Positions 1-64,000 of a stretch of DNA of 64,000 nucleotides are shown in pieces. The stretch covers positions 34,756,343 to 34,820,342 of the forward strand of contig NC_080671.1 in NCBI RefSeq assembly GCF_030247195.1, written 5' to 3'. Position numbers and translations under genes: made by a program. The notes beneath the pieces were generated by a model, which was given only the letters and a program-made list of their open reading frames with translations, ran no database searches and had not been told where the DNA came from. How positions within the stretch are numbered: position 1 is the first letter of the stretch; each line of letters begins with the position of its first letter. This stretch comes from Topomyia yanbarensis. Taxonomy: Eukaryota > Arthropoda > Insecta > Diptera > Culicidae.

Positions 1-1539
1 ATTGTCATAAAAATTCATCAAAGGGGAGGGGGCTGGTGGGACCCCTAACTCTCCATGAAATTCCGGCTCCGGCATTATTTCATGAGTTTCATGAATACGA
101 GGTGTATTGTTCATATTTTCAGGAACTTGGTAACGGTTCTCGTAAATCGTTCAGTTCGCGAACTTCACGAATTTAGGAACGGATTTTTTCCGAGTACTAC
201 TACCAAAACATGCTCAAAGCCTACTGATTGACAGCGATATTTCAGGTAACGCATAAATGTTAAAAATTTGGAAAAAGTTAATTATGCAGGTCCGTTTGGA
301 GTAACACTAAATTTTTAGACTTGTGGCCGAAATAATACCCAAACTGGATACATATGACAATATGTCATATTAAATGCACCCGAGTGTGTGAGACTTTAAC
401 TATGTACTTTAAACAAAATAACGAAATTTTAAGGAGTCAAAAGGAACGAACCAAATTTGACAACCGGACACTGATTTACAATTTATCATCAAAACATTCT
501 TACCAAGTGAATATTATGTTTTTTTATGTCAGCTATCAAGTAAAATATATCACAATAGCGATAGCTGCATTCCGCATGAATTCTTAGCGTCCGAAAGACC
601 GTTGCAAATGCCCCGCAATTGTCCTGCACGTCAAGAATCGACTGTCGAAACAAAAGATCAAATATCCGTTGCGAGATAGTAGCACCAAGACTTTACTTTC
701 CACGTTTCAATCGTCTTGCTATCGCTATAGAAACTTTTAATTATGGAAAAACATAAATTTCAATTAGGAAAATGGCAAAAAAGACAGAAGCCAGAAGAAG
801 AATCAAAACTTCATTTGTAGAAGCGCGAAAACAATGAGAAAAATGATGAATAGAATCATTCAGCAGAGCAAATGAAAGTAGACTATCACTGATAAAGTTA
901 TTTTTCATTTCTTACGAGCTTTGGCCTTTCGTCATTCGAACTAGTATAAAATTTTTAAGTATACAGATGTTAGGTAAAGAAGGAAAATTTAAGAAAAAAT
1001 AGTTGTTTGAAAGTACAGCACGAAATGAAATCTTTAAAATGAAACCTGGCTTTGTTGTGGTAAATTTGCGACATCACCCTTTCAAGACAGGTAATCTATG
1101 TTCAAAGGAGAAACTTATTCAATAGATGAGTAAAGGAAATGCTCGACATCGAAACAACATACATTCACGATTCCAGCCGGATGTTCACCTCAAACCGGAA
1201 AGGAGCTTAACTTAAATCCTCGTGGTACTTTTTAAAACCCCCATCACCACTTCTATTCCACCATTTTCGCATTTGCTTTTCATTTTTACTTAAATAAGAA
1301 GGTGTTGATTTCATCGGGAGATTCTACTCCCCAGTGGACACACTCAACTGAACGATTCCCTCTTTATATATGTATGTTGAACCAAACCGGGCGCCAGAGA
1401 GGAACGAAAAGACGACAGCACAAATCTCGGTGACACAGTACGCAAGCAAACAAACCCAATTGAAAGAAGTGATTCCATTACCCTTTTGCTCCGTCTTTCG
1501 CCACTGACTGACTCCGTTTCTAACCTTTTCTCGTTCCAG
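1..1539. other. Intron sequence upstream of the first visible trpgamma exon
   Basis: No exon or recognisable element was found here. The stretch is AT-rich and ends in a pyrimidine-rich acceptor ending in CAG at 1537-1539. Upstream trpgamma exons, which would encode the ankyrin repeats and the N-terminus, must lie left of the window. Confidence 0.6.
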
Positions 1540-1651
1540 TTCGTATCCCATCCCAACGTGCAGCAGCTGCTGGCCAGTATCTGGTACGAAGGGCTTCCGG
1601 GCTTCCGAAGGAAAAACATGGCCTTGCAAGCGCTGGAGATAGTACGAATAG
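1540..1651 (+). CDS. Trpgamma: trpgamma exon 1 of window (pre-S1)
   Basis: The acceptor is CAG at 1537-1539 and the donor is GTAGGA at 1652. It is read from phase 0 as TTC GTA TCC CAT and ends with one base of a Gly codon. It encodes the conserved TRPC pre-S1 linker [19 protein letters not shown] followed by [15 protein letters not shown]. Confidence 0.93.
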
Positions 1652-3919
1652 GTAGGAGGTGTCTCGGTGGTATACCCCCGGTCTCACGGTATACTTAATA
1701 TGTATAATAGAAAGAAATTGTAATTTTCGCCTCAATTAGGATGCGAATTATGGTTTCCGCGGGATGCTGCTAATGTTACCGATGATGAGGAAGAAGAAAA
1801 AAAATCACTTTCAACTCTTTCCAGGTATCCTATTCCCACTGTTCTCCTTTTCCTACATTATCGCACCGCACTCAACGTTCGGCCAGACGATGAGGAAACC
1901 TTTTATAAAGTTCATTTGCCACAGTGCATCGTATTTCACCTTTTTATGTGAGTATTTCTGGCTGGGATGTGAAGAGCACCATGCGTCTCCATCATGTACA
2001 AATTCCAATGGAGATAAGTCCGTTGTAATTTATCGCTCCGAAACCGTAGTTACATTTTTAACTAATTCGATAACTCTCCACGTTCAGTTCTGCTAATGTT
2101 GGCTTCGCAGCGTATCGAAACTGTGATTGGTGGAGTGTGGGGTGCCGAGCTGAGCCCCCACGATGAAGTGCCTACGAAAAGGGGAGCGAGTCCCACGCTG
2201 GTCGAGTGGCTCATTTTGTCCTGGGTTAGCGGTAAGTGAAGCAGGATTAGTATCTAGTAGGAGAAAGAAATCAACCCACAAAAAAAAATGAAAAAGAAGA
2301 ATAGATAACCACACAAAACCGAAACTCGGCCCAGTTTGTTGTGAAAGCGGAAATGTGCAACGGAAACGAAATTAAATCAGTGAAAATTTAATTAAAACTT
2401 TTTGCTCCATTCGGTTTTACCTGTTCAACTATCGAACATTGGTTTCTAACTAATTCGACTCTAACGTCGGTCGTTTTCTCTACTTTATACACTCCATCTG
2501 GTCACGTTTCACACGGTTGGCGCATCACGAACTGGATCGCACCGACGAATGCTTCTACAACTGGGGACGGATAGGACTGATTTGGAGCGAAGTGAAGCAG
2601 CTGTGGGATGTCGGCCTGCAGGAATACGTGAACGATATGTGGAATGTGATAGATTTCGTGACTAACTCGCTGTATGTGGCGACGGTGGCGCTGCGGGTGG
2701 TTTCCTACTTCGAGGTGAGTGCTGTTAGGTTGCAACATACGGTTTAGTGCTATCAAGATTGCATTTAGGTATCGGTGAGGAATAACAATTTGAAAATTCG
2801 GAAAGGATTTTATTTAAGCTTCGGAAGCAAAATCAGTGGAATTCGATGATCGCTAACCGGTCGAAATAATGTTGTTGGTCCCATGTCATAGTACTATAAA
2901 AGTTACAGTTGATAATGTGGCATCACCTTTTTATTTAACCAAAATTCTAACCAAAAACGAAGCTGTTTTTCTTGCTGCTAAAGATATAGATAGAAAATTT
3001 TAAAAGACTGTGGAAGGTCTTTGAAGTGCGAACTACGGTTCATCTTGAAGATAATTATAATTCAAATAGAGTAGTACTTTAGCTTTTCTGAGCACAATCC
3101 ACAGCATCTTGATATACAATTTGTTGAATTGACACCCACATGTCTATTTTCGTACATAATCTATCGTAATCCATCGTACTGATCAGTGCTCATCGCTACT
3201 GCATATTGATGAAGATGCTTATCATGTTGTTGAATCATCTATATCCGCTGAATTCGAAATTGTTTCTGAAGCCTTGTGATATCCAGCTGGCTAAAATCTC
3301 CCGAAGTATTTCAGCAACGTATTGATCTAATGGGTTTCTGCTCCCATGTCGTAAGAGGCAACAGAAAACAGGGGTTCTCATATCAAGGTGCTTCTCCGTG
3401 CCGAGGACGATACACGCAATACTTAGCAACCAACATATGTGCTCATCGTTATGACAAGTAGAGATAAGTTAACTGAGTGTCTGCGAATGTGGTGTGCTAT
3501 CACCACTTCTATGGAGGGCCACCGAGAGGGGGTGGGTCGGGGTGTTTCCTTCCGGGCGTGGAATTCTGAAGGGGGTCCGGATTTTCAGCAGAAACTAAAA
3601 TTTTGACAAGTACATTTTCGACAAAAAATTATTTGAGAATGCAATTTAAATAGCAATATCTTGGGGACCATTCATAAATTACGCAACACTAAAATTTCTC
3701 AATATTGACTACCCCCTCCCATCATGTAATAAATTGTCACAAATTATCCTCCATCCCCTATTACGTAACAAATCCCTCAAGAATTTTTTTTTCTTCAGTG
3801 AATATATGTTACGTAACGTTCTAGCTTACTCCCCCTCCCCCACATGTCACAACATGTAACACTTTTTCGAACCCCCTCCCCCCTAAAAGCATTACGTAAT
3901 TTATGATTAATGCCTTGTG

Positions 3920-4006
<87 letters not shown>

Positions 4007-7000
4007 CAGCAAAAATTCTAAAATACTGCATATTTGATATCAAATATATATTTGTACTCAATCAGAAGACCAGATCTGGGTTCGATTCCCAAGCCCGGAT
4101 ATAGGAATAGAGAATTTTTAAAAGAAAATTTTCTAACCGGAATGAAGTAGCAAATGACCCCATGGGTAAAATTTCTATGATCGAAACAAAAATAAGATCA
4201 GACTTGTTAGGGGTAAAAATATTACCAGTCATGAGGTTGTCTTCAAATTTCGCCAATATGAAATAGATTTTTTTTTTATTTATTGAACTTCCAGTCTTCG
4301 CAACTGCTGGATTATTATCGAAAGTAATTACTAGAAAGAAAAGGAAAACTTCTTCACCTTCTATTGAGGGTTGCACATCGGTTATGGAGACGAATTCCAG
4401 GTCTTCGTTCAGATAATTCGGAGTTCGCCCAAAAGTTTCCAGAGGATTATTTTGCAATTTTGCGTTACCCTTTTGTTCATCAAGAACTCTCAGCATTGTT
4501 TTAAAAATCGAACGTCACACAGTCATAATAAACATCATCCTCGAGTTCGATCTTTCTTCTGACCTCGCACGAAGCAGAAGCAAAAAAATCGCTACGCTAT
4601 AGCAGGCTATAAGCACCAGTGAATCAAGCCAGCTTTTGTTCTATATCAGTGCATAAACAAATTGTATCGTTGCCCCCGGCTGCGGAGTGAATCAGGATTC
4701 CTGTTACGGGATAACACGATTTCGATCGACTTTAATAAAACTCGTGTTAGACCGACAGTTCAGGAAGTGGAACAGTTAGTTAAGGTTAAAATGGAGCTTA
4801 AACTCGCTGAAGTTACGTACATTCAGCTACACCACGTAAAAACTGTGTTTTGATCACGTTTAGAAGCTTAGCACAGGCCGAAAACTTCATTGCAAAGAAC
4901 AACATGCAACACGAGGTCGAATTTAATAACACCAGAATCATATGCATATGGAATACGACATGGTGGACGTGCGTATCCATGATTTGGCCCCGCGCACTAG
5001 GGATGACTACATCAAACGAATCATGTCGCAATATGGAGAAATAGAATCTATTACGAATGACACCTGGAGAAATTTTTTCACTGGCATTCCCGGTGTTCGT
5101 ATTGTGAGGATGCGAGTGACTAAACCAATACCTTCTTATATGACTATCGAATGCAAATCACCGAAGGAAGGCGTGACCTATAAGCAAACAACGCTAATAA
5201 CATATCCCGGGCAGACACCAACATGCCAATTCTGTAACCATACAGACCACTACGGAAAAACATGCGTCGAAGCAACTAGTCAAAAGTCGTCTACTACAGC
5301 CAACTCGAACAAGCAGCCACCGACAGCTTCAGATAAACCAAAAACAACGACCCAATTAACCAATAATGCAGGTACAACGACCACGACAGCCGCTCCCAAA
5401 CCAACGACTAGCATCACCAATAAAGAATAAAATACCGATGAAGACGGATTTACAACAGCAACCCGTTAGAACCAGTGTTGCTGAACGCGTAAAAATAACT
5501 CTTGTATTTCTCATTCGCGTGTTCTCATTGCGCCCAACACTCGTATCCGAGTGTTCTCCATGCATGCTTTTCTTTCGTTCACTCCCCAGCCGGGTAGAAT
5601 TTCTGCGAGTGCCAGGCGGCCAAAAGCAACTCAAATTGCACATATTGAAACCCACTCTTTCGTTCGCACCCACCCACTGGCGCTCGCTCCTACTCAGGGT
5701 GGCTAACCCTACGGATTTTCCCGTAGATCTACGGATTTCTGTCCTTTCTACGGATCTACGGATTAACTCGTGAAATCTACGGAATTTTCAAAATTTCTTC
5801 AGAATTCTACGGAAGTTTAGTAAAAATAATACGTATTCGATTTCATGACATCAAATAGGCAATCATGCATGTTTTGAATTCAGAAGCTAATCGAATCGTA
5901 ATCGGTTGATGAATTTGAGTAGGAATACACAAGAATCCCGAATTATATTTCTACAAAATTTGACTGGTATTCAATCTAGAACATTTAAATTAAATTTCGT
6001 ATAGTTCGTTCATGGACGATGAGGGCTTTCTCTCATGAAGGCAAATGGGGAATACTATTGGTACCTTTGAGCCAATATTAACTCTGGGTTGAAAACGTGA
6101 ATAATTTCTTCGATGATAAACAAATTCATAAACTGTTATCGGACCCAGTAACTGAACTGTATTTTGTTTCTTACGATAGTGTGACAGATCACCGACAAAC
6201 TCAACAGATTATTCGCATCAAGAGAATCGGATTAGTATTATAGGTCAGAAGACTGAAGCTGAAACAAACATTGGGATATTTTGTGGAACCAGAAAATCTT
6301 GTTCAAATTTGTGCAGTTACTGAAACCAACTCTAAAAACATGTTCGAAGAAGTTGTTAGGATATCTGTAGGTATCTATCTATATTTATATCCGGAAATTC
6401 AATATTAAATTTTTTACACCAATACGAACCAATACAACTAGGTAAGGGCTCTCGATTTTAATAATTGCTCTTTAGAAGACTAACCCTATATTTTGGGAAT
6501 ACAACTTGTGAACTTATCATCTGTTTGTGGAATTTAAGGTAGTCCATGATTCAGTGCAATAAAATCAGATGTGGTCTCAGATAATGTTTGAGCTTGACTT
6601 CCCGACAAATTGAATAGTTTAGGTTAAAAACAAGCTACATCTTTGGCTATTAAAAATCCGACTCGTCTGTGACGCTTGCTGTACTGAAGCTGAGCAATGC
6701 ACTTTCTGATTTATTGTTGAAGACTGATTGAAAGTGCGATGCCAAGAACAGCTGTGCGAAAGGAACACAACTACCATTAAAAGATCCCGCATGCTTCTTG
6801 GTTTCTGGGTGACTTAGACACCATTGTAGTCGACCGTAGAGCAGTGGAAGAGGTTTTTTGCCTTTTAAAAGAGAGGCTACCAATATCGGTCTGAGTATAA
6901 ACTCTGGTAAAATAAAATAAATTGTAGTTGATAGAGAACCAGATCGCCAGCACGGTAGTTCCGAGATAGAAATGGAGGCAGCAATAGGTTGTCCACGAGT

Positions 7001-10000
7001 TCATATATCTTGGAAGACTAGTGACATTAGTGACAGTCGTCGGGAAAAAGCGGATTGCTGCTGTAAATGGCATCTTCTACGATTTACGTATTCAACTAAA
7101 GTCCCGCAGCCTATGGACACACACAAAACTCTTTTCATACATATCGCTGATACTCCCTGTTGCTCTATTCAGATATGAGGTGCGGTCGTTGACGGAAATT
7201 GATTATCAACTGGTATGCAAACATGAAAGGCTTATAAAGTACAGCAGACTACAAATAACCGGGTATGTAGCTAGTTTGCAGGAAAAGAAAACAACTAAAG
7301 TTCTGTTCAGTTGTGAACCTGGATGTCGTTGGTGCAGATCCCGCACTCGAGAAATAGGTGAGCCTTTTTCGCTCAAAATTGGAACATAGCCTTAGGCAAG
7401 AATGTCATGCCAACGAAACGATGATTGGATTTCTTCAAACAAGTTTTTTTTCGAGCACACGAAGTAGTTCGACGAGATAAACTTTGGAAAGGTATGCCAG
7501 TACTCCGTTCATATGCAGAAAATTGTGCGTGACATGTCTCCGCGGAATTACATAATTTACTCCCATTTAACGATGAATTCCCAGATGCACTAGTGTCATG
7601 CGAAAATAATGGTCTTAACAGAATCAAACTCAATTTTTGAAGTATCTGATGATCCGACAAAGAGTCGATAGTTGAATTCATACAACTGATTTCTGCAGAA
7701 AGGCATTGGTCCACGCGAAAGGAGACATGTAACATTGTTATTCATATATAACCACCATTCGACCACAATTTGTATCGGTCGATTGCATTACACTACACCC
7801 AGACAATTGGATGAAGGTAAACGGCTTGTTATCAAAATTCAATTTGCCTTTCGCAACGGGAAAGGTACAAATGATTTTCCTACGCTGTTTTCGGCGAAAA
7901 TTCAACTAGCATACGCAATAAAGAGCGACTGGTTTGTGTATTCGTGGCCAATAAAGGACCATACGATTCTGTAGCAATTGTTATCTGGAATAAACTTCAC
8001 CGTTAGTTCTAAGTAACTATTCGTATAAGTTCGTACAATTTTAAATAACTATTTGTATAAATTGTTGTTTCTATAAGCCGTGGTTTCTGTCACAAAGCTA
8101 CAGATTTGCGAAAAACAATGCAAGGTATATTTGAACATTTTTGAACTCTGGCTGGAAATTCGCGTATCGAGTTCCCCAAGAAGGAAATTGAGCTGGTTTT
8201 CAATGAAGCATGGTCCAGCTCAACTTCAACTTCTAATAAAGGATAGAATGATCGCTGAAGTTTCGCATTTAAGTACCCGAAGGGCAGTTTGATTCATAAT
8301 GCATTTGAAAAATATACATCCGGATCCGATATCGTTAGACTAGATGTCAGCAAGGAATTAATTTTATTCGCGCATTAATTTGATCTTGGCATGGTGTTTA
8401 CCTATGAAACTTAAAAAGATTGTATCAAATAACTATATTCTCTGTAACTGAGTATGGGAGCTGTGTTTCAGTTCAGCCACAAACACTTGTATTATCAACG
8501 TGGAACGAATACAGTTACGTTGTTTGTATATTGCCCGAAATCGAATTCTGGGATATCCCTTCAGCCACGTGCGCAAAGGATTAATTCCTTTACATGTGTT
8601 TCTCTCACATTCAGATTACACGTTCTGCATAGAATACACGTCCATGGAAGAGAATTTTCGCAGGAGTCTGCATCATCTACGTTCGCTGGTTATACACACT
8701 ATGCACATCTCTTTCATATTAGAATCACTGATAGTGAAATATGCGTGTATGGCAAGAGTTACCAAGACATCGAGCATGTTGTTTGGTCATAAGATTCCTT
8801 AAATGTCCGAGCTAGATCACTCAGTGTCCATATTCGTAATATCTTGGTCAGCCGGGATCTGCCATTCATGTCGCTGATCTATTGTTTTCTAAAGATCGCA
8901 AATATGCTGATGTGAGTTCTTCCTAAAGTCAATTATTTCTCAGAAATTGAACCTCCATATTTTCGGTTTCTCGCATATACCAGCTATTGAGATTCTGCAG
9001 CACAGCTGTACGGCCCTTGAACCTATAAAACAGAGTCGTTGTTAGTTCTTTTATGTGAAAAGTATAATATGCAAATCAAATCAGGAAGTGACTTTTTTTT
9101 AATTATTCGCGATAATACATAGAAATGTAACTGACCTTATAGAGAGAATATTTTAACCATACTTATGTTGTTTCATAACTTGATAATTCAAATGTAAACA
9201 GAAAAACTGATTAATACACTCAGGTTTTTTTACGCGGTTTTTTGCGCGGTTTTTTACGCGTATTTTGAAATTTGTGCGGTTTTCATTTACGCGGAACTTG
9301 AAATTTACGCGGTTTTCATTTAATTGGGCCTGTATCTGAGTGAATTCCAAAGACAAAATATCAACTATTTCCTGATCTAAAACTGAAAATTATTAACCCT
9401 CCGGCACTCGCGTCGTTGTATTTTGTGCAACTTCTTCCGAAACTCTAACGAAATTTTCTTCCTTGCTCATTCGGGGAGCCATTCGCGCGAGTGCCGGAGG
9501 GTTAAGTGAAGTTGCTGAAAAAACGCCCCAGGGCTCCAATTCAGCTTTTTATTAACACGAGAAAGTTAAAAACTAAATCCAAGATAACAAAACGCTACAT
9601 CAATCGGGATTGAAAAAGAATCCAAATTTACGTTAAAAATTGGATTCTGGCGGGAAAACTCAAAATCTACGGATCTGACCTCATTCAAAAGTGGCCACAC
9701 TGCCTACTGCTGCTACCACTCGCCCATGCTCCCACTCGTAGCCACACGCGCTCTTTAACCCACTCGTATCCTCTCGCACTCTTAAACGCGTTCGCCTTCA
9801 CTCGCACTCTTGCAGTCGCTAGCGCTCTCGCTCCCACTCGCATTTCGTTCTTCGTTGAAAACCAAGAATGTATGAAAATGAATTTTTTCGGATATTTTAT
9901 GTACAAAGTCTAAGCCGCGGCTGTTTAAAGATCGATTTGCACAATACGTCTGGCTTTCGTCACCGGTACAGCACGTCATGGGAACGTCAAAATTAGTTAT

Positions 10001-13000
10001 ATGCAGTTAAATGGAGGTATTCACACACAACATCAACAGCACGGAATGCTTTGACGTACGGGAAGTGTGAACGAGCGACGCATTCTACTTATCTTGATGG
10101 AACGATGACCTGGCGTTGACGGACATTTACGTTGATGGAAGCTGATTTATCGTCCGCATTGATGTTGATATGACACTGGTATAACGGAAAAGGAAATGGG
10201 AAATTCACGATTCATCGGTTCACTCGTTGTACAACGAAGTCATAAACGCATCCGAATGAAATGCAGTTGCGTTAAAACGTAAATTTTTAAAAAAAAAACT
10301 GCAAGATCGCTTGGATTGACACTTTTAAATATGTGGAACCTTAACATGTCAAATATATAATTCCCCTCAATGTTGCATATATGCACTTTTTAAAATAATT
10401 AGTTTTTTGGTCAAATATACCTACATTGAAGTTTGAGATTTTTTGTGGGATAATGAATTGACAAGAACAGTTTTTATTGTTAAATATGTCACTGAAAAAA
10501 TATATGCATAAATCGCTCAGATAATTTTCATAAAATATCGAATTAAATAATTACTATAAGAATGAATCTAATTTTCATAAACATTTTTCATGATTGTCAC
10601 GAACAAAAATACCGCAATCAATCTAGTACTCAATAGTGGTGAGCTGTTTGAAATCCCTTTAATTAAAAATTTCAAAATTTAATTATAAAATGGCATTGTC
10701 ATACATCGATCTTAAAAGATCGTATGAAAAAACTTATTTTTAATTGAACACGAAAACTCTTCTAAGATGAACGAAAATAAATTCGTGCAAACAACGAAAT
10801 CGTTAGTAATACACACAAACCTTTTTTTAAATAACGAAACATTTCTTTTCATTCACGAAAAATAATTGTACACTTAATATGCAAAATTTAAAAAAAAAAT
10901 AAAATTTGTAAATGAAATTAACGAAATTTATTATTTACAATGCACGAAAATACTTCGTTGCAGAAAACGACGAATGAACTCGTGCATTGTACGATCTTTT
11001 TTTTACATTTACGAATTTATATTTTCAGTGGATAGTTTCTGAATTGGTTCATATTTTTATCATTCCAAAATTCAAAATGGCGGCTTGCGTTGACCCCTTC
11101 ACGACATCATCTTCGAACTTCAAATCCGCGGCCTGTTGTAGTAAACTAAAATGAGCGGTTTCATTTCACAAGATTTATAAAATTCTCTATAACTTATACT
11201 GCCTATGATTGCAGGTCAGTTCCATAAAGATAGGAAATCCCAAAGAAATCGGGACAAATATGCGATCATGGGTAGTATACAGCTATTACCATTCTTGGTA
11301 TATTTTGTGTTAAATGAATCGCATATTCGAATTAAATACATGGTTTCGAGATAAACCTATTTAATGCGGTTCACTACAAAAATTCAAACCCATTAACAAA
11401 CATTGGCTTCTATAGAATATGTATGTAGGAGATCGACTACCGTCATAAAGTGAATTTCTAAACATAAGGACTTATTTTATTGAATATTTCGTGACCAATT
11501 CCAATATACGCTGTCCTTGTCCTCCAAATTACGACGGACTCAGAGCAAATCTATCAGCTGTAAGAAAAGTACGCTATGCGTTATATATTCTAAAACATTC
11601 GTTCACAGTCCTAAATTGATACAGCCAGCGGACTATATTAGAAGAAATCTCTAGTGAATGATTATGCGCACTTTCCACTAACCTGAACTCTGCACTTTAA
11701 AAATGTGAGTAATCAATCTGCTACTGAAAACTGCGAGCTGTCAAAACACATGTATTTGAAGTTATAGAGATGGTACTCTCATAGACAGGCCAGTCGAACT
11801 GACCAGTGTATGAGATATTTTTTTTAGTAGAATGTAAAGTGCGTAATACGGTTCGAAGCGAGTTTTGTGCCACACGCAATACTAGTATTGAAATCACGCT
11901 GGCTTTTCCCAGATAACGAATTAACGGGTTTATTTTGCCGATTGGTAGTTTCCCGAATGGGTTGTTTTGCCGAATTAAGTATAAAATTATTTTCAATGGT
12001 AATTAAATAGTATAAAGGATGATTCAATATTTAAATTTGACAAAAAGCATGGATGTGGGATGATAAATTATAGAATTAGTAGTCAAAATGTAAAGAATAG
12101 TTAAGGTAATTATTAAAATCAAACTTTAAATGCAAATAGTTTCTCTTTGAGCGTCTTGGTGGAATGCTGAAAGTGAAAATTTTGAAAATGCTGAATTTAA
12201 ATGAAAATTAAAATGCCTAAAGAAATGAAATATCTCTGAATTAATTCCTACTATCGTGATTCACTTGCTTCTCTTATTCATACACATAATCTTAGGTTTA
12301 GATCATTTCAACAAGTATATACCAAAGTTTTATAAATCTGTACTAATTGAAATTTGAACGTGACTGAACAACATTGTTTTCGGTAATACTGATTCTTCTT
12401 GAGGAAAAAAAAGGGTGCACAATATTGTTCAAATAATTACTCACGATAATTTACTATATATTAGTGGGACGGAACTTTATTCTATTTACCATCTCAGTAA
12501 AATTGGTAGAAGCAGATTACTTTTTCCAATAAATTATATTAAATTCGTGTTTCCAATTTTCATTGTTCCAAAAAGAAACTATCCTTAAAAAGTTTTAGAT
12601 TTTATTGCCGGATATCATATACATGCTTCGCTTCTGTCCAGAAGTGCGTAATATACGCCCTTCACTTCTGCTCAGAAGTGTATAATCGGTACAAAAATGC
12701 AAACCCATTAGCCAGCATGAACTTTTATGGAATATGTGGTATTATTTCCTTAACCCTCCGGAAGTCGCGCTTATGGCCCACTGAACGAGCAGCCGCTGTT
12801 GCTCTAAGACGATTTCGCTAGATTTTCAGAGCAGTGATTTTCAGAGCGTGACTTCCGGAAGGTTAAGGGGTTGCCTGGTGTAGTGGATAAAAAACATTAA
12901 TATTTTTTATTCGTTTAATTGTTAGTATTGAACCTCTAGAAAAGCCCAGTGCAATGTCGGTGGCCACACTGATCTTCTTTGTTCTAAACAACCATGCGTT

Positions 13001-16000
13001 TCAACGATTTCAGTCTATCGGCAACTTTATTAGCATCTTTCTCGAAGCCGCATTTTTCAAATTGCCGATAACTCAAAAACCATTCAACGAATTTTTGATT
13101 TTTTGTGAGAATGCATAACATGTGTAGTCGATGAACTAAGGGAAAATGGAATTCAAAAATCTTTCTCGTTATTTTGAAGAAAAGTGAACGAATTTTATTT
13201 TTCGGTTTTTCTTATGCCATTTTTCTAAATTCCAACTGTTCTATATAGTTTTTGGTTCATCGAGTAACTACAAGTCTATGTTTTAAAAATCTTATTGAAT
13301 TTCCTATTTCAGACAATTGTATCAAAAGTTATCATGTCCTCCGCGGCATTCCTAGACATGGAAATGGTTGAACGTCTTCTCTTCGAACGCTCGTATGTGT
13401 GGCTTTGCCTGACTGAAAATTTTTCATTCATAATGAATATATACATAAACCTTAAAAAGAGGTCCATTGTCACCTTGCCATCAAAATCGTATAACAAAAT
13501 TACTTTCAGTTTGAGCACTTTATAGTAGACGCCCCTTAAAAGACAAGTTTTTTTTAAGACACCGCATTTATAATTTGTTTACATATTTTTAAAAAAAAAT
13601 ATGAAAAACAATATGTTTAATTTGTTCTTTAAATACGACCTTTATAAACCTGAATAGACAGATAACGTATGTATGCAATGACAATTTAATGCGAATTCGC
13701 GCACTGTTAGTTTAGTTAGTTTTTGCTTGCATTGTTCTAGGATTTCATCAGAATGCTCGCTCCTTTACGAGCGCTCCCAGTTGCTAAAATAGTGTATTCG
13801 AGCTGTTCTAATAAACACCTTCAGAGCTGTAAAGAGTGCTTAGCACACGGTAGTGGGTGGCATGCAGTGAAAACTCGCAGCCGAGGAGTCGCATCATGGG
13901 AACCCACTCGCCGTTAGAGCTGATATCTAGCGAGCCGACAAGAGTGCGAGTGACACACGAGCCTATAGCGAAGGCACTGTTGCCGCTCGTGCTGATCGTC
14001 ACATATTTGAGAGTTCTTCGAAAACGTGTGTACAACAGTAGGGAGCATACAGTGTGAGTCTCGCGCTCGCTGGCGAACGAGGAGGATGTGTTGGCTTCTC
14101 GCTCTGTTAGCAACACTGGTTAGAACAGGAAATAAATAAGAACCTCTGATCGTGGGGGTGGGCGTAGCGTAGTTGGTAAATTGATTGCCTTGTACGCAGC
14201 GCACCTGGGTTCGAGTCCCGACCCCGCACATAGGGTTAGAAATATTTCATAAGAGATTTTTCTAACCCGAAGAGGCGAATGACCTTAAGGTCAAAACCTC
14301 TATAATCAAAATAAAAAAACCTCTGATCGTGACCAGCAAGAAAGCAGTACCGATGATGACATGGACGGGAATGATAACGCGAGAGAAGGCAGACTAAATG
14401 ACCCCCAAGCGGCTTCACCGCTAAGGAAAAGGATCTCAACACGCAGCAGCAAACTGCGTCAACAAGATCTGGCATTCTTAGATTTTTTTTTTATTTTTAC
14501 TTATTTACAAATTATAAGTTTCAAATCAATCATTAGATTAAAATAAATAATCCTCGAGTTGAAAGCCCTAATCGATAAGGAGGGCCCCTCTCGGTGTTAG
14601 CCAATATATTTAAAAAGTGTTCACTACCATTAGGGTTCAGATTTACTTTACTCCACAGTACCTTCACTTCAATGGATCAATGGATCACTGCACATGCTCC
14701 TCACAAAGATGATCGAAAGACACTGAAGTGTGATTTCACGCCCCGTCTTTGCTTACTGTAGAGAAGAGCAAAGCTCGCTCGGGTTATCCTTCACAGCCAG
14801 AGTGACTGGTGCTTTTTGATTTTTTGTGGATATTCTCAACCCAACTAAATCTACAAAACTGTTCACAAATTTGAAAAAATACACCTTAATGTGAACGGCA
14901 AAGAAAAGAGGTGTGCTCTACCAAAATATTTCATTCTACGGTGAATGTGAGGCAAATATGTTATTTTTTCTCCTAGTGCTGCGTGCTACATAAGAAGTAA
15001 AGCGGAACATATTTGTTTTAAGCTTGTAATAGTTGTACATTCTTAGTTGTAAAAATACAATTTTCAAATTCAAATATTTAGATATAATCAATTCATACGT
15101 AACCCCATGATCGATATAGACATACGACGGGACAGTTAGCCATAAACCATATGAATAGAATCCACACTGACGAAATTTCACATATTTCTTTCCAACCTAC
15201 AAAAGAATCCGCCAAAATCTAGGCAATGTCAATAAGTCCAACATTCTCTAAAGCCAACTATCAAATTCGTTTATCTCAAGCTCGTGTGAGATTGCGCGAA
15301 TACTGATTCTAAGAAGAATCCTTTCTGTTAAGGGAAAGGGAAAGCTAGATTACCTACTAGAATCAGAATGAGCTAGATAGTTGAATACTCCGGGATCCCG
15401 AGTAATCCCGAAGAATCCTCGGGAAATGATGTACTTCCGGGTACATTGAGATTCCCTTCCCTAAACTGAGGATTACATGGCTTAATCAATTCGTTCCAAA
15501 ACGTTGAACAGTGTGGAAGTGACGCGAGTTTGTTCCGTATGAAAACCTGAAAACCAGGCACTAGTGATGTGGTAGATATTTTAGGGAGCTAATAATGTCT
15601 ATTCTAATAGCTAATAGGAGAAGTAGTGCGAGCTAGAAAAGCTAGGTAATGCGTGACGATTCTGTGTGCGAATCGAAAAGATCAGGTAAAACATGTGCTC
15701 TACTAAATGACCCCACTCGTAGTTAACGGTCCTTCAAATAGCCACGCCAGGCTATTATTTCTACTTCACTAGGCACAAAAACTGTGGAAACCGTAAGATC
15801 GCCACACTCTACCGCTTTCGCGTTGCTCGCCGCAATCTAAGGAACGAACGATCCCGGCACACGTTATTTCCGCTGGAAGGAAGTTGAGACGCAAGGAAAT
15901 CGCTTCATCGGAAGTCTCCAATCTTCCAGCGGCCTTCTTGGAACCACGTGCCGATACGGAAAATCGTGAAATATCGGTTACTCGAAACACCAGGAAACCA

Positions 16001-19000
16001 GCAACGACAGGTAGCCATCCTTTGCATTATCCCATACGCAACAGCAGCATCGTCATTCATCCGCAGCAGATTCGGTGAGTCCGTACCTTTATAACAGTAT
16101 TGGTGAAGTGGCGTCCAGAGAAGACGGCCCGTGAATAAATCGAAGACCACCATCCGGTCAGTTTTTCGGACCCCGCTAAAACTTGGCGGTAGTCTCCGAA
16201 AGGAGTGACGCTTAAAACTACGCGCTCCACAGATCGTCCAGCATCGGCTACAAGCTTTTATATATTAAAAAGCAATGCAAGCACTTTAATTCAAAATTCT
16301 AATTGATTTCAGCGCATACTCATGTCTCTCTTGAAGGCTTTCCCTTGTTCAGAAAAATTCTCCTGGTCAAAGTAGCACTAGAGACTACTGCCTACCTCTA
16401 TTTGAGAGTTTCTAATTGGTCAAATGGGTCATCCAAAACTCGCTTAGATGGGATACCGCAACAATAAAAAATCTCAGATGAAGTTGACGAAGATGGCATC
16501 GATGATGATCCGGGTGGCTGGTCTGACTGCAAACCACTAACAGATCAATACTGATGCTGACGTTTTTACTAAGCTGAATATATTATTATGGAGCTAAACT
16601 CAACAAACTCGAATGTGAAAGAATATAGCACAGTTTTCAAATTTCCTCAGCTCGAGAAAAAAGCCGAGAATTGCAGTACCAAGAACTTTTTTTTTGCGAA
16701 AAAAAACGTGGCAGATTGAGAAATCTCATCCACCTTTGGTCAAAGCCTTTTTCTCAGTGTAGAAAAGCACTTAGCTGTTTACTTGATATTCGACTGCATA
16801 CCAGATTCGGCCCATAGATCACTTTATTTTGCACGCACAAAGGACTTGCATTGCGCGTAGCATTCGTTGTCCACAGGACAACATATCACGTCTTCCGAAT
16901 GATTAGATATTGTTAATCGGGTAGGCTATTTTTGCACAATTTTTTCTCGAAACAATGATACAAATATTCCAGAATAAAAGGAAAATTGGAAAAATACGTT
17001 TCGATTTTGTTGTTGAAAAAATTGACGGGAACGAAAAAAATATCCGTAACCGACGGGTACGCCTACTGCGATCAGAATCATGTGCTGCTGAAAATTTGTT
17101 TAAATGTCAAAATTTGATAAAATTGTCCTGGTGCTGTGCCGAAAAGTGCTTTTTCTATTCATTGTTACAAAATCCATATAAAATCATATTCAGATACAAG
17201 ATGATACCGGAACTTTTTTGTCGACTAATGGAACATACATATTGGCCAATGAATTGGAATCTAACTTTTTTGCAAAATAACTCAAATTTGTGTCGATGTA
17301 CTATCTTTTTAATTTTTAGAGAACAGAAAATATTCGACTTTCATTTATTGTAGTTGTCATTATTTGTAATCCATTGGTGCACAAAAATATGTATTATTTG
17401 AAAGTGACAAAAATATAAATATAACATTGCTAATATACATTCCATTCTTATCTCGATTTTCATGCATCTTATTCGAATAATTCATTTAACTTATTTTACA
17501 AGTTTTATTCATTTTAATAATCTGGCTAATTTTGTTCAGTCATTCATTTCATCTAGAACATTAATTTTTCTTTTAATTCTATTCTATTTTCTTTTAATTC
17601 TATTACTTTTTAATTTCGCTATTTTTTCGTTTTAATCATTTTTTTTTAAACAAACAAAATGAAAAAATGATAAAATGTATAGAATGAAAACAAATTTATT
17701 CATTTTATCAGTTTCTTCATTTTGTTTATTTCATTCATTCTATTCATTTTATTGATTTTATTAACCCTCTGCTTACTGCTTAGTACGGGTCGGGTCGGGT
17801 TTTTTCGAAAAATTGTGCACTTGGATGACCTTTTCCTTCAAAATCAAAAAAATGATAACTTATCCCCGTAGAAAAATATTAAAACAAACATAATTTTCCA
17901 GGAGCGTGTATCGAGTGAACGGGATTATCCGGGAGATTTTGACCTGGAAGTTCATCATTTAGAATATTTCGTTTGAAAAATTTTGCTGTTCAATAAAACA
18001 GGGAAACATTTATCGCTTTTTGTGAAGTTTCTCGAGCATTTTTGAAGTATCAATGTTGTAAATTTCCTTCATTCCACTATTCAAAAAGAAAAACAAGTAC
18101 ATGGGAAAGATATGCAGTGTATGACTTCTATCGATCTGTTCAAGGAAAATAGTCTAAATTAACCACCAAACATCAAAAATTGTAGATGTTTGGTGGTTAA
18201 TTGACATTGAAAATGCCTTTTTTCTTAGTTTACTGCAATTACCAGAAAATTAGTAAACTAGTGTAATAGAAGAGCCCGGGCCTGTTTGCGGAAGGCATAA
18301 GTTGGCAGAGTTCCTTTGGCTTCGTTTCTATTAGACATCGCTCGTTTTTTACCACAAATTATGTAAAATATGTTTTCAAATGAGGAATTCCACGAAGATC
18401 CGTCCGAAAATCTTTAAAATCGTGACCGACCATATTAGATTCCAATGAAACTTTACACGTTTCACCGTCATGCAAGACTAAATATTTTCCACAGGTAATA
18501 AGATTATTTTGACTCAAGAGCAACTTTTCAAAAAGGCGTAAGCGTTTCTACGTGTATGAATTTCAAAATATTTTTGTTCGATTACTGTATTTTATACAGC
18601 AAAACTATCTGAGAACGAGTTACAGGGAATGAATACTTCTGTCTGAAAAAAATATACACTGAAAAAAATGTTGTCATTTTTCAAAAAAAAAATTATGATA
18701 AAAATTTAAATTGCAAAAAAAACCCATTATTTTAAATTTTTTATATTTTGTTACCAAAACCCTAAAGAGAAAAGAAACATTTCGATTGTGATTGCATGAT
18801 GGAGAAAAAATCGGTAAAAAAGTTTTCCTAACAATACATGTTTTTAAATTTCATACTAATAGACATACAAAATTGTAATTCTTTTACAGAATATAATTCT
18901 AAGCACCATTTAAAATCAAAATGCATTTAACAAAAATTTTACAAAATGCGATAGTTTTCGAGATATTTGAAATTTCGCTCCTTCAAAAACAATTAATTCG

Positions 19001-22000
19001 TATAATTATGCTCTTTTTAAAAGTTATTCGCGTTACCCCTTCAAAAAATGTCAAAAATTTAATGTTTATCGTTTTAAAGACGTAAAAGCAACTTTATTAG
19101 TGTATTTGGATCCTGGAGAAGCTTTCAATAAAAAAGTTTTCCTAACAACAACTTTTGACATTTTTTTATAATTCTTACTATTTGCAGTCAAAAATTCAAT
19201 TTTCTTTTTGAATATGATTCTAAACGCCATTTTAAATCGAAATGCTCTTAACAAAAAAATTTTAAAATGTAGTAGTTCTCGAGATATTTTAACTTTTGTT
19301 TTAACACACAATTATTTTGTTTTATTACGACCTTTTCATAAGTTAGTCGCATTTCTCCATCAACAATAATAGGTTTTTCAAAAGACCCGTAAACTTTCCT
19401 GCAACTTTCTCTTTGACATCAAAGCGATATTGTGAAACATTTTAAAGTTACATGAAAACAACCAACATATGAGTCAGCTATATAGTTTAATCAACAGACC
19501 CTATGGTTGAAATATATTTTGGTTGCTTTCATGTAACTTTCAAATGGTTTACAATACCGCCTTGATGTCAAAGAGAAAGTTGCACGAAAGTTTACGGGTC
19601 TTTTGAAAAACCTATTATTGTTGATGGAGAAACGCGACTAACTTATGAAAAGGTCGTAATAAAACAAAATAATTGTGTGTTAAAACAAAAGTTAAAATAT
19701 CTCGAGAACTACTACATTTTAGAAAATTTTTGTTAAGAGCATTTCGATTTAAAATGGCGTTTAGAATCATATTCAAAAAGAAAATTGTATTTTTGACTGC
19801 AAATAGTAAGAATTATAAAAAAATGTCAAAAGTTGTTAGGAAAACTTTTTTATTGAAAGCTTCTCCATGATCCAAATACACTAAAAAAGTTGCTTTTACG
19901 TCTTTAAAACGATAAACATTAAATTTTTGACATTTTTTGATGGGGTAACGCGAATAACTTTTAAAAAGAGCATAATTACACGAATTAATTGTTTTTGAAG
20001 TAGCAAATTTCAAATATCTCGAAAACTATCGCATTTTGGAAGATTTTTGTTAAATGCATTTTGATTTTAAATGGTGCTTAGAATTATATTCTGTAATAAA
20101 ATTACAATTTTGTATGTCAATTAGTATGAAATTTAAAAACATGTACGAAGTTATTGTTAGAAAAACTTTTTTACCGATTTTTTCTCCATCATGCAATCAC
20201 AATCAAAATGTTTCTTTTCTCTTTAGGTTTTTCGTAACAAAATATAAAAAAATTAAAAAAGGGTTTTTTTCGCGATTTAAATTTTTATCATAAATTTTTG
20301 TTTTTTTGAAAAATGACACAACATTTTTTTCAGTGTATATTTTTTTCGGACATAAGTATTCATTCCCTGTAATTTGTTCTCAGATAGTTTTGCTGTATAA
20401 AATACAGTAATCGAACAAAAAAATTTGAAATTCACACACGTAGAGACGTTTACGCCCTTTTGAAAAATTACTCTTGTATCAAAATACTCCAATTGCCAGA
20501 GAATATCATGGAGATTCATACAGCGAACACAACTGCAAAGTTTCGTTCGAATCGACGATGGTCATATTTTGCGGTCGGCCGGTTTCTCATGGAATCCCTC
20601 ATATGTTGCAATTCATTTTATTTTGTAAAAATCATGGGTGACAGTTTTCAAACGTAATAAACGAATTTCCTTAATGTTGTGGAATTTGTGTTATTTCCGG
20701 TGAATTTTATTCTATTACGTGAATGATAATATTTTTCAATAATGCACAATCTACTTATATAAAAAAGATAAAAAATGAAAATTCCGCCAACTAGCACCGG
20801 GCTTCCCTACTCTTTCGAATCAAATAGGTTTTTAATTTATTTTAATTTGGATGCGGGTCGGATTTGGGTCGGGTTCGGGTCGGGTACGGGTCGGGTACGG
20901 GTCGGGTTCGGGTTCGGATTTTTTTACCGGCCCGGGTACGGGTCGGGTTCGGGTTTTATATTTTTATAAAATCCGGGTACGGGTCGGGTTCGGGTAAGCT
21001 TACAAAAATAATATTCGGGTTCGGGCCGGGTCCGGGTACGAAAAAATCCATACCCGCCCATCTCTATTATGAACAACGTTTTCCAACAGCTATAAATTTA
21101 GGTTAGACAAGATTTCCTCACAAAAAAGTAAAACTAATAATTGTGACTATCACCGTTTATTTGAACGCTAACCGGAGCAGTGCTGTCAGAGATGTTTTCA
21201 GTTATCAGTTTAAAATTATATTTTGATATATCTTCGTTGTCTTCAAATATTTTTGAAAACTGATAAATCTTATTCGACTTATGCTTTCGGCTACCTTTTC
21301 TGCCCAATCGAACTCTTGAAAACTTTGCAGGAGATGTGTATTAAGGATTGGTATGTAAAAATTGAACAGTTTTGAACACTGCTAGAGAAGCATCTACCTT
21401 GATCAAAACAGGTTTTTCGTGTTACTTTACTCTAACACTATTAAGAAAAACGGTTTTGAAACCCTATATGTGCTAGAAATATATTAGGTATGAAAGGGTT
21501 AATTTTATCCATATTATTCATATTATTTATCTTATTAACTCAATTATTTTTTTTTAGTTTTATTATTATACACTTTTTTCATTTATTTTTATTCATATTA
21601 TTTATTTCATTTATTTTAATCATTTTATAAAATTGTTTATTTTTCCCAGTTCATATATATTCTTTAGTTTCTTCATTTTATTAATTCGGTTTAGTCAGTT
21701 CTTTTTACTATTGGATGATAGTTTTTTTAGCTTGAAACAATTTAATTAACTCTCTTAATTTCATATTTTTTCATTTATTTTATTAATTTGATTTATATTA
21801 ATCATTCTATCCATTTTATGAATCTTGATTTAATTTTTTTTTCTCCATTATTTTTTTTTAATTTTTATTTATTTTATTATTTTTTTACATTTATTCAGTT
21901 TATTCGAAGTGTTATTCGTGCAGGATTCGAAACTGTGCGTATATCACATCAAGTTGCTTACCAACTTCGCGTGTAATACAACAGTGATATGTATAAGAAA

Positions 22001-25000
22001 TGTCCCATCTCACTGATAGGTGGATTAAAGCGATTTTTTTTCATTAGGTCCAATTTGCACATGAGAGCCCCATTTTTTCGCATTACTGCAAAACTTTCTA
22101 AACATTTATCAGTATGTTTCGAAAGGCCAATGTTTGTACTAGCTTATTGCGCAAACAGTTGATGGAAAATCAGAAAGGTGACCGAGTAATGCGCGGAAGA
22201 GAAAGTAAACAAAGAGAGGCTCTCTTTTGTAGATTGGACCTATTGAAAAAAAAGTCTTCATATCTTTTCAATTTTCATTGCTATAAGTTTCATATATTCT
22301 ACGAAGTTATTTTAATTGTCAAAATACACCAATTTTATTAACCCATATTTTTTCGTATCTCGAGTATATTCGAAGATATTAGACATTTTTTGAAAAACAA
22401 TAGTTTTTTCAAATCATCTATTACTCTACTGGATACAACGAGAGACAAGTGAACTCTATTGAGTTGTATAGTGTTGGTGTAACATTTCTAATGGCAACTT
22501 GTGTTGGCTGCCCGTTTTTGCCCGTTCAAAAGTTATTACTTTTAAAACTTTTGCTAACTTTACCAAAAATTACCCAATAACTTCTAAGTCACAAGATATA
22601 AACCATTTGTCTCTTTTGAAAACATATGTAACTTGATTAGACGAACAACTTTCTGCAACATACTAAAGCCCTCTCTACGATATTTAAGAAGTTATGTTGA
22701 AAAAATCTTTTTAAGGAGTCATTCACAAACAACGGTCAATAACTTCAAGTATACTGGAAATAGAGATTTTTGATCTGCAATATAGATGTTCACAAAACCA
22801 TTTCTGTAGACTTCATCTTGTTTTTCACACATTGAAAAAATCGAAGCAAATATTTAGTTTAGTTCATGTCCAATCGGTGAGTTTTTCTCTATACGGTTAG
22901 TTATTTTCTTCAGTGGATATGTTTATTTAACACAGCATTTCTAGATGGTAATTTCTTTTTTTACATAGCAAAAATCAACTATATCACTATTATAATTATA
23001 CACTACATTGTACGTTTTACTTTCAATATACTCATTACATTTGACTGTATTGTATTATATGACTGTTAGATTATTATGTACTGCATTATGTTCTATTATA
23101 TGATATATTAACATAACAAAACAAATGAAATCGCATAGGGGATGGGAGCATCAGGGTATCATTCAAATTGAGGACTGGGCGAAGGAACGTGGATAGCCAG
23201 CCTGAGTCACTTGAAGGAAACTTCAGAAGGACCGATATAAGTTTGTCGCACCCTTCTACAAACAAACCATCAGGTTGATTCAAGCACGTATAGCGAAATT
23301 GTTTACCCTTTGGCTGGATATTATTGTTGGAAGAGGATCTTTTCATATCGCGGACTGCACGTAAGTATCTCTGCTTACGAGTTCACCCAAACCCTTTTGT
23401 CCCATCTTCAGTAACAACAGTAATGTGAAGGTTAAATGATATTCCGTTTAGTAGCTACAATAAGCCTACCTGCATACACTGGAAAAACCTTGAGCCGATG
23501 GTGGCTTCAAATCGCATCTGATAGAGAACTGACACTATAATAATTACCATATTTTTAAAGTTCACTTTTTTAGATTCTTGTATTTCGGTATAACGTAATA
23601 ATTTGGATTCATTACCAATTTGTTCTGCTGTTAACCGAATTTAAAACAGCACTGAAATTTTAGAAATAGTGTCTGATTAGGCAAGGATGAGAGCATGATA
23701 AGATAAATATAATTAAATTCTCATAGATACAGTTTAAAAACAAATTATATATAAGTTCCGTGTATGAGATTCGCGGTTTAACCAGGATATATTGAGTAGG
23801 AACATGGATTGGTGTTCCTCGGATTTGTAAAGAAATTACTTTTTGGGTTCTCACTTCACGATTTTCAGTGCACGGCCAAACAACATGCTCAATGTCGTGG
23901 TAACCCTCTCCGCAAAGCACTATGATTACCTACTGCTAGCCCAATACGGCGGAGATGCGCGTCTAAAGTGTAAAGGTTCCCCCACACTGACGCGATTATG
24001 TCGCAGCGACTGCGAAAATTTCGCTTAGCGATTTCGTCGCGCTTCCTGCGACAGTGCGATTCGCATGTGCGCCCACACCGGCGCGAATTTCGCATTACAA
24101 GCGACACAAAGTGACATTTGCAAACTATAGTAGCTAGACGGGACAACCTCAATTTTAATCTCATGGTAATACGACGTATGTTGTCCTAAAATTAAAAAAA
24201 AATATTTTTCGATTGTTTTATCAGCCATTCAGTGAGAATAGTGTATTTGTCCGCGTGTCTTTGTATTTAAAACATCTTTGCGTGAAGCAGGTCGTTTGCT
24301 CGACACAGTCTAGACACAGTAAGAAAACAAACAAGAAGAGAGGATAGTAAATCAGTTGACTATAAATATTGCATTATTCAACAATCTGTTTTCAACTATA
24401 GTATACCAAGAAGCGCAGTGCTAGTTCAGCAACACAGAAATATACCTCAGAAGAATCAACTTTCACCGCTGACCAGGTTCGTGTTCTTGTCTGCGAATGT
24501 GACATTCGAGGTCGTAAACTACTGTTTGATTCCAGTGCGGTCGAGAAAATTTCCGGCGAATCCAATGCAGCAACAACGTCCACTTGCAGTACCGCAATAC
24601 GAAGCCACCAAACGATCCAACAGCGTGGGAAATTTTATCATCGCAAAATTTTATATCAGCACAACAGCTATACCAAAAGCGATACCACGTCGATGGCCGA
24701 AATGATTTTTGGTTCTGCACCTATAGTCTTCCAGGACAGCAGTTTGAAGGTACATTGATTAAAAACTCGAAAAACCATTAAGTATGCTTACGTGTTTCAG
24801 TAGCCAACAGTAGCAGCAACAGCAGTAAAAAAGTATCCACTTCCACCTACTTGGGCTATGAACTGCCAAGTATCGGTCAGAATGCACTATACAACGGCCG
24901 ACATACGTCGGAAAGTGATCGTAGCTCCATAGGTACAACGTCACTACGGTCGTTTACTGTTACTTCGTCCACTTTGACGTAATATGATACTTCGTACAAC

Positions 25001-28000
25001 CACAGACAAAGGCCACCACTGCCAATCGAGTTTGCGCATTTGGAGCATCTGGCAGATCCGAGACTTTCAACCAAAAGTGGCCTTGACTCAGGGTATGGTG
25101 GAACGGAACCTTGGGCGTTTTCATCATGTCAACCACGCCATCGCACCGAAGCAGTCTAGCATCAATTTCTAGTGATTTCGAAGACTTAGTTTAGATACCA
25201 GTATTGATATTCCACAGCCTCTGAATTGCACAAGTTTAGACAACTAAAGTCAGTATGGCAGCTTTCATCGAGGTCAATACGAACATTAGCAGTCAAGTGA
25301 CAGCGAGCGATGGTTGCGCCGGTGGTAAAAATCGACGGAATAGTGAAACCATAGTACTGACTAGACAAAAAGCGTTTAGCGGGGAAGTTCTTTCCACTGC
25401 AACCAATTATCGCGGGAGACCTTTGCACAAAAAGGCACGTCTAGGAATTGTGCTGTGCGTTCAACTAAACGATGACATGCTGCAGGAAATTGAAGCATTC
25501 AGCTCGGAACACATGAGTATATTTGAATCAATGCTGTGTCGTTTAAGAATGGCGGCGGAAAACGCAAGCTACAGGTAGCCGCAGTTACTCCAGGTAGGCT
25601 TGATAGAAACCCTTCACTTACCTGTTTAAACAGTTGTGTTAATTTATTACTACAGATAATGCTGGCTGCCGGCATAACGCAGCAGTGCCCAGTGGATTTT
25701 TTTACTGTACCCAAACTGGTAAATTCCATGTGGCTAACGCTAAGCAGTGGTGCGTGCACTCTTGGAACTCAAAGCAGTACATGTTCTAATCGGGCTGCGC
25801 TTAAAATTGATAATAATTTTATGAACGATCTTTGTTACCTGCTATTGCTGGCCGACATTAAGGATACACATTTTTTCATCAGCGCACTACTAACGGCGAT
25901 ATTAAAGTACTACCTGGGCTGGGTGAGTACCATTGCCCCTGTGAGTGGTTCTGCTTACGAAGCAGATACAGATTGTGCTACAATACAGCGATAGAAGGAG
26001 AAGCGGTGCAAACTAACTACCAATCACCCGTACATCGTACTGTGGGTCCAATGTAGCTATTTGTATGGAACCGTCGGACACCCGGTGAAACTGTCGAGAA
26101 AAATCTGCAGAAGCCCCCAATTGAGCAATACCATGGATAAAATTCTAAATGAGCTATCTTACTTCGTAAGATGTAGCGAGATCAAGCGGGTTGTCCTCGT
26201 AGAGGCTTTCGACGAGTATAAAGCTGAGCAGGCATTCGCTGCGCAAAAGATTATAAATAATTATTCGCTCCTTATGTTAATTGTTAACTTTAACCAAAAA
26301 TGCTTTTCCTTGACCTGATGTACAGTGTAAACTAACAGATTTTCGTACGTAATAAAACTGCAAAATTACGAAAAATACAAATTATAGCAACAGTGTCATA
26401 AGGTTTGGTGGAAATAACTGTGGAGAAAATAGAGGATTACACAAATCCCCCAGATTCTTGCGATCCGGATCTGCGATGGTTCGTTCGGCAACCACGACCA
26501 AAGACTAAACTTCGATGGCTGGTAATGAATAAGTCTTGCTGAGAGCGAACTGGTCGGAGTTATGTCAGACCGGGCTAAGTGACAATATATTGATTTCTAG
26601 AAAAGCAAGTTTAAAGTTTAAATTGCAGCATACTTTATATTGTATATACTATTGAAGAAAGGATAACAGTTGACTGAACAGTTCCAGATTGCCATTCGTA
26701 TTAGTTTCCAGACTAGTGTCCGACTGAAAGTTGGGAAGGGCGTATGCAAGTTGGTTACTTATATGGCTGAAACTAGAATATAGTTATTGCGTTTTTTGCT
26801 ATAGCATACCATCCGAGAATACACAATTGATAGCTTCATAAACTAACCGGTTCCATGTAATTTTACGGTGCGTTTTCCAGATTGCAATCTTCTTAACAAT
26901 CTTTTTGCCTTTCTCAATAGAAAGGTATTGCAATTGCTCTGAAAACCGACTTTTTAACGGAGGCCCGGAGGGCCGAGTGACATATACCATTCGATTCAGT
27001 TCGTCGAGTTCGGCAAATGTCTGTGTGTGTGTATGTATGTGTGTGTGTATGTATGTGTGTGTGTATGTGCGTCTGTGTGTGTGTACGCGAACACAATCTC
27101 ACTCACTTTTCTCAGAGATGGATGAACCGATTTTTACAAACTTAGTCCCAAATGAAAGGTGCAACGTTCCCATAGGCTGCTATTGAATTTCTAATGGATC
27201 CGACTTCCGGTTCCGGAATTACAGGGTGATGAGTACGATCACGCAGAAAACGTCGATTTTAAGAAATTCTGCAATGAATGTATAATGGTGAAAAATTTTC
27301 CAAAATGTGACCACAACTGCTTCGATTTGCAGTACTAGGTCATTAACAGCCATTCAAAGTCTCTTTGGTCACATTGGCCACCATCATCGGTTCCGGAAGC
27401 CCCGGCGGAAGTATCCAAATTCAGACTAACAGTCACATCGGTTTCTCGGAGGTGGCTAGACCGAATCAACCAAACTTAGTCTCAAATGAAAGATGTTGCG
27501 TCCCCGTAAATGGCTATTAAATTTTATCCCCAACCGACTTCCGGTTCCGGAGTTACGGGTTGTGGCGTGCGATCACATAGCAAATTGTGATTCAAACCGA
27601 TACCCCGATGGAAGCAAAAAAGGTAAAAATTTCGCTAAAATGTCTCTCAAATAACTTAACTTTGCAGTTCTAGGTCACCGACGGCCAAACAAACTTTGTT
27701 GACTACATTGACCACCATAGAAGGTTCCGGAAGTGCCCGGGAAAAGCGGCCATCTTTCAAAATTTACGAACTCACATCAGTTTCCCGGAAATTGTTGGGC
27801 CGATTTTCACAAACTTAGTCCCAAATGATAGCTATAATATCCCCATAGATGTCAATAAAATTTCGCACGGATCGCTTATATGGGTCCGGAAATATAGACT
27901 GAACGGTCCGGTCACACATGAAATTCCCATATAAGCCTGAACTCATATTTTTTTTCAAAGGGGGGACCCCATGAAATTTCAGAAATCGAATTCGTATTTT

Positions 28001-31000
28001 TGATGCCAAACATCTTGAAAAAATTTTTTTTATAAAAATCGACTTTTTGGGACTTTGCTACTTTTTTCAATTCAATATTACCGTGGCTGTTTTCTCTTTT
28101 GCAAAATTTTAGAACTCGAATAATGATTTCTTTTCTTGTATATAGTTGTCAAATCATGTATAATAAAATTGTAATGTATACATTTGAAAGCTTTTAATAA
28201 ATATAAGCAACTAAAAACTCTCGTGTTCATGATTGAGAAAGGCACAATTGCACCGCTAGGTGGATTAAAGAAGGTTTTTTCAATAGTTTTTTACAAATCT
28301 CGTACATTCAGTGCATTTTTGTACAAGTAAATTCCATCGTGAATACAACCGGTGGGAGCTTCATGAGATCGATTGAATAGCGGTCTTCAGTAGGCTGATT
28401 TGTTCACATCTAGCTGCGTCAGGAACACCCGGTTCTCTTTTTGAATATTTCCCTAGACGTTGTCCTGATTGACAAAGTAGTAAATTCTACTTAAAGGACA
28501 GTACGTATCGGAGCTGGAGTATTTTTTACCGCTGGTTGGATCTACAAAGTAGAAATCGTTGTTCTCTCGTATAATGACAAAAGTACTATCGCCTGTTAGG
28601 AGACTTTGTCCTCAGATAAGATACACATCGTACTCCAAAAAGATGTAAAACAAGGTAATAAAACACCTTAATGCTTCGGCGAAGCTTGGCTTCATAAATA
28701 TTGTCTATCTTTGGAACCGATTAAAAATTACTCGGTTAGTGGACCGAATTCCGCCAATTTGTGAACATGCGTCCATGTTGTAGTGAATAGGAATTGGCGA
28801 AACATATCGCCTATATATCATTAGCTCCACGTTTTCATCGATCACAAAGGGAACGTTGATCGGACCAAGCAGCCTTGTAACGCAGACCCTTTCGCCACTG
28901 ATCAACATTGCTAGCGGTAGCATCCCCTCCTGGGAAACTCGCTGCGGTACTCCTCTCCTCACAGATAAATACGCACCAGTCTGCTGCAACACCACACACT
29001 CCAGCCCGTTGGTGCCGAACTTGGGAGTCTCCACATTCGGTACCAGGATTATAAACAAGGAGATGTAAGTTAACTCTCGCATATACTGCCCATAACAGCA
29101 TAAGAGTCCCATGTTGAAAAACAGCAAGCCGAGAAAAACGCTGTTCAAGATTTCCCATCCATTGAGCCAAATGGATGGGACAACCATGTTTTGGTATTTT
29201 TTTTGATATTTTCTAAACAAACCCGGTAATCTTATTTGTGCAGTGTGATTCAGTGGTGATACAGAATACAATCCAACGGATAACTCATTTTCGACAAAAA
29301 TCCACATGGGACTCTTTTGCGTTTATGGGCAGTATACGGCAGATTAGATCCGGTTAGCAAAGAGGCGAAGACTACATATTAAGAAGACTGATATCTTTTT
29401 CCTTCCCCCATACAAACGAGAAGCGACATAGGTTACAGCACCTCTATTGTCTGCAGGTAGGAAGCTTAATGTAAAAGTGTATATGTGTGTGTGCATCACT
29501 ATGGGAAGTACCCGCAAGTGGCGTTGCTGTTACTGTCTCCAGATTCTGGACAGAGTTAGCAGTCTTATTGATATGCAGTCTTCGATAGAGGTGTATTCAG
29601 GTGATTTGTCGTTGCTGCTCGTATATCCGACCAGAAGCAGTGGGGTTTTGATTTCGAATGTTCTCTCAATCTAGGCGGACAGATACATGTACATATACAC
29701 GTGAGAAATTGAGCAGCTATCAGTAGGTCTGTTCCAGGAGAAACTGGAAGTACTCCGGAGAAAATCGTTCCTTTACTCTCTTCTTCTGGTAGCAAACCGG
29801 AGTAAAAAGGAGCAAGAATTTTTTGCTCCTGTTTACTCCGGAGTGATTTCCTTGTACTGGAACAAAGCTAGTGTGAGTATATTTTGATTTGATGTGCACT
29901 TGCTCTATTGGGTTATACCGTTAACCAACATACAGAACTTGCTCGACGAGAGGTTGCTATTTATTCGTCCAGCTGAAGAAACATGATTATCATCTGATCG
30001 CATGGGAATTCCGATCGAGTCCGTACCCAAGATTTCATCGATAATCTTTATGTTGTGGGGAACTTCAATCTCCCGCTCGATTTGCGGTATGAACTTTATA
30101 TTCTTATATTTCAGATTGTTATGGAATCTTTGGCATAACATGTTCAACCGTTCATTGGCGTTAATTTCTTCCCTCAAACAAAATGCTAAAACATCTTCGT
30201 TGAACAAGAAATGATCGTCCTTTTCCGGGAGGCCTTTCTCATCATCCGTAGTATTACCGACGTTTCGTTTTTCCAATGCTTTCACTAATTCTTCTACGTC
30301 GGAATCGTTGGGTTCGTCGAACTATTTTTCGATCAGCTCTTTGGAAAGATGAGTCCGCTTTGGAATATTTTTTATTCTCGAAGGACTTGAAGCACTGGAT
30401 TATAGTAAATAGCTCCAACCACCCTACTTTCAATTCAATTTTACCGCTCCAGTATTTATTCGATTTACCTGGCTTTCATACGGTATGTAATCTTCGTTTT
30501 CAAATAGTTTTGTTGGACTTGGTAATGGTATAGAAGCGTCCATCAGTTTGGTTTTGAAATTTAGGCGATTTTTTTCGTATAACTATTTTCATTTTTTCGG
30601 AATTCTGGTCAACTTATGTAAAGTTGAGATGCGCCAAATGACAATAGTTAATTAGTCTGCGCCATCTTGAATATCTGGCGAACACCCAGCGACTGTGACA
30701 CAATGCTCGCACGCAGCGATTGTTCAAAAATCGCTGCAATTTCGCAACAGCCGACGCGAAAAGTTCGCGTCAGTATGGGAGCGCACATCTGTCGCCATGA
30801 GCAGAGTTGCTAGCGACAAATCGCTTCGCGAAATTTTCGCAGTCGCTGCGACAAAATCGCGTCAGTGTGGGGGAACCTTAATGGTTGAAGAAGTCCCTAA
30901 ACATCACTCGGAGAAAGTCCCAATTTACTCCCAACCCTTTGAACCATACCTTCGTTGATACTTTAGAGATAATTAAGTGCAGCCCACGTCCCCCATTGTC

Positions 31001-34000
31001 CAAAGATGTTTACCACATACGGTTAGCTTTGATTGAATTTCACTAATATTTTGCTCCGAAGGAACAACAAATTGAAAAAAATATATGTATAAAATCCTCC
31101 CGAAACTCGTAGAAGCAATAATTTGTGCATTGCCTCTTCCCCAGGTCCAAAAAGAGATGGCCATCAACCGGTTCGCGGCGGATCTTCCCCGCGAGAAGTG
31201 GGACACCTGGGATCCGATGCTGATTTCCGAGGGTCTGTTCAGCGCTGCAAACATCTTCAGCTCGCTCAAGCTGGTGTACATCTTCTCGGTCAATCCGCAC
31301 CTGGGACCGCTGCAGGTGTCTCTTTCGCGGATGGTGATGGATATTATGAAATTTTTCTTCCTATACGTGCTGGTTCTGTTCGCGTTCAGTAGTGGTTTGA
31401 ATCAACTGCTTTGGTAGGTTCCGGTGTCGGAAGTTGATATCTGTCAAGAATAATGATTTTTTTTTGTAGGTATTATGCCGATCTGGAGAAAAAGAGGTGT
31501 CCGGATGTAACAACGTTTTCCGGATCGTCTAACCTAACATCGACGGATCCTAATGCCTGTGTCGTGTGGAGACGATTCGCGAAGTAAGTTACTAAATCAA
31601 TGTTCATCGTAATTCACCTCAAAAAATATTCCTTCAACAGTCTGTTCGAAACGATTCAAACACTTTTCTGGGCAGTCTTCGGGTTAGTGGATTTGGAAAA
31701 CTTTGAGCTGGACGGCATCAAGATCTTCACTCGATTCTGGGGAATGCTGATGTTCGGAACTTATTCGGTGATCAACATTGTGGTGCTACTAAATCTGCTG
31801 ATCGCTATGATGAATCATTCATATCAGCTCATATCGGTAGACAAATTTGTACTGGTTGTAGCGGTTGACCGGGTTCCTAATAGTTTAGCAAACATTTTCA
31901 GGAACGTGCTGATGTGGAATGGAAATTTGCTCGATCGAAACTTTGGATTAGCTACTTCGAGGAAGGCGGAACTTGTCCCCCACCGTTTAACATTATTCCG
32001 ACGCCGAAGTCAATCTTCTACGTCTTCCAGTGGATCAAGCGGAAATTCTGCGGCCATTCGAAGGCCGTTAAGAAGGAACATATGAAAACAATTCGAGTGA
32101 GTAACGATCCAATTCATCCAATGAGTTACCCCTGGAACGCGGAAGGCGGTCTCTCATGTTTGTCCATTGCACCGTGTGTTGTTAATGTGTGATATCACCT
32201 GCGCTTTTCCCCACTCTAAATCTCACTATCACCTACCGTTGAAACTTCTCCGTCTTTTTGTCTGTCACTGATTTCAATTTCGCTCCATGTGGAAACCCCT
32301 TTCCTCTTCTGCTGTTTGCTCTGCTTTTCTTTTCTTTTTGTTTCGTTTTAGCGGAAGGTGAAACAAGCGAGTGAAAGAGATTTCCGATATCAGAGCATTA
32401 TGCGCAATCTAGTCCGACGGTATGTGACCGTTGAACAGCGCAAGGCCGAATCCCAGGGTGTCACCGAAGACGATGTGAATGAAATCAAACAAGACATCTC
32501 CGCCTTTCGCTGTGAACTTGTGGAAATTCTGAAGAACAGTGGAATGAATACGACAAGTGCCACCGGTTCGGGAGGAGGCGTCGGTGGGAAAAAGAATCGT
32601 CAGAAGGAACGCCGATTGATGAAGGGCTTTAACATTGCCCCACCGCCGGCACCAGAATCGGGTCAGCATCTAACACCGGTTTCCGAGTTCATATCACAAC
32701 TTCCGGACCAATCGTCACACGAACTGTTTGCCGGAGTGTTCGGGCCAGGTCTCACTACCAAGAAAGCCCTGCACCAAGTCAATCCCATGCACCAGTTTTC
32801 ATCGCAGTCGCAAAGTTCCTTCGGTGAAAACAACAATCCCATTCACAGACTTGCCAAACTAGCACCGAAGTTCCATTCCAAAAGACCTGGCTCGCAGAAA
32901 AAACGATGGGGTAGTAAGATCCCGTTGACCCATCCGAGTGTGTTCACTAACGGCTTCAAAACCGATTCCGATGTCTTTCTAGGAACTCTAATCGAAGCGG
33001 CCAAACACGGGAGTGTGTCCCGCTTCATCGGTCGTTCCCGTTCGGAGGACTCTGTCTGTAACCATGGCCCTCGGGGTGAATCTGGGAGCCACAGTAACAG
33101 TCCTGCATCAGACGAAGCCATCACCGAGTCACCCTCGGATTCGAATCCGAGCTTAGACCGGCCGGATGTGGAGCCATCGCCTGATCCACACAAGCATCAA
33201 CATCATCATCCTCATCATCACGTTCATCATCATCAGCAGCAGCAACATCATGGGGAAGACGATCGACCGAACGGTTCGGGGAAAACGAAAGACACCTCCT
33301 CACATCATTACCATTTGCACTTTGGGGCACTGGCAGCACTCAAGCGGAAGAGGAAAAAATTCTCCAACAGTCGAAACAGTAGTCCGGTGTTGGATCCGCC
33401 CAGCGAAGTGCCCATCGTGAATAGCCCTCGGGTTAACGCCAAAAGTAAGGTGAGTTAAATGATATTTCATCATTGCTTTGATAATTTTAAACATTCTGAT
33501 GTTTAGATTCTTTGAAACTTGCTAGGGTCACTACGAATTTCATTTTTTGGCAGATTTTTCATAAACATTTTATTATCTTGAAACCTTTTTCAGCCATTTT
33601 CTCGATAAAGCATATATTGCACCTAAAAACGATTGATTGTTTTTTTTTTTAATAAACTTTCAATAAAGAAATGAATATATAGTACAAAAGCCTGGACCAA
33701 ATTAAAAGGGAGGAATTTCCTTTGTTTTTTATCATTTAGAAACAAAACAGAATAAAACGCATTCGAACTTGATCAAGTAGCCTTGCAGCAGCGTTGCTTA
33801 TTAATCGCGGTAAGCAAAGTGAGGCTACACCTCTGTTCACAAGATCGCACTTAACCGTTGTGTCCGACAGCGTACTCTTTTGCAGATTTTAATTCATAAA
33901 ATTTCAGTACACTTTCCCAAACTGGAAATTGCAACTTAGTGACATCTTAGAAGAATATCAAGCATAGCTTTTGGGGGAATAAAACTAATGATACAGTGAT

Positions 34001-37000
34001 CGGGGGCTTGAGGCAGGGTTTTGGATTTCTTTAACTAAGTAATAGGCCGGCGGGGTACACGGGTACCCCCAAAACCGAAATACTCATAGTTATGGCATTT
34101 TTAATCCAATCTGGACACATTTAGATGTTTAGAATTCCAGAACTCAACCACTTTTAGAATCTGTCAAAATGCATCTGGTTCTCGGATATTCGGATTTATG
34201 GAGGTAAGTTCCAATACTGGGATATCAAATCTATAATGATATAATTGACCCCGAACGCTCTTTTCTTTTCCGCAGGGTTCCGAGGTCAAATCGTCATATC
34301 CCGTAACGATAAGAAAAAATCCCGTAACGATAAGATCCCGTAACGATAAGAAAAAACCCTCAAAGACAATTCCAATTTTGTTGGACACACAACGGATAAT
34401 CTGAGGGCTATCATACCCTGCTGTAGCGAAAAAAGAAGCCTCCTACAAGATAGGGGATTTGTGCAGGTGTAACAAGCCGTTCCGAAACACAGCTTTGCGT
34501 GCGGATCGGATCAATTAAATTATGCTACGAAAAAAAGAATGTTATTGGAAATTTGGAACTGTAAGTCACTTGGCTTCCAGGGGATCGACCGCATTCTGTA
34601 CGACGAGCTGTAAACTCGCAACTTCGGGGTCGTAGCATTGCAGAAACTTTGCTGGGCAGGACAGAACGAACTGGGTTTATAGTGCTAGACAAGATTTGCC
34701 CACGCTTTATCAAGTAACAGCAAAAGAATGTGTAGTGAGAAGCAATTTCCCGTTTCTCCAACTAACGTATCATCAATATTCACTGCCCACACAAAGCGAG
34801 ACCAGCGAACGACAAAGATGCATTTTAGGGGGATCTGGAGCGTTTCTATAATAGCTGCTCATGATTAGAGCTTCCATCCCGGGAATTTATTTGCCGGGAA
34901 TTCCGAGATTTTTGGATTTCCCGGGATTCCCGATTCAAGGGAAATTGTGTTTTCTCATTCCCGGGAATCGGGAATCCCGGGAAAAAAGATTTTTAATTTA
35001 TTCCAAAAGACTTAGGTTCTGCGAATGAAACTCTGTAGGAAATATCTTTACCGGCAAACATTTGGAGTAAGTAGTGAATGCAGATTGTGCTTTTTCAACT
35101 GATTTGCAGATCAATGGACTATATATTTTTAGGCTCACTGATATGTTTTCGTGATTTTTTTAGGTATATAGTCCAAGCCATACTCAAAACACTGCTAAAG
35201 AATGTTGATTTTTTCATTCAAAAATGGATTAATTTGCTGACCGTTGTACTGAAGCATTTCCTTACAGCAGCGTTGGTGATGTGCACGATATCTCTGCAAC
35301 CAATGAGCCAATTAATCAGATTTTTCAACAGTTCTTTTTATAATTTATTTTAATAGTTAGATCCTGAATGAAAGGGCTTGCAATCTAATTAGTAATGGAA
35401 ATTGCGTTACTTTTTTGAAAAATCGATGTGTGTTTGTTTCAAAACTTGGGTGGATTGTAGCAATATCATGCTTAACGCAAACGCTATTTAAAATAAAGAA
35501 TGTTTCTAGAACGTCTGCAGCAATATTTGGTCGGCTCATTGAATGTATATTTCGTCTTATTTGTTATACCGTAACTGTAATATCTGTAAATTTTTGGATG
35601 TATGAAAAGAAATACATAACGTTGTATCTGTTCAATATCATGCGCGTCCAAACTCTTTGAATGTCGCTTTAAAGGATGCAGGCAGGATTTTTGAAGGGAT
35701 ACGATCAAGCAATCCAGATACTTGCCCGTAACAGGAAATCGTTGGTAAGCTTCATCCGTCGCTGCACAGTTCGTCCATTATCTGCTTGATTTTGATTCAC
35801 AATTAATTCAAATGATCCTACTGTGACGGAAATGATTTTGATCGGAAGTAACTGCACACTACCCTGAAGCAGCTCAATCTTTTCATTCAAAATTACCAAA
35901 CAAGGTGCTTTGCATTAAACTGATCACATTCCATCGTATCAGAGCAACGAAATCCAATTTTGGACAGTAACTCCAGTAGCTGCGTTTAGTATATCGTCCC
36001 AATCGTAACCGTAATTACCAAAATTTAGGTTATACATATAGCCAAGAAAAAGTTGACGTTGCGTGAACTTATTGACAAGTTATCAAATGATTGAATGATG
36101 TGTAGGCCACCAAATCGCCATCTTCTGACAACTGCTTTAGGACCGATATACATGCAATCAAACGGGTTTAAAACTTTTCAATTTATTCTTTTCTTTTCAA
36201 GAAAATCATTCACCTTTTTATTTTTCTTCTGTATTCCCGGGATCCCGGGATTTCCCAGGAAATTTATTATTTATTTCCCGAATCCCGGGAAGCTGAAAAC
36301 CCTCGGGAAATGGAAGCTCTACTCATGATGGGATGTTAAGCTGATTTACGACAACATGAACACCCAGATAGGTCAGCAGGTACAAACAGGTAAACAAACC
36401 ACTCCGTTACGAACGACAACGGCCAACGATGCGTGAACTTCACTGCCACAGAAATGTTAGTACCGTTAACTCTCTCTATGTCGATATTGAAGGGACCATC
36501 GACATAGGGAGAGATCGACATACACTCAAGTTTTTTTACGCGGTTTTTTTTTGCGCGGTATTTTTTACGCGGTTTTTTTTACGCGGATTTTGAAATTTAC
36601 GCGGATTTTGGAATTTACGCGGTATCCATCAATGACGTTCCCTTTATCGCGGATTCTTAAATTTAAGTGGTCTTCATTTACGCGGATTTTGAAATTTACG
36701 CGGTAGTGTATAGAACACGATGATTTTCATTGACACAACTTTTCCTTCAGGACATCATAAAGTACGATTCAGACGATACATCAGCTTCCGTCAACGTCAA
36801 CGGAACGTCACCGTTCCGTCAGGATAAGTTACATGCAGTTAAATGGAGGCATTCACACACAACATCAACGGCACGGAACGTTTTGACGTACGGCATGTGT
36901 GAACGGGCACAAGAGAAAAGTATTAAACTTATCCTGACGGAACGGTGACGTTCCGTTGACGTTGACGGAAGCTGATGTATCGTCTGAATCGTACTTAATG

Positions 37001-40000
37001 CATACCGGTAAATGAAGCTAGATGTTCGTATTGGGGGGAGTAGGGTAGCAGACGACGAGGTAAAGTGCACATGCACTGCAAAACATTAGGTTTGCTGTTT
37101 GAGAAGGAATACCTTATTTGCAGTTTATCATTCTGCCCCACATGTAGGGGAACATGGGGAGACTTGACCAGGTTTTCAGCTAAACCTGCATAAATCTCTA
37201 AAAAAAAGTTTTCAATCCTTCCAAAGTCATTGAGATATAATTTAAAAAGGTATTGTTCGTGTTCATGATTTTTTACGGAATTTTTAATTTACTTTTTCAA
37301 AAGTTTGAGATCGACCAAGGCCTGGGGAGACTTGACCAAGAGAATTTTGAAAAATCCGAACAAAAAATAATGACATAAATATAGTTATCCTTTTTTTCCA
37401 TATTGTCGAGGTCATTAGGTAGCAGTAAAAAATATAAAAGGGTTGCATTTCATAAATTTCGACTGTGTTTAATGCATTTCCTTTTAAGAATAAACTGTAC
37501 ACTTCACGAAATCAGCCATATTATTACTAACTCTGTGTACTAGTACAAAAAGATATAGACTGATGTTTGATGTGGGATTTTTGTAACGTGATTAACACTA
37601 ACAGTAGGTACGAAGCACAGTAAATATCAGAAAAAATTATCTTTCTTTATCTTTCTTTTAATCTTGGTCAAGTCTCCCCAAAATTAGTTATTGCGATCAA
37701 TCTCGTGCAAATTTTAGTAATAACTATTTCAATGTTCCGATTTATGTAAAATCATTTCACTAGTTCATAAAGTATAAATAATGTATGAGTACTTTAGAAG
37801 TAATTATTAGGCGAATAGATATATACAAAGTTTGATAAAAAATTACATCATTTAACGCAAATTTATTTAACACGGAATCTTTTCTATAAGTAAATAATTT
37901 TTCATTCCAAACTTTCAAAATTACCTTAACGGACCGAAACTAGTATAAAAATATTTTTGAAAAAAATTTAAGAACCTAATAGAACACGTCATAGCCAATA
38001 ATAGAATTCTGCGCTTGGTCAAGTCTCCCCATGTTCCCTTAATTGAAATTGTTTTGACCACGAAAGGATGATTTCCGTGCTACAGATGGCTGCATTTTAA
38101 ATATTTTTATAGCACGTTAACGACAAAATTTTAAACCTAAAAATGTATAATTTCTAGAAAACCTCGATATATGCAGATTAAGATGAATTCGTTTTACAAA
38201 GTCTCGTAGGAAAACATATTGAATATCCGCTTTACCCTAAATCATGTCGTTACTGCCCCTACATGCAGAATATTGATATAGGACTTAGTGCCCAGATCGC
38301 CAATTTTCATTTCATTATGTATATGCTTTGCGATATCCTGAGAGAAAAAAAAACACATCGACATAGAGAGAGAATAATGCAGGCAAATATAAAGCTAGGT
38401 ACATCGAGATAGAGAAAATATCGACATAGAGGAGTTTTTATACGTGCGATCTGAAGGGACCTACGAAATAATCGAGATAGAGAATATCGACATAGAGAGA
38501 GTTAACTGTATATCAAAACCTGAACCGCAAACGTAACGATCTTAGCAAACGCAAACGAAAATTGTTTTTAATAAAATCATTTATTAATAGCTTAACTATT
38601 TTTGAAAAAACTCTATAATGGCTTGAAGTTAACCCTTTCATGCCCAACTTTTTTCTAGTGCATGTAGGGTTTCAAAACTATTTTTTCTTTAAAACGGTGG
38701 GGTCAAGAAACTCCAAAAACCATTTTTCATAAAGGTAGGTACTTTCCTTGCAGTGCTAGAAGCTGCTCAATTTTTACCTTTTAATGCTCACTGCAATTCT
38801 CCTAGAATATTTACAATAGTCCAACTGCGTGGAAAACGTAGCCAAAAATAGTCCAAATTGATAAGTTTTATTAGTTTTCACTAATATTGCAACATAAAGA
38901 AGTTATATGAAAAATTCATTTTCCGTCGTCAACGTAAACGGTCCCTGGCAGCACTGCTCCATCGGAGTTCAATCAGACTAATTGCAATAACTTCATTTCT
39001 AGAGCTGATCCGTGTAACCGTTAATACTCAAATGAAAGCCAATAGTCACATTTATTAGCCTTACTTGTTTTTGTGAGCAAATCTTGCCCCAATCAAAAGT
39101 TATAGCTGTTTAAAAACGTTGTTGTCCACAAACAACATGGGCATGAATGGGTTAACAAAAGGAAGAATAAAGGTAAAAGTTCAGTTTATGTCTCACAAAT
39201 AAGGAACCAGAAAAATTAGGTTCTTACTGCTGTAATTGAAGGTAAATTTAATGTTAATTTTTTCTTATGTTTATATTAACACTGTCTAATTATGGCAAAT
39301 ATATCCCACACGTTATGCGGCGTTTTATTTATTTTCAATAACGTTTCCAAACTTTTGCAATTACTTACAATTGTAATTAGTTTTTGACAACGTCGAAATC
39401 TTTGCACTAACCCCTTTAACTTTCTTGTTACCTACCGTACCAACCAGTCTAATGCCACTATGTCCTTTGCTGTATCAATATATCGTCTCTAGATTATTCT
39501 ATTCATCGCCGTTTGTCGCCAACTTCGCAGAGCACGAGGACTCCTCAGGTTTCCTTCATCTTGGTCGACCCACCTTGCTCGTTGTGGCTACTTATGCCAG
39601 CCGGGTTAGTTCTGGGAATAATATTTAAAGGGTCTGCCACTTAACGACGTGCCCAACTCACCACAGCCTTGTATATTTTGCTGTGTGAACTAGAGGTGTG
39701 CGCCACGCCGCCGCGCCGACAGTTGCATGTAAAAATAGTAAGCACATCGGCGAAATGCCGGCGCGCCGCCGATTTTTACCTGAAATCGGCGGCGCGGCGC
39801 ACTCCTCTAGTGTGAACGATGGATAGTTCTCTAAACAACTGTTGCAATTGGTGGCTCATACGCCATCTCTACATGCTGCCTTTTAACTGCATCGGACCAT
39901 AGATCGTTCACAACACCTTACGTTCGAAAACACCAAGGGTATGTTACTACTTCGCCGGTATAGCCATTATGATGGAAAGCAGGACCAGGAGACATTATGA

Positions 40001-43000
40001 TGGACTGACAGCATCTAAATGTCGGTTTACTTAGTTGAGATCGACGGTGTTGTTACCGTTTTGATTAGCTGATGCGTGGGGTGAAGTGGTTGGTTGTTTC
40101 AACGACGGCTTTCTCCAGTGAGGACGGGACAAAATTGTAAGGCCCTTCAAACTCGTATCGGGTGGCCTTTAGCAGTATTGCTGTGTCGGACTTGTTCTTC
40201 ACAAGGTTCTTTACTGCGCGTCATGTTTTGCACTAAATAAAGACAAATAGGCCATTGTAGTAATACAACCGTGAATGGCAAGTGCGCAGAGAATCAAAAT
40301 CCATTCAAAGCCACTGTAAGCACTTTTTACAGAAATACTAAAGAGAGCTACGTCTCACCACGACGAATCGTTATGCTCTCTTGGCTCAGGAAGAGTATGA
40401 CTCTAATGAGCACCATCGTGAGACTGCTCCCAAAGACTATAGTCATACGAAATTTGTTGTAAAGGTAAAACATTTTCTCATGAACGACCGAATAGAACAG
40501 CTACAGGAAGCTCTGACACAAAGCCGAAGCAAACAGCTCATGGTCTTGGAAATTTGAGAGCTTTCAGTGTTTCAAGAAACACCAAAAAATGGGGTTATCT
40601 TCTCGCTGATAAACGATCTAACTTTCTTCATGATCTTTGCTACAATTTTGAGGAGGTGGCCTGCTTTACTGCCCATGATGAAATATTTGTCCCATTTTTG
40701 TTGCTGTGCATCTATGAAAACGAGCGTTAAGTTTGCAACAATTTTCGCTATTTTCAATTGGAAGTCATTGCGGTTCGTTATTAAATCTTTTATCAACTTT
40801 ATATTTGAAATCAACACTATTTACTGTGAATGAATCTGAGTGGGACTGATAGGGCCGTAGCGTACCATTTTGTCACTTTTGGTGGAATTTCAGTTTAGTG
40901 CCCCTTTTTCAATTCGAACAATAATTTGGCTTATATAGCGCATTTATCCTACTTATTTTTACTTATTTTAATATTTCTCCTTACTTATTTTATACAGCAG
41001 ATTTCAGCGTCCCTCTAAGCTTGGCGCCCTTGGCGGGGGTCAACCTGGCCAACTGCACACTACGGTTCAGCATAGCCCATTGGCCAACCAGTTCAATGAA
41101 CATTTTGTAGCTGGTTTGCTTCGTACCGTATCGTACTTTTTTCGACCGAAAACCCGAGCCCAAAGTACTATGCTCACCATACAATCCTCCAGTAAAATCT
41201 CTTCCTCTTAAGTCTTCTTCACCCAGTGGAGTGCTTTACGCAATTACCTCCTTTGTCACATGTCAGTTAATCTTTATGCTATATTTTTATCAAATTTTCC
41301 TCCTTAGAGTGAAATATAGCATAATGCTTTCGCATAGGCCTGCTAAGCCAAGACAAGTTTCGGCTTCACTGTGTCTCATCGGCATAAACAGAACTTCTGC
41401 TCGAACGGGACATCACGTTTGATCAGTCGTTCGATTGAAACACATAGTGTGTTTTAGTTTTAAGGGATTTGCGTCAAGCCGACGCTAATCTATTCCGACA
41501 ATAAGTTAGTGTCGGTTTCTGATGAGGCGAAGACGAAACGCAACATAGTATAAAGTTAATCTTTATTATTCTTCAACCATATGATTTCCTTCTGATCCTC
41601 AACTAGATTCTGTATTGGGAATCTGTCGTAAGCTGCGCGCGTCCACGGATTGATTAGTGCACTACTAGCATCGTCTACTGATTCGCAATGTAGATGTTTG
41701 TCATAATACTGCTTCCACCTATCGATCATTTCAAACATATGTCCCGTGACACATAGCCTTCGCGAGAACGATTCGCCATCTCGTAAAACTTCTTTGTCTT
41801 ATTATCGTCGTATAGCTCCATCTCCTCGTTATCTGGATCTACCGTTTTTTTCCGTCCAAATACCGAGTTTTTTTTCTGATCCGTGCTTGCCTGTATCATT
41901 TCTCGTTCACCCTCGTGCTGCATCATTCTCGCCTCTGCCGTATTCTTCTTTTCATCTCAGTAGTGCTACCTGTAGTGCTTCATAAGTCGCTCCAGCCACC
42001 AATAGTAGTCACACCGACCTATTTTTCTGTTGGTAGTGCCGTTTCTGCACGTATTTCCGTTCCGCAGCACGATCTAGATGCTAGATGTTGAGCCTCGGCG
42101 TCCGTGCTCACGAGTGTTATACAGTTAACTCGCTCTCTATGTCGATATTCTCTATCTCGATATTTTTCTCTATCTCGATTATTTCGTAGGTCCCTTCAGA
42201 TCGCACGTATAAAAACTCCTCTATGTCGATATTTTCTCTATCTCGATATCTCCCTATCTCGATGTACCTAGCTTTATATTTGCCTGCATTATTCTCTCTC
42301 TATGTCGATGTGTTTTTTTTTCTCTCAGGATTTCGCAAAGCATATACATAATGAAATGAAAATTGGCGATCTGGGCACTAAGTCCTATATCAATATTCTG
42401 CATGTAGGGGCAGTAACGACATGATTTAGGGTAAAGCGGATATTCAATATGTTTTCCTACGAGACTTTGTAAAACGAATTCATCTTAATCTGCATATATC
42501 GAGGTTTTCTAGAAATTATACATTTTTAGGTTTAAAATTTTGACGTTAACGTGCTATAAAAATATTTAAAATGGGGGTGGCGTAGCGTAGTTGGTAAATC
42601 AATTGCCTTGTACGCAGCGAACCTGGGTTTGAGTCCCAACCCCGCACATAGGGTTAGAAATTTTTCATGAGAGATTTTTCTAACCCGAAGAGGCGAATGA
42701 CCTTAAGGTTAAAACCTCTATAATCGAAATAAAAAAAAAAATATTTAAAATGCAGCCATCTGTAGCACGGAAATCATACTTTCGTGGTCAAAACAATTTC
42801 AATTAGGGGAACATGGGGAGACTTGACCGAGCGCAGAATTCTATTATTGGCTATGACGTGTTCTATTAGGTTCTTAAATTTTTTTCAAAAATATTTTTAT
42901 ACTAGTTTCGGTCCGTTAAGGTAATTTTAAAAGCTTGGAATGAAAAATTATTTCCTTATAGAAAAGATTCCGTATTTAATAAATTTGCGTTAAATGATGT

Positions 43001-46000
43001 AATTTTTTATCAAACTTTGTATATATCTACTCGCCTAATAATTACTTCTAAAGTACTTAAAGATTATTTATACTTTATGAACTAGTGAAATGATTTTACA
43101 TAAATCGGAACATTGAAATAGTTATTACTAAAATTTGCACGAGATTGATCGCAATAACTAATTTTGGGGAGACTTGACCAAGATTAAAAGAAAGATAAAG
43201 AAAGATAATTTTTTTCTGATATTTACTATGCTTCGTACCTACTGTTAGTGTTAATCACGTCACAAAAATCCCACATCAAACATCAGTCTATATCTTTTTG
43301 TACTAGTAAACAAAGTTAGTAGTAATAAGGCTGATTTCGTGACGTGTACAGTTTATCCTTAAAAGGAAATGCATTGAACACAGTCGAAATTTATGAACCC
43401 TTTTATATTTTTTACTGCTACCTAATGACCTCGACAATATGGAAAAAAAGGATTACAGTATTACTTATGTCATTATATTTTGTTCTGATTTTTCAAAATT
43501 CTCTTGGTCAAGTCACCCCAGGCCTTGGTCGATCTCAGACAAACTTTTATAACTTTTGAAACAGTAAATTAAAAATTCCGTAAAAAATCATGAACACGCA
43601 CAATACCTTTTTACATTATATCTCAATGACTTTGGAAGGATTGAAAACTTTTTTTAGAGATTTATGCAGGTTTAGCTGAAAACCTGGTCAAGTCTCTCCA
43701 TGTTCCCCTACATATGGGGCAGAATGATAAACTGCAAATAAGGGATTTCTTCTCAAACAGCAAACCTGATGTTTAGCAGTGCGTGTGCACTTTACCTCGT
43801 CGTTTGCTACCCTACTCCCCCCAATACGAGGATGGTGTTGCCACAATTAAATCTGTACCGGGAGTTGAAAAATATTTTCTATCTGTACTCTTCTATAGAA
43901 AAATCTGTACCGGATTCTGTACCCAAATAATTACAAGGTCGCTTAAATTTTTTTGACATTAAAAATGTCTTACTCCACTATCTGGGGCTAGGTGTCATTC
44001 TAAAATCTAAACTATCTCCCATGTAACGAAACTGTGTAAGGTTTGCACGCTTATAACTCCGATATTACTGGATGGATTTTAATTATTCATACACCAACCG
44101 ATTCAGGAACACCTAACTTAAATATTGGTAATAATTTAATATCTCCCCAATAAAAGTAGACTTTTGGAAATTGGTAAAATTAAAAAGTTCACGAAAAACG
44201 GGAAAATTACCATTCGTGAGGCAGATTTCTCAGACACAGCCGTCAAGAGAGGGCAGCTTAGTTGCTCAATGAAACACGAAAAGTCATAAATAGAAGCAAC
44301 GCATGTCCGTTTAAATCAGTTGTTGCTCTTATCCCATACGAGCAACATCGTCTCCGGGCGATGCAATAAGCGCTATCGATTTTCGGTAACGTTGGCATTT
44401 GCACACACTCGCATCTAAGTGACTAAACCATATACGGTTAGTTTATAAATAGAGGTGACGCGTACCCGTTTGAATCAGTTTTTGTTCTTATGTCGAACGG
44501 GTAAGATCATGGCTGCAGCGTCTGGGCACTACAATAAGCGGTAGACGCTATGCATTTTCGGCAGCGGTGGCCGTGTGCGGATTTTTCGGGTTCCAGCACG
44601 GTGTCACAGAATGATTTGCAAAGTGGGTGGGTGGGTGGTGTGGTTTGGATTTAATTCAATACGGTGTGTGCTGCTTAAGAGTGCTGCGTTTGAAAAAAAT
44701 ATATTTATTTTTATGCATGCGTGTGCGTTGTAACTTGTTAATCCATGTTTACGGCGCTTTGTAGCTGCGTAGGGTAAAGAGCCAATTGGTTTTCATGTTT
44801 CATATTTCGGTTATATGTTTTTTATGAGTAAGGCATCTGACAACGTGCTTCTGTAGTTATTGCACTGTTCAGCAGCGTAGTATTTTATATAGGAGAGTAC
44901 ACTCAGGTTTTTTTACGCGGATTTTGAAATTTACGCGGTTTTCATTAACGCGTTTTTTTTAATTTACGCGGTTTTCATTTACACGGCCTGTATCCCCTGC
45001 GTGAAAAATCTGAGTGTAATTACATTGGAAACAATCACATTCCCAGCAGAACTTTTTGTTTTCTAATTTCAAACACTTTTGTTTCGTACTGCACACAACG
45101 GAAAAAAAAACTTACCGTCCCAGCAGCATTTGCAGCGGGTGTTCTTTTTCGATTCAAATTCAAGCCATGTCTTAAGCGTTACTGGACTTAAAATTGTATT
45201 CCCAGTTTAACCAGTCAGAATATCTGTCCTACCCTATGTATTTAAAAAACTGTTCTAATTGCGTTTTAAGGTATACAACAAATGCGGTTGGGTATACTAA
45301 TTTAAATTTTAAAATAAATCTGTTTTAAATTATGAAACAAACCGCTGTACTGAAGATATAATTATGTCAGTCCTATTACCACATAAAACACCTATATAAC
45401 ATAAAACGCTGCAGAATTGGTTTAATAATACAATGTTTACACTACAGAGTTATAACACGTTTTAATAATTAGCAACAAGAAAAATGTCACCAAGATAGCA
45501 TAAAAACCCGTTTTGACTGGTAGTGCGAACGTTGCATAACAATGTAATTTATCAAATAATTTCATTTTTTCCACCACTAATCGATCAAGAAATACTTAAA
45601 CTTAAGATTGTTTACTTAAGTTCATTAGTACATTATTGAAAATTTAAATGGAAAATGAAATTTCATATTTCATGGAGAATCTGTATATTTCCGTTGGCGG
45701 GCGTGGGCTTCCTCATCACAGCTCTCAATATGGAACTTTTCTTTTGAATATATTTTCTGGACAGACCAGCCTATTTTTACTAGATGGGTCAGCCAAATAA
45801 TGCCAATCACCTAGTGAGATTAAAAGTGAATTAAGACCTTCAATAAATTATGTTTTGATGGGGAGGGTATATAGCAAATTGTAACATATGAAAACCGGCG
45901 AGTGAACAAGAACGTGAGTCGATATGTGTGATAAATAAAATTCATTTGCATGCTCTTGAAAAAAGCTATATTTTTAATGTCACCGTGGTCGTGTCCTGTA

Positions 46001-49000
46001 CACAACCCTTTAATTTTTTTCTTAAAGATATTTTTCATTTGGGGAAATCAGTGGCAGCGAGAAGTTGAGATGAAGCTGGTAATATCAATAGAATGCGAGA
46101 AACCTGCTTGCAGGAATTCAATTGGAGCATCTCAGAGTAAATGTATGCACTCCAAGAAGATTCGCTCGGCTTTCAGGGACCATCCATAAATGACGTAGCA
46201 TTATATGGGGGAGGGGGGAGTTTTGTATTTTATGATGATGTGTGACGACAGGGGGGTAGGGGGTCATGTCATGCTACGTAGCTTTTTTAAAGGGGAATAG
46301 GGGTTGACCTGATGTCACGACAATCTTACCCGTTTCATCTAACTAACATCGTTTTTGATTTTTTTTAGATCTTTACGGGGACAACGAGGGGGGTGAGGGT
46401 TACCGTCAAGCTACGTAATTATCAGGGGGGGGTATATAGAATTTTGTGACGAAATGCTACGATGGGGGAGGGGGGTGTTAAAAATCACTCAAAAAATGCT
46501 ACGTCATTTATGGATCATCCCTCACTTAGACATCATCCCTTTGATTTGCTGGAACCAGGTTTATCGCCTCTCGCATTCTAATGTCATGTAAAAAAATCTG
46601 TACCATTCTGTACTTTTTTACAAAAATCTGTAATCTGTACCGTGTAGAATCTGTACCAAAAATGCTTCAAAAATCTGTACCTTTCTAAATAAATCTGTAC
46701 TTGTGGCATCACTGCGAGCATCTAACCTCATTTACCGGTATGCATTATGATGTCCTGAAAGAAAAGATGTCTCAAAATGTTCTATATGTCGATCTCTCCC
46801 TATGTTGATGGTCCCTTCAATATCGGCATAGAGAGTTAACTGTAGGGGAATTGTGGGAAAAACCGACACCCCACAACTTTTCCTAGAAATCAAATTTTTA
46901 TTCATTTCATAATGATACATTATTATTAGTACGTTTATGAAGAGCATTTGAAGAAAAATCGGATTTACGTTAGTGCGCCGAATGTCATAAAAATAAACAA
47001 AACATACGACAGCAGCGTTCATACTCGTCTGGATGTGAAATTTCGTTGGTAGATTTTAAGGTTTTAACCGAACAAAAGCCCCATTTTTCAGTACCTATTA
47101 TTATCGGCCTTTCCTATGATCAACTAGGTGCATTGAAGACGAGTTTGAGAAGTTCAATATTTTTAATCGATTTTATAAAAAAAATGTGCGCTGTTGGGGT
47201 AAAACCGACACCCTATGGTTAGGGTAAAACCGACACGCTGTTAAGATGGCTGTGTATACTTGTGATTCATTTCAAAATACAGGGGATTTTTGGGATTCTT
47301 CAATTAGCCTATTAGAACACTATAGTATTAACAGAAGTACACAGAAATACTTTTATTGTGTTTATTTCTTGTAAGTCTCTTTAAAAATCAAAAATTGGAA
47401 TTTTTGCTTATCTGATTCTATCGAAGCTCTTGCTATTTCTGCAAAAAGTTCATCAAACCGAATTTCTAGTGTTCTCTTGGTTTGTCATAGACGAACTTTA
47501 TCACAATGAGACAATGATATTGTGTATACCCTAATAGATCGTTGATGATCAGAGTCCGAAAAATCAAATCAGAAAAAGATAGTTTTACTAAGAAGTGTGT
47601 GTGTGTCACTTATAAGTGAATGAATCCAATTAGCAGAATGTATAACGCTTGCAAATCTTCTCTTACGAAATAAAGTGACACTGGAGGTTGCAATGATGTG
47701 CGCAACGATTATTTGGAAATACTCATATCAATAAATAATCCTATAGCATAAAATACTCTTATACGTATACTTTTCGAACTTTCTTCCCCTCACTACATGA
47801 TGAAGCAATAAAAAGCACATATTTGCATCATACATACTCACACTTTATTAATCACGCATACATCTCATTTTTAATAAAGATAAAGATTTTTATAAAGTGG
47901 AGAGAAAATAACTTAAAGGGGGTGTCGATCTTACCCCTATAGGGTGTCGGTTTTACCCGCAGTGCCACTTTGTTTTCCAAGTTTTACAACCAATAAGTTT
48001 AAATGAAATTAATTTTTTGAAGCGCTGAAAAAATTAAATCTTGTTAAGAATTTTCTGAATAAGAGTTCTGGATAAAAATTATAATTTTATTGGTTTTGTG
48101 GCAACTCAGAAAAAATGTTAAGCTTAAGGTGTCGGTTTTAACCATAATTCCCCTATATTGTTTTGTTCCGTCAGATCCGCCGTACTTGTGATCATTAACC
48201 AGGCCCGTGCGCACGGGGGGGGGGGCGGATTGGGGGTTCAAACCCCCCCCCCCCCATGAGCGTTTTGAATTACTTTTAAAAATTTATTATTTTCCTGTCC
48301 ACGAAAAAAAATATACAGCAAACCGTTTGGACACACAAAATGTCATTTGAGTTCGGTCGCTCTAGAAACAAGTCAATGAAGAAACCAAGGACGAAACTTT
48401 GCGAGGGTGGCTGGAAAGGGATGTATGTCAAGTTGGACGGCTTCTCTGAAGGATCGGTTAACGTTTCGATAAGCTTCTATATAAGCAAAAATAGTGAGTA
48501 TACAGTAGATGTCGGTCAGTGGACTAGCAACGGCAGTTAAGGAGGAAAAACACGAAATTGGAGAAAATCGGGATATCGTTGTCTAGAGAAATTTTACCGC
48601 CGATGATTAATCCGTTAGAATGGCATCGAAATGGATCGCGAAAATGGACATCGGTATAAGGTGAAATACTGCCGCCAAGAAGTTCTCAGCACCAGCTAGC
48701 AGATAAATAGGAACGACTAGCACCAAGAAGGACAAGAAACCCGGCGAAGGTGGTTGTAAACAGATGTAAATCCTTATGGTCGACACCCCCGGATCGGTTC
48801 ATGTCCAACAGGGTACGATATTTGCAGCAGACCTGAGCAGGTGAGATATATCACGAAGGTTTGACAGCAAGTAAGGAAAAATTTGACAGCAAGTAAGGAA
48901 AAGTAGCTATGGATAAAAACATGACGATTAACACAAAACAAAATAAGCAAGAACACAATCCTTACTAAAGCAGTACTTAACGGTTGCCCCGGATGGATGA

Positions 49001-51719
49001 GGATTACGAGATACAAGAGGTTTAAGTTTAGTCGGTTGGCTTAACAACTACTACAAAACAATCCGAATCCACCACGAGCTAGCAGGCAACGCACAGTGGT
49101 CGAAAATGCCAAAAACGTCACTAGAGGCCAAACCATTGAATTTATTCATAGTGTATCGATTGTTCGTAAGATTTTTCCCCACAATCTGATAAAAATTAAA
49201 TTGAGGCATGGCTTACTATGATTGAACTAGAAAAATTAACTTTTTATAATGACAAGGTAGAAAGTTGGTGTCTTCGACAAAGTTTTAGGAATGCTCATAA
49301 TGAAGAATTCTGTTTAACAAATTGAGCTTGTAGAACTTAATGTTATCGATTTATAAAGCGTTTTCTAAGGCAAACCCCTTAAATTTTGCCTGAGATAACA
49401 TGTGAATATATTCGATGGTTTGGCCTCTAGTGAATTAAGTTCATGTTTTTGGGGTTTCCGACCACTATGCAGCGGTGTCTTTTGATGACTCCTTCTCGAT
49501 AACAAACATTTACCCAATTTGTTGAGCAGAGTCGTTTGGTTCACAAGCCTAAGTTCAGGCCTCTGAAAAAATCTTCAAAGTTTGAGGGTTTCTGTACGTT
49601 TCTTTTAAAATAAACGTTAAAAAATCAATTTTACATTTAGATGAAACAAAGGCAGCAAAAGTTATAATATGACGGTAGGCTTCGCGAAGCTAGAAAATAT
49701 GTACATAGTTGACGAAATGGTGCTTGTGGAGAAGGAAAAACTAGCGATTGGAGACAGTCGGAAACTCGAACCGAGATTTAAAGGTCCATATCGGATTGCT
49801 TAAGTACTCAGTAACGATCGCTACCGCATTCAAGGCATCCCTGGAACTCCGCGGGAAACGACGTTGTTGGATACTGTGTATGCTGCTGCTCGTCTGAAAC
49901 CATGTTGCGCAATCGGAATACTAGACGTAAGCGACGAAGAAGGATCCAATGATGACACGGAATAAATGAACGCGGTGACTGATGAAATTATGTTAGTTTA
50001 TTAAATGATGAGGGCATCATGAACCCCGTGGTGTCAGTTTGTATACTTGAGACAGAATAAAGAAGACATGAATTGAACGGGGCATTGAATTCAACCCTGA
50101 AACTTAATGAAGAGAGTGAAGATAGCTTGGATTTTGGAGGAAGCGGGTAGTCGCGTCTAAGTCGTTGAAGAATAAAGTGTATAAATTAAATGATTTTATC
50201 CCTACGGTCAAATAAATCACTATCTTTGAGGTCGATAGTCGCGATAAGAGAAGTTTAGAACACGGGCTTCGGTTGAAAATAGCTCTTTTCCAAGGTAAAA
50301 CTTGTTTCAATCCACCTAGCGGTGTAATTGTGCCTTTCTCGATCATGAGCACTAGGATTTTATCTTTGCTTATATTACTTATGCTTTCAGATGTATATAT
50401 TACATTTTAATATACATGACAAGATAACTATATACAAGCAAAGAAATCAATATTCGAGTTATAAAGCTTTGTAAAAGATAAAGGGCAAAATTAAAAACTT
50501 GAACCATCAGAACCAGTAATCGGCGGTTTTAGACTTAGTTTGGTAGTCTTGATCAGCTGCTGGGAGAGGAAGGGTAATGTTCGTACCATGTGTAGAAAGG
50601 ATACTTGTTTTTAATCCACCTAGTGGTGCGATTTTATTTTTCTCATTATCCAAACTATGATTCTTTAGCTGGTTATATTCAATATAATTGTGCTAATACA
50701 TTTAAAGTGGGTCAGCGTTAACTTTCGTGGTAGTCAACGGTGACACACTTTAAACAATAAAAATATAATTTTTAATCAACTTAATCAGCATGAGTTCAAT
50801 GTTATTTTTATGCGATCTTATTTTGAAATGGTGTGGGAATGGATTGAGATAGAGAGGGGGCGGAGTTGTCGCACTCTTCAACCCGTATCTCCGGAACCGG
50901 CAGTCCGATCGACAAAAAATCAATAGCAGCTTATAGGAGCATTATACCTTTCCGATTAAACTAAGTTTGTGTAAATCGGTTCAGCCATCTCTGAGAAAAT
51001 TGTGTGAGTTTAAATGACACACACACATACACACACACACACATACACACACACATACATACACACAGACATTTTCCGATCTCGACGAACTGAATCGAAT
51101 GGTACATGACACTCGGCACTCCGGTCCTCGGTTAAGAAGTCGATTTTTACAGTGATTGCATAGCCTTTCTTTATGAGAAAGGCAAAAAAGCTTAACTAGT
51201 TTACCCCCAAATTTGTAAACTTGTGTTATCTGCGCTATGTCCTCACGGATCACGAGTCGCTGTAAGATGATCCAACCAAAGCCGTTTAAATTGCTGCACT
51301 GTATTCATCGCAAATTTGACCGTATCTCTTTCTCCCCCTAACAGGTGCTACAGCGTGCTTCCAGCGTACCCACGCGTACTCCCGGTGACGATCCGGAAGG
51401 TGACGGTAGCTCCGAGGGAACCATCGCCGAAGGGTCCGCGGTCGATAACGGTATCCCAGTGAAAGCTCTCCGTCACGAGCAGACCCAGAGCCAGCAGAAC
51501 TCAATCGAAAATCAGCTGGATCCACCGCTAACCCCGTCGACGACCGAGGAAAGTGTGGACAATCCGGCACACAAGAGGATCAGCTACACGGAGCCACTGC
51601 TGCGGATACAGGGTAGAGAGGTCGACATAGATTCGGTTACAGAACCGCAGCAATCCTCGTATATGATCCCTGGCGTTACACCGGTTCGGGGGCACTTCCA
51701 GTCCCAGGGGTGGTTATAG
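1540..51719 (+). CDS. Trpgamma: TRP-gamma, TRPC-type cation channel (5'-partial, 10 exons)
   Basis: The joined coding sequence (10 exons, listed individually) is 2,766 nt. Phases match at every junction, giving 921 codons and a stop. The product is the six-transmembrane, pore and C-terminal part of a plasma-membrane non-selective cation channel of the TRPC family. The order of parts is: pre-S1 segment ([19 protein letters not shown]), S1-S4, S5 ([17 protein letters not shown]), pore helix and filter region ([19 protein letters not shown]), S6 ([18 protein letters not shown]), TRP box ([10 protein letters not shown]), a proline motif ([13 protein letters not shown]), a charged helix ([20 protein letters not shown]) and a long low-complexity tail. 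From remembered family sequences, the S2 and post-S6 segments resemble Drosophila TRP-gamma more than TRP or TRPL. Introns of 28.4 and 17.9 kb are filled with TEs. The ankyrin N-terminus is missing because the window is cut. Confidence 0.93.
1825..1947 (+). CDS. Trpgamma: trpgamma exon 2 (S1 and start of S2)
   Basis: The acceptor is CCAG at 1821-1824 and the donor is GTGAGT at 1948. The split Gly codon (G/GT) joins it to the previous exon. It encodes hydrophobic S1 ([14 protein letters not shown]), the TRPC-typical [19 protein letters not shown] and the start of S2. Confidence 0.94.
2088..2231 (+). CDS. Trpgamma: trpgamma exon 3 (S2 end, loop, S3 start)
   Basis: The acceptor is CAG at 2085-2087 and the donor is GTAAGT at 2232. 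A split Phe codon (T/TT) joins it to exon 2. It encodes [15 protein letters not shown], a variable loop, and [14 protein letters not shown] at the start of the next membrane segment. Confidence 0.93.
2575..2714 (+). CDS. Trpgamma: trpgamma exon 4 (S3-S4 region)
   Basis: The acceptor ATAG at 2571-2574 gives a split Gly codon (G/GA). The donor is GTGAGT at 2715. It encodes [20 protein letters not shown] and then the membrane segment [20 protein letters not shown], ending in phase 0 after SYFE. The next exon is 28.4 kb away. Confidence 0.93.
3662..3912. mobile_element. MITE of the GGGACCATCCATAAATKACG type
   Basis: The left end reads GGGGACCATTCATAAATTAC. The right end is its approximate inverse (TTACGTAATTTATGATTAAT). 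The interior has C-rich and G-rich runs. The same family recurs at 46175-46521. Confidence 0.6.
3925..4003. repeat. (AT)n microsatellite
   Basis: About 79 bp of nearly perfect TA dinucleotides. The Tyr/Ile ORFs on both strands over it are artefacts. Confidence 0.95.
4058..4196 (+). mobile_element. Diverged tRNA-derived SINE (5'-truncated or decayed)
   Basis: It contains a B-box-like CTGGGTTCGATTCCCA, then the family body with a CTAACCGGAA segment, a GCAAATGACC segment and the tail TATGATCGAAAC. These align with the better copies at 14155 and 42574. The A-box half is poorly preserved. Confidence 0.65.
4662..5468 (+). pseudogene. LINE ORF1 (gag-like) relic with CCHC knuckle
   Basis: Coding-like pieces in shifting frames (about 4700-4850, 4850-4942 and 4942-5430) line up as one ORF1-like protein. 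The pieces include [20 protein letters not shown], an RRM-like stretch with [20 protein letters not shown], and a zinc knuckle [14 protein letters not shown] (C-x2-C-x4-H-x4-C). The tail is Thr/Ser/Lys-rich. ORF1 proteins of this kind bind the RNA of non-LTR retrotransposons. At least two frame disruptions are present. Immediately downstream the sequence switches at about 5470 to an unrelated repeat, so ORF2 is missing here. Confidence 0.65.
5470..5694 (-). repeat. Left half of an ACTCG-rich repeat
   Basis: GC-rich sequence with recurrent ACTCG/CACTCG motifs and a GCAACACTGGTT end (read on -). It appears to continue at 9703-9850, on the other side of the 4-kb element. A similar tract precedes the SINE near 13740-14140. 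The class is unknown. Confidence 0.4.
6940..7345 (+). pseudogene. LINE ORF2 C-terminal relic (RTE-like)
   Basis: A broken frame contains [49 protein letters not shown] and [18 protein letters not shown]. This matches the order seen after the reverse transcriptase in RTE-like LINEs (EFVYLGS..., a loading region with LRNQLRSR, LIRPVVLYGHETWTL, GHVARL). Many substitutions and at least one shift are present, so it is a dead fragment. A relative is seen at 59095-60440. Confidence 0.6.
8610..8910 (+). pseudogene. LINE ORF2 C-terminal relic with CGxxYxDIEHVVW motif
   Basis: [20 protein letters not shown] followed by HVVWS, then a decayed tail ([20 protein letters not shown]). It is the same family as the interrupted copy at 23655-23970. 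The conserved Cys/His tail of Jockey-group ORF2 proteins is recognisable, but the second Cys of the usual C-x-C is Tyr here. Confidence 0.6.
9217..9342. mobile_element. TACGCGG MITE, copy 1
   Basis: It starts CACTCAGGTTTTTTTACGCG and ends with CTGAGTG. The interior is a string of TTTACGCGG units separated by T-runs and GAAATTTACGCGG. Sister copies are at 36523-36708 and 44900-45016. Confidence 0.75.
9393..9505. mobile_element. TTAA-flanked mini-MITE (CCCTCCGGCACTCGCG)
   Basis: TTAA at 9393-9396 and 9502-9505 bracket a 105-bp unit whose ends are inverted copies of CCCTCCGGCACTCGCG. TTAA duplication plus CCCT termini is the piggyBac-type signature. A relative is at 12750-12866. Confidence 0.75.
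9978..10172. mobile_element. Decayed copy of the TAA MITE
   Basis: It shares long stretches with 36761-36995, including ATGCAGTTAAATGGAGG, ATTCACACACAACATCAAC and TTTGACGTACGG. The termini are eroded. Confidence 0.65.
11378..12736. repeat. Pair of short dispersed direct repeats
   Basis: About 45 bp at 11378-11425 and 12693-12736 share CAAACCCATTA, then a variable segment, then GGAATATGT or AGAATATGT. The intervening sequence is AT-rich with no recognised gene. Confidence 0.45.
12750..12866. mobile_element. TTAA-flanked mini-MITE, second copy
   Basis: TTAA at 12750-12753 and 12863-12866 flank a unit with inverted ends CCCTCCGGAAGTCGCGC. It has the same size class and the same CCCTCCGG start as the 9393 copy. 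Confidence 0.75.
13740..14140 (+). repeat. ACTCG-type GC-rich repeat upstream of SINE
   Basis: The sequence is rich in CTCGC/ACTCG words and ends in TAGCAACACTGGTTAGAAC, similar to the inverse of 5470-5490. After the SINE insertion, an open stretch (14332-14480) encodes a charged peptide that includes [20 protein letters not shown]. It could be the start of a LINE ORF1. The class is uncertain. Confidence 0.35.
14155..14317 (+). mobile_element. tRNA-derived SINE, well-preserved copy
   Basis: The 5' end is tRNA-like (GGGGTGGGCGTAGCGTAGTT, A-box-like) with an exact B box GGTTCGAGTCC at 14208-14218. A non-tRNA body (CTAACCCGAAGAGGCGAATG) and an A-rich tail follow. A perfect 14-bp target duplication AACCTCTGATCGTG lies at 14141-14154 and 14318-14331. 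RNA polymerase III transcription is expected of the family. Confidence 0.92.
18157..18202. repeat. Perfect 18-bp hairpin
   Basis: AATTAACCACCAAACATC is followed by a 10-nt loop and its exact inverse complement. No mismatches were seen. Confidence 0.9.
18380..20600. mobile_element. 2.2-kb palindrome (foldback element)
   Basis: Two arms of about 1.1 kb meet near 19490 with little spacer. For example, GTCGCATTTCTCCATCAACA (19348 on) recurs inverted around 19617-19636, and ACACTGAAAAAAATGTTGTC (18656 on) recurs inverted near 20317-20336. Similarity decays outward. The identical peptide shadows on opposite strands reflect the symmetry, not genes. It could be a MITE or a head-to-head duplication. 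Confidence 0.85.
20853..21060 (+). repeat. GGGTCGGGT/GGGTACGGG G-rich tandem tract
   Basis: Many GGG runs are separated by 2-3 bases on the + strand, in an otherwise AT-rich region. A shorter relative occurs at 17787-17801. It fits the pattern of G-quadruplex-forming DNA. Confidence 0.85.
23655..23970 (-). pseudogene. LINE ORF2 C-terminus, 3' piece of interrupted copy
   Basis: On -, it reads [11 protein letters not shown], then [17 protein letters not shown] (Cys/His tail motif), then a decayed tail ([20 protein letters not shown]). The upstream codons (RDFFNHY) lie at 30882-30905, beyond the inserted transposon. It is a Jockey-group non-LTR relic. Confidence 0.75.
24462..26580 (+). pseudogene. 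Folliculin-interacting protein (FNIP) copy, decayed
   Basis: FNIP proteins bind folliculin and AMPK at the lysosome and act in mTORC1 signalling. Blocks in order are: [20 protein letters not shown] then [10 protein letters not shown] (24462 on); [20 protein letters not shown]; a Ser-rich open stretch (24801-24980); [17 protein letters not shown] (25430 region); [80 protein letters not shown] (25997 on); and [15 protein letters not shown]. They fall in different frames with several stops (e.g. TGA after SLKVH), so the copy is dead as a whole. Gaps between blocks may be retained introns, which would mean capture as DNA rather than as cDNA, but splice sites are not certain. Confidence 0.82.
26907..28270 (+). 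mobile_element. Dispersed repeat with GCCTTTCTC ends, nested in the Pack element
   Basis: It begins GCCTTTCTCAATAGAAAGG and ends near GCACAATTGCACCGCTAGGT then GGATTAAAG. The interior repeats a module with CCGACTTCCGGTTCCGG and ACAAACTTAGTCCCAAATGA at least twice, and includes a (GT)n run at 27018-27085. Inverted relatives are at 50306-51183. No ORF of substance is present. The superfamily is unknown. Confidence 0.7.
28360..30370 (-). pseudogene. CC2D2A-like (ciliary transition-zone protein) copy, decayed
   Basis: Read on -, the blocks are: [32 protein letters not shown] with [57 protein letters not shown]; and [20 protein letters not shown] then [20 protein letters not shown]. The last block has the CC2D2A pattern of TRE, WNPxxG, DTFCPL and DNVWFNIQ. 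Trp codons are changed to stops at 28453-28455 (TAG) and 28387-28389 (TGA), so the copy is dead. The family call rests on recalled motifs. CC2D2A acts at the base of cilia in the MKS complex. Confidence 0.6.
29730..29866. mobile_element. Small MITE (TTGTTCCAG ends)
   Basis: The termini are inverted: CTGTTCCAGGAGAAACTGG on the left and, read inverse from the right, TTGTTCCAGTACAAGGAAAT. The interior is self-complementary around CTCCGGAGT and AGGAGCAA. It lies between coding-like blocks of the CC2D2A-like copy. Confidence 0.6.
30882..30960 (-). pseudogene. LINE ORF2 piece, 5' side of the interruption
   Basis: On -, the codons around [20 protein letters not shown] (one shift needed near the start) run into NHY at the transposon junction. 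They connect in frame to 23970. The copy ends by about 30960 and so is 5'-truncated. Confidence 0.6.
31145..31413 (+). CDS. Trpgamma: trpgamma exon 5 (S4-S5)
   Basis: The acceptor is CCCCAG before 31145 and the donor is GTAGGT at 31414, ending with two bases of a Trp codon. It encodes [40 protein letters not shown] and the S5 segment [17 protein letters not shown]. These are among the best-conserved parts of insect TRPCs. Confidence 0.95.
31470..31583 (+). CDS. Trpgamma: trpgamma exon 6 (outer turret)
   Basis: The acceptor is TTGTAG and the donor is GTAAGT at 31584. TG/G completes the Trp of [15 protein letters not shown]. The rest encodes the variable extracellular turret before the pore, with two cysteines, and ends in WRRFA plus two bases of an Asn codon. 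Confidence 0.93.
31641..31836 (+). CDS. Trpgamma: trpgamma exon 7 (pore and S6)
   Basis: The acceptor is CAACAG at 31635-31640 and the donor is GTAGAC at 31837. It encodes the pore helix and filter ([20 protein letters not shown]), [20 protein letters not shown] and S6 ([18 protein letters not shown]), ending at SYQLIS in phase 0. Confidence 0.95.
31902..32096 (+). CDS. Trpgamma: trpgamma exon 8 (TRP box)
   Basis: The acceptor is TTTCAG and the donor is GTGAGT at 32097; the preceding intron is only 65 bp. It encodes [20 protein letters not shown], which contains the EWKFAR TRP box, then the proline motif [13 protein letters not shown] and a basic stretch. Confidence 0.95.
32352..33449 (+). 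CDS. Trpgamma: trpgamma exon 9 (long C-terminal exon, His-rich)
   Basis: The acceptor is TTTTAG and the donor is GTGAGT at 33450; the exon is 366 codons in phase 0. It starts [20 protein letters not shown] and continues with the conserved helix that includes [20 protein letters not shown]. The last two thirds are low complexity, with Ser/Pro-rich stretches and a His/Gln run encoded by CAT/CAC repeats near 33190-33255. This tail is probably disordered. Confidence 0.93.
34300..34357. repeat. Tandem CCCGTAACGATAAGA repeat (3 units)
   Basis: Three head-to-tail units of CCCGTAACGATAAG, followed by A-rich spacers of differing length (AAAAAAT, AT, AAAAAAC). Confidence 0.85.
34866..36321. mobile_element. 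hAT-type element, 1.46 kb
   Basis: A perfect 8-bp duplication CTCATGAT flanks it (34858-34865 and 36322-36329). The ends are TAGAGCTTCC and GGAAGCTCTA. Multiple TCCCGGGA and CCCGGGAAT palindromes lie just inside both ends. The interior ORFs are short and broken and no transposase motif could be confirmed. TSD length and TAG-type ends support the hAT superfamily. Confidence 0.82.
36523..36708. mobile_element. TACGCGG MITE, copy 2
   Basis: It starts CACTCAAGTTTTTTTACGCG and ends GCGGTAGTG, with TA on both sides (36521-36522 and 36709-36710). Copy B has the unoccupied site (GACATATAGAAC read on -), which fixes the borders. Confidence 0.85.
36761..36995. mobile_element. TAA MITE with long perfect TIRs
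   Basis: AGTACGATTCAGACGATACA and its inverse bound 235 bp. TAA lies at 36758-36760 and 36996-36998. TIR similarity continues through TCAGCTTCCGTCAACGTCAA. The empty site GACATCATAATGCATACCGG is present in copy B (inverted). It looks like a PIF/Harbinger-like MITE. A second, decayed copy is at 9978-10172. Confidence 0.88.
37146..38040. mobile_element. MITE with AGGGGAACATGGGGAGACTT ends (copy in A)
   Basis: The terminal 25 bp are inverted (right end read inverse: AAGGGAACATGGGGAGACTT). The interior is AT-rich with repeated GGGGAGACTTGACCAAG words. It is present at the equivalent place in copy B (42806-43712), so it predates their duplication. Confidence 0.8.
38629..39155. mobile_element. TTAA (piggyBac-like) element, complete
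   Basis: TTAA at 38629-38632 and 39152-39155. The termini are CCCTTTCATGCCCAAC and, inverted, CCCATTCATGCCCATG. It is 519 bp between the duplications and has no transposase. The left half matches the inverse of 21140-21498. Confidence 0.82.
39691..39809. mobile_element. GC-rich hAT-type MITE (119 bp)
   Basis: A perfect 8-bp duplication GTGTGAAC lies at 39683-39690 and 39810-39817. The ends TAGAGGTGTGCGCC and GGCGCACTCCTCTA are near-perfect inverses. The interior has GCCGCCGCGCCGA and its inverse. It is strikingly GC-rich against an AT-rich background. Confidence 0.88.
41556..42110 (-). pseudogene. LINE ORF2 linker relic (between endonuclease and RT)
   Basis: On -, [28 protein letters not shown] and [20 protein letters not shown] appear in neighbouring frames. 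This is the order of the segment before the reverse transcriptase in RTE-like LINEs (NETRKFYxxVNxxRKGY, VxxRWKQYFDEHL). It is cut off by the end of copy B at about 42120. Confidence 0.55.
42574..42737 (+). mobile_element. tRNA-derived SINE, copy in B
   Basis: GGGGTGGCGTAGCGTAGTTG start, B-box-like GGTTTGAGTCC, the same body as 14155-14317, and an A-rich tail. The target duplication AAAAATATTTAAAATG lies at 42558-42573 and 42737-42752. The unoccupied site is visible in copy A near 38092-38110 (inverted). Confidence 0.93.
42806..43712. mobile_element. MITE with AGGGGAACATGGGGAGACTT ends (copy in B)
   Basis: This is the inverse counterpart of 37146-38040, with the same 25-bp inverted ends. A few small differences separate the copies. 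Confidence 0.8.
44900..45016. mobile_element. TACGCGG MITE, copy 3
   Basis: 117 bp flanked by TA (44898-44899 and 45017-45018). It starts CACTCAGGTTTTTTTACGCG and ends CGTGAAAAATCTGAGTG, giving clear inverted ends. Confidence 0.88.
46175..46521. mobile_element. GGGACCATCCATAAAT MITE
   Basis: The ends are AGGGACCATCCATAAATGAC and, inverted, AGGGATGATCCATAAATGAC, each running into GTAGCA. The interior has long G runs and several GCTACGT words. It is the sister of 3662-3912. Confidence 0.82.
46845..48153. mobile_element. TA-flanked element with GGGGAATTRTGG ends
   Basis: The left end is GGGGAATTGTGGGAAAAACC then GACACCC. The right end, inverted, is GGGGAATTATGGTTAAAACC then GACACC. TA lies on both sides and is shared with the end of copy B. 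Internal copies of GGTAAAACCGACACCC occur near 47197-47232 and 47925-47960. It is 1.3 kb, AT-rich, with no transposase. Confidence 0.75.
48215..48255. repeat. Facing G11 and C13 homopolymer runs
   Basis: G11 at about 48215-48225 and C13 at about 48243-48255 are separated by a short loop that includes GGGGGTTCAAA. They are preceded by CCCGTGCGCACGG. It can fold into a GC hairpin. Confidence 0.85.
49706..49965 (+). pseudogene. Ty3/gypsy integrase C-terminus relic
   Basis: The frame gives [20 protein letters not shown], then RFKGPYRIA, a stop, then [13 protein letters not shown] and a Tyr-Ala-Ala-x-Leu-Lys-Pro ending. The [10 protein letters not shown]...VLxNDRYxV pattern is typical of the end of gypsy-type pol. 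No protease, RT or clear LTR pair is visible nearby, so it is an isolated fragment. Confidence 0.65.
50306..51183 (-). mobile_element. Dispersed repeat family of 26907-28270, two partial copies
   Basis: Inverted ends TCCACCTAGCGGTGTAATTG at 50309 and TTAATCCACCTAGTGGTG at 50611 each begin a copy. The second extends through TCTCCGGAACCGG and a (CA)n run at 51018-51070 to CCTTTCTTTATGAGAAAGGC near 51183. The organisation is the same as in the nested copy in the Pack element. Confidence 0.65.
51345..51719 (+). CDS. Trpgamma: trpgamma terminal exon with stop
   Basis: The acceptor is CTAACAG at 51338-51344. It has 124 codons then TAG at 51717-51719. The sequence is acidic and Ser/Pro-rich and ends SQGWL. 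It joins exon 9 in phase 0. Assignment to the same gene rests on the open frame, the clean acceptor, the high coding-like GC content and the lack of any start-proximal features. The last three residues, Gly-Trp-Leu, match the C-terminal motif described for Drosophila TRP in INAD anchoring. Confidence 0.8.
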   Translation: MLQRASSVPTRTPGDDPEGDGSSEGTIAEGSAVDNGIPVKALRHEQTQSQQNSIENQLDPPLTPSTTEESVDNPAHKRISYTEPLLRIQGREVDIDSVTEPQQSSYMIPGVTPVRGHFQSQGWL

Positions 51720-53310
51720 GGACCGTTTGGCAGGACGGGATTTTGTACATATTGGCTGCTTCGAGCAGGAACTATCTAGTCGTTTTGTAAGGGTAGGGTA
51801 AAGGGAGGTAAACAAGCTAACTGCCATCTTCAAAACAGGACATTCTCCGCAGTAACCAAAAAAAATGGTTGAAGGAGAGCATAATCGGATGTAAACTTAT
51901 TGAAAGCAAAATTCTAAACCAATTGGAAGGGTTACGTTTCGGTGGTCAAACAATAGAAGCTATGTTTTTTGGTTATGTAGTTTTGTTCGTTATGGAGGCC
52001 TGAAAACGGTATGTTGTTAAACGACTATTTGAATGTGATTATTAGTTTAGATGTTATACAAGAAAAGAGTACTCCTGGAATACTTAAACAAAATGGGAAT
52101 TGTGCGCAACACACTTAATTGAACGAGTGAAGCCCGTTCGGTGTAGATAATAAGAGCGGACTAAAGCTACACTTCATTCACCAAACTCTATGTAGAAAGC
52201 CTATCCAAAAAAACTATGGATTTTAGTCAAACTTAGATATTTCAATTACACTAGCAAGATGAGATTACTATTTTAAGTAACAAACCACTAAGGGACCACG
52301 TCTCTTAGAACCACTAGATAAAATTGAGAAAGAGAAAACAATATCAAGTTACATCAACCAAAGATATGATGTTAAATTTTATTAACCACAAGCTGTTTCG
52401 TACTACAACCTGCACTGCGAGTATTTACCAATGAATGCTTGAAAATGTGACGAAACCAACCCATTTTTCTATAATATATGTAATTAAGCATATATCACAA
52501 AACAACACACATAATAAAAGTATACCAACATTTCAGAGCAGAGTTAACTCATACACACCAAAGCTATTGTAGAGCTCCCCCCTGTTGAATAACACATAAC
52601 ATTGAAAGCATTAACAGATATTTAATAGAAAGAAATAGCACAAATCACCGGTAAACACACACACACACACACACAAAATACTGAGGAACAATCCCCAGCT
52701 AACGATGCGAAGAAAACAAAGGAGGCCTTATTATTGATGAAGACAGTTAATAAATGTTAGCAAAGAATTACTATATCTCGTTCGCGGCAAGGTAGGCTGT
52801 GCATTTAGAGCAGTCAGTTGGATACTTAATAGAAGGGGTCGATTTGATAATGACAACATTAGTGGGATAGTTTTGGAAGGTAGAACACGACGAAAACGAA
52901 ATCGATCGAACTAGTCGATGTCTACGTCTAGTCAGATGAAGCGGAAGTATTTAACCATTTTGAAACAAAACATGTCGTACCGTTCGCAACGGTACGTCAA
53001 CACGGGTTGAGGAGGCTAAACGTCTCAAACTAGAAGCAACAAGAATTTACCTAAAAAAAAAGATGAAAACAACTATGTGAACATTACTACTAGCAGAGAT
53101 TTCCAGTAGACAATTTGTTAGAGCTAATGGATATAAAGTAAATCCTAACATAAGCACACTAAATTTAGAATCTGTCACCGTAAATTCCAGTCATTAGTTA
53201 CGAAGATTATATGAAATATGAAAAAAACAGTATGGAATTAAATGGAGGATGTTTTTGAGAAATGGAACTAAAAGGAATAAAAATAGACGAAAACGGTGTT
53301 GGTTTAAATA
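51720..53310 (+). other. Trpgamma: Probable trpgamma 3' UTR
   Basis: Noncoding, AT-rich sequence follows the stop. AATAAA-type signals occur near 52512 and 53276 and TAAATAAA near 53306, so several polyadenylation sites are possible. An (AC)n run lies near 52652-52675. It is unusually free of TE relics compared with the introns. The 3' end is inferred only. Confidence 0.5.
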
Positions 53311-53329
53311 AACTATTCTTATAGAGAAA

Positions 53330-53935
53330 TACTTGTGTGGAGCTCACCTGTCAATTCCTGTTCCTGGGGTAGGCAAGGGGTTTTTGGTTCAGATGGAAAT
53401 AAAACAAATGCGGTTTTGCTTAGCCTTTCCTATTGGCGAGAAGCAACAAAAGGTAGGTAAGGCAACCAACCCGATTCTGACCTCTACATATTTGCGGCCC
53501 TTATCATCCTCCACTGTCAAATTTGTTTCGTTTGATGGAGGCAATTATATTCTTTGGGTTAGTTTTATATCTCAAATTCATCTCCAATTGGTTCAGATGG
53601 GCCAAAATTCAGAGTTGTAAAGTATCATTGAAATGATTTATAATTCCACGATTGCCAAGAGAACCAGATAGTAGTGATGCGTTTAAAAATTAGATTTATA
53701 CATTTTTTTAACTTCCAGCTTTACAGCGACCTACTCGGATAGCCTCCGACGGTGAACTCACCCTACTCCGACTGAGAATTCCATTACGGAAGAATTTCTC
53801 CCGAAACCGATACTCGCTTTCTTTTGCCATTTAGCTCCTTCTATCCTATTCCGACTGAGAGCTCCCCGACTGCGGAATTCCTCTCGGTACCGCTGCCAGT
53901 TTCGTGAGCGAACTAGCTCCCAGCTTTGTCACGAT
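53330..53935 (+). repeat. Post-gene spacer and ACTCCGAC-type repeat
   Basis: 53330-53700 shows no feature I recognise. 53710-53935 has TACTCCGACTGAGA and AATTTCTCCCGAAACCGAT, which resemble 55245-55320 on the far side of the mariner-type relic. The two may be halves of one repeat. Confidence 0.35.
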
Positions 53936-54049
53936 ATAACGGGTGTTCAATAAAAATGAGAATTTTTTCAGTCATGAATGAGAAATGAAAAAAAAAATCA
54001 GCGGGTTCAGTTTTTTTTATTAAAAACATAATGCTTATTCTTCAAAAAA

Positions 54050-54980
54050 AAACGTCAACAAATATTGGCGAAGGGGCCCTTGTCAGCCGTACAACGCAAC
54101 TTAGTCGCGATGCTTTCACAAGAGCGCTGGACAGCACTGACGTCCATCTTCCGGATACAATTTCGGATCCTGCTGGTCAACTGCTTCGTATCCTTGGCTC
54201 GCCAATTGTTTTTGTACACTAGAGCACTGAGGGAGCCGAAAAAATCCTCAATGGGACGGCACTGCGGTAAGTTTTTTTTTGTTGTAGACGAACCACTGCG
54301 ACCAGTATTTAGGTCTATTGTTGTAGCTGGGGTAAGTTGGTCGGGTTCCTTTCTTTCGGTACGTATGGTATCATTTTCTGCTCAAGATACTCCAGCGTCT
54401 TCTTGGCGTGATGGGAAGACGCCTTGTCCGGCCAGAAGACGTACTTCCCATCCGAATGATGCTCCTTTAAGAACCACTCGGCTTGAACCACGGCTTTGAA
54501 ATCCTTCTGTCCGATATGGTGATGTACAGCATAACTTTTTTTTTAATTTATGCTCAAACTTATATTGTACTCCGGGAGGTGTGGCCGATTTGTCGCGGGA
54601 ATAGTAGCTGTCATTTCCTTGGGATGTGGGTCTTCGAGAGCGGAAAGTAACTTTCGTCGTCCAGCACGAACGACGTCCCGCGGTAGTTCTTCGTCATCCA
54701 CCGGCACTGCGATTTCACGATCGCTATCTGCTCGTCCCTATACTCGGGGGACCGAGTCTTCTTCCGATAGATGATGTCCTCCATCTTGAGGGTTCGGTGA
54801 ATCAAGGCATAGGAGCAGTGCTATTTTCGGCCGATGTCACACAATCTCGTTCCGTCCATGTTGTCGAACAGCTTTTTCAACGCTCCCTTCTTCTTCGTCA
54901 TTATCTACGCCGGACGCCCACTACCGGCCATCCGCTCCACGCTCTGAGATGCCATGATCCGATAAACTGCACCTGTGTTA
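54050..54980 (-). pseudogene. Tc1/mariner-group transposase relic
   Basis: Read on -, the order is: GSGRPA; KKGALKKLFDNMDGTRLCDI; IHRTLKMEDIIYRKKTRSPE; FVLDDESYFPLSKT (first catalytic Asp region); GKYVFWPDKASSHHAKKTLE (second Asp); IPYVPKERNPTNLPQ; CRPIEDFFGSLSALVYKNNW (the third catalytic position lies in this downstream block). Frame changes and stops at several points make it dead. A terminal sequence may lie at 53938 (GGGTGTTCAATAAAAATGAG); the other end is not visible. The mosquito D37-type mariner relatives fit best. Confidence 0.7.
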
Positions 54981-55029
54981 GTGTCCACAAGGGTGAATAT
55001 ACCAAACTGTGGATTCTGTGGCAGGGGAT

Positions 55030-55550
55030 TTATCCAGATACCGATGCTCGTTTTCGTGAGCCATTTTTCTCCTCGTTTCGTCCCGATCTACTCGATCTAC
55101 TATCCTATGATGGATCTAGCCTACTCACATCTACCCAGTAGGATGTCGAAACCAGTTCAGAGATTCCAGTGGAGCCAGGCGTCCGGTTTCCTGGCGCCCC
55201 TACGACCCGAACCCGGTGCTACGTTGCGTACTACTCAACTGGTCCCCGACGATGGCTCTAGTCTATTCCGATACAGAGTTCCCCGGTGGCGAAATTTCTC
55301 CCGAATCCGATTTGTTTTTTCATGGCGGCGCTACTGTGTTGCTCCTTTCACCACTTCCTGCAGCTCGGAGAGTATACTCGACACTATTCTTTTGACCGCA
55401 TCCCAGATATGTTCATCGTGGCACATCTCTTTGACGATATTGTTGTCTGTCTAGCCCTTCGAACTTTTTCGATCCTCGGGCTTTCGAAGACCCCGTGTTT
55501 TTATTTTATTTCCTTATCTTCGGTATACACCGTACAGACGCATTTTAAAA
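55030..55550. repeat. Diverged repeat beside the transposase relic
   Basis: CTACTCAACTGGTCCCCGAC and GGCGAAATTTCTCCCGAATC recall 53740-53930. There is no reliable coding content; the ORFs here are shadows. Confidence 0.3.
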
Positions 55551-58500
55551 CTATATATTTCTTATTAATATCTTATATCTATGCTTGGAAACGTTAAAAT
55601 CATACACTGAAGAAGCTTCGTTAAATCTGCGGCAACATCTTTCCAGTGGATTATTTTGTCCATATGAAGTACGGTGTCTAGGGATCCACAACAGAGTGGG
55701 GTTAGGGAGAACACGAGGAGGCGCATACAAATTAACGCCCGAGAGAAGATCGGGACTGTCGATATTACCTGACAGCAAGTCGAAAACAAAAACTCTTTGC
55801 AGGAAGATACGGCGAGTCGCCAGAGTCTGCAGACCGAGTAGCATACATCTATCGGCATAAGGAGGCAACACAATTGGATCATTCCATGGAAGTTTCCTGA
55901 GGGCGAATCGCACAAAACATCTTTGTATACGCTCTAGTCGGTCAATTTGAACGGCATGGTATGGTGCCCACACTTGCACAGCATACTCCAGAACACTTCT
56001 GATCAGAGCACAGTAGAGTGCTTTTAGTGCGTAGAAATCATCGAAGTCCGCCGTGTTCCGCTTTAAGAAGCCCAGCATTCCGAAAGCCTTAGCAGTTGTC
56101 GCGGTGATATGGTCGGAAAAGCTCAACTTCCTATCGAAGAGCACTCCCAAGTCACGGATCGAATCGAAGCTTTCAATAGTTTTTCCTTTTACGCTGTATT
56201 CATAACGTCCTGGAGTAAGCAAGCGTCCGAAACTGATTACTCTGCATTTATTAACGTTGACTTCAGTTCCGTTAAGCGTGCACAATTCTTGAATAGTACA
56301 GATATCTTCTTGAAGCACTACGGCGTCAAGTGCAGAAGCGATAGTTCGGAAGATTTTGAGATCGTCCGCGTACAGCAATTTCCCAGACTTGATCCGACTA
56401 CAGATATCGTTAATAAACAGAATAAAAATAAGCGGGCCCAGATGACTGCCTTGCGGGACACCTGTGGGTGTTCTGAATGTGCTTGAACACGTGTTTTTTT
56501 ATACTCACGAATGTCGAGCGATCGGAAAGATACGACTGCAACCAGTTAGTCAGCCAGGTGGGAAATCCCAAACGCTTTAATTTCAAGATTGCGATGTTGT
56601 GCGGTACTTTGTCGAAAGCTTTTGAGAAATCGACGTAAATTGCGTCCACCTGATAACGCTTCGCGACGGCGGGAAACAACTTAGAAGTGTAAGTTATCAG
56701 GTTAGAAGTTGTTGATCGTTTTGTGACAAACCCGTGTTGATACTCCGAGATAATGTGGGATGCAGCTGCATACGTGACGTTGTAGACCAGCTTTTCGAGA
56801 ACTTTGGAGAGACAGTTTAATAATGAGATACCTCTGTAATTTTCGACGTTGTGAATATTTCCAGCCTTGTGAATGGGAACGATAGCAGCTTCTTTCCAGG
56901 CGATAGGAAAAATGCCTTCAGCGAGAGAGCGATTGAAAATGATACACACCGGAAGAGACAGCACATGGGCGCAGCTTTTTATAAATTGGGACGAGAGATG
57001 ATCGGGGCCAGGCCCTTTCGACGAATCAACAGTAGTCAGAGCCTTCAAGACGTCAGCTCGGCTTACAGTGGGAAGGGGAAGATTTATGTTGTACGATGGT
57101 AATGTTTCCAAATACTCTTACGAAGGGATGGTAAAGTCGCTTCTAAACACTCCGCGAAAGAAATCAGCAAACAAATTTACGGTATCAGCTGGAGAATGCG
57201 CGCTTGCGTTTCCAAGGAAAACGTCAGTGGAAGTACTACCAGATCGTTTTCTGCTGTTAACGAATTTCCAAAATGTTACGGGGTGATCGCGAAGGCTATT
57301 TTGCACATGATTCAAATACTCGCGAAAAGCCGAATTCCGGGCCGTTTCGTATTGCAGTTCTATCCGTCGAAGAGTAACTTTGTTTTCGTCTGACCTATGG
57401 CGGAAATAACGCTTGCGTTGTTTTCGCAGTGCATTACGCAAACGGCGAATCTCAGCATTTCACCATGGAAATTTGAAATCCACCCTCCTGTTGACTCGTT
57501 TCAGTTGAACCTTTAGGCAGAGTATGTCATATACTTTGCCATAAAAAGCGCGACTGCTTCGTCAAGCTCATTACAACACATTAAGTCGGTCCAGTCGACA
57601 GTGGCAATCAGTGCGGAGATTTCGTCAAAGTTGCAACGGTTAAAGTCAAAATCAAGCTCGTCAATCGAATGAAATGAATCATCTCCAGTGTTGGTACGTA
57701 CATCTAGCCGCAGGACAAACGGTTTGTGGTTAGGATCGACTTTGAGAATAGCAGTCGGAGGTTCAAGCAGCTCTACGATATCCGTGTTGTTTACGAATGC
57801 AAGATCGAGGATCCTCCCGTTCACATTCGTCAATGAGCAGATCTGGTACAGACCGCCTGCAACCATAGACTATGTTACAGCTATTTCTTGTTCCGAAGAG
57901 GCATTAATAGGTAGGTAACATTTTAGATCATTATCGAGCGACCACTGAAGGCGTGGAAGATTGTAGTCTCCAAAGACGAGAACAGTGTCGGTGCTACTAG
58001 CATTGTCTAGAATTGTTTGAACGGCATTAGCGTGCGCGTGATACAAATCCGGATCACTATTTGGCCTGAGATAAACATAGCTAATATATAAAGATTGATT
58101 CGTCAGGGCAATACGCACGGCGATTTGCTCCAGGCGTTCAATTCCAGATAAGCTTAGCTGCGAGCCTACGGGGTTGTTCTTTACCGCTATTAGGACGCCA
58201 CCGCCTCGACGCAGATGACTGGTTGTTGAGTTGCGGTCGCAGCGATATATTACGTAGTTTGACGAGAGCTCAGCGTTTAATATGTCTTCGCGCAGCCAGA
58301 TTTCCGTAAGGACAATGACGTCGTAGTCACTAGAAGAAAGCGCTAGATGAAATTCTTGTGTTTTCGTTCTCATTCCTCGCACGTTCTGGTAGTAAACGGA
58401 AAGAAACTGCTCGGAATGTGCGGTAACTTCGGGAACAGGCAATACAGGATGTGAAACAGGCGATGTAACTAGTTGGGAGGAGGGCGAAGAGCAGTGGAAG

Positions 58501-58568
58501 TAGTCATTGTTGCTGAGTCGGGCTTCTGGAATCCGACTTCTCTTCAAACTCACGATAAGCAATGCCAA
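55551..58568 (-). pseudogene. Non-LTR retrotransposon ORF2 (CR1/Jockey group), near full length, broken
   Basis: On -, the endonuclease begins around YYQNVRGMRTK, continues with DVIVLTEIWL and has GDYNLPRLQW. The reverse transcriptase follows with SSKGPGPDHLSSQFIKSC, WKEAAIVPIHKAGN, NYRGISLLNCLSKVLEKL, YVDFSKAFDKVPH, PQGSHLGPLIFILFINDI and the catalytic LYADDLKIF at about 56378. The C-terminal part (SVLEYAVQVWAPYH, LERIQRCFVRFAL) runs to 55551. Stops or shifts occur near 57868, 57500-57440, 57115 and 56450. It copied itself by target-primed reverse transcription when alive. Its 5' end abuts the tail of an R1-like copy at about 58505. Confidence 0.85.
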
Positions 58569-59094
58569 CTGGCCATGTAGACGCCGTCATAGCCTTTTCT
58601 TTAAGATCCGTGGGCATGCCAACTTTGTAGGAGACAAAATTCAGCGTTCTAGGATCTCTGCCACGAAGGACCAACTTGACGACAGTGATGTTCGAATTTC
58701 CGAGTGTTCTAGCGTCTCTTGCACGTTCACACATTCCGGGCAAAGGTGTGACGAAGTATGGCCAAACCGATGCAGGCACTTCCGCAAGAATCCATACCCG
58801 GACAAAAACTGTGTCAAATGGATGTTCACCTCTCCGTACTTCCTTTTCATCCAAGCCGACACATTTGGGATGAGTCGGTGGGTCCACCTTCCTTTTTCCG
58901 CGTTGCCCCACTCCTGCTGCCATTTAGCCAACGAGGTCGCTCGGACCAGTCTTCTTGCATTGCTCCGCTGGTAGCATTCCACGTCCTCAGCCAGAGTGAT
59001 GCAGATGGGAATCATTCCGGCAAGAATACCGCCTGCGACGATATCGTTCTGTACGCACTCGCGTCACATACTGCCATTAGGCGAAACGAGCTCG
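58505..59094 (-). pseudogene. R1-group LINE ORF2 C-terminus (3' piece)
   Basis: It reads FRLMAVCDASAYRTISSQAV, one shift, LAGMIPICITLAEDVECYQR, WQQEWGNAEKGRWTHRLIPN and HLTQFLSGYGFLRKCLHRFG, then HTSSHLCPECVNVQETLEHS (the C-terminal CCHC-like motif typical of R1-clade proteins). It is broken by frameshifts. The upstream part continues beyond the inserted RTE-like fragment at 60440-60870. Confidence 0.75.
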
Positions 59095-60440
59095 TAAACA
59101 ACGTCCGGTGCCGCTTTGAGTTCAGTGAAGCAGCCCAAGCCGGTACCCCTGCTCCTCCGTTATTCGACATGATCATTACTTACCGTACCGTTCAGGCTAG
59201 AGTCTTGTTGTTTCTTGCTGTATGCAGAAGCCGTCTCCACTCCACTCGGTCCATTGCTGCTACCATAGATGGTATGCAACACTTTTCGTTTGAAAACTCC
59301 AAGGACGCGTTGGTCCTATACGAGCATAGTCCAGGTCTCGTGGCCGCAGAGGACCACCGGTCTAATCAGCGTCTTGTAGATAATCAACTTCGTGCAGCGG
59401 TGAATTTTGTTCAACCGGAGCGTCCTCCGGAGTCCAAAGTAGGCACGATTTTCCGCCAAGATCCGTTTCTGAATTTATCTGCTGGTATCATTGTCGGCGG
59501 TTACCAGTGAGCCCCAATACACGAATTCGTCGACCATCTCGATTTCCTCCCCATCAATCCGAACTCGGGATGGGAGGTTCACATTGTCGTCTCTAGAACC
59601 TCTTCCTCCCATGTATTTTGTTTTCGAAACATTGATGGCAAGTCCAATTCTGCTGGCTTCAGCTTTCAGTCTAACGTACGTTTCCAACATCGCTTCAAAG
59701 TTCCGTGCCTTTGTGTCAATGTCGTCGGCGGAGCCAAAGAACTGGACGGACTTCCTGAAGATCGTCCCACTCCGTGTCTATCCCCGCTCTCCGTATTACA
59801 CCTTCTAACGCAACGTTGAACAGCTGGCACGAGAGACCATCGCTTTGCCGTAACCCTCTTCGAGATTCAAAGGGACTCGACAGTGTCCCTGATACTCGAA
59901 CAACGCACATCACCCGATCCATCGTCGCTTTGATTAATCGTGTTAGCTTATCCGGAAAACGGTACTCGTACATTGTCTGCCATAGCTGATCTCGATCGAT
60001 TGTGTTATATGCCGATTTGAAATCGATTAACAAATGATGTGTGGGCACTTCTGCAGAACCTGCCGAATCGCGAATATTTGGTCCGTGGAGGCGCGGGAAC
60101 CCATGAATCCCGCTTGATAGTACCCCAGGAGCTCCCTTGCAAATGGTGACAATCGACAGCACAGAATTTGGGAGAGGACCTTGTAGGCGGCGTTAAGTAG
60201 TGTGATCGCGCGGTAGTTGCAGCAATCTAACTTGTCACCTTTTTTGTAGATTGGGCAAACGAAACCTTCCATCCACTCCTCCGGAAGAATCTGCTCCTCC
60301 CAAATTTTGGCGATTATACAGTGTAGCGCTTTAGCCAGTGTTTCACCACCGTGTTTTAATAGCTCGCTGGGGAGTTGATCTGCAGTTGCTTTTGAGCCGA
60401 CCGATCACCTCCTTGACTTCTTGGAGATCAGGGGCCGGCA
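59095..60440 (-). pseudogene. RTE-like LINE ORF2 fragment inserted in the R1-like copy
   Basis: On -, the order is: PDLQEVKEVIGRLKSN; WMEGFVCPIYKKGDKLDCCN; YRAITLLNAAYKVLSQILCC; ELLGYYQAGFMGSRASTDQI; HHLLIDFKSAYNTIDRDQLW; RRGLRQSDGLSCQLFNVALE; INVSKTKYMGGRGS; VDEFVYWGSLVTADND. The sequence starts inside the RT domain (5' truncation). Several shifts are present. It belongs to the same general family as 6940-7345 and 41556-42110; the clade name is tentative. Confidence 0.75.
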
Positions 60441-60870
60441 GCCTATCGAAATGATCCTTGCCAATGCGTTCGTTGTCCTCGAAGCCTTCTCACGTACATA
60501 GTCGACATGGCTGTAGTAATTGAACCGATCGTCGACCATCACACCCAGGTGCTTCAGCGCACGCATCGATGGGATGGACTGTCCCACGACGCTGATCTCG
60601 ACACGCTGGATTTTTTTACAGTTACTGACCAGCACTACCTCGGTCTTGTGGTGAGCCAGCTACAACTTGACGTTAGCCATCCAAGTTTCCACGATGCCTA
60701 CTGTCTATGCCGTCAGCATCTCTAGCTCCTCAAGGGTCTCGTCGGTTATCGTCAGGACAACATCATCTGCAAAGCCGATGATCTCAACTCCCCTGGGTAG
60801 TTCCAATACTAACACTCCATTTCACATTATATTTCAGATCGTTGGGCCGAGTATGGAGCCCTGAGTTTTC
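60440..60870 (-). pseudogene. R1-group LINE ORF2, RT core (5' piece)
   Basis: It contains GVEIIGFADDVVLTITDETL with the catalytic FADD, then HHKTEVVLVSNCKKIQRVEI, MRALKHLGVMVDDRF and EKASRTTNALARI. At ALARI the RTE-like fragment begins, and the R1 sequence resumes at 59094 some codons further on. It has in-frame stops and is 5'-truncated at about 60870. Confidence 0.72.
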
Positions 60871-61080
60871 GTGCAGAATTGAACTACATATGTTGCTTCA
60901 ACTGTGTTTCGAAATGACTCAGCTTGTGCCGAAGCACTTTTGAGCGCTCTGGTTCAATAAAACCATCATTTGGTATCCCACCTAACTAAACTTAAATCTT
61001 GCCAAGAATTACATATTATTTCGAAAAGAAATATCCTTGTAAAAGTTTGAACTTAGCATGGACAATGTAATAAAACCAAC

Positions 61081-62300
61081 TTAATCCACCTAGCAGTGAG
61101 ATGAGACATTTCTTACAAATGTCACTGTTGGATCATTCATTAATTTGCAGTTTCTGGTCTTGCACGAATAAAACCTCAAATAAACTGAATAGAATATAGC
61201 AAATCAAAAAAACGAACCAAATAAAAAATAAAGCAAAAAATGCAAAACAAAATGTTTTCAAATTCATAAAATGAGTACAATGATTTGTATAAATCAAATT
61301 AATAATATACATAAATCAAATTGGATTAGCTCAATAAATGAAAAAAATAGTAAATATTTAAAAATAGTTATGAAATTGATTGAATAAATTAAATTGACTC
61401 AAACTAACAAATTGAATGAAATACATAAGTGGAATGACTGATTATTAAATTATTAAAATTAAAGAAATGAACAAAATGAATCAAATGAATCAAATGAAAC
61501 AAATTAATCAAATGGATAGAACGAATTTAATGAATCCAGTGAAAACAATGAATCAAATGAATGAAATGTATAAAATGAATAAAATGGTTGGAATGAATGA
61601 ACAGAATAAAACTAATAAAAGAGTAAATGAATTGAATAAAATGAATAACTGAAACAAACGAATCAAATAAACGAAACGAATAGGATTGATTAAATATATA
61701 ACAAGAAGAAGAAAATGAATTGATTAAAATGAAAAATAAGGCAATGTTGAAAAGTTATAAATTGATTGAAAAAAAAATTGCGTCAAATAAATAATTTGGA
61801 TGAAATGAATAAATTTGAAAAATAGTCAAATTATTATAAAAGAAACTAAAAACTGGAAAAAACAGAAAAAAAGAGAATACATAGAAGGAAAACAATGAAT
61901 AAAATAAGTTAAACGAATGATATGAATAAAATGTACAAAAAAAATGATCAGGGTGAATCCGAAGAATGAAATGAATAAAATAAATTAAATGAACCCAAAT
62001 GATCAAAATGAATAAAAAGAATGCTGAATAAAATAAGTAAATAAAATGCATAAACCATATACTTAAAACTAGTCAAATATTAAAAATGAATAAAATAAAC
62101 AAGACGAATAAAATCCATGAAATGAAGAAACTGAAAAAAAATACTATTTAGAATGAAATTAAAAACCATTTTTGAATAAAGTAAATGAATAAACCGGATT
62201 GTACGAATTTGAGAACTATTGTATCGGAAAGTTTTAAATTGTTTTTGATAATCCTATCATCTGAAAAATGGCTAATTAATATGCAATCAAATTTCTAAAG
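61081..62300 (-). mobile_element. AT-rich (ATTCATTTT)n element, second copy (inverted)
   Basis: The + strand starts TTAATCCACCTAGCAGTGAG, the inverse of the end at 22008-22035. A long degenerate AATGAATAAAATGAATCAAA tract follows to about 62200, and then a unique end resembling 21700-21750. The Met/Asn ORF at 61467 is an artefact of this tract. Confidence 0.6.
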
Positions 62301-64000
62301 TTTTCATTCTTTTTTGTTTTAAACTTTTTGTTTTCGTTGTTCTTATCTTGGCCGCGTCGTTCACGATTATCTGGTATTTCTACTTTATTGATGGACCTTA
62401 AATAGTTATCAGGAACCTGGAACGTTCAATTTGTTTTGGAATTCGAAGTTGTCATTTTGGTTACATATTCCAAAAAAAAAAAAGATTTTTCTGCAGAATA
62501 CGTAAATATGCGCAATTGGAAATAGTAAAGTAATACAAGGTAACACATGCTTTCAAACCCCTTAAACAGAGAGCGACAGAGAAAGAATGCGATTCGTGAA
62601 TGAGACAGGTAGAATTTTCAAAATTTTCGTTTGCGTTGATAAAAATAGTGTGAAATTTCTTGGCTTCGATAGCACAAAAGCCGTGTATTCAGTAGACAAT
62701 AATGTACTCTCTTTCCAGTCATCCTTATAGCGTGTATATTGTTTCGTTCGGAATTCTCGTTCAGGAAATATGGATAAATGAGCCCTTCACAAACTACGAA
62801 AAAGAAATGGTTCAAATTTTCACTACGAAAAAGAAATGGTTTAAATTTTCAGGATAAGTATATAATTTGTTGGAAACGCAAGCGCCTTTGAAACTGTCAC
62901 TTGATATAAAACTGCTCTAGATGGATAGGCATGCTTGACATTACAAGTCCTAATTTTCTGCGAATAAATACGTTTCTTCGTGTTCATTTGTTGTTACACA
63001 GTAATGTGTATGACAAAAATGTAGATCAAACGTTTCAGTACACAGTACATCCAACGCCTCTCTACTAATTGTGACTGCCATTGAAACATCAATTGAATTT
63101 TACTTACTATAGAGCAAAAATGGACAACGATAAGTTAGAAGGAACATTGTAGTTGTATCCCCCATCGAGAATGGGGTCTTTAGGAGACTTTTTTCCCGGA
63201 TCTAATTCGTAGATATTTTTGGGCTTTGATCCGTTCTTCTTCATAATAGTTCATACCAATGCAATGAATATATATTTTCAATAATATCATCACAAAAAAG
63301 ATATTCTTACTTTTCACATGGAATATTTGAGCATATGATTCATTTAAAATTCAATTCAGATACGAAAAGTTTACATAACGCACGTGGAATGTCTCTTATT
63401 AAAATTTTCATCTTCAAACGTCCATATTACCCAGTTAAATGAAATATTTTCTAGAGAGCCATGAATTTCCTTAATTATAGTGTATATAAAAGCTCTGAAT
63501 AGAACTGAATTAAATTGGAGTTGATGTAGTTTTTGAAATTTGGTCGCCTACCAACCCATAGTTCAACGTTTCGGAGGTATACAACTTTCATATTGAGGGT
63601 GTGAACATTTGAAAATATTTTTACTCTCTAGTTTTCTCATAATATCAACAATTTTCTCAGGACTATAAAATAATTTACTTACCAAGTAGAATGTAATAAT
63701 AAGTTTTTTTTTCATACGCTAAAATGCAAAAATCTATTTACAGAGTAACGACAGAAAAAATGGTATTGTCTTCTCAAACCTCCACAATTACATCGCACAC
63801 ATGATTGGACATTAATAAATGTTTCAGGTTATCAGAAGATCTTATCACACAACTTAGAAATGGATTGAGAAACAGCAAGAAATATGTGAGTCGTGACAGT
63901 TACCAGGAACACGAAGGAAGGGAGAGAGAGTGAGTGAGAGTGTGAAAGGGAGAGGGGGCGTGGAACATGATGTTTAGTGCCGTGACCTTATATTTAAAGG
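62301..64000. other. AT-rich sequence, nothing recognised
   Basis: No coding block longer than a chance ORF, RNA gene or bounded element was found. A short direct duplication of CACTACGAAAAAGAAATGGTT-type sequence occurs at about 62795 and 62822. Confidence 0.5.

Follow-up and report, generated by a model that had tools for sequence, protein, structure and literature searches.

A stretch of 64,000 nucleotides of the Topomyia yanbarensis genome (hereafter the window) carries a Pack-type element, which we assign to PIF/Harbinger, and this element belongs to a multi-copy family. Through this family, dead host-gene pieces from two places in the genome have reached dozens of new sites, probably mobilised by a related element's enzyme. 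Very likely, it is a non-autonomous Pack-type PIF/Harbinger transposon that acquired genomic CC2D2A/PPIE sequence and an RNA-like FNIP segment, and that is moved by transposase supplied in trans. To our knowledge, gene-carrying elements of this type are well known in plants but hardly reported in insects, and no published report of this family was found in literature searches. An insect family with two-locus cargo at dozens of sites, candidate transposase partners and two identical copies is a system for direct tests of capture, loss and mobilisation, and it indicates that dead host-gene cargo can keep being copied.

The element in the window

The sequence-only reading had described a 6.9-kb element with terminal inverted repeats (TIRs) at 23974-30878, and these borders held: the element is 6,905 bp long, with 60-bp TIRs and a TAA duplication (Table 1). 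The outermost 60 bp of the two ends are identical at 57 positions (3 differ), and the inverted-repeat arms measure 62 nt at 95% complementarity. The decayed FNIP cargo lies on the forward strand and the decayed CC2D2A cargo on the reverse strand. The nested insertion is a later one and occurs in none of the 17 further copies that were aligned. A tRNA search of the window with ARAGORN found nothing, the NCBIfam search gave nothing useful, and PDB sequence searches with the cargo frames returned nothing relevant.

Table 1. Features of the element in the window
Feature	Position	Strand	Basis or remark
Left target-site duplication TAA	23971..23973	.	sequence
Left TIR, 60 bp	23974..24033	+	gapped similarity to right end runs on to ~120 bp
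Putative FNIP 5' UTR/exon 1 remnant	24220..24451	+	start approximate; assignment inferred from frame
Copy of parental FNIP exon 2	24452..24659	+	81% to parent 3979-4204
Copy of parental FNIP exon 3	24660..25593	+	joined to exon 2 at 24659/24660, 64-nt intron I-a missing
Retained FNIP intron I-b	25594..25655	+	62 nt; parent 64
Copy of parental FNIP exon 4 with part of exon 5	25656..26552	+	joined at 25873/25874
CC2D2A 3' segment	26662..26906	-	host L032 2174-1933, 81%
Nested insertion, ~1.37 kb	26907..28274	.	only in window copy among 18 aligned copies
CC2D2A segment	28275..30014	-	host L032 1936-1090, 1092-1060, 1066-921, 165-63 at 84-91%
Upstream CC2D2A coding remnant (inferred)	30015..30475	-	beyond host stretch read
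Right TIR, 60 bp	30819..30878	-	arm comparison
Right target-site duplication TAA	30879..30881	.	sequence

Copies across the genome

A search for other copies with the same TIRs, as the earlier reading had proposed, found many genome-wide. The exact pattern of target-site duplication (TSD) plus TIR occurs at 88 ends, versus 0 for the reversed control, and these ends form 37 inward-facing pairs and leave 14 unpaired. The pairs lie on three chromosome-sized contigs, and 35 have equal TWA duplications, TWA being required by the search pattern itself. Cargo, judged by CC2D2A, is present in 34 of the 37 pairs (33 with a CEPT76 match and one more, L018, by DNA match), and a PIF/Harbinger DDE transposase in 3; FNIP presence was checked in the fetched copies. 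The paired copies with cargo, at least 34 in number, are 5.3-16.7 kb long. Short, empty copies without coding remnants, as expected of MITEs, were not seen among the 37 pairs. All 40 left-end matches scored in the genome are 96-100% identical, and the 16 copies of the main group lie 0.45-0.95% from their own consensus. L023 (C1) and L027 (C3), two copies on different chromosomes, are identical throughout 5,280 bp. The family is probably active at present.

Could such a set instead be a dispersed segmental duplication of a host locus, or an assembly artefact, with bordering repeats by chance? Large insect genomes hold many duplications, and one copy (L009, on C143) sits on a small contig. However, both ends could be seen in 17 of the 20 fetched copies, and all 17 start and stop at the TIRs, between equal TAA or TTA duplications, and the 20-base flanks of these copies differ by eye; the equal duplications of the 35 pairs recur across the three chromosome-sized contigs. 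On the TIR borders, equal TWA duplications and differing flanks, segmental duplication was rejected, and this reading can be given almost no credence.

The cargo lies away from its host loci

The host FNIP gene lies at C3:260.16 Mb, the single FNIP_C place in the genome, and host CC2D2A at C2:116.82 Mb; the exons of both are open. No TIRs were found at either gene in the stretches read, where the best 24-mer match has 8-10 mismatches. Since the host genes lie elsewhere, with open exons and without TIRs in the stretches read, the cargo was evidently mobilised. These positions rule out that the cargo is at its ancestral site, and the mobilisation of host genes, offered by the sequence-only reading as an inference, gains support from parents elsewhere and TIRs at many sites.

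The second cargo of the window copy matches the host CC2D2A gene (L032) at 81-91% DNA identity, and its translation, with X at stops, gives a Pfam match to CEPT76_peptidase (E 1.3e-12). Its larger segment is broken by insertions and deletions, with the peptidase-like domain at the 3' end. An open frame at 29905-30321 runs on from the matched part and has no significant Pfam match. Older copies also carry a cyclophilin (PPIE-like); PPIE is the neighbour of CC2D2A in the host, both being held by locus L032, and the family therefore carries three genes from two loci. The earlier claim of two captured host genes is thus right for the window copy (FNIP and CC2D2A) and falls short for the family as a whole. 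A CC2D2A intron is retained in L028 and L044, and cargo with introns points to a DNA copy. An ancestral element would have taken up one contiguous genomic segment, comprising the 3' part of CC2D2A and the neighbouring PPIE.

A second multi-copy set derived from CC2D2A and PPIE was also observed, in which L045 and L046 are 94% alike over 2,042 bp. It shows no splice-site borders, and none of the present TIRs occurs in the 2.6 kb searched.

An RNA-like FNIP segment

The FNIP cargo is collinear with its host parent at 77-91% identity, and in the window copy Pfam detects FNIP_N (E 3.8e-10) and FNIP_M (E 1.5e-9, 1.2e-19 and 6.3e-14). Homology begins at the parental exon-2 splice acceptor. The call of an exon 1 remnant upstream of it is based in part on the N-termini of FNIP proteins; no convincing exon 1 match was found in 13.8 kb of host sequence ahead of parental exon 2, where matches were short or of low identity (the longest 158 nt at 66%, for L028). 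The copy of exons 4 and 5, interrupted by an insertion of ~0.12 kb (about 26259-26379), lacks the 139-nt intron I-c at the exon junction in the window copy. Against an unspliced parental query, 0-3 of the 64 positions of I-a align in each of the 21 copies. The region of I-c is present in 20 of the 21, and none of its 139 positions aligns in any of them; 62 of the 64 positions of I-b align in 18 of these 20 copies, and 42 in the other two (L009 and L028). The 14-base word spanning the I-a junction is exact in 18 of 21 copies. Because two parental introns are missing and a third is kept, the source of the FNIP cargo was most likely a partly spliced RNA, judging from these alignments.

A plain genomic capture of FNIP, with the host gaining I-a and I-c later or with a lost, intron-poor FNIP copy as the source, would fit the retention of I-b, the clearly genomic nature of the other cargo and an FNIP 3' end that stops mid-CDS, with no poly(A) tail noticed. 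It is unlikely nonetheless, given two intron absences in register and a break in homology at the exon-2 acceptor; two intron gains within ~10% divergence would be unusual.

There is a slightly better than even chance that a LINE made a partly spliced FNIP retrocopy that landed in a genomic copy of CC2D2A/PPIE, or in an element already carrying it, both being carried by the TIR element thereafter. RNA-like FNIP beside DNA-derived cargo fits this route, as does the larger state of L044, in which ~0.55 kb of unassigned DNA lies between FNIP and PPIE. Against it, neither a poly(A) tail nor a retroposition duplication was noticed by eye at FNIP, and the segment starts close to the 5' end of FNIP and is cut short at the 3' end, the reverse of typical LINE truncation, although a later deletion could explain this. 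More tentatively, a reverse-transcribed, partly spliced FNIP transcript may have been built into the element beside the genomic capture, possibly as a break-repair patch. If true, gene sequence could enter DNA transposons by two routes, copying of DNA and insertion templated by RNA, and cases of the second kind would have escaped any survey that drops intronless cargo. Both acquisition events would lie in an ancestral element.

Decay of the cargo

The cargo would already have been pseudogenic when the present copies began to diverge. FNIP stops at codons 107, 421, 540 and 672 are common to all five copies tested, frameshifting gaps are present, and stops occur in 40 of the 48 CEPT76 matches. 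Differences in FNIP of the window copy are close to flat across codon positions (8.0/9.4/12.2%); that the element holds a working FNIP was rejected on the shared stops and this near-flat pattern. An element acting as a working gene carrier, with cargo still translated and selected, could draw on the longer open CC2D2A frame kept by L044, but the same stops, gaps and codon-position differences make it very improbable.

Transposase and classification

As the sequence-only reading had claimed, no transposase was found in the window element: a tested subset of frames from the window copy, L010, L013 and L028 gave no Pfam match to one. A genome search for PF13359 gave 522 candidates, of which 150 were scored, with 151 matches. 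None of the 150 scored places lies within 20 kb of a set of 44 TIR or cargo places. Candidates for the autonomous partner that the reading had suggested seeking were found, a PF13359 match lying inside 3 of the 37 TIR pairs (among the same 150 scored places), at C1:135359521-135369761, C2:146479927-146489139 and C3:265282078-265290861. These transposase-bearing elements were placed by coordinates, and their ends compared over 16 bases plus the TSD (a 19-base pattern). In one, of which 1.2 kb was read, a 328-aa open frame covers DDE_Tnp_4 at full length (E 5.9e-29); the pair on C1 has unequal duplications (TTA/TAA), and the pair on C2 has a stop within the transposase match. We infer that the PIF/Harbinger transposase of such partners moves the cargo element: it would be supplied by longer elements that share the terminal repeat and, acting in trans on the TIRs, would insert the cargo element at TWA sites through cut-and-paste. 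Autonomous PIF/Harbinger elements also encode a Myb/SANT-like DNA-binding protein in their second ORF.

The 3-bp TWA duplication of PIF/Harbinger (PMC4482050) is present in all 17 fetched complete copies, and DDE_Tnp_4 lies inside three TIR pairs; the window copy differs from that description in the transposase, of which none was found. An AT-specific insertion of the ISL2EU/ATon type was rejected on the TWA duplication (cf. PMC4482050 and PMC3422177).

Comparison with known systems

In 100 animal genomes, Tan et al. 2021 (PMC8277862) report no Pack-TIRs in insect reference genomes and four multicopy cases; gene capture by TIR transposons in animals is there rare and almost always single-copy. 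In their frog case the cargo is 291 bp of a 5' UTR, present on three chromosomes. As in those animal Pack-TIRs, we find a non-autonomous TIR transposon with TSDs, host-gene fragments whose parents lie elsewhere (without TIRs in the stretches read) and no transposase found, and, as in the multicopy cases, one chimeric structure with different TSDs. The present family differs in its at least 34 paired copies, two-locus cargo and transposase-bearing relatives. The survey dropped copies without introns when the parent gene had several exons, a filter that would have excluded cargo derived from RNA; by its measure of DNA-level capture, CC2D2A/PPIE keeps an intron whereas FNIP lacks two in register. 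The family suggests that there is cargo of RNA origin, which current survey methods remove.

Ssk-FB4 of Drosophila melanogaster populations (PMC8277862) is likewise a multicopy host-gene carrier in an insect. However, it has 9-10 bp TSDs and ~700-bp TIRs, was placed with MULEs by the authors, and carries a single gene, almost complete and potentially coding, at three loci. Plant Pack-TYPE elements (PMC8903248), whose authors included PIF/Harbinger TIRs in their searches of rice and maize, share the definition used here, while our case is animal and one cargo is apparently RNA-derived. Turmoil-1 of C. elegans (PMC2572040), too, is an animal element and has taken in two protein-coding sequences, but these lie within its inverted terminal repeats. 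A fungal hAT transposon with histone H3 (PMC6710886) similarly amplified a host gene that became inactivated, there in hundreds of copies, although it carries one gene and was inactivated by RIP.

Structure and abundance of the element family

The window element is bounded by inverted repeats identical at 57 of 60 positions, with gapped similarity reaching ~120 bp, and has TAA on both sides. Pfam placed FNIP_N and FNIP_M fragments on its + strand and a CEP76/CC2D2A peptidase-like domain on its − strand, all in broken frames; the scanned frames, which were part of all frames, showed no transposase domain. In these respects the sequence-only reading, a 6.9-kb TIR element with TAA duplications, decayed FNIP and CC2D2A-like cargo and no transposase, holds.

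That reading had proposed looking for other copies with the same TIRs, and these were found. In the 1.168-Gb genome (1,044 contigs, three of 218–470 Mb, here C1–C3), the 101-bp left end gave 98 candidates, and all 40 scored aligned at 96–100% identity. The left TIR and FNIP cargo were present in all 20 copies fetched. CC2D2A cargo was present in 19 of them and was not found in the other, L012, within the 10 kb examined. The right TIR lay within the fetched stretch in 17 copies, each with equal duplications (15 TAA, 2 TTA) and with 20-base flanks that differ by eye. Genome-wide, an exact search for the duplication together with the 16 outermost bases gave 88 occurrences (44 + 44; reversed control, 0). 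These ends form 37 inward-facing pairs of 5.3–16.7 kb, leaving 14 unpaired; duplications were equal in 35 pairs. CC2D2A cargo was present in 34 of the 37 pairs, 33 by the profile match CEPT76 and one (L018, C2:117686249) by DNA match, whereas FNIP was scored in fetched copies only. For 37 of the 40 stop-bearing CEPT76 matches, a scored left-TIR match lay no more than 16 kb away. The family counts are lower bounds, because copies with mutated ends escape the pattern search.

Features of the element, its relatives and the host loci
Feature	Location	Remark
Transposable element	23974-30878 (window)	TAA at 23971-23973 and 30879-30881; from sequence
Nested later insertion, ~1.37 kb	26907-28274 (window)	Missing from the other 17 aligned copies
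Complementary arms, in a stretch inserted into CC2D2A cargo	29075-29343 (window)	Complementary arms
TRP-gamma coding matches	31076-31417, 31588-32085 (window)	Frames right of the element
Host FNIP	C3:260161556-260162110	FNIP_C match
Host CC2D2A (L032)	C2:116822698-116826030	3' part of gene, 3.3 kb read
L028 versus host cyclophilin	3511-4072 (element)	86%
L028 versus host CC2D2A	4073-6199 (element)	Three stretches, 86-91%
L044	C1:97459900-97469899	Larger state
Second set, L045	C3:376039700-376042300	
Second set, L046	C1:120534900-120537500	
Transposase-bearing TIR pair	C1:135359521-135369761	One PF13359 match
Transposase-bearing TIR pair	C2:146479927-146489139	One PF13359 match
Transposase-bearing TIR pair	C3:265282078-265290861	One PF13359 match

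Origin of the cargo

Both parents lie away from the element, in keeping with the proposal that host genes were mobilised. FNIP_C has one single match genome-wide; from exon 2 onward, host FNIP has 1,241 open codons once spliced at three GT-AG introns, and the cargo aligns to it collinearly, with 77–91% identity. A cyclophilin gene lies directly behind host CC2D2A on the opposite strand, and the divergent copy L028 matches both. Pfam assigned the cyclophilin pieces to Pro_isomerase, two above the cut-off and a third 0.1 bit below. In L044, L045 and L046 the cyclophilin is adjoined by an RRM-like frame (by eye), which suggests PPIE/cyp33. Thus, FNIP and CC2D2A stand as captured genes but the count of two does not: the family involves three genes, including PPIE, from two loci.

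When the unspliced parental FNIP was aligned to 21 copies, the first of the three introns above (I-a, 64 nt) aligned at 0–3 positions in all 21, with an exact 14-base junction word in 18, and the third (139 nt) at none in 20 (L012 is without the region). Of the 64 positions of the second, 62 aligned in 18 of these 20 copies; in the other two, the divergent copies L009 and L028, 42 aligned, followed by a deletion. Homology begins at the exon-2 acceptor, and the sequence preceding it had no convincing match in the 13.8 kb upstream of parental exon 2. The simplest reading would be a partly spliced transcript, making this one cargo probably RNA-derived. L028 and L044 retain a CC2D2A intron of ~50 nt (borders by eye), interrupted by small gaps; in L013 part of it is deleted. 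The PPIE copy of L028 holds two intron-like stretches. The CC2D2A/PPIE cargo is genomic.

The cited part of Tan et al. 2021 (PMC8277862) reports 370 Pack-TIRs across 100 animals, with insects and birds yielding none, four multicopy cases and, additionally, Ssk-FB4 in fly populations; that survey excluded intronless copies with multi-exon parents. Other comparison systems, as far as the cited portions describe them, are plant Pack-TYPE elements (PMC8903248), the fungal DNA transposon H3-hAT (PMC6710886) and the gene-carrying Turmoil-1 (PMC2572040).

Probable older state and age

The stretch of L044 read, in which no left end was seen, carries FNIP as far as parent position 6882 together with PPIE, CC2D2A and the right TIR; this larger state is probably older. 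L028 looks to be derived from an L044-like state by a ~0.9 kb deletion with a 5-bp overlap. In the first 3.1 kb of L044, in element orientation, short units are repeated in a long tandem array that abuts the truncated FNIP cargo, where the older lineage's left part would be expected.

Six more CEPT76 matches, all free of stops, make up a second multi-copy set from the CC2D2A+PPIE host locus, which was apparently amplified twice. The two members read, L045 and L046, both lack positions 1781–2683 of L032, and neither FNIP nor the element TIRs were found in their 2.6 kb each.

Stops at FNIP codons 107, 421, 540 and 672 are common to all five copies tested (the window copy, L011, L013, L019 and L028), and the window cargo differs from the parent by 8.0, 9.4 and 12.2% at codon positions 1, 2 and 3; the cargo was therefore already dead when these copies diverged. 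In the main group, 16 copies are 0.45–0.95% from their own consensus, L023 and L027, on two chromosomes, show 0 differences over 5,280 bp, and L009 and L028 are 6–7% distant from the main group. With an assumed neutral rate of 1–1.5% per million years, this suggests that the cargo was acquired several million years ago and that the element moved until very recently.

Candidate transposase partners

The profile search for DDE_Tnp_4 (PF13359) gave 522 candidates, of which 150 were scored, yielding 151 matches. Among the 150 matches listed, none was within 20 kb of the 44 TIR/cargo places known before the pattern search. Candidate transposase-bearing partners with the same ends, also raised by the sequence-only reading, were found in the form of three TIR pairs without CEPT76 cargo, compared over the 16 terminal bases, each enclosing one listed match; by our own arithmetic, 150 random places would give ~0.004 matches in their 28 kb. 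In the 1.2 kb read, from the C1 pair, a 328-aa open frame matches DDE_Tnp_4 at full length (E 5.9e-29). Two points tell against these pairs as partners: the C2 match contains one stop, and the duplications of the C1 pair are unequal. Assignment to PIF/Harbinger, whose duplication is given as TWA in the cited part of PMC4482050, rests on that duplication and on the presence of transposases between paired ends whose 16 terminal bases are the same.

PIF/Harbinger-type transposases are abundant in this genome. Most of those listed are stop-free and several groups share equal scores, which suggests, at the level of sequence, recent activity of these families.

Other features of the window element

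Close to its borders the nested insertion has a 16-nt inverted repeat (94%), and inside it are three 92-nt repeats (71–72% to the reference copy). The arms, which sit in a stretch inserted into the CC2D2A cargo, are 43 nt (84% complementary) with a spacing of 183 nt, and among fetched copies only L013 has an ungapped counterpart of that stretch. The element's right-hand neighbour, within 0.3 kb, is TRP-gamma coding sequence.
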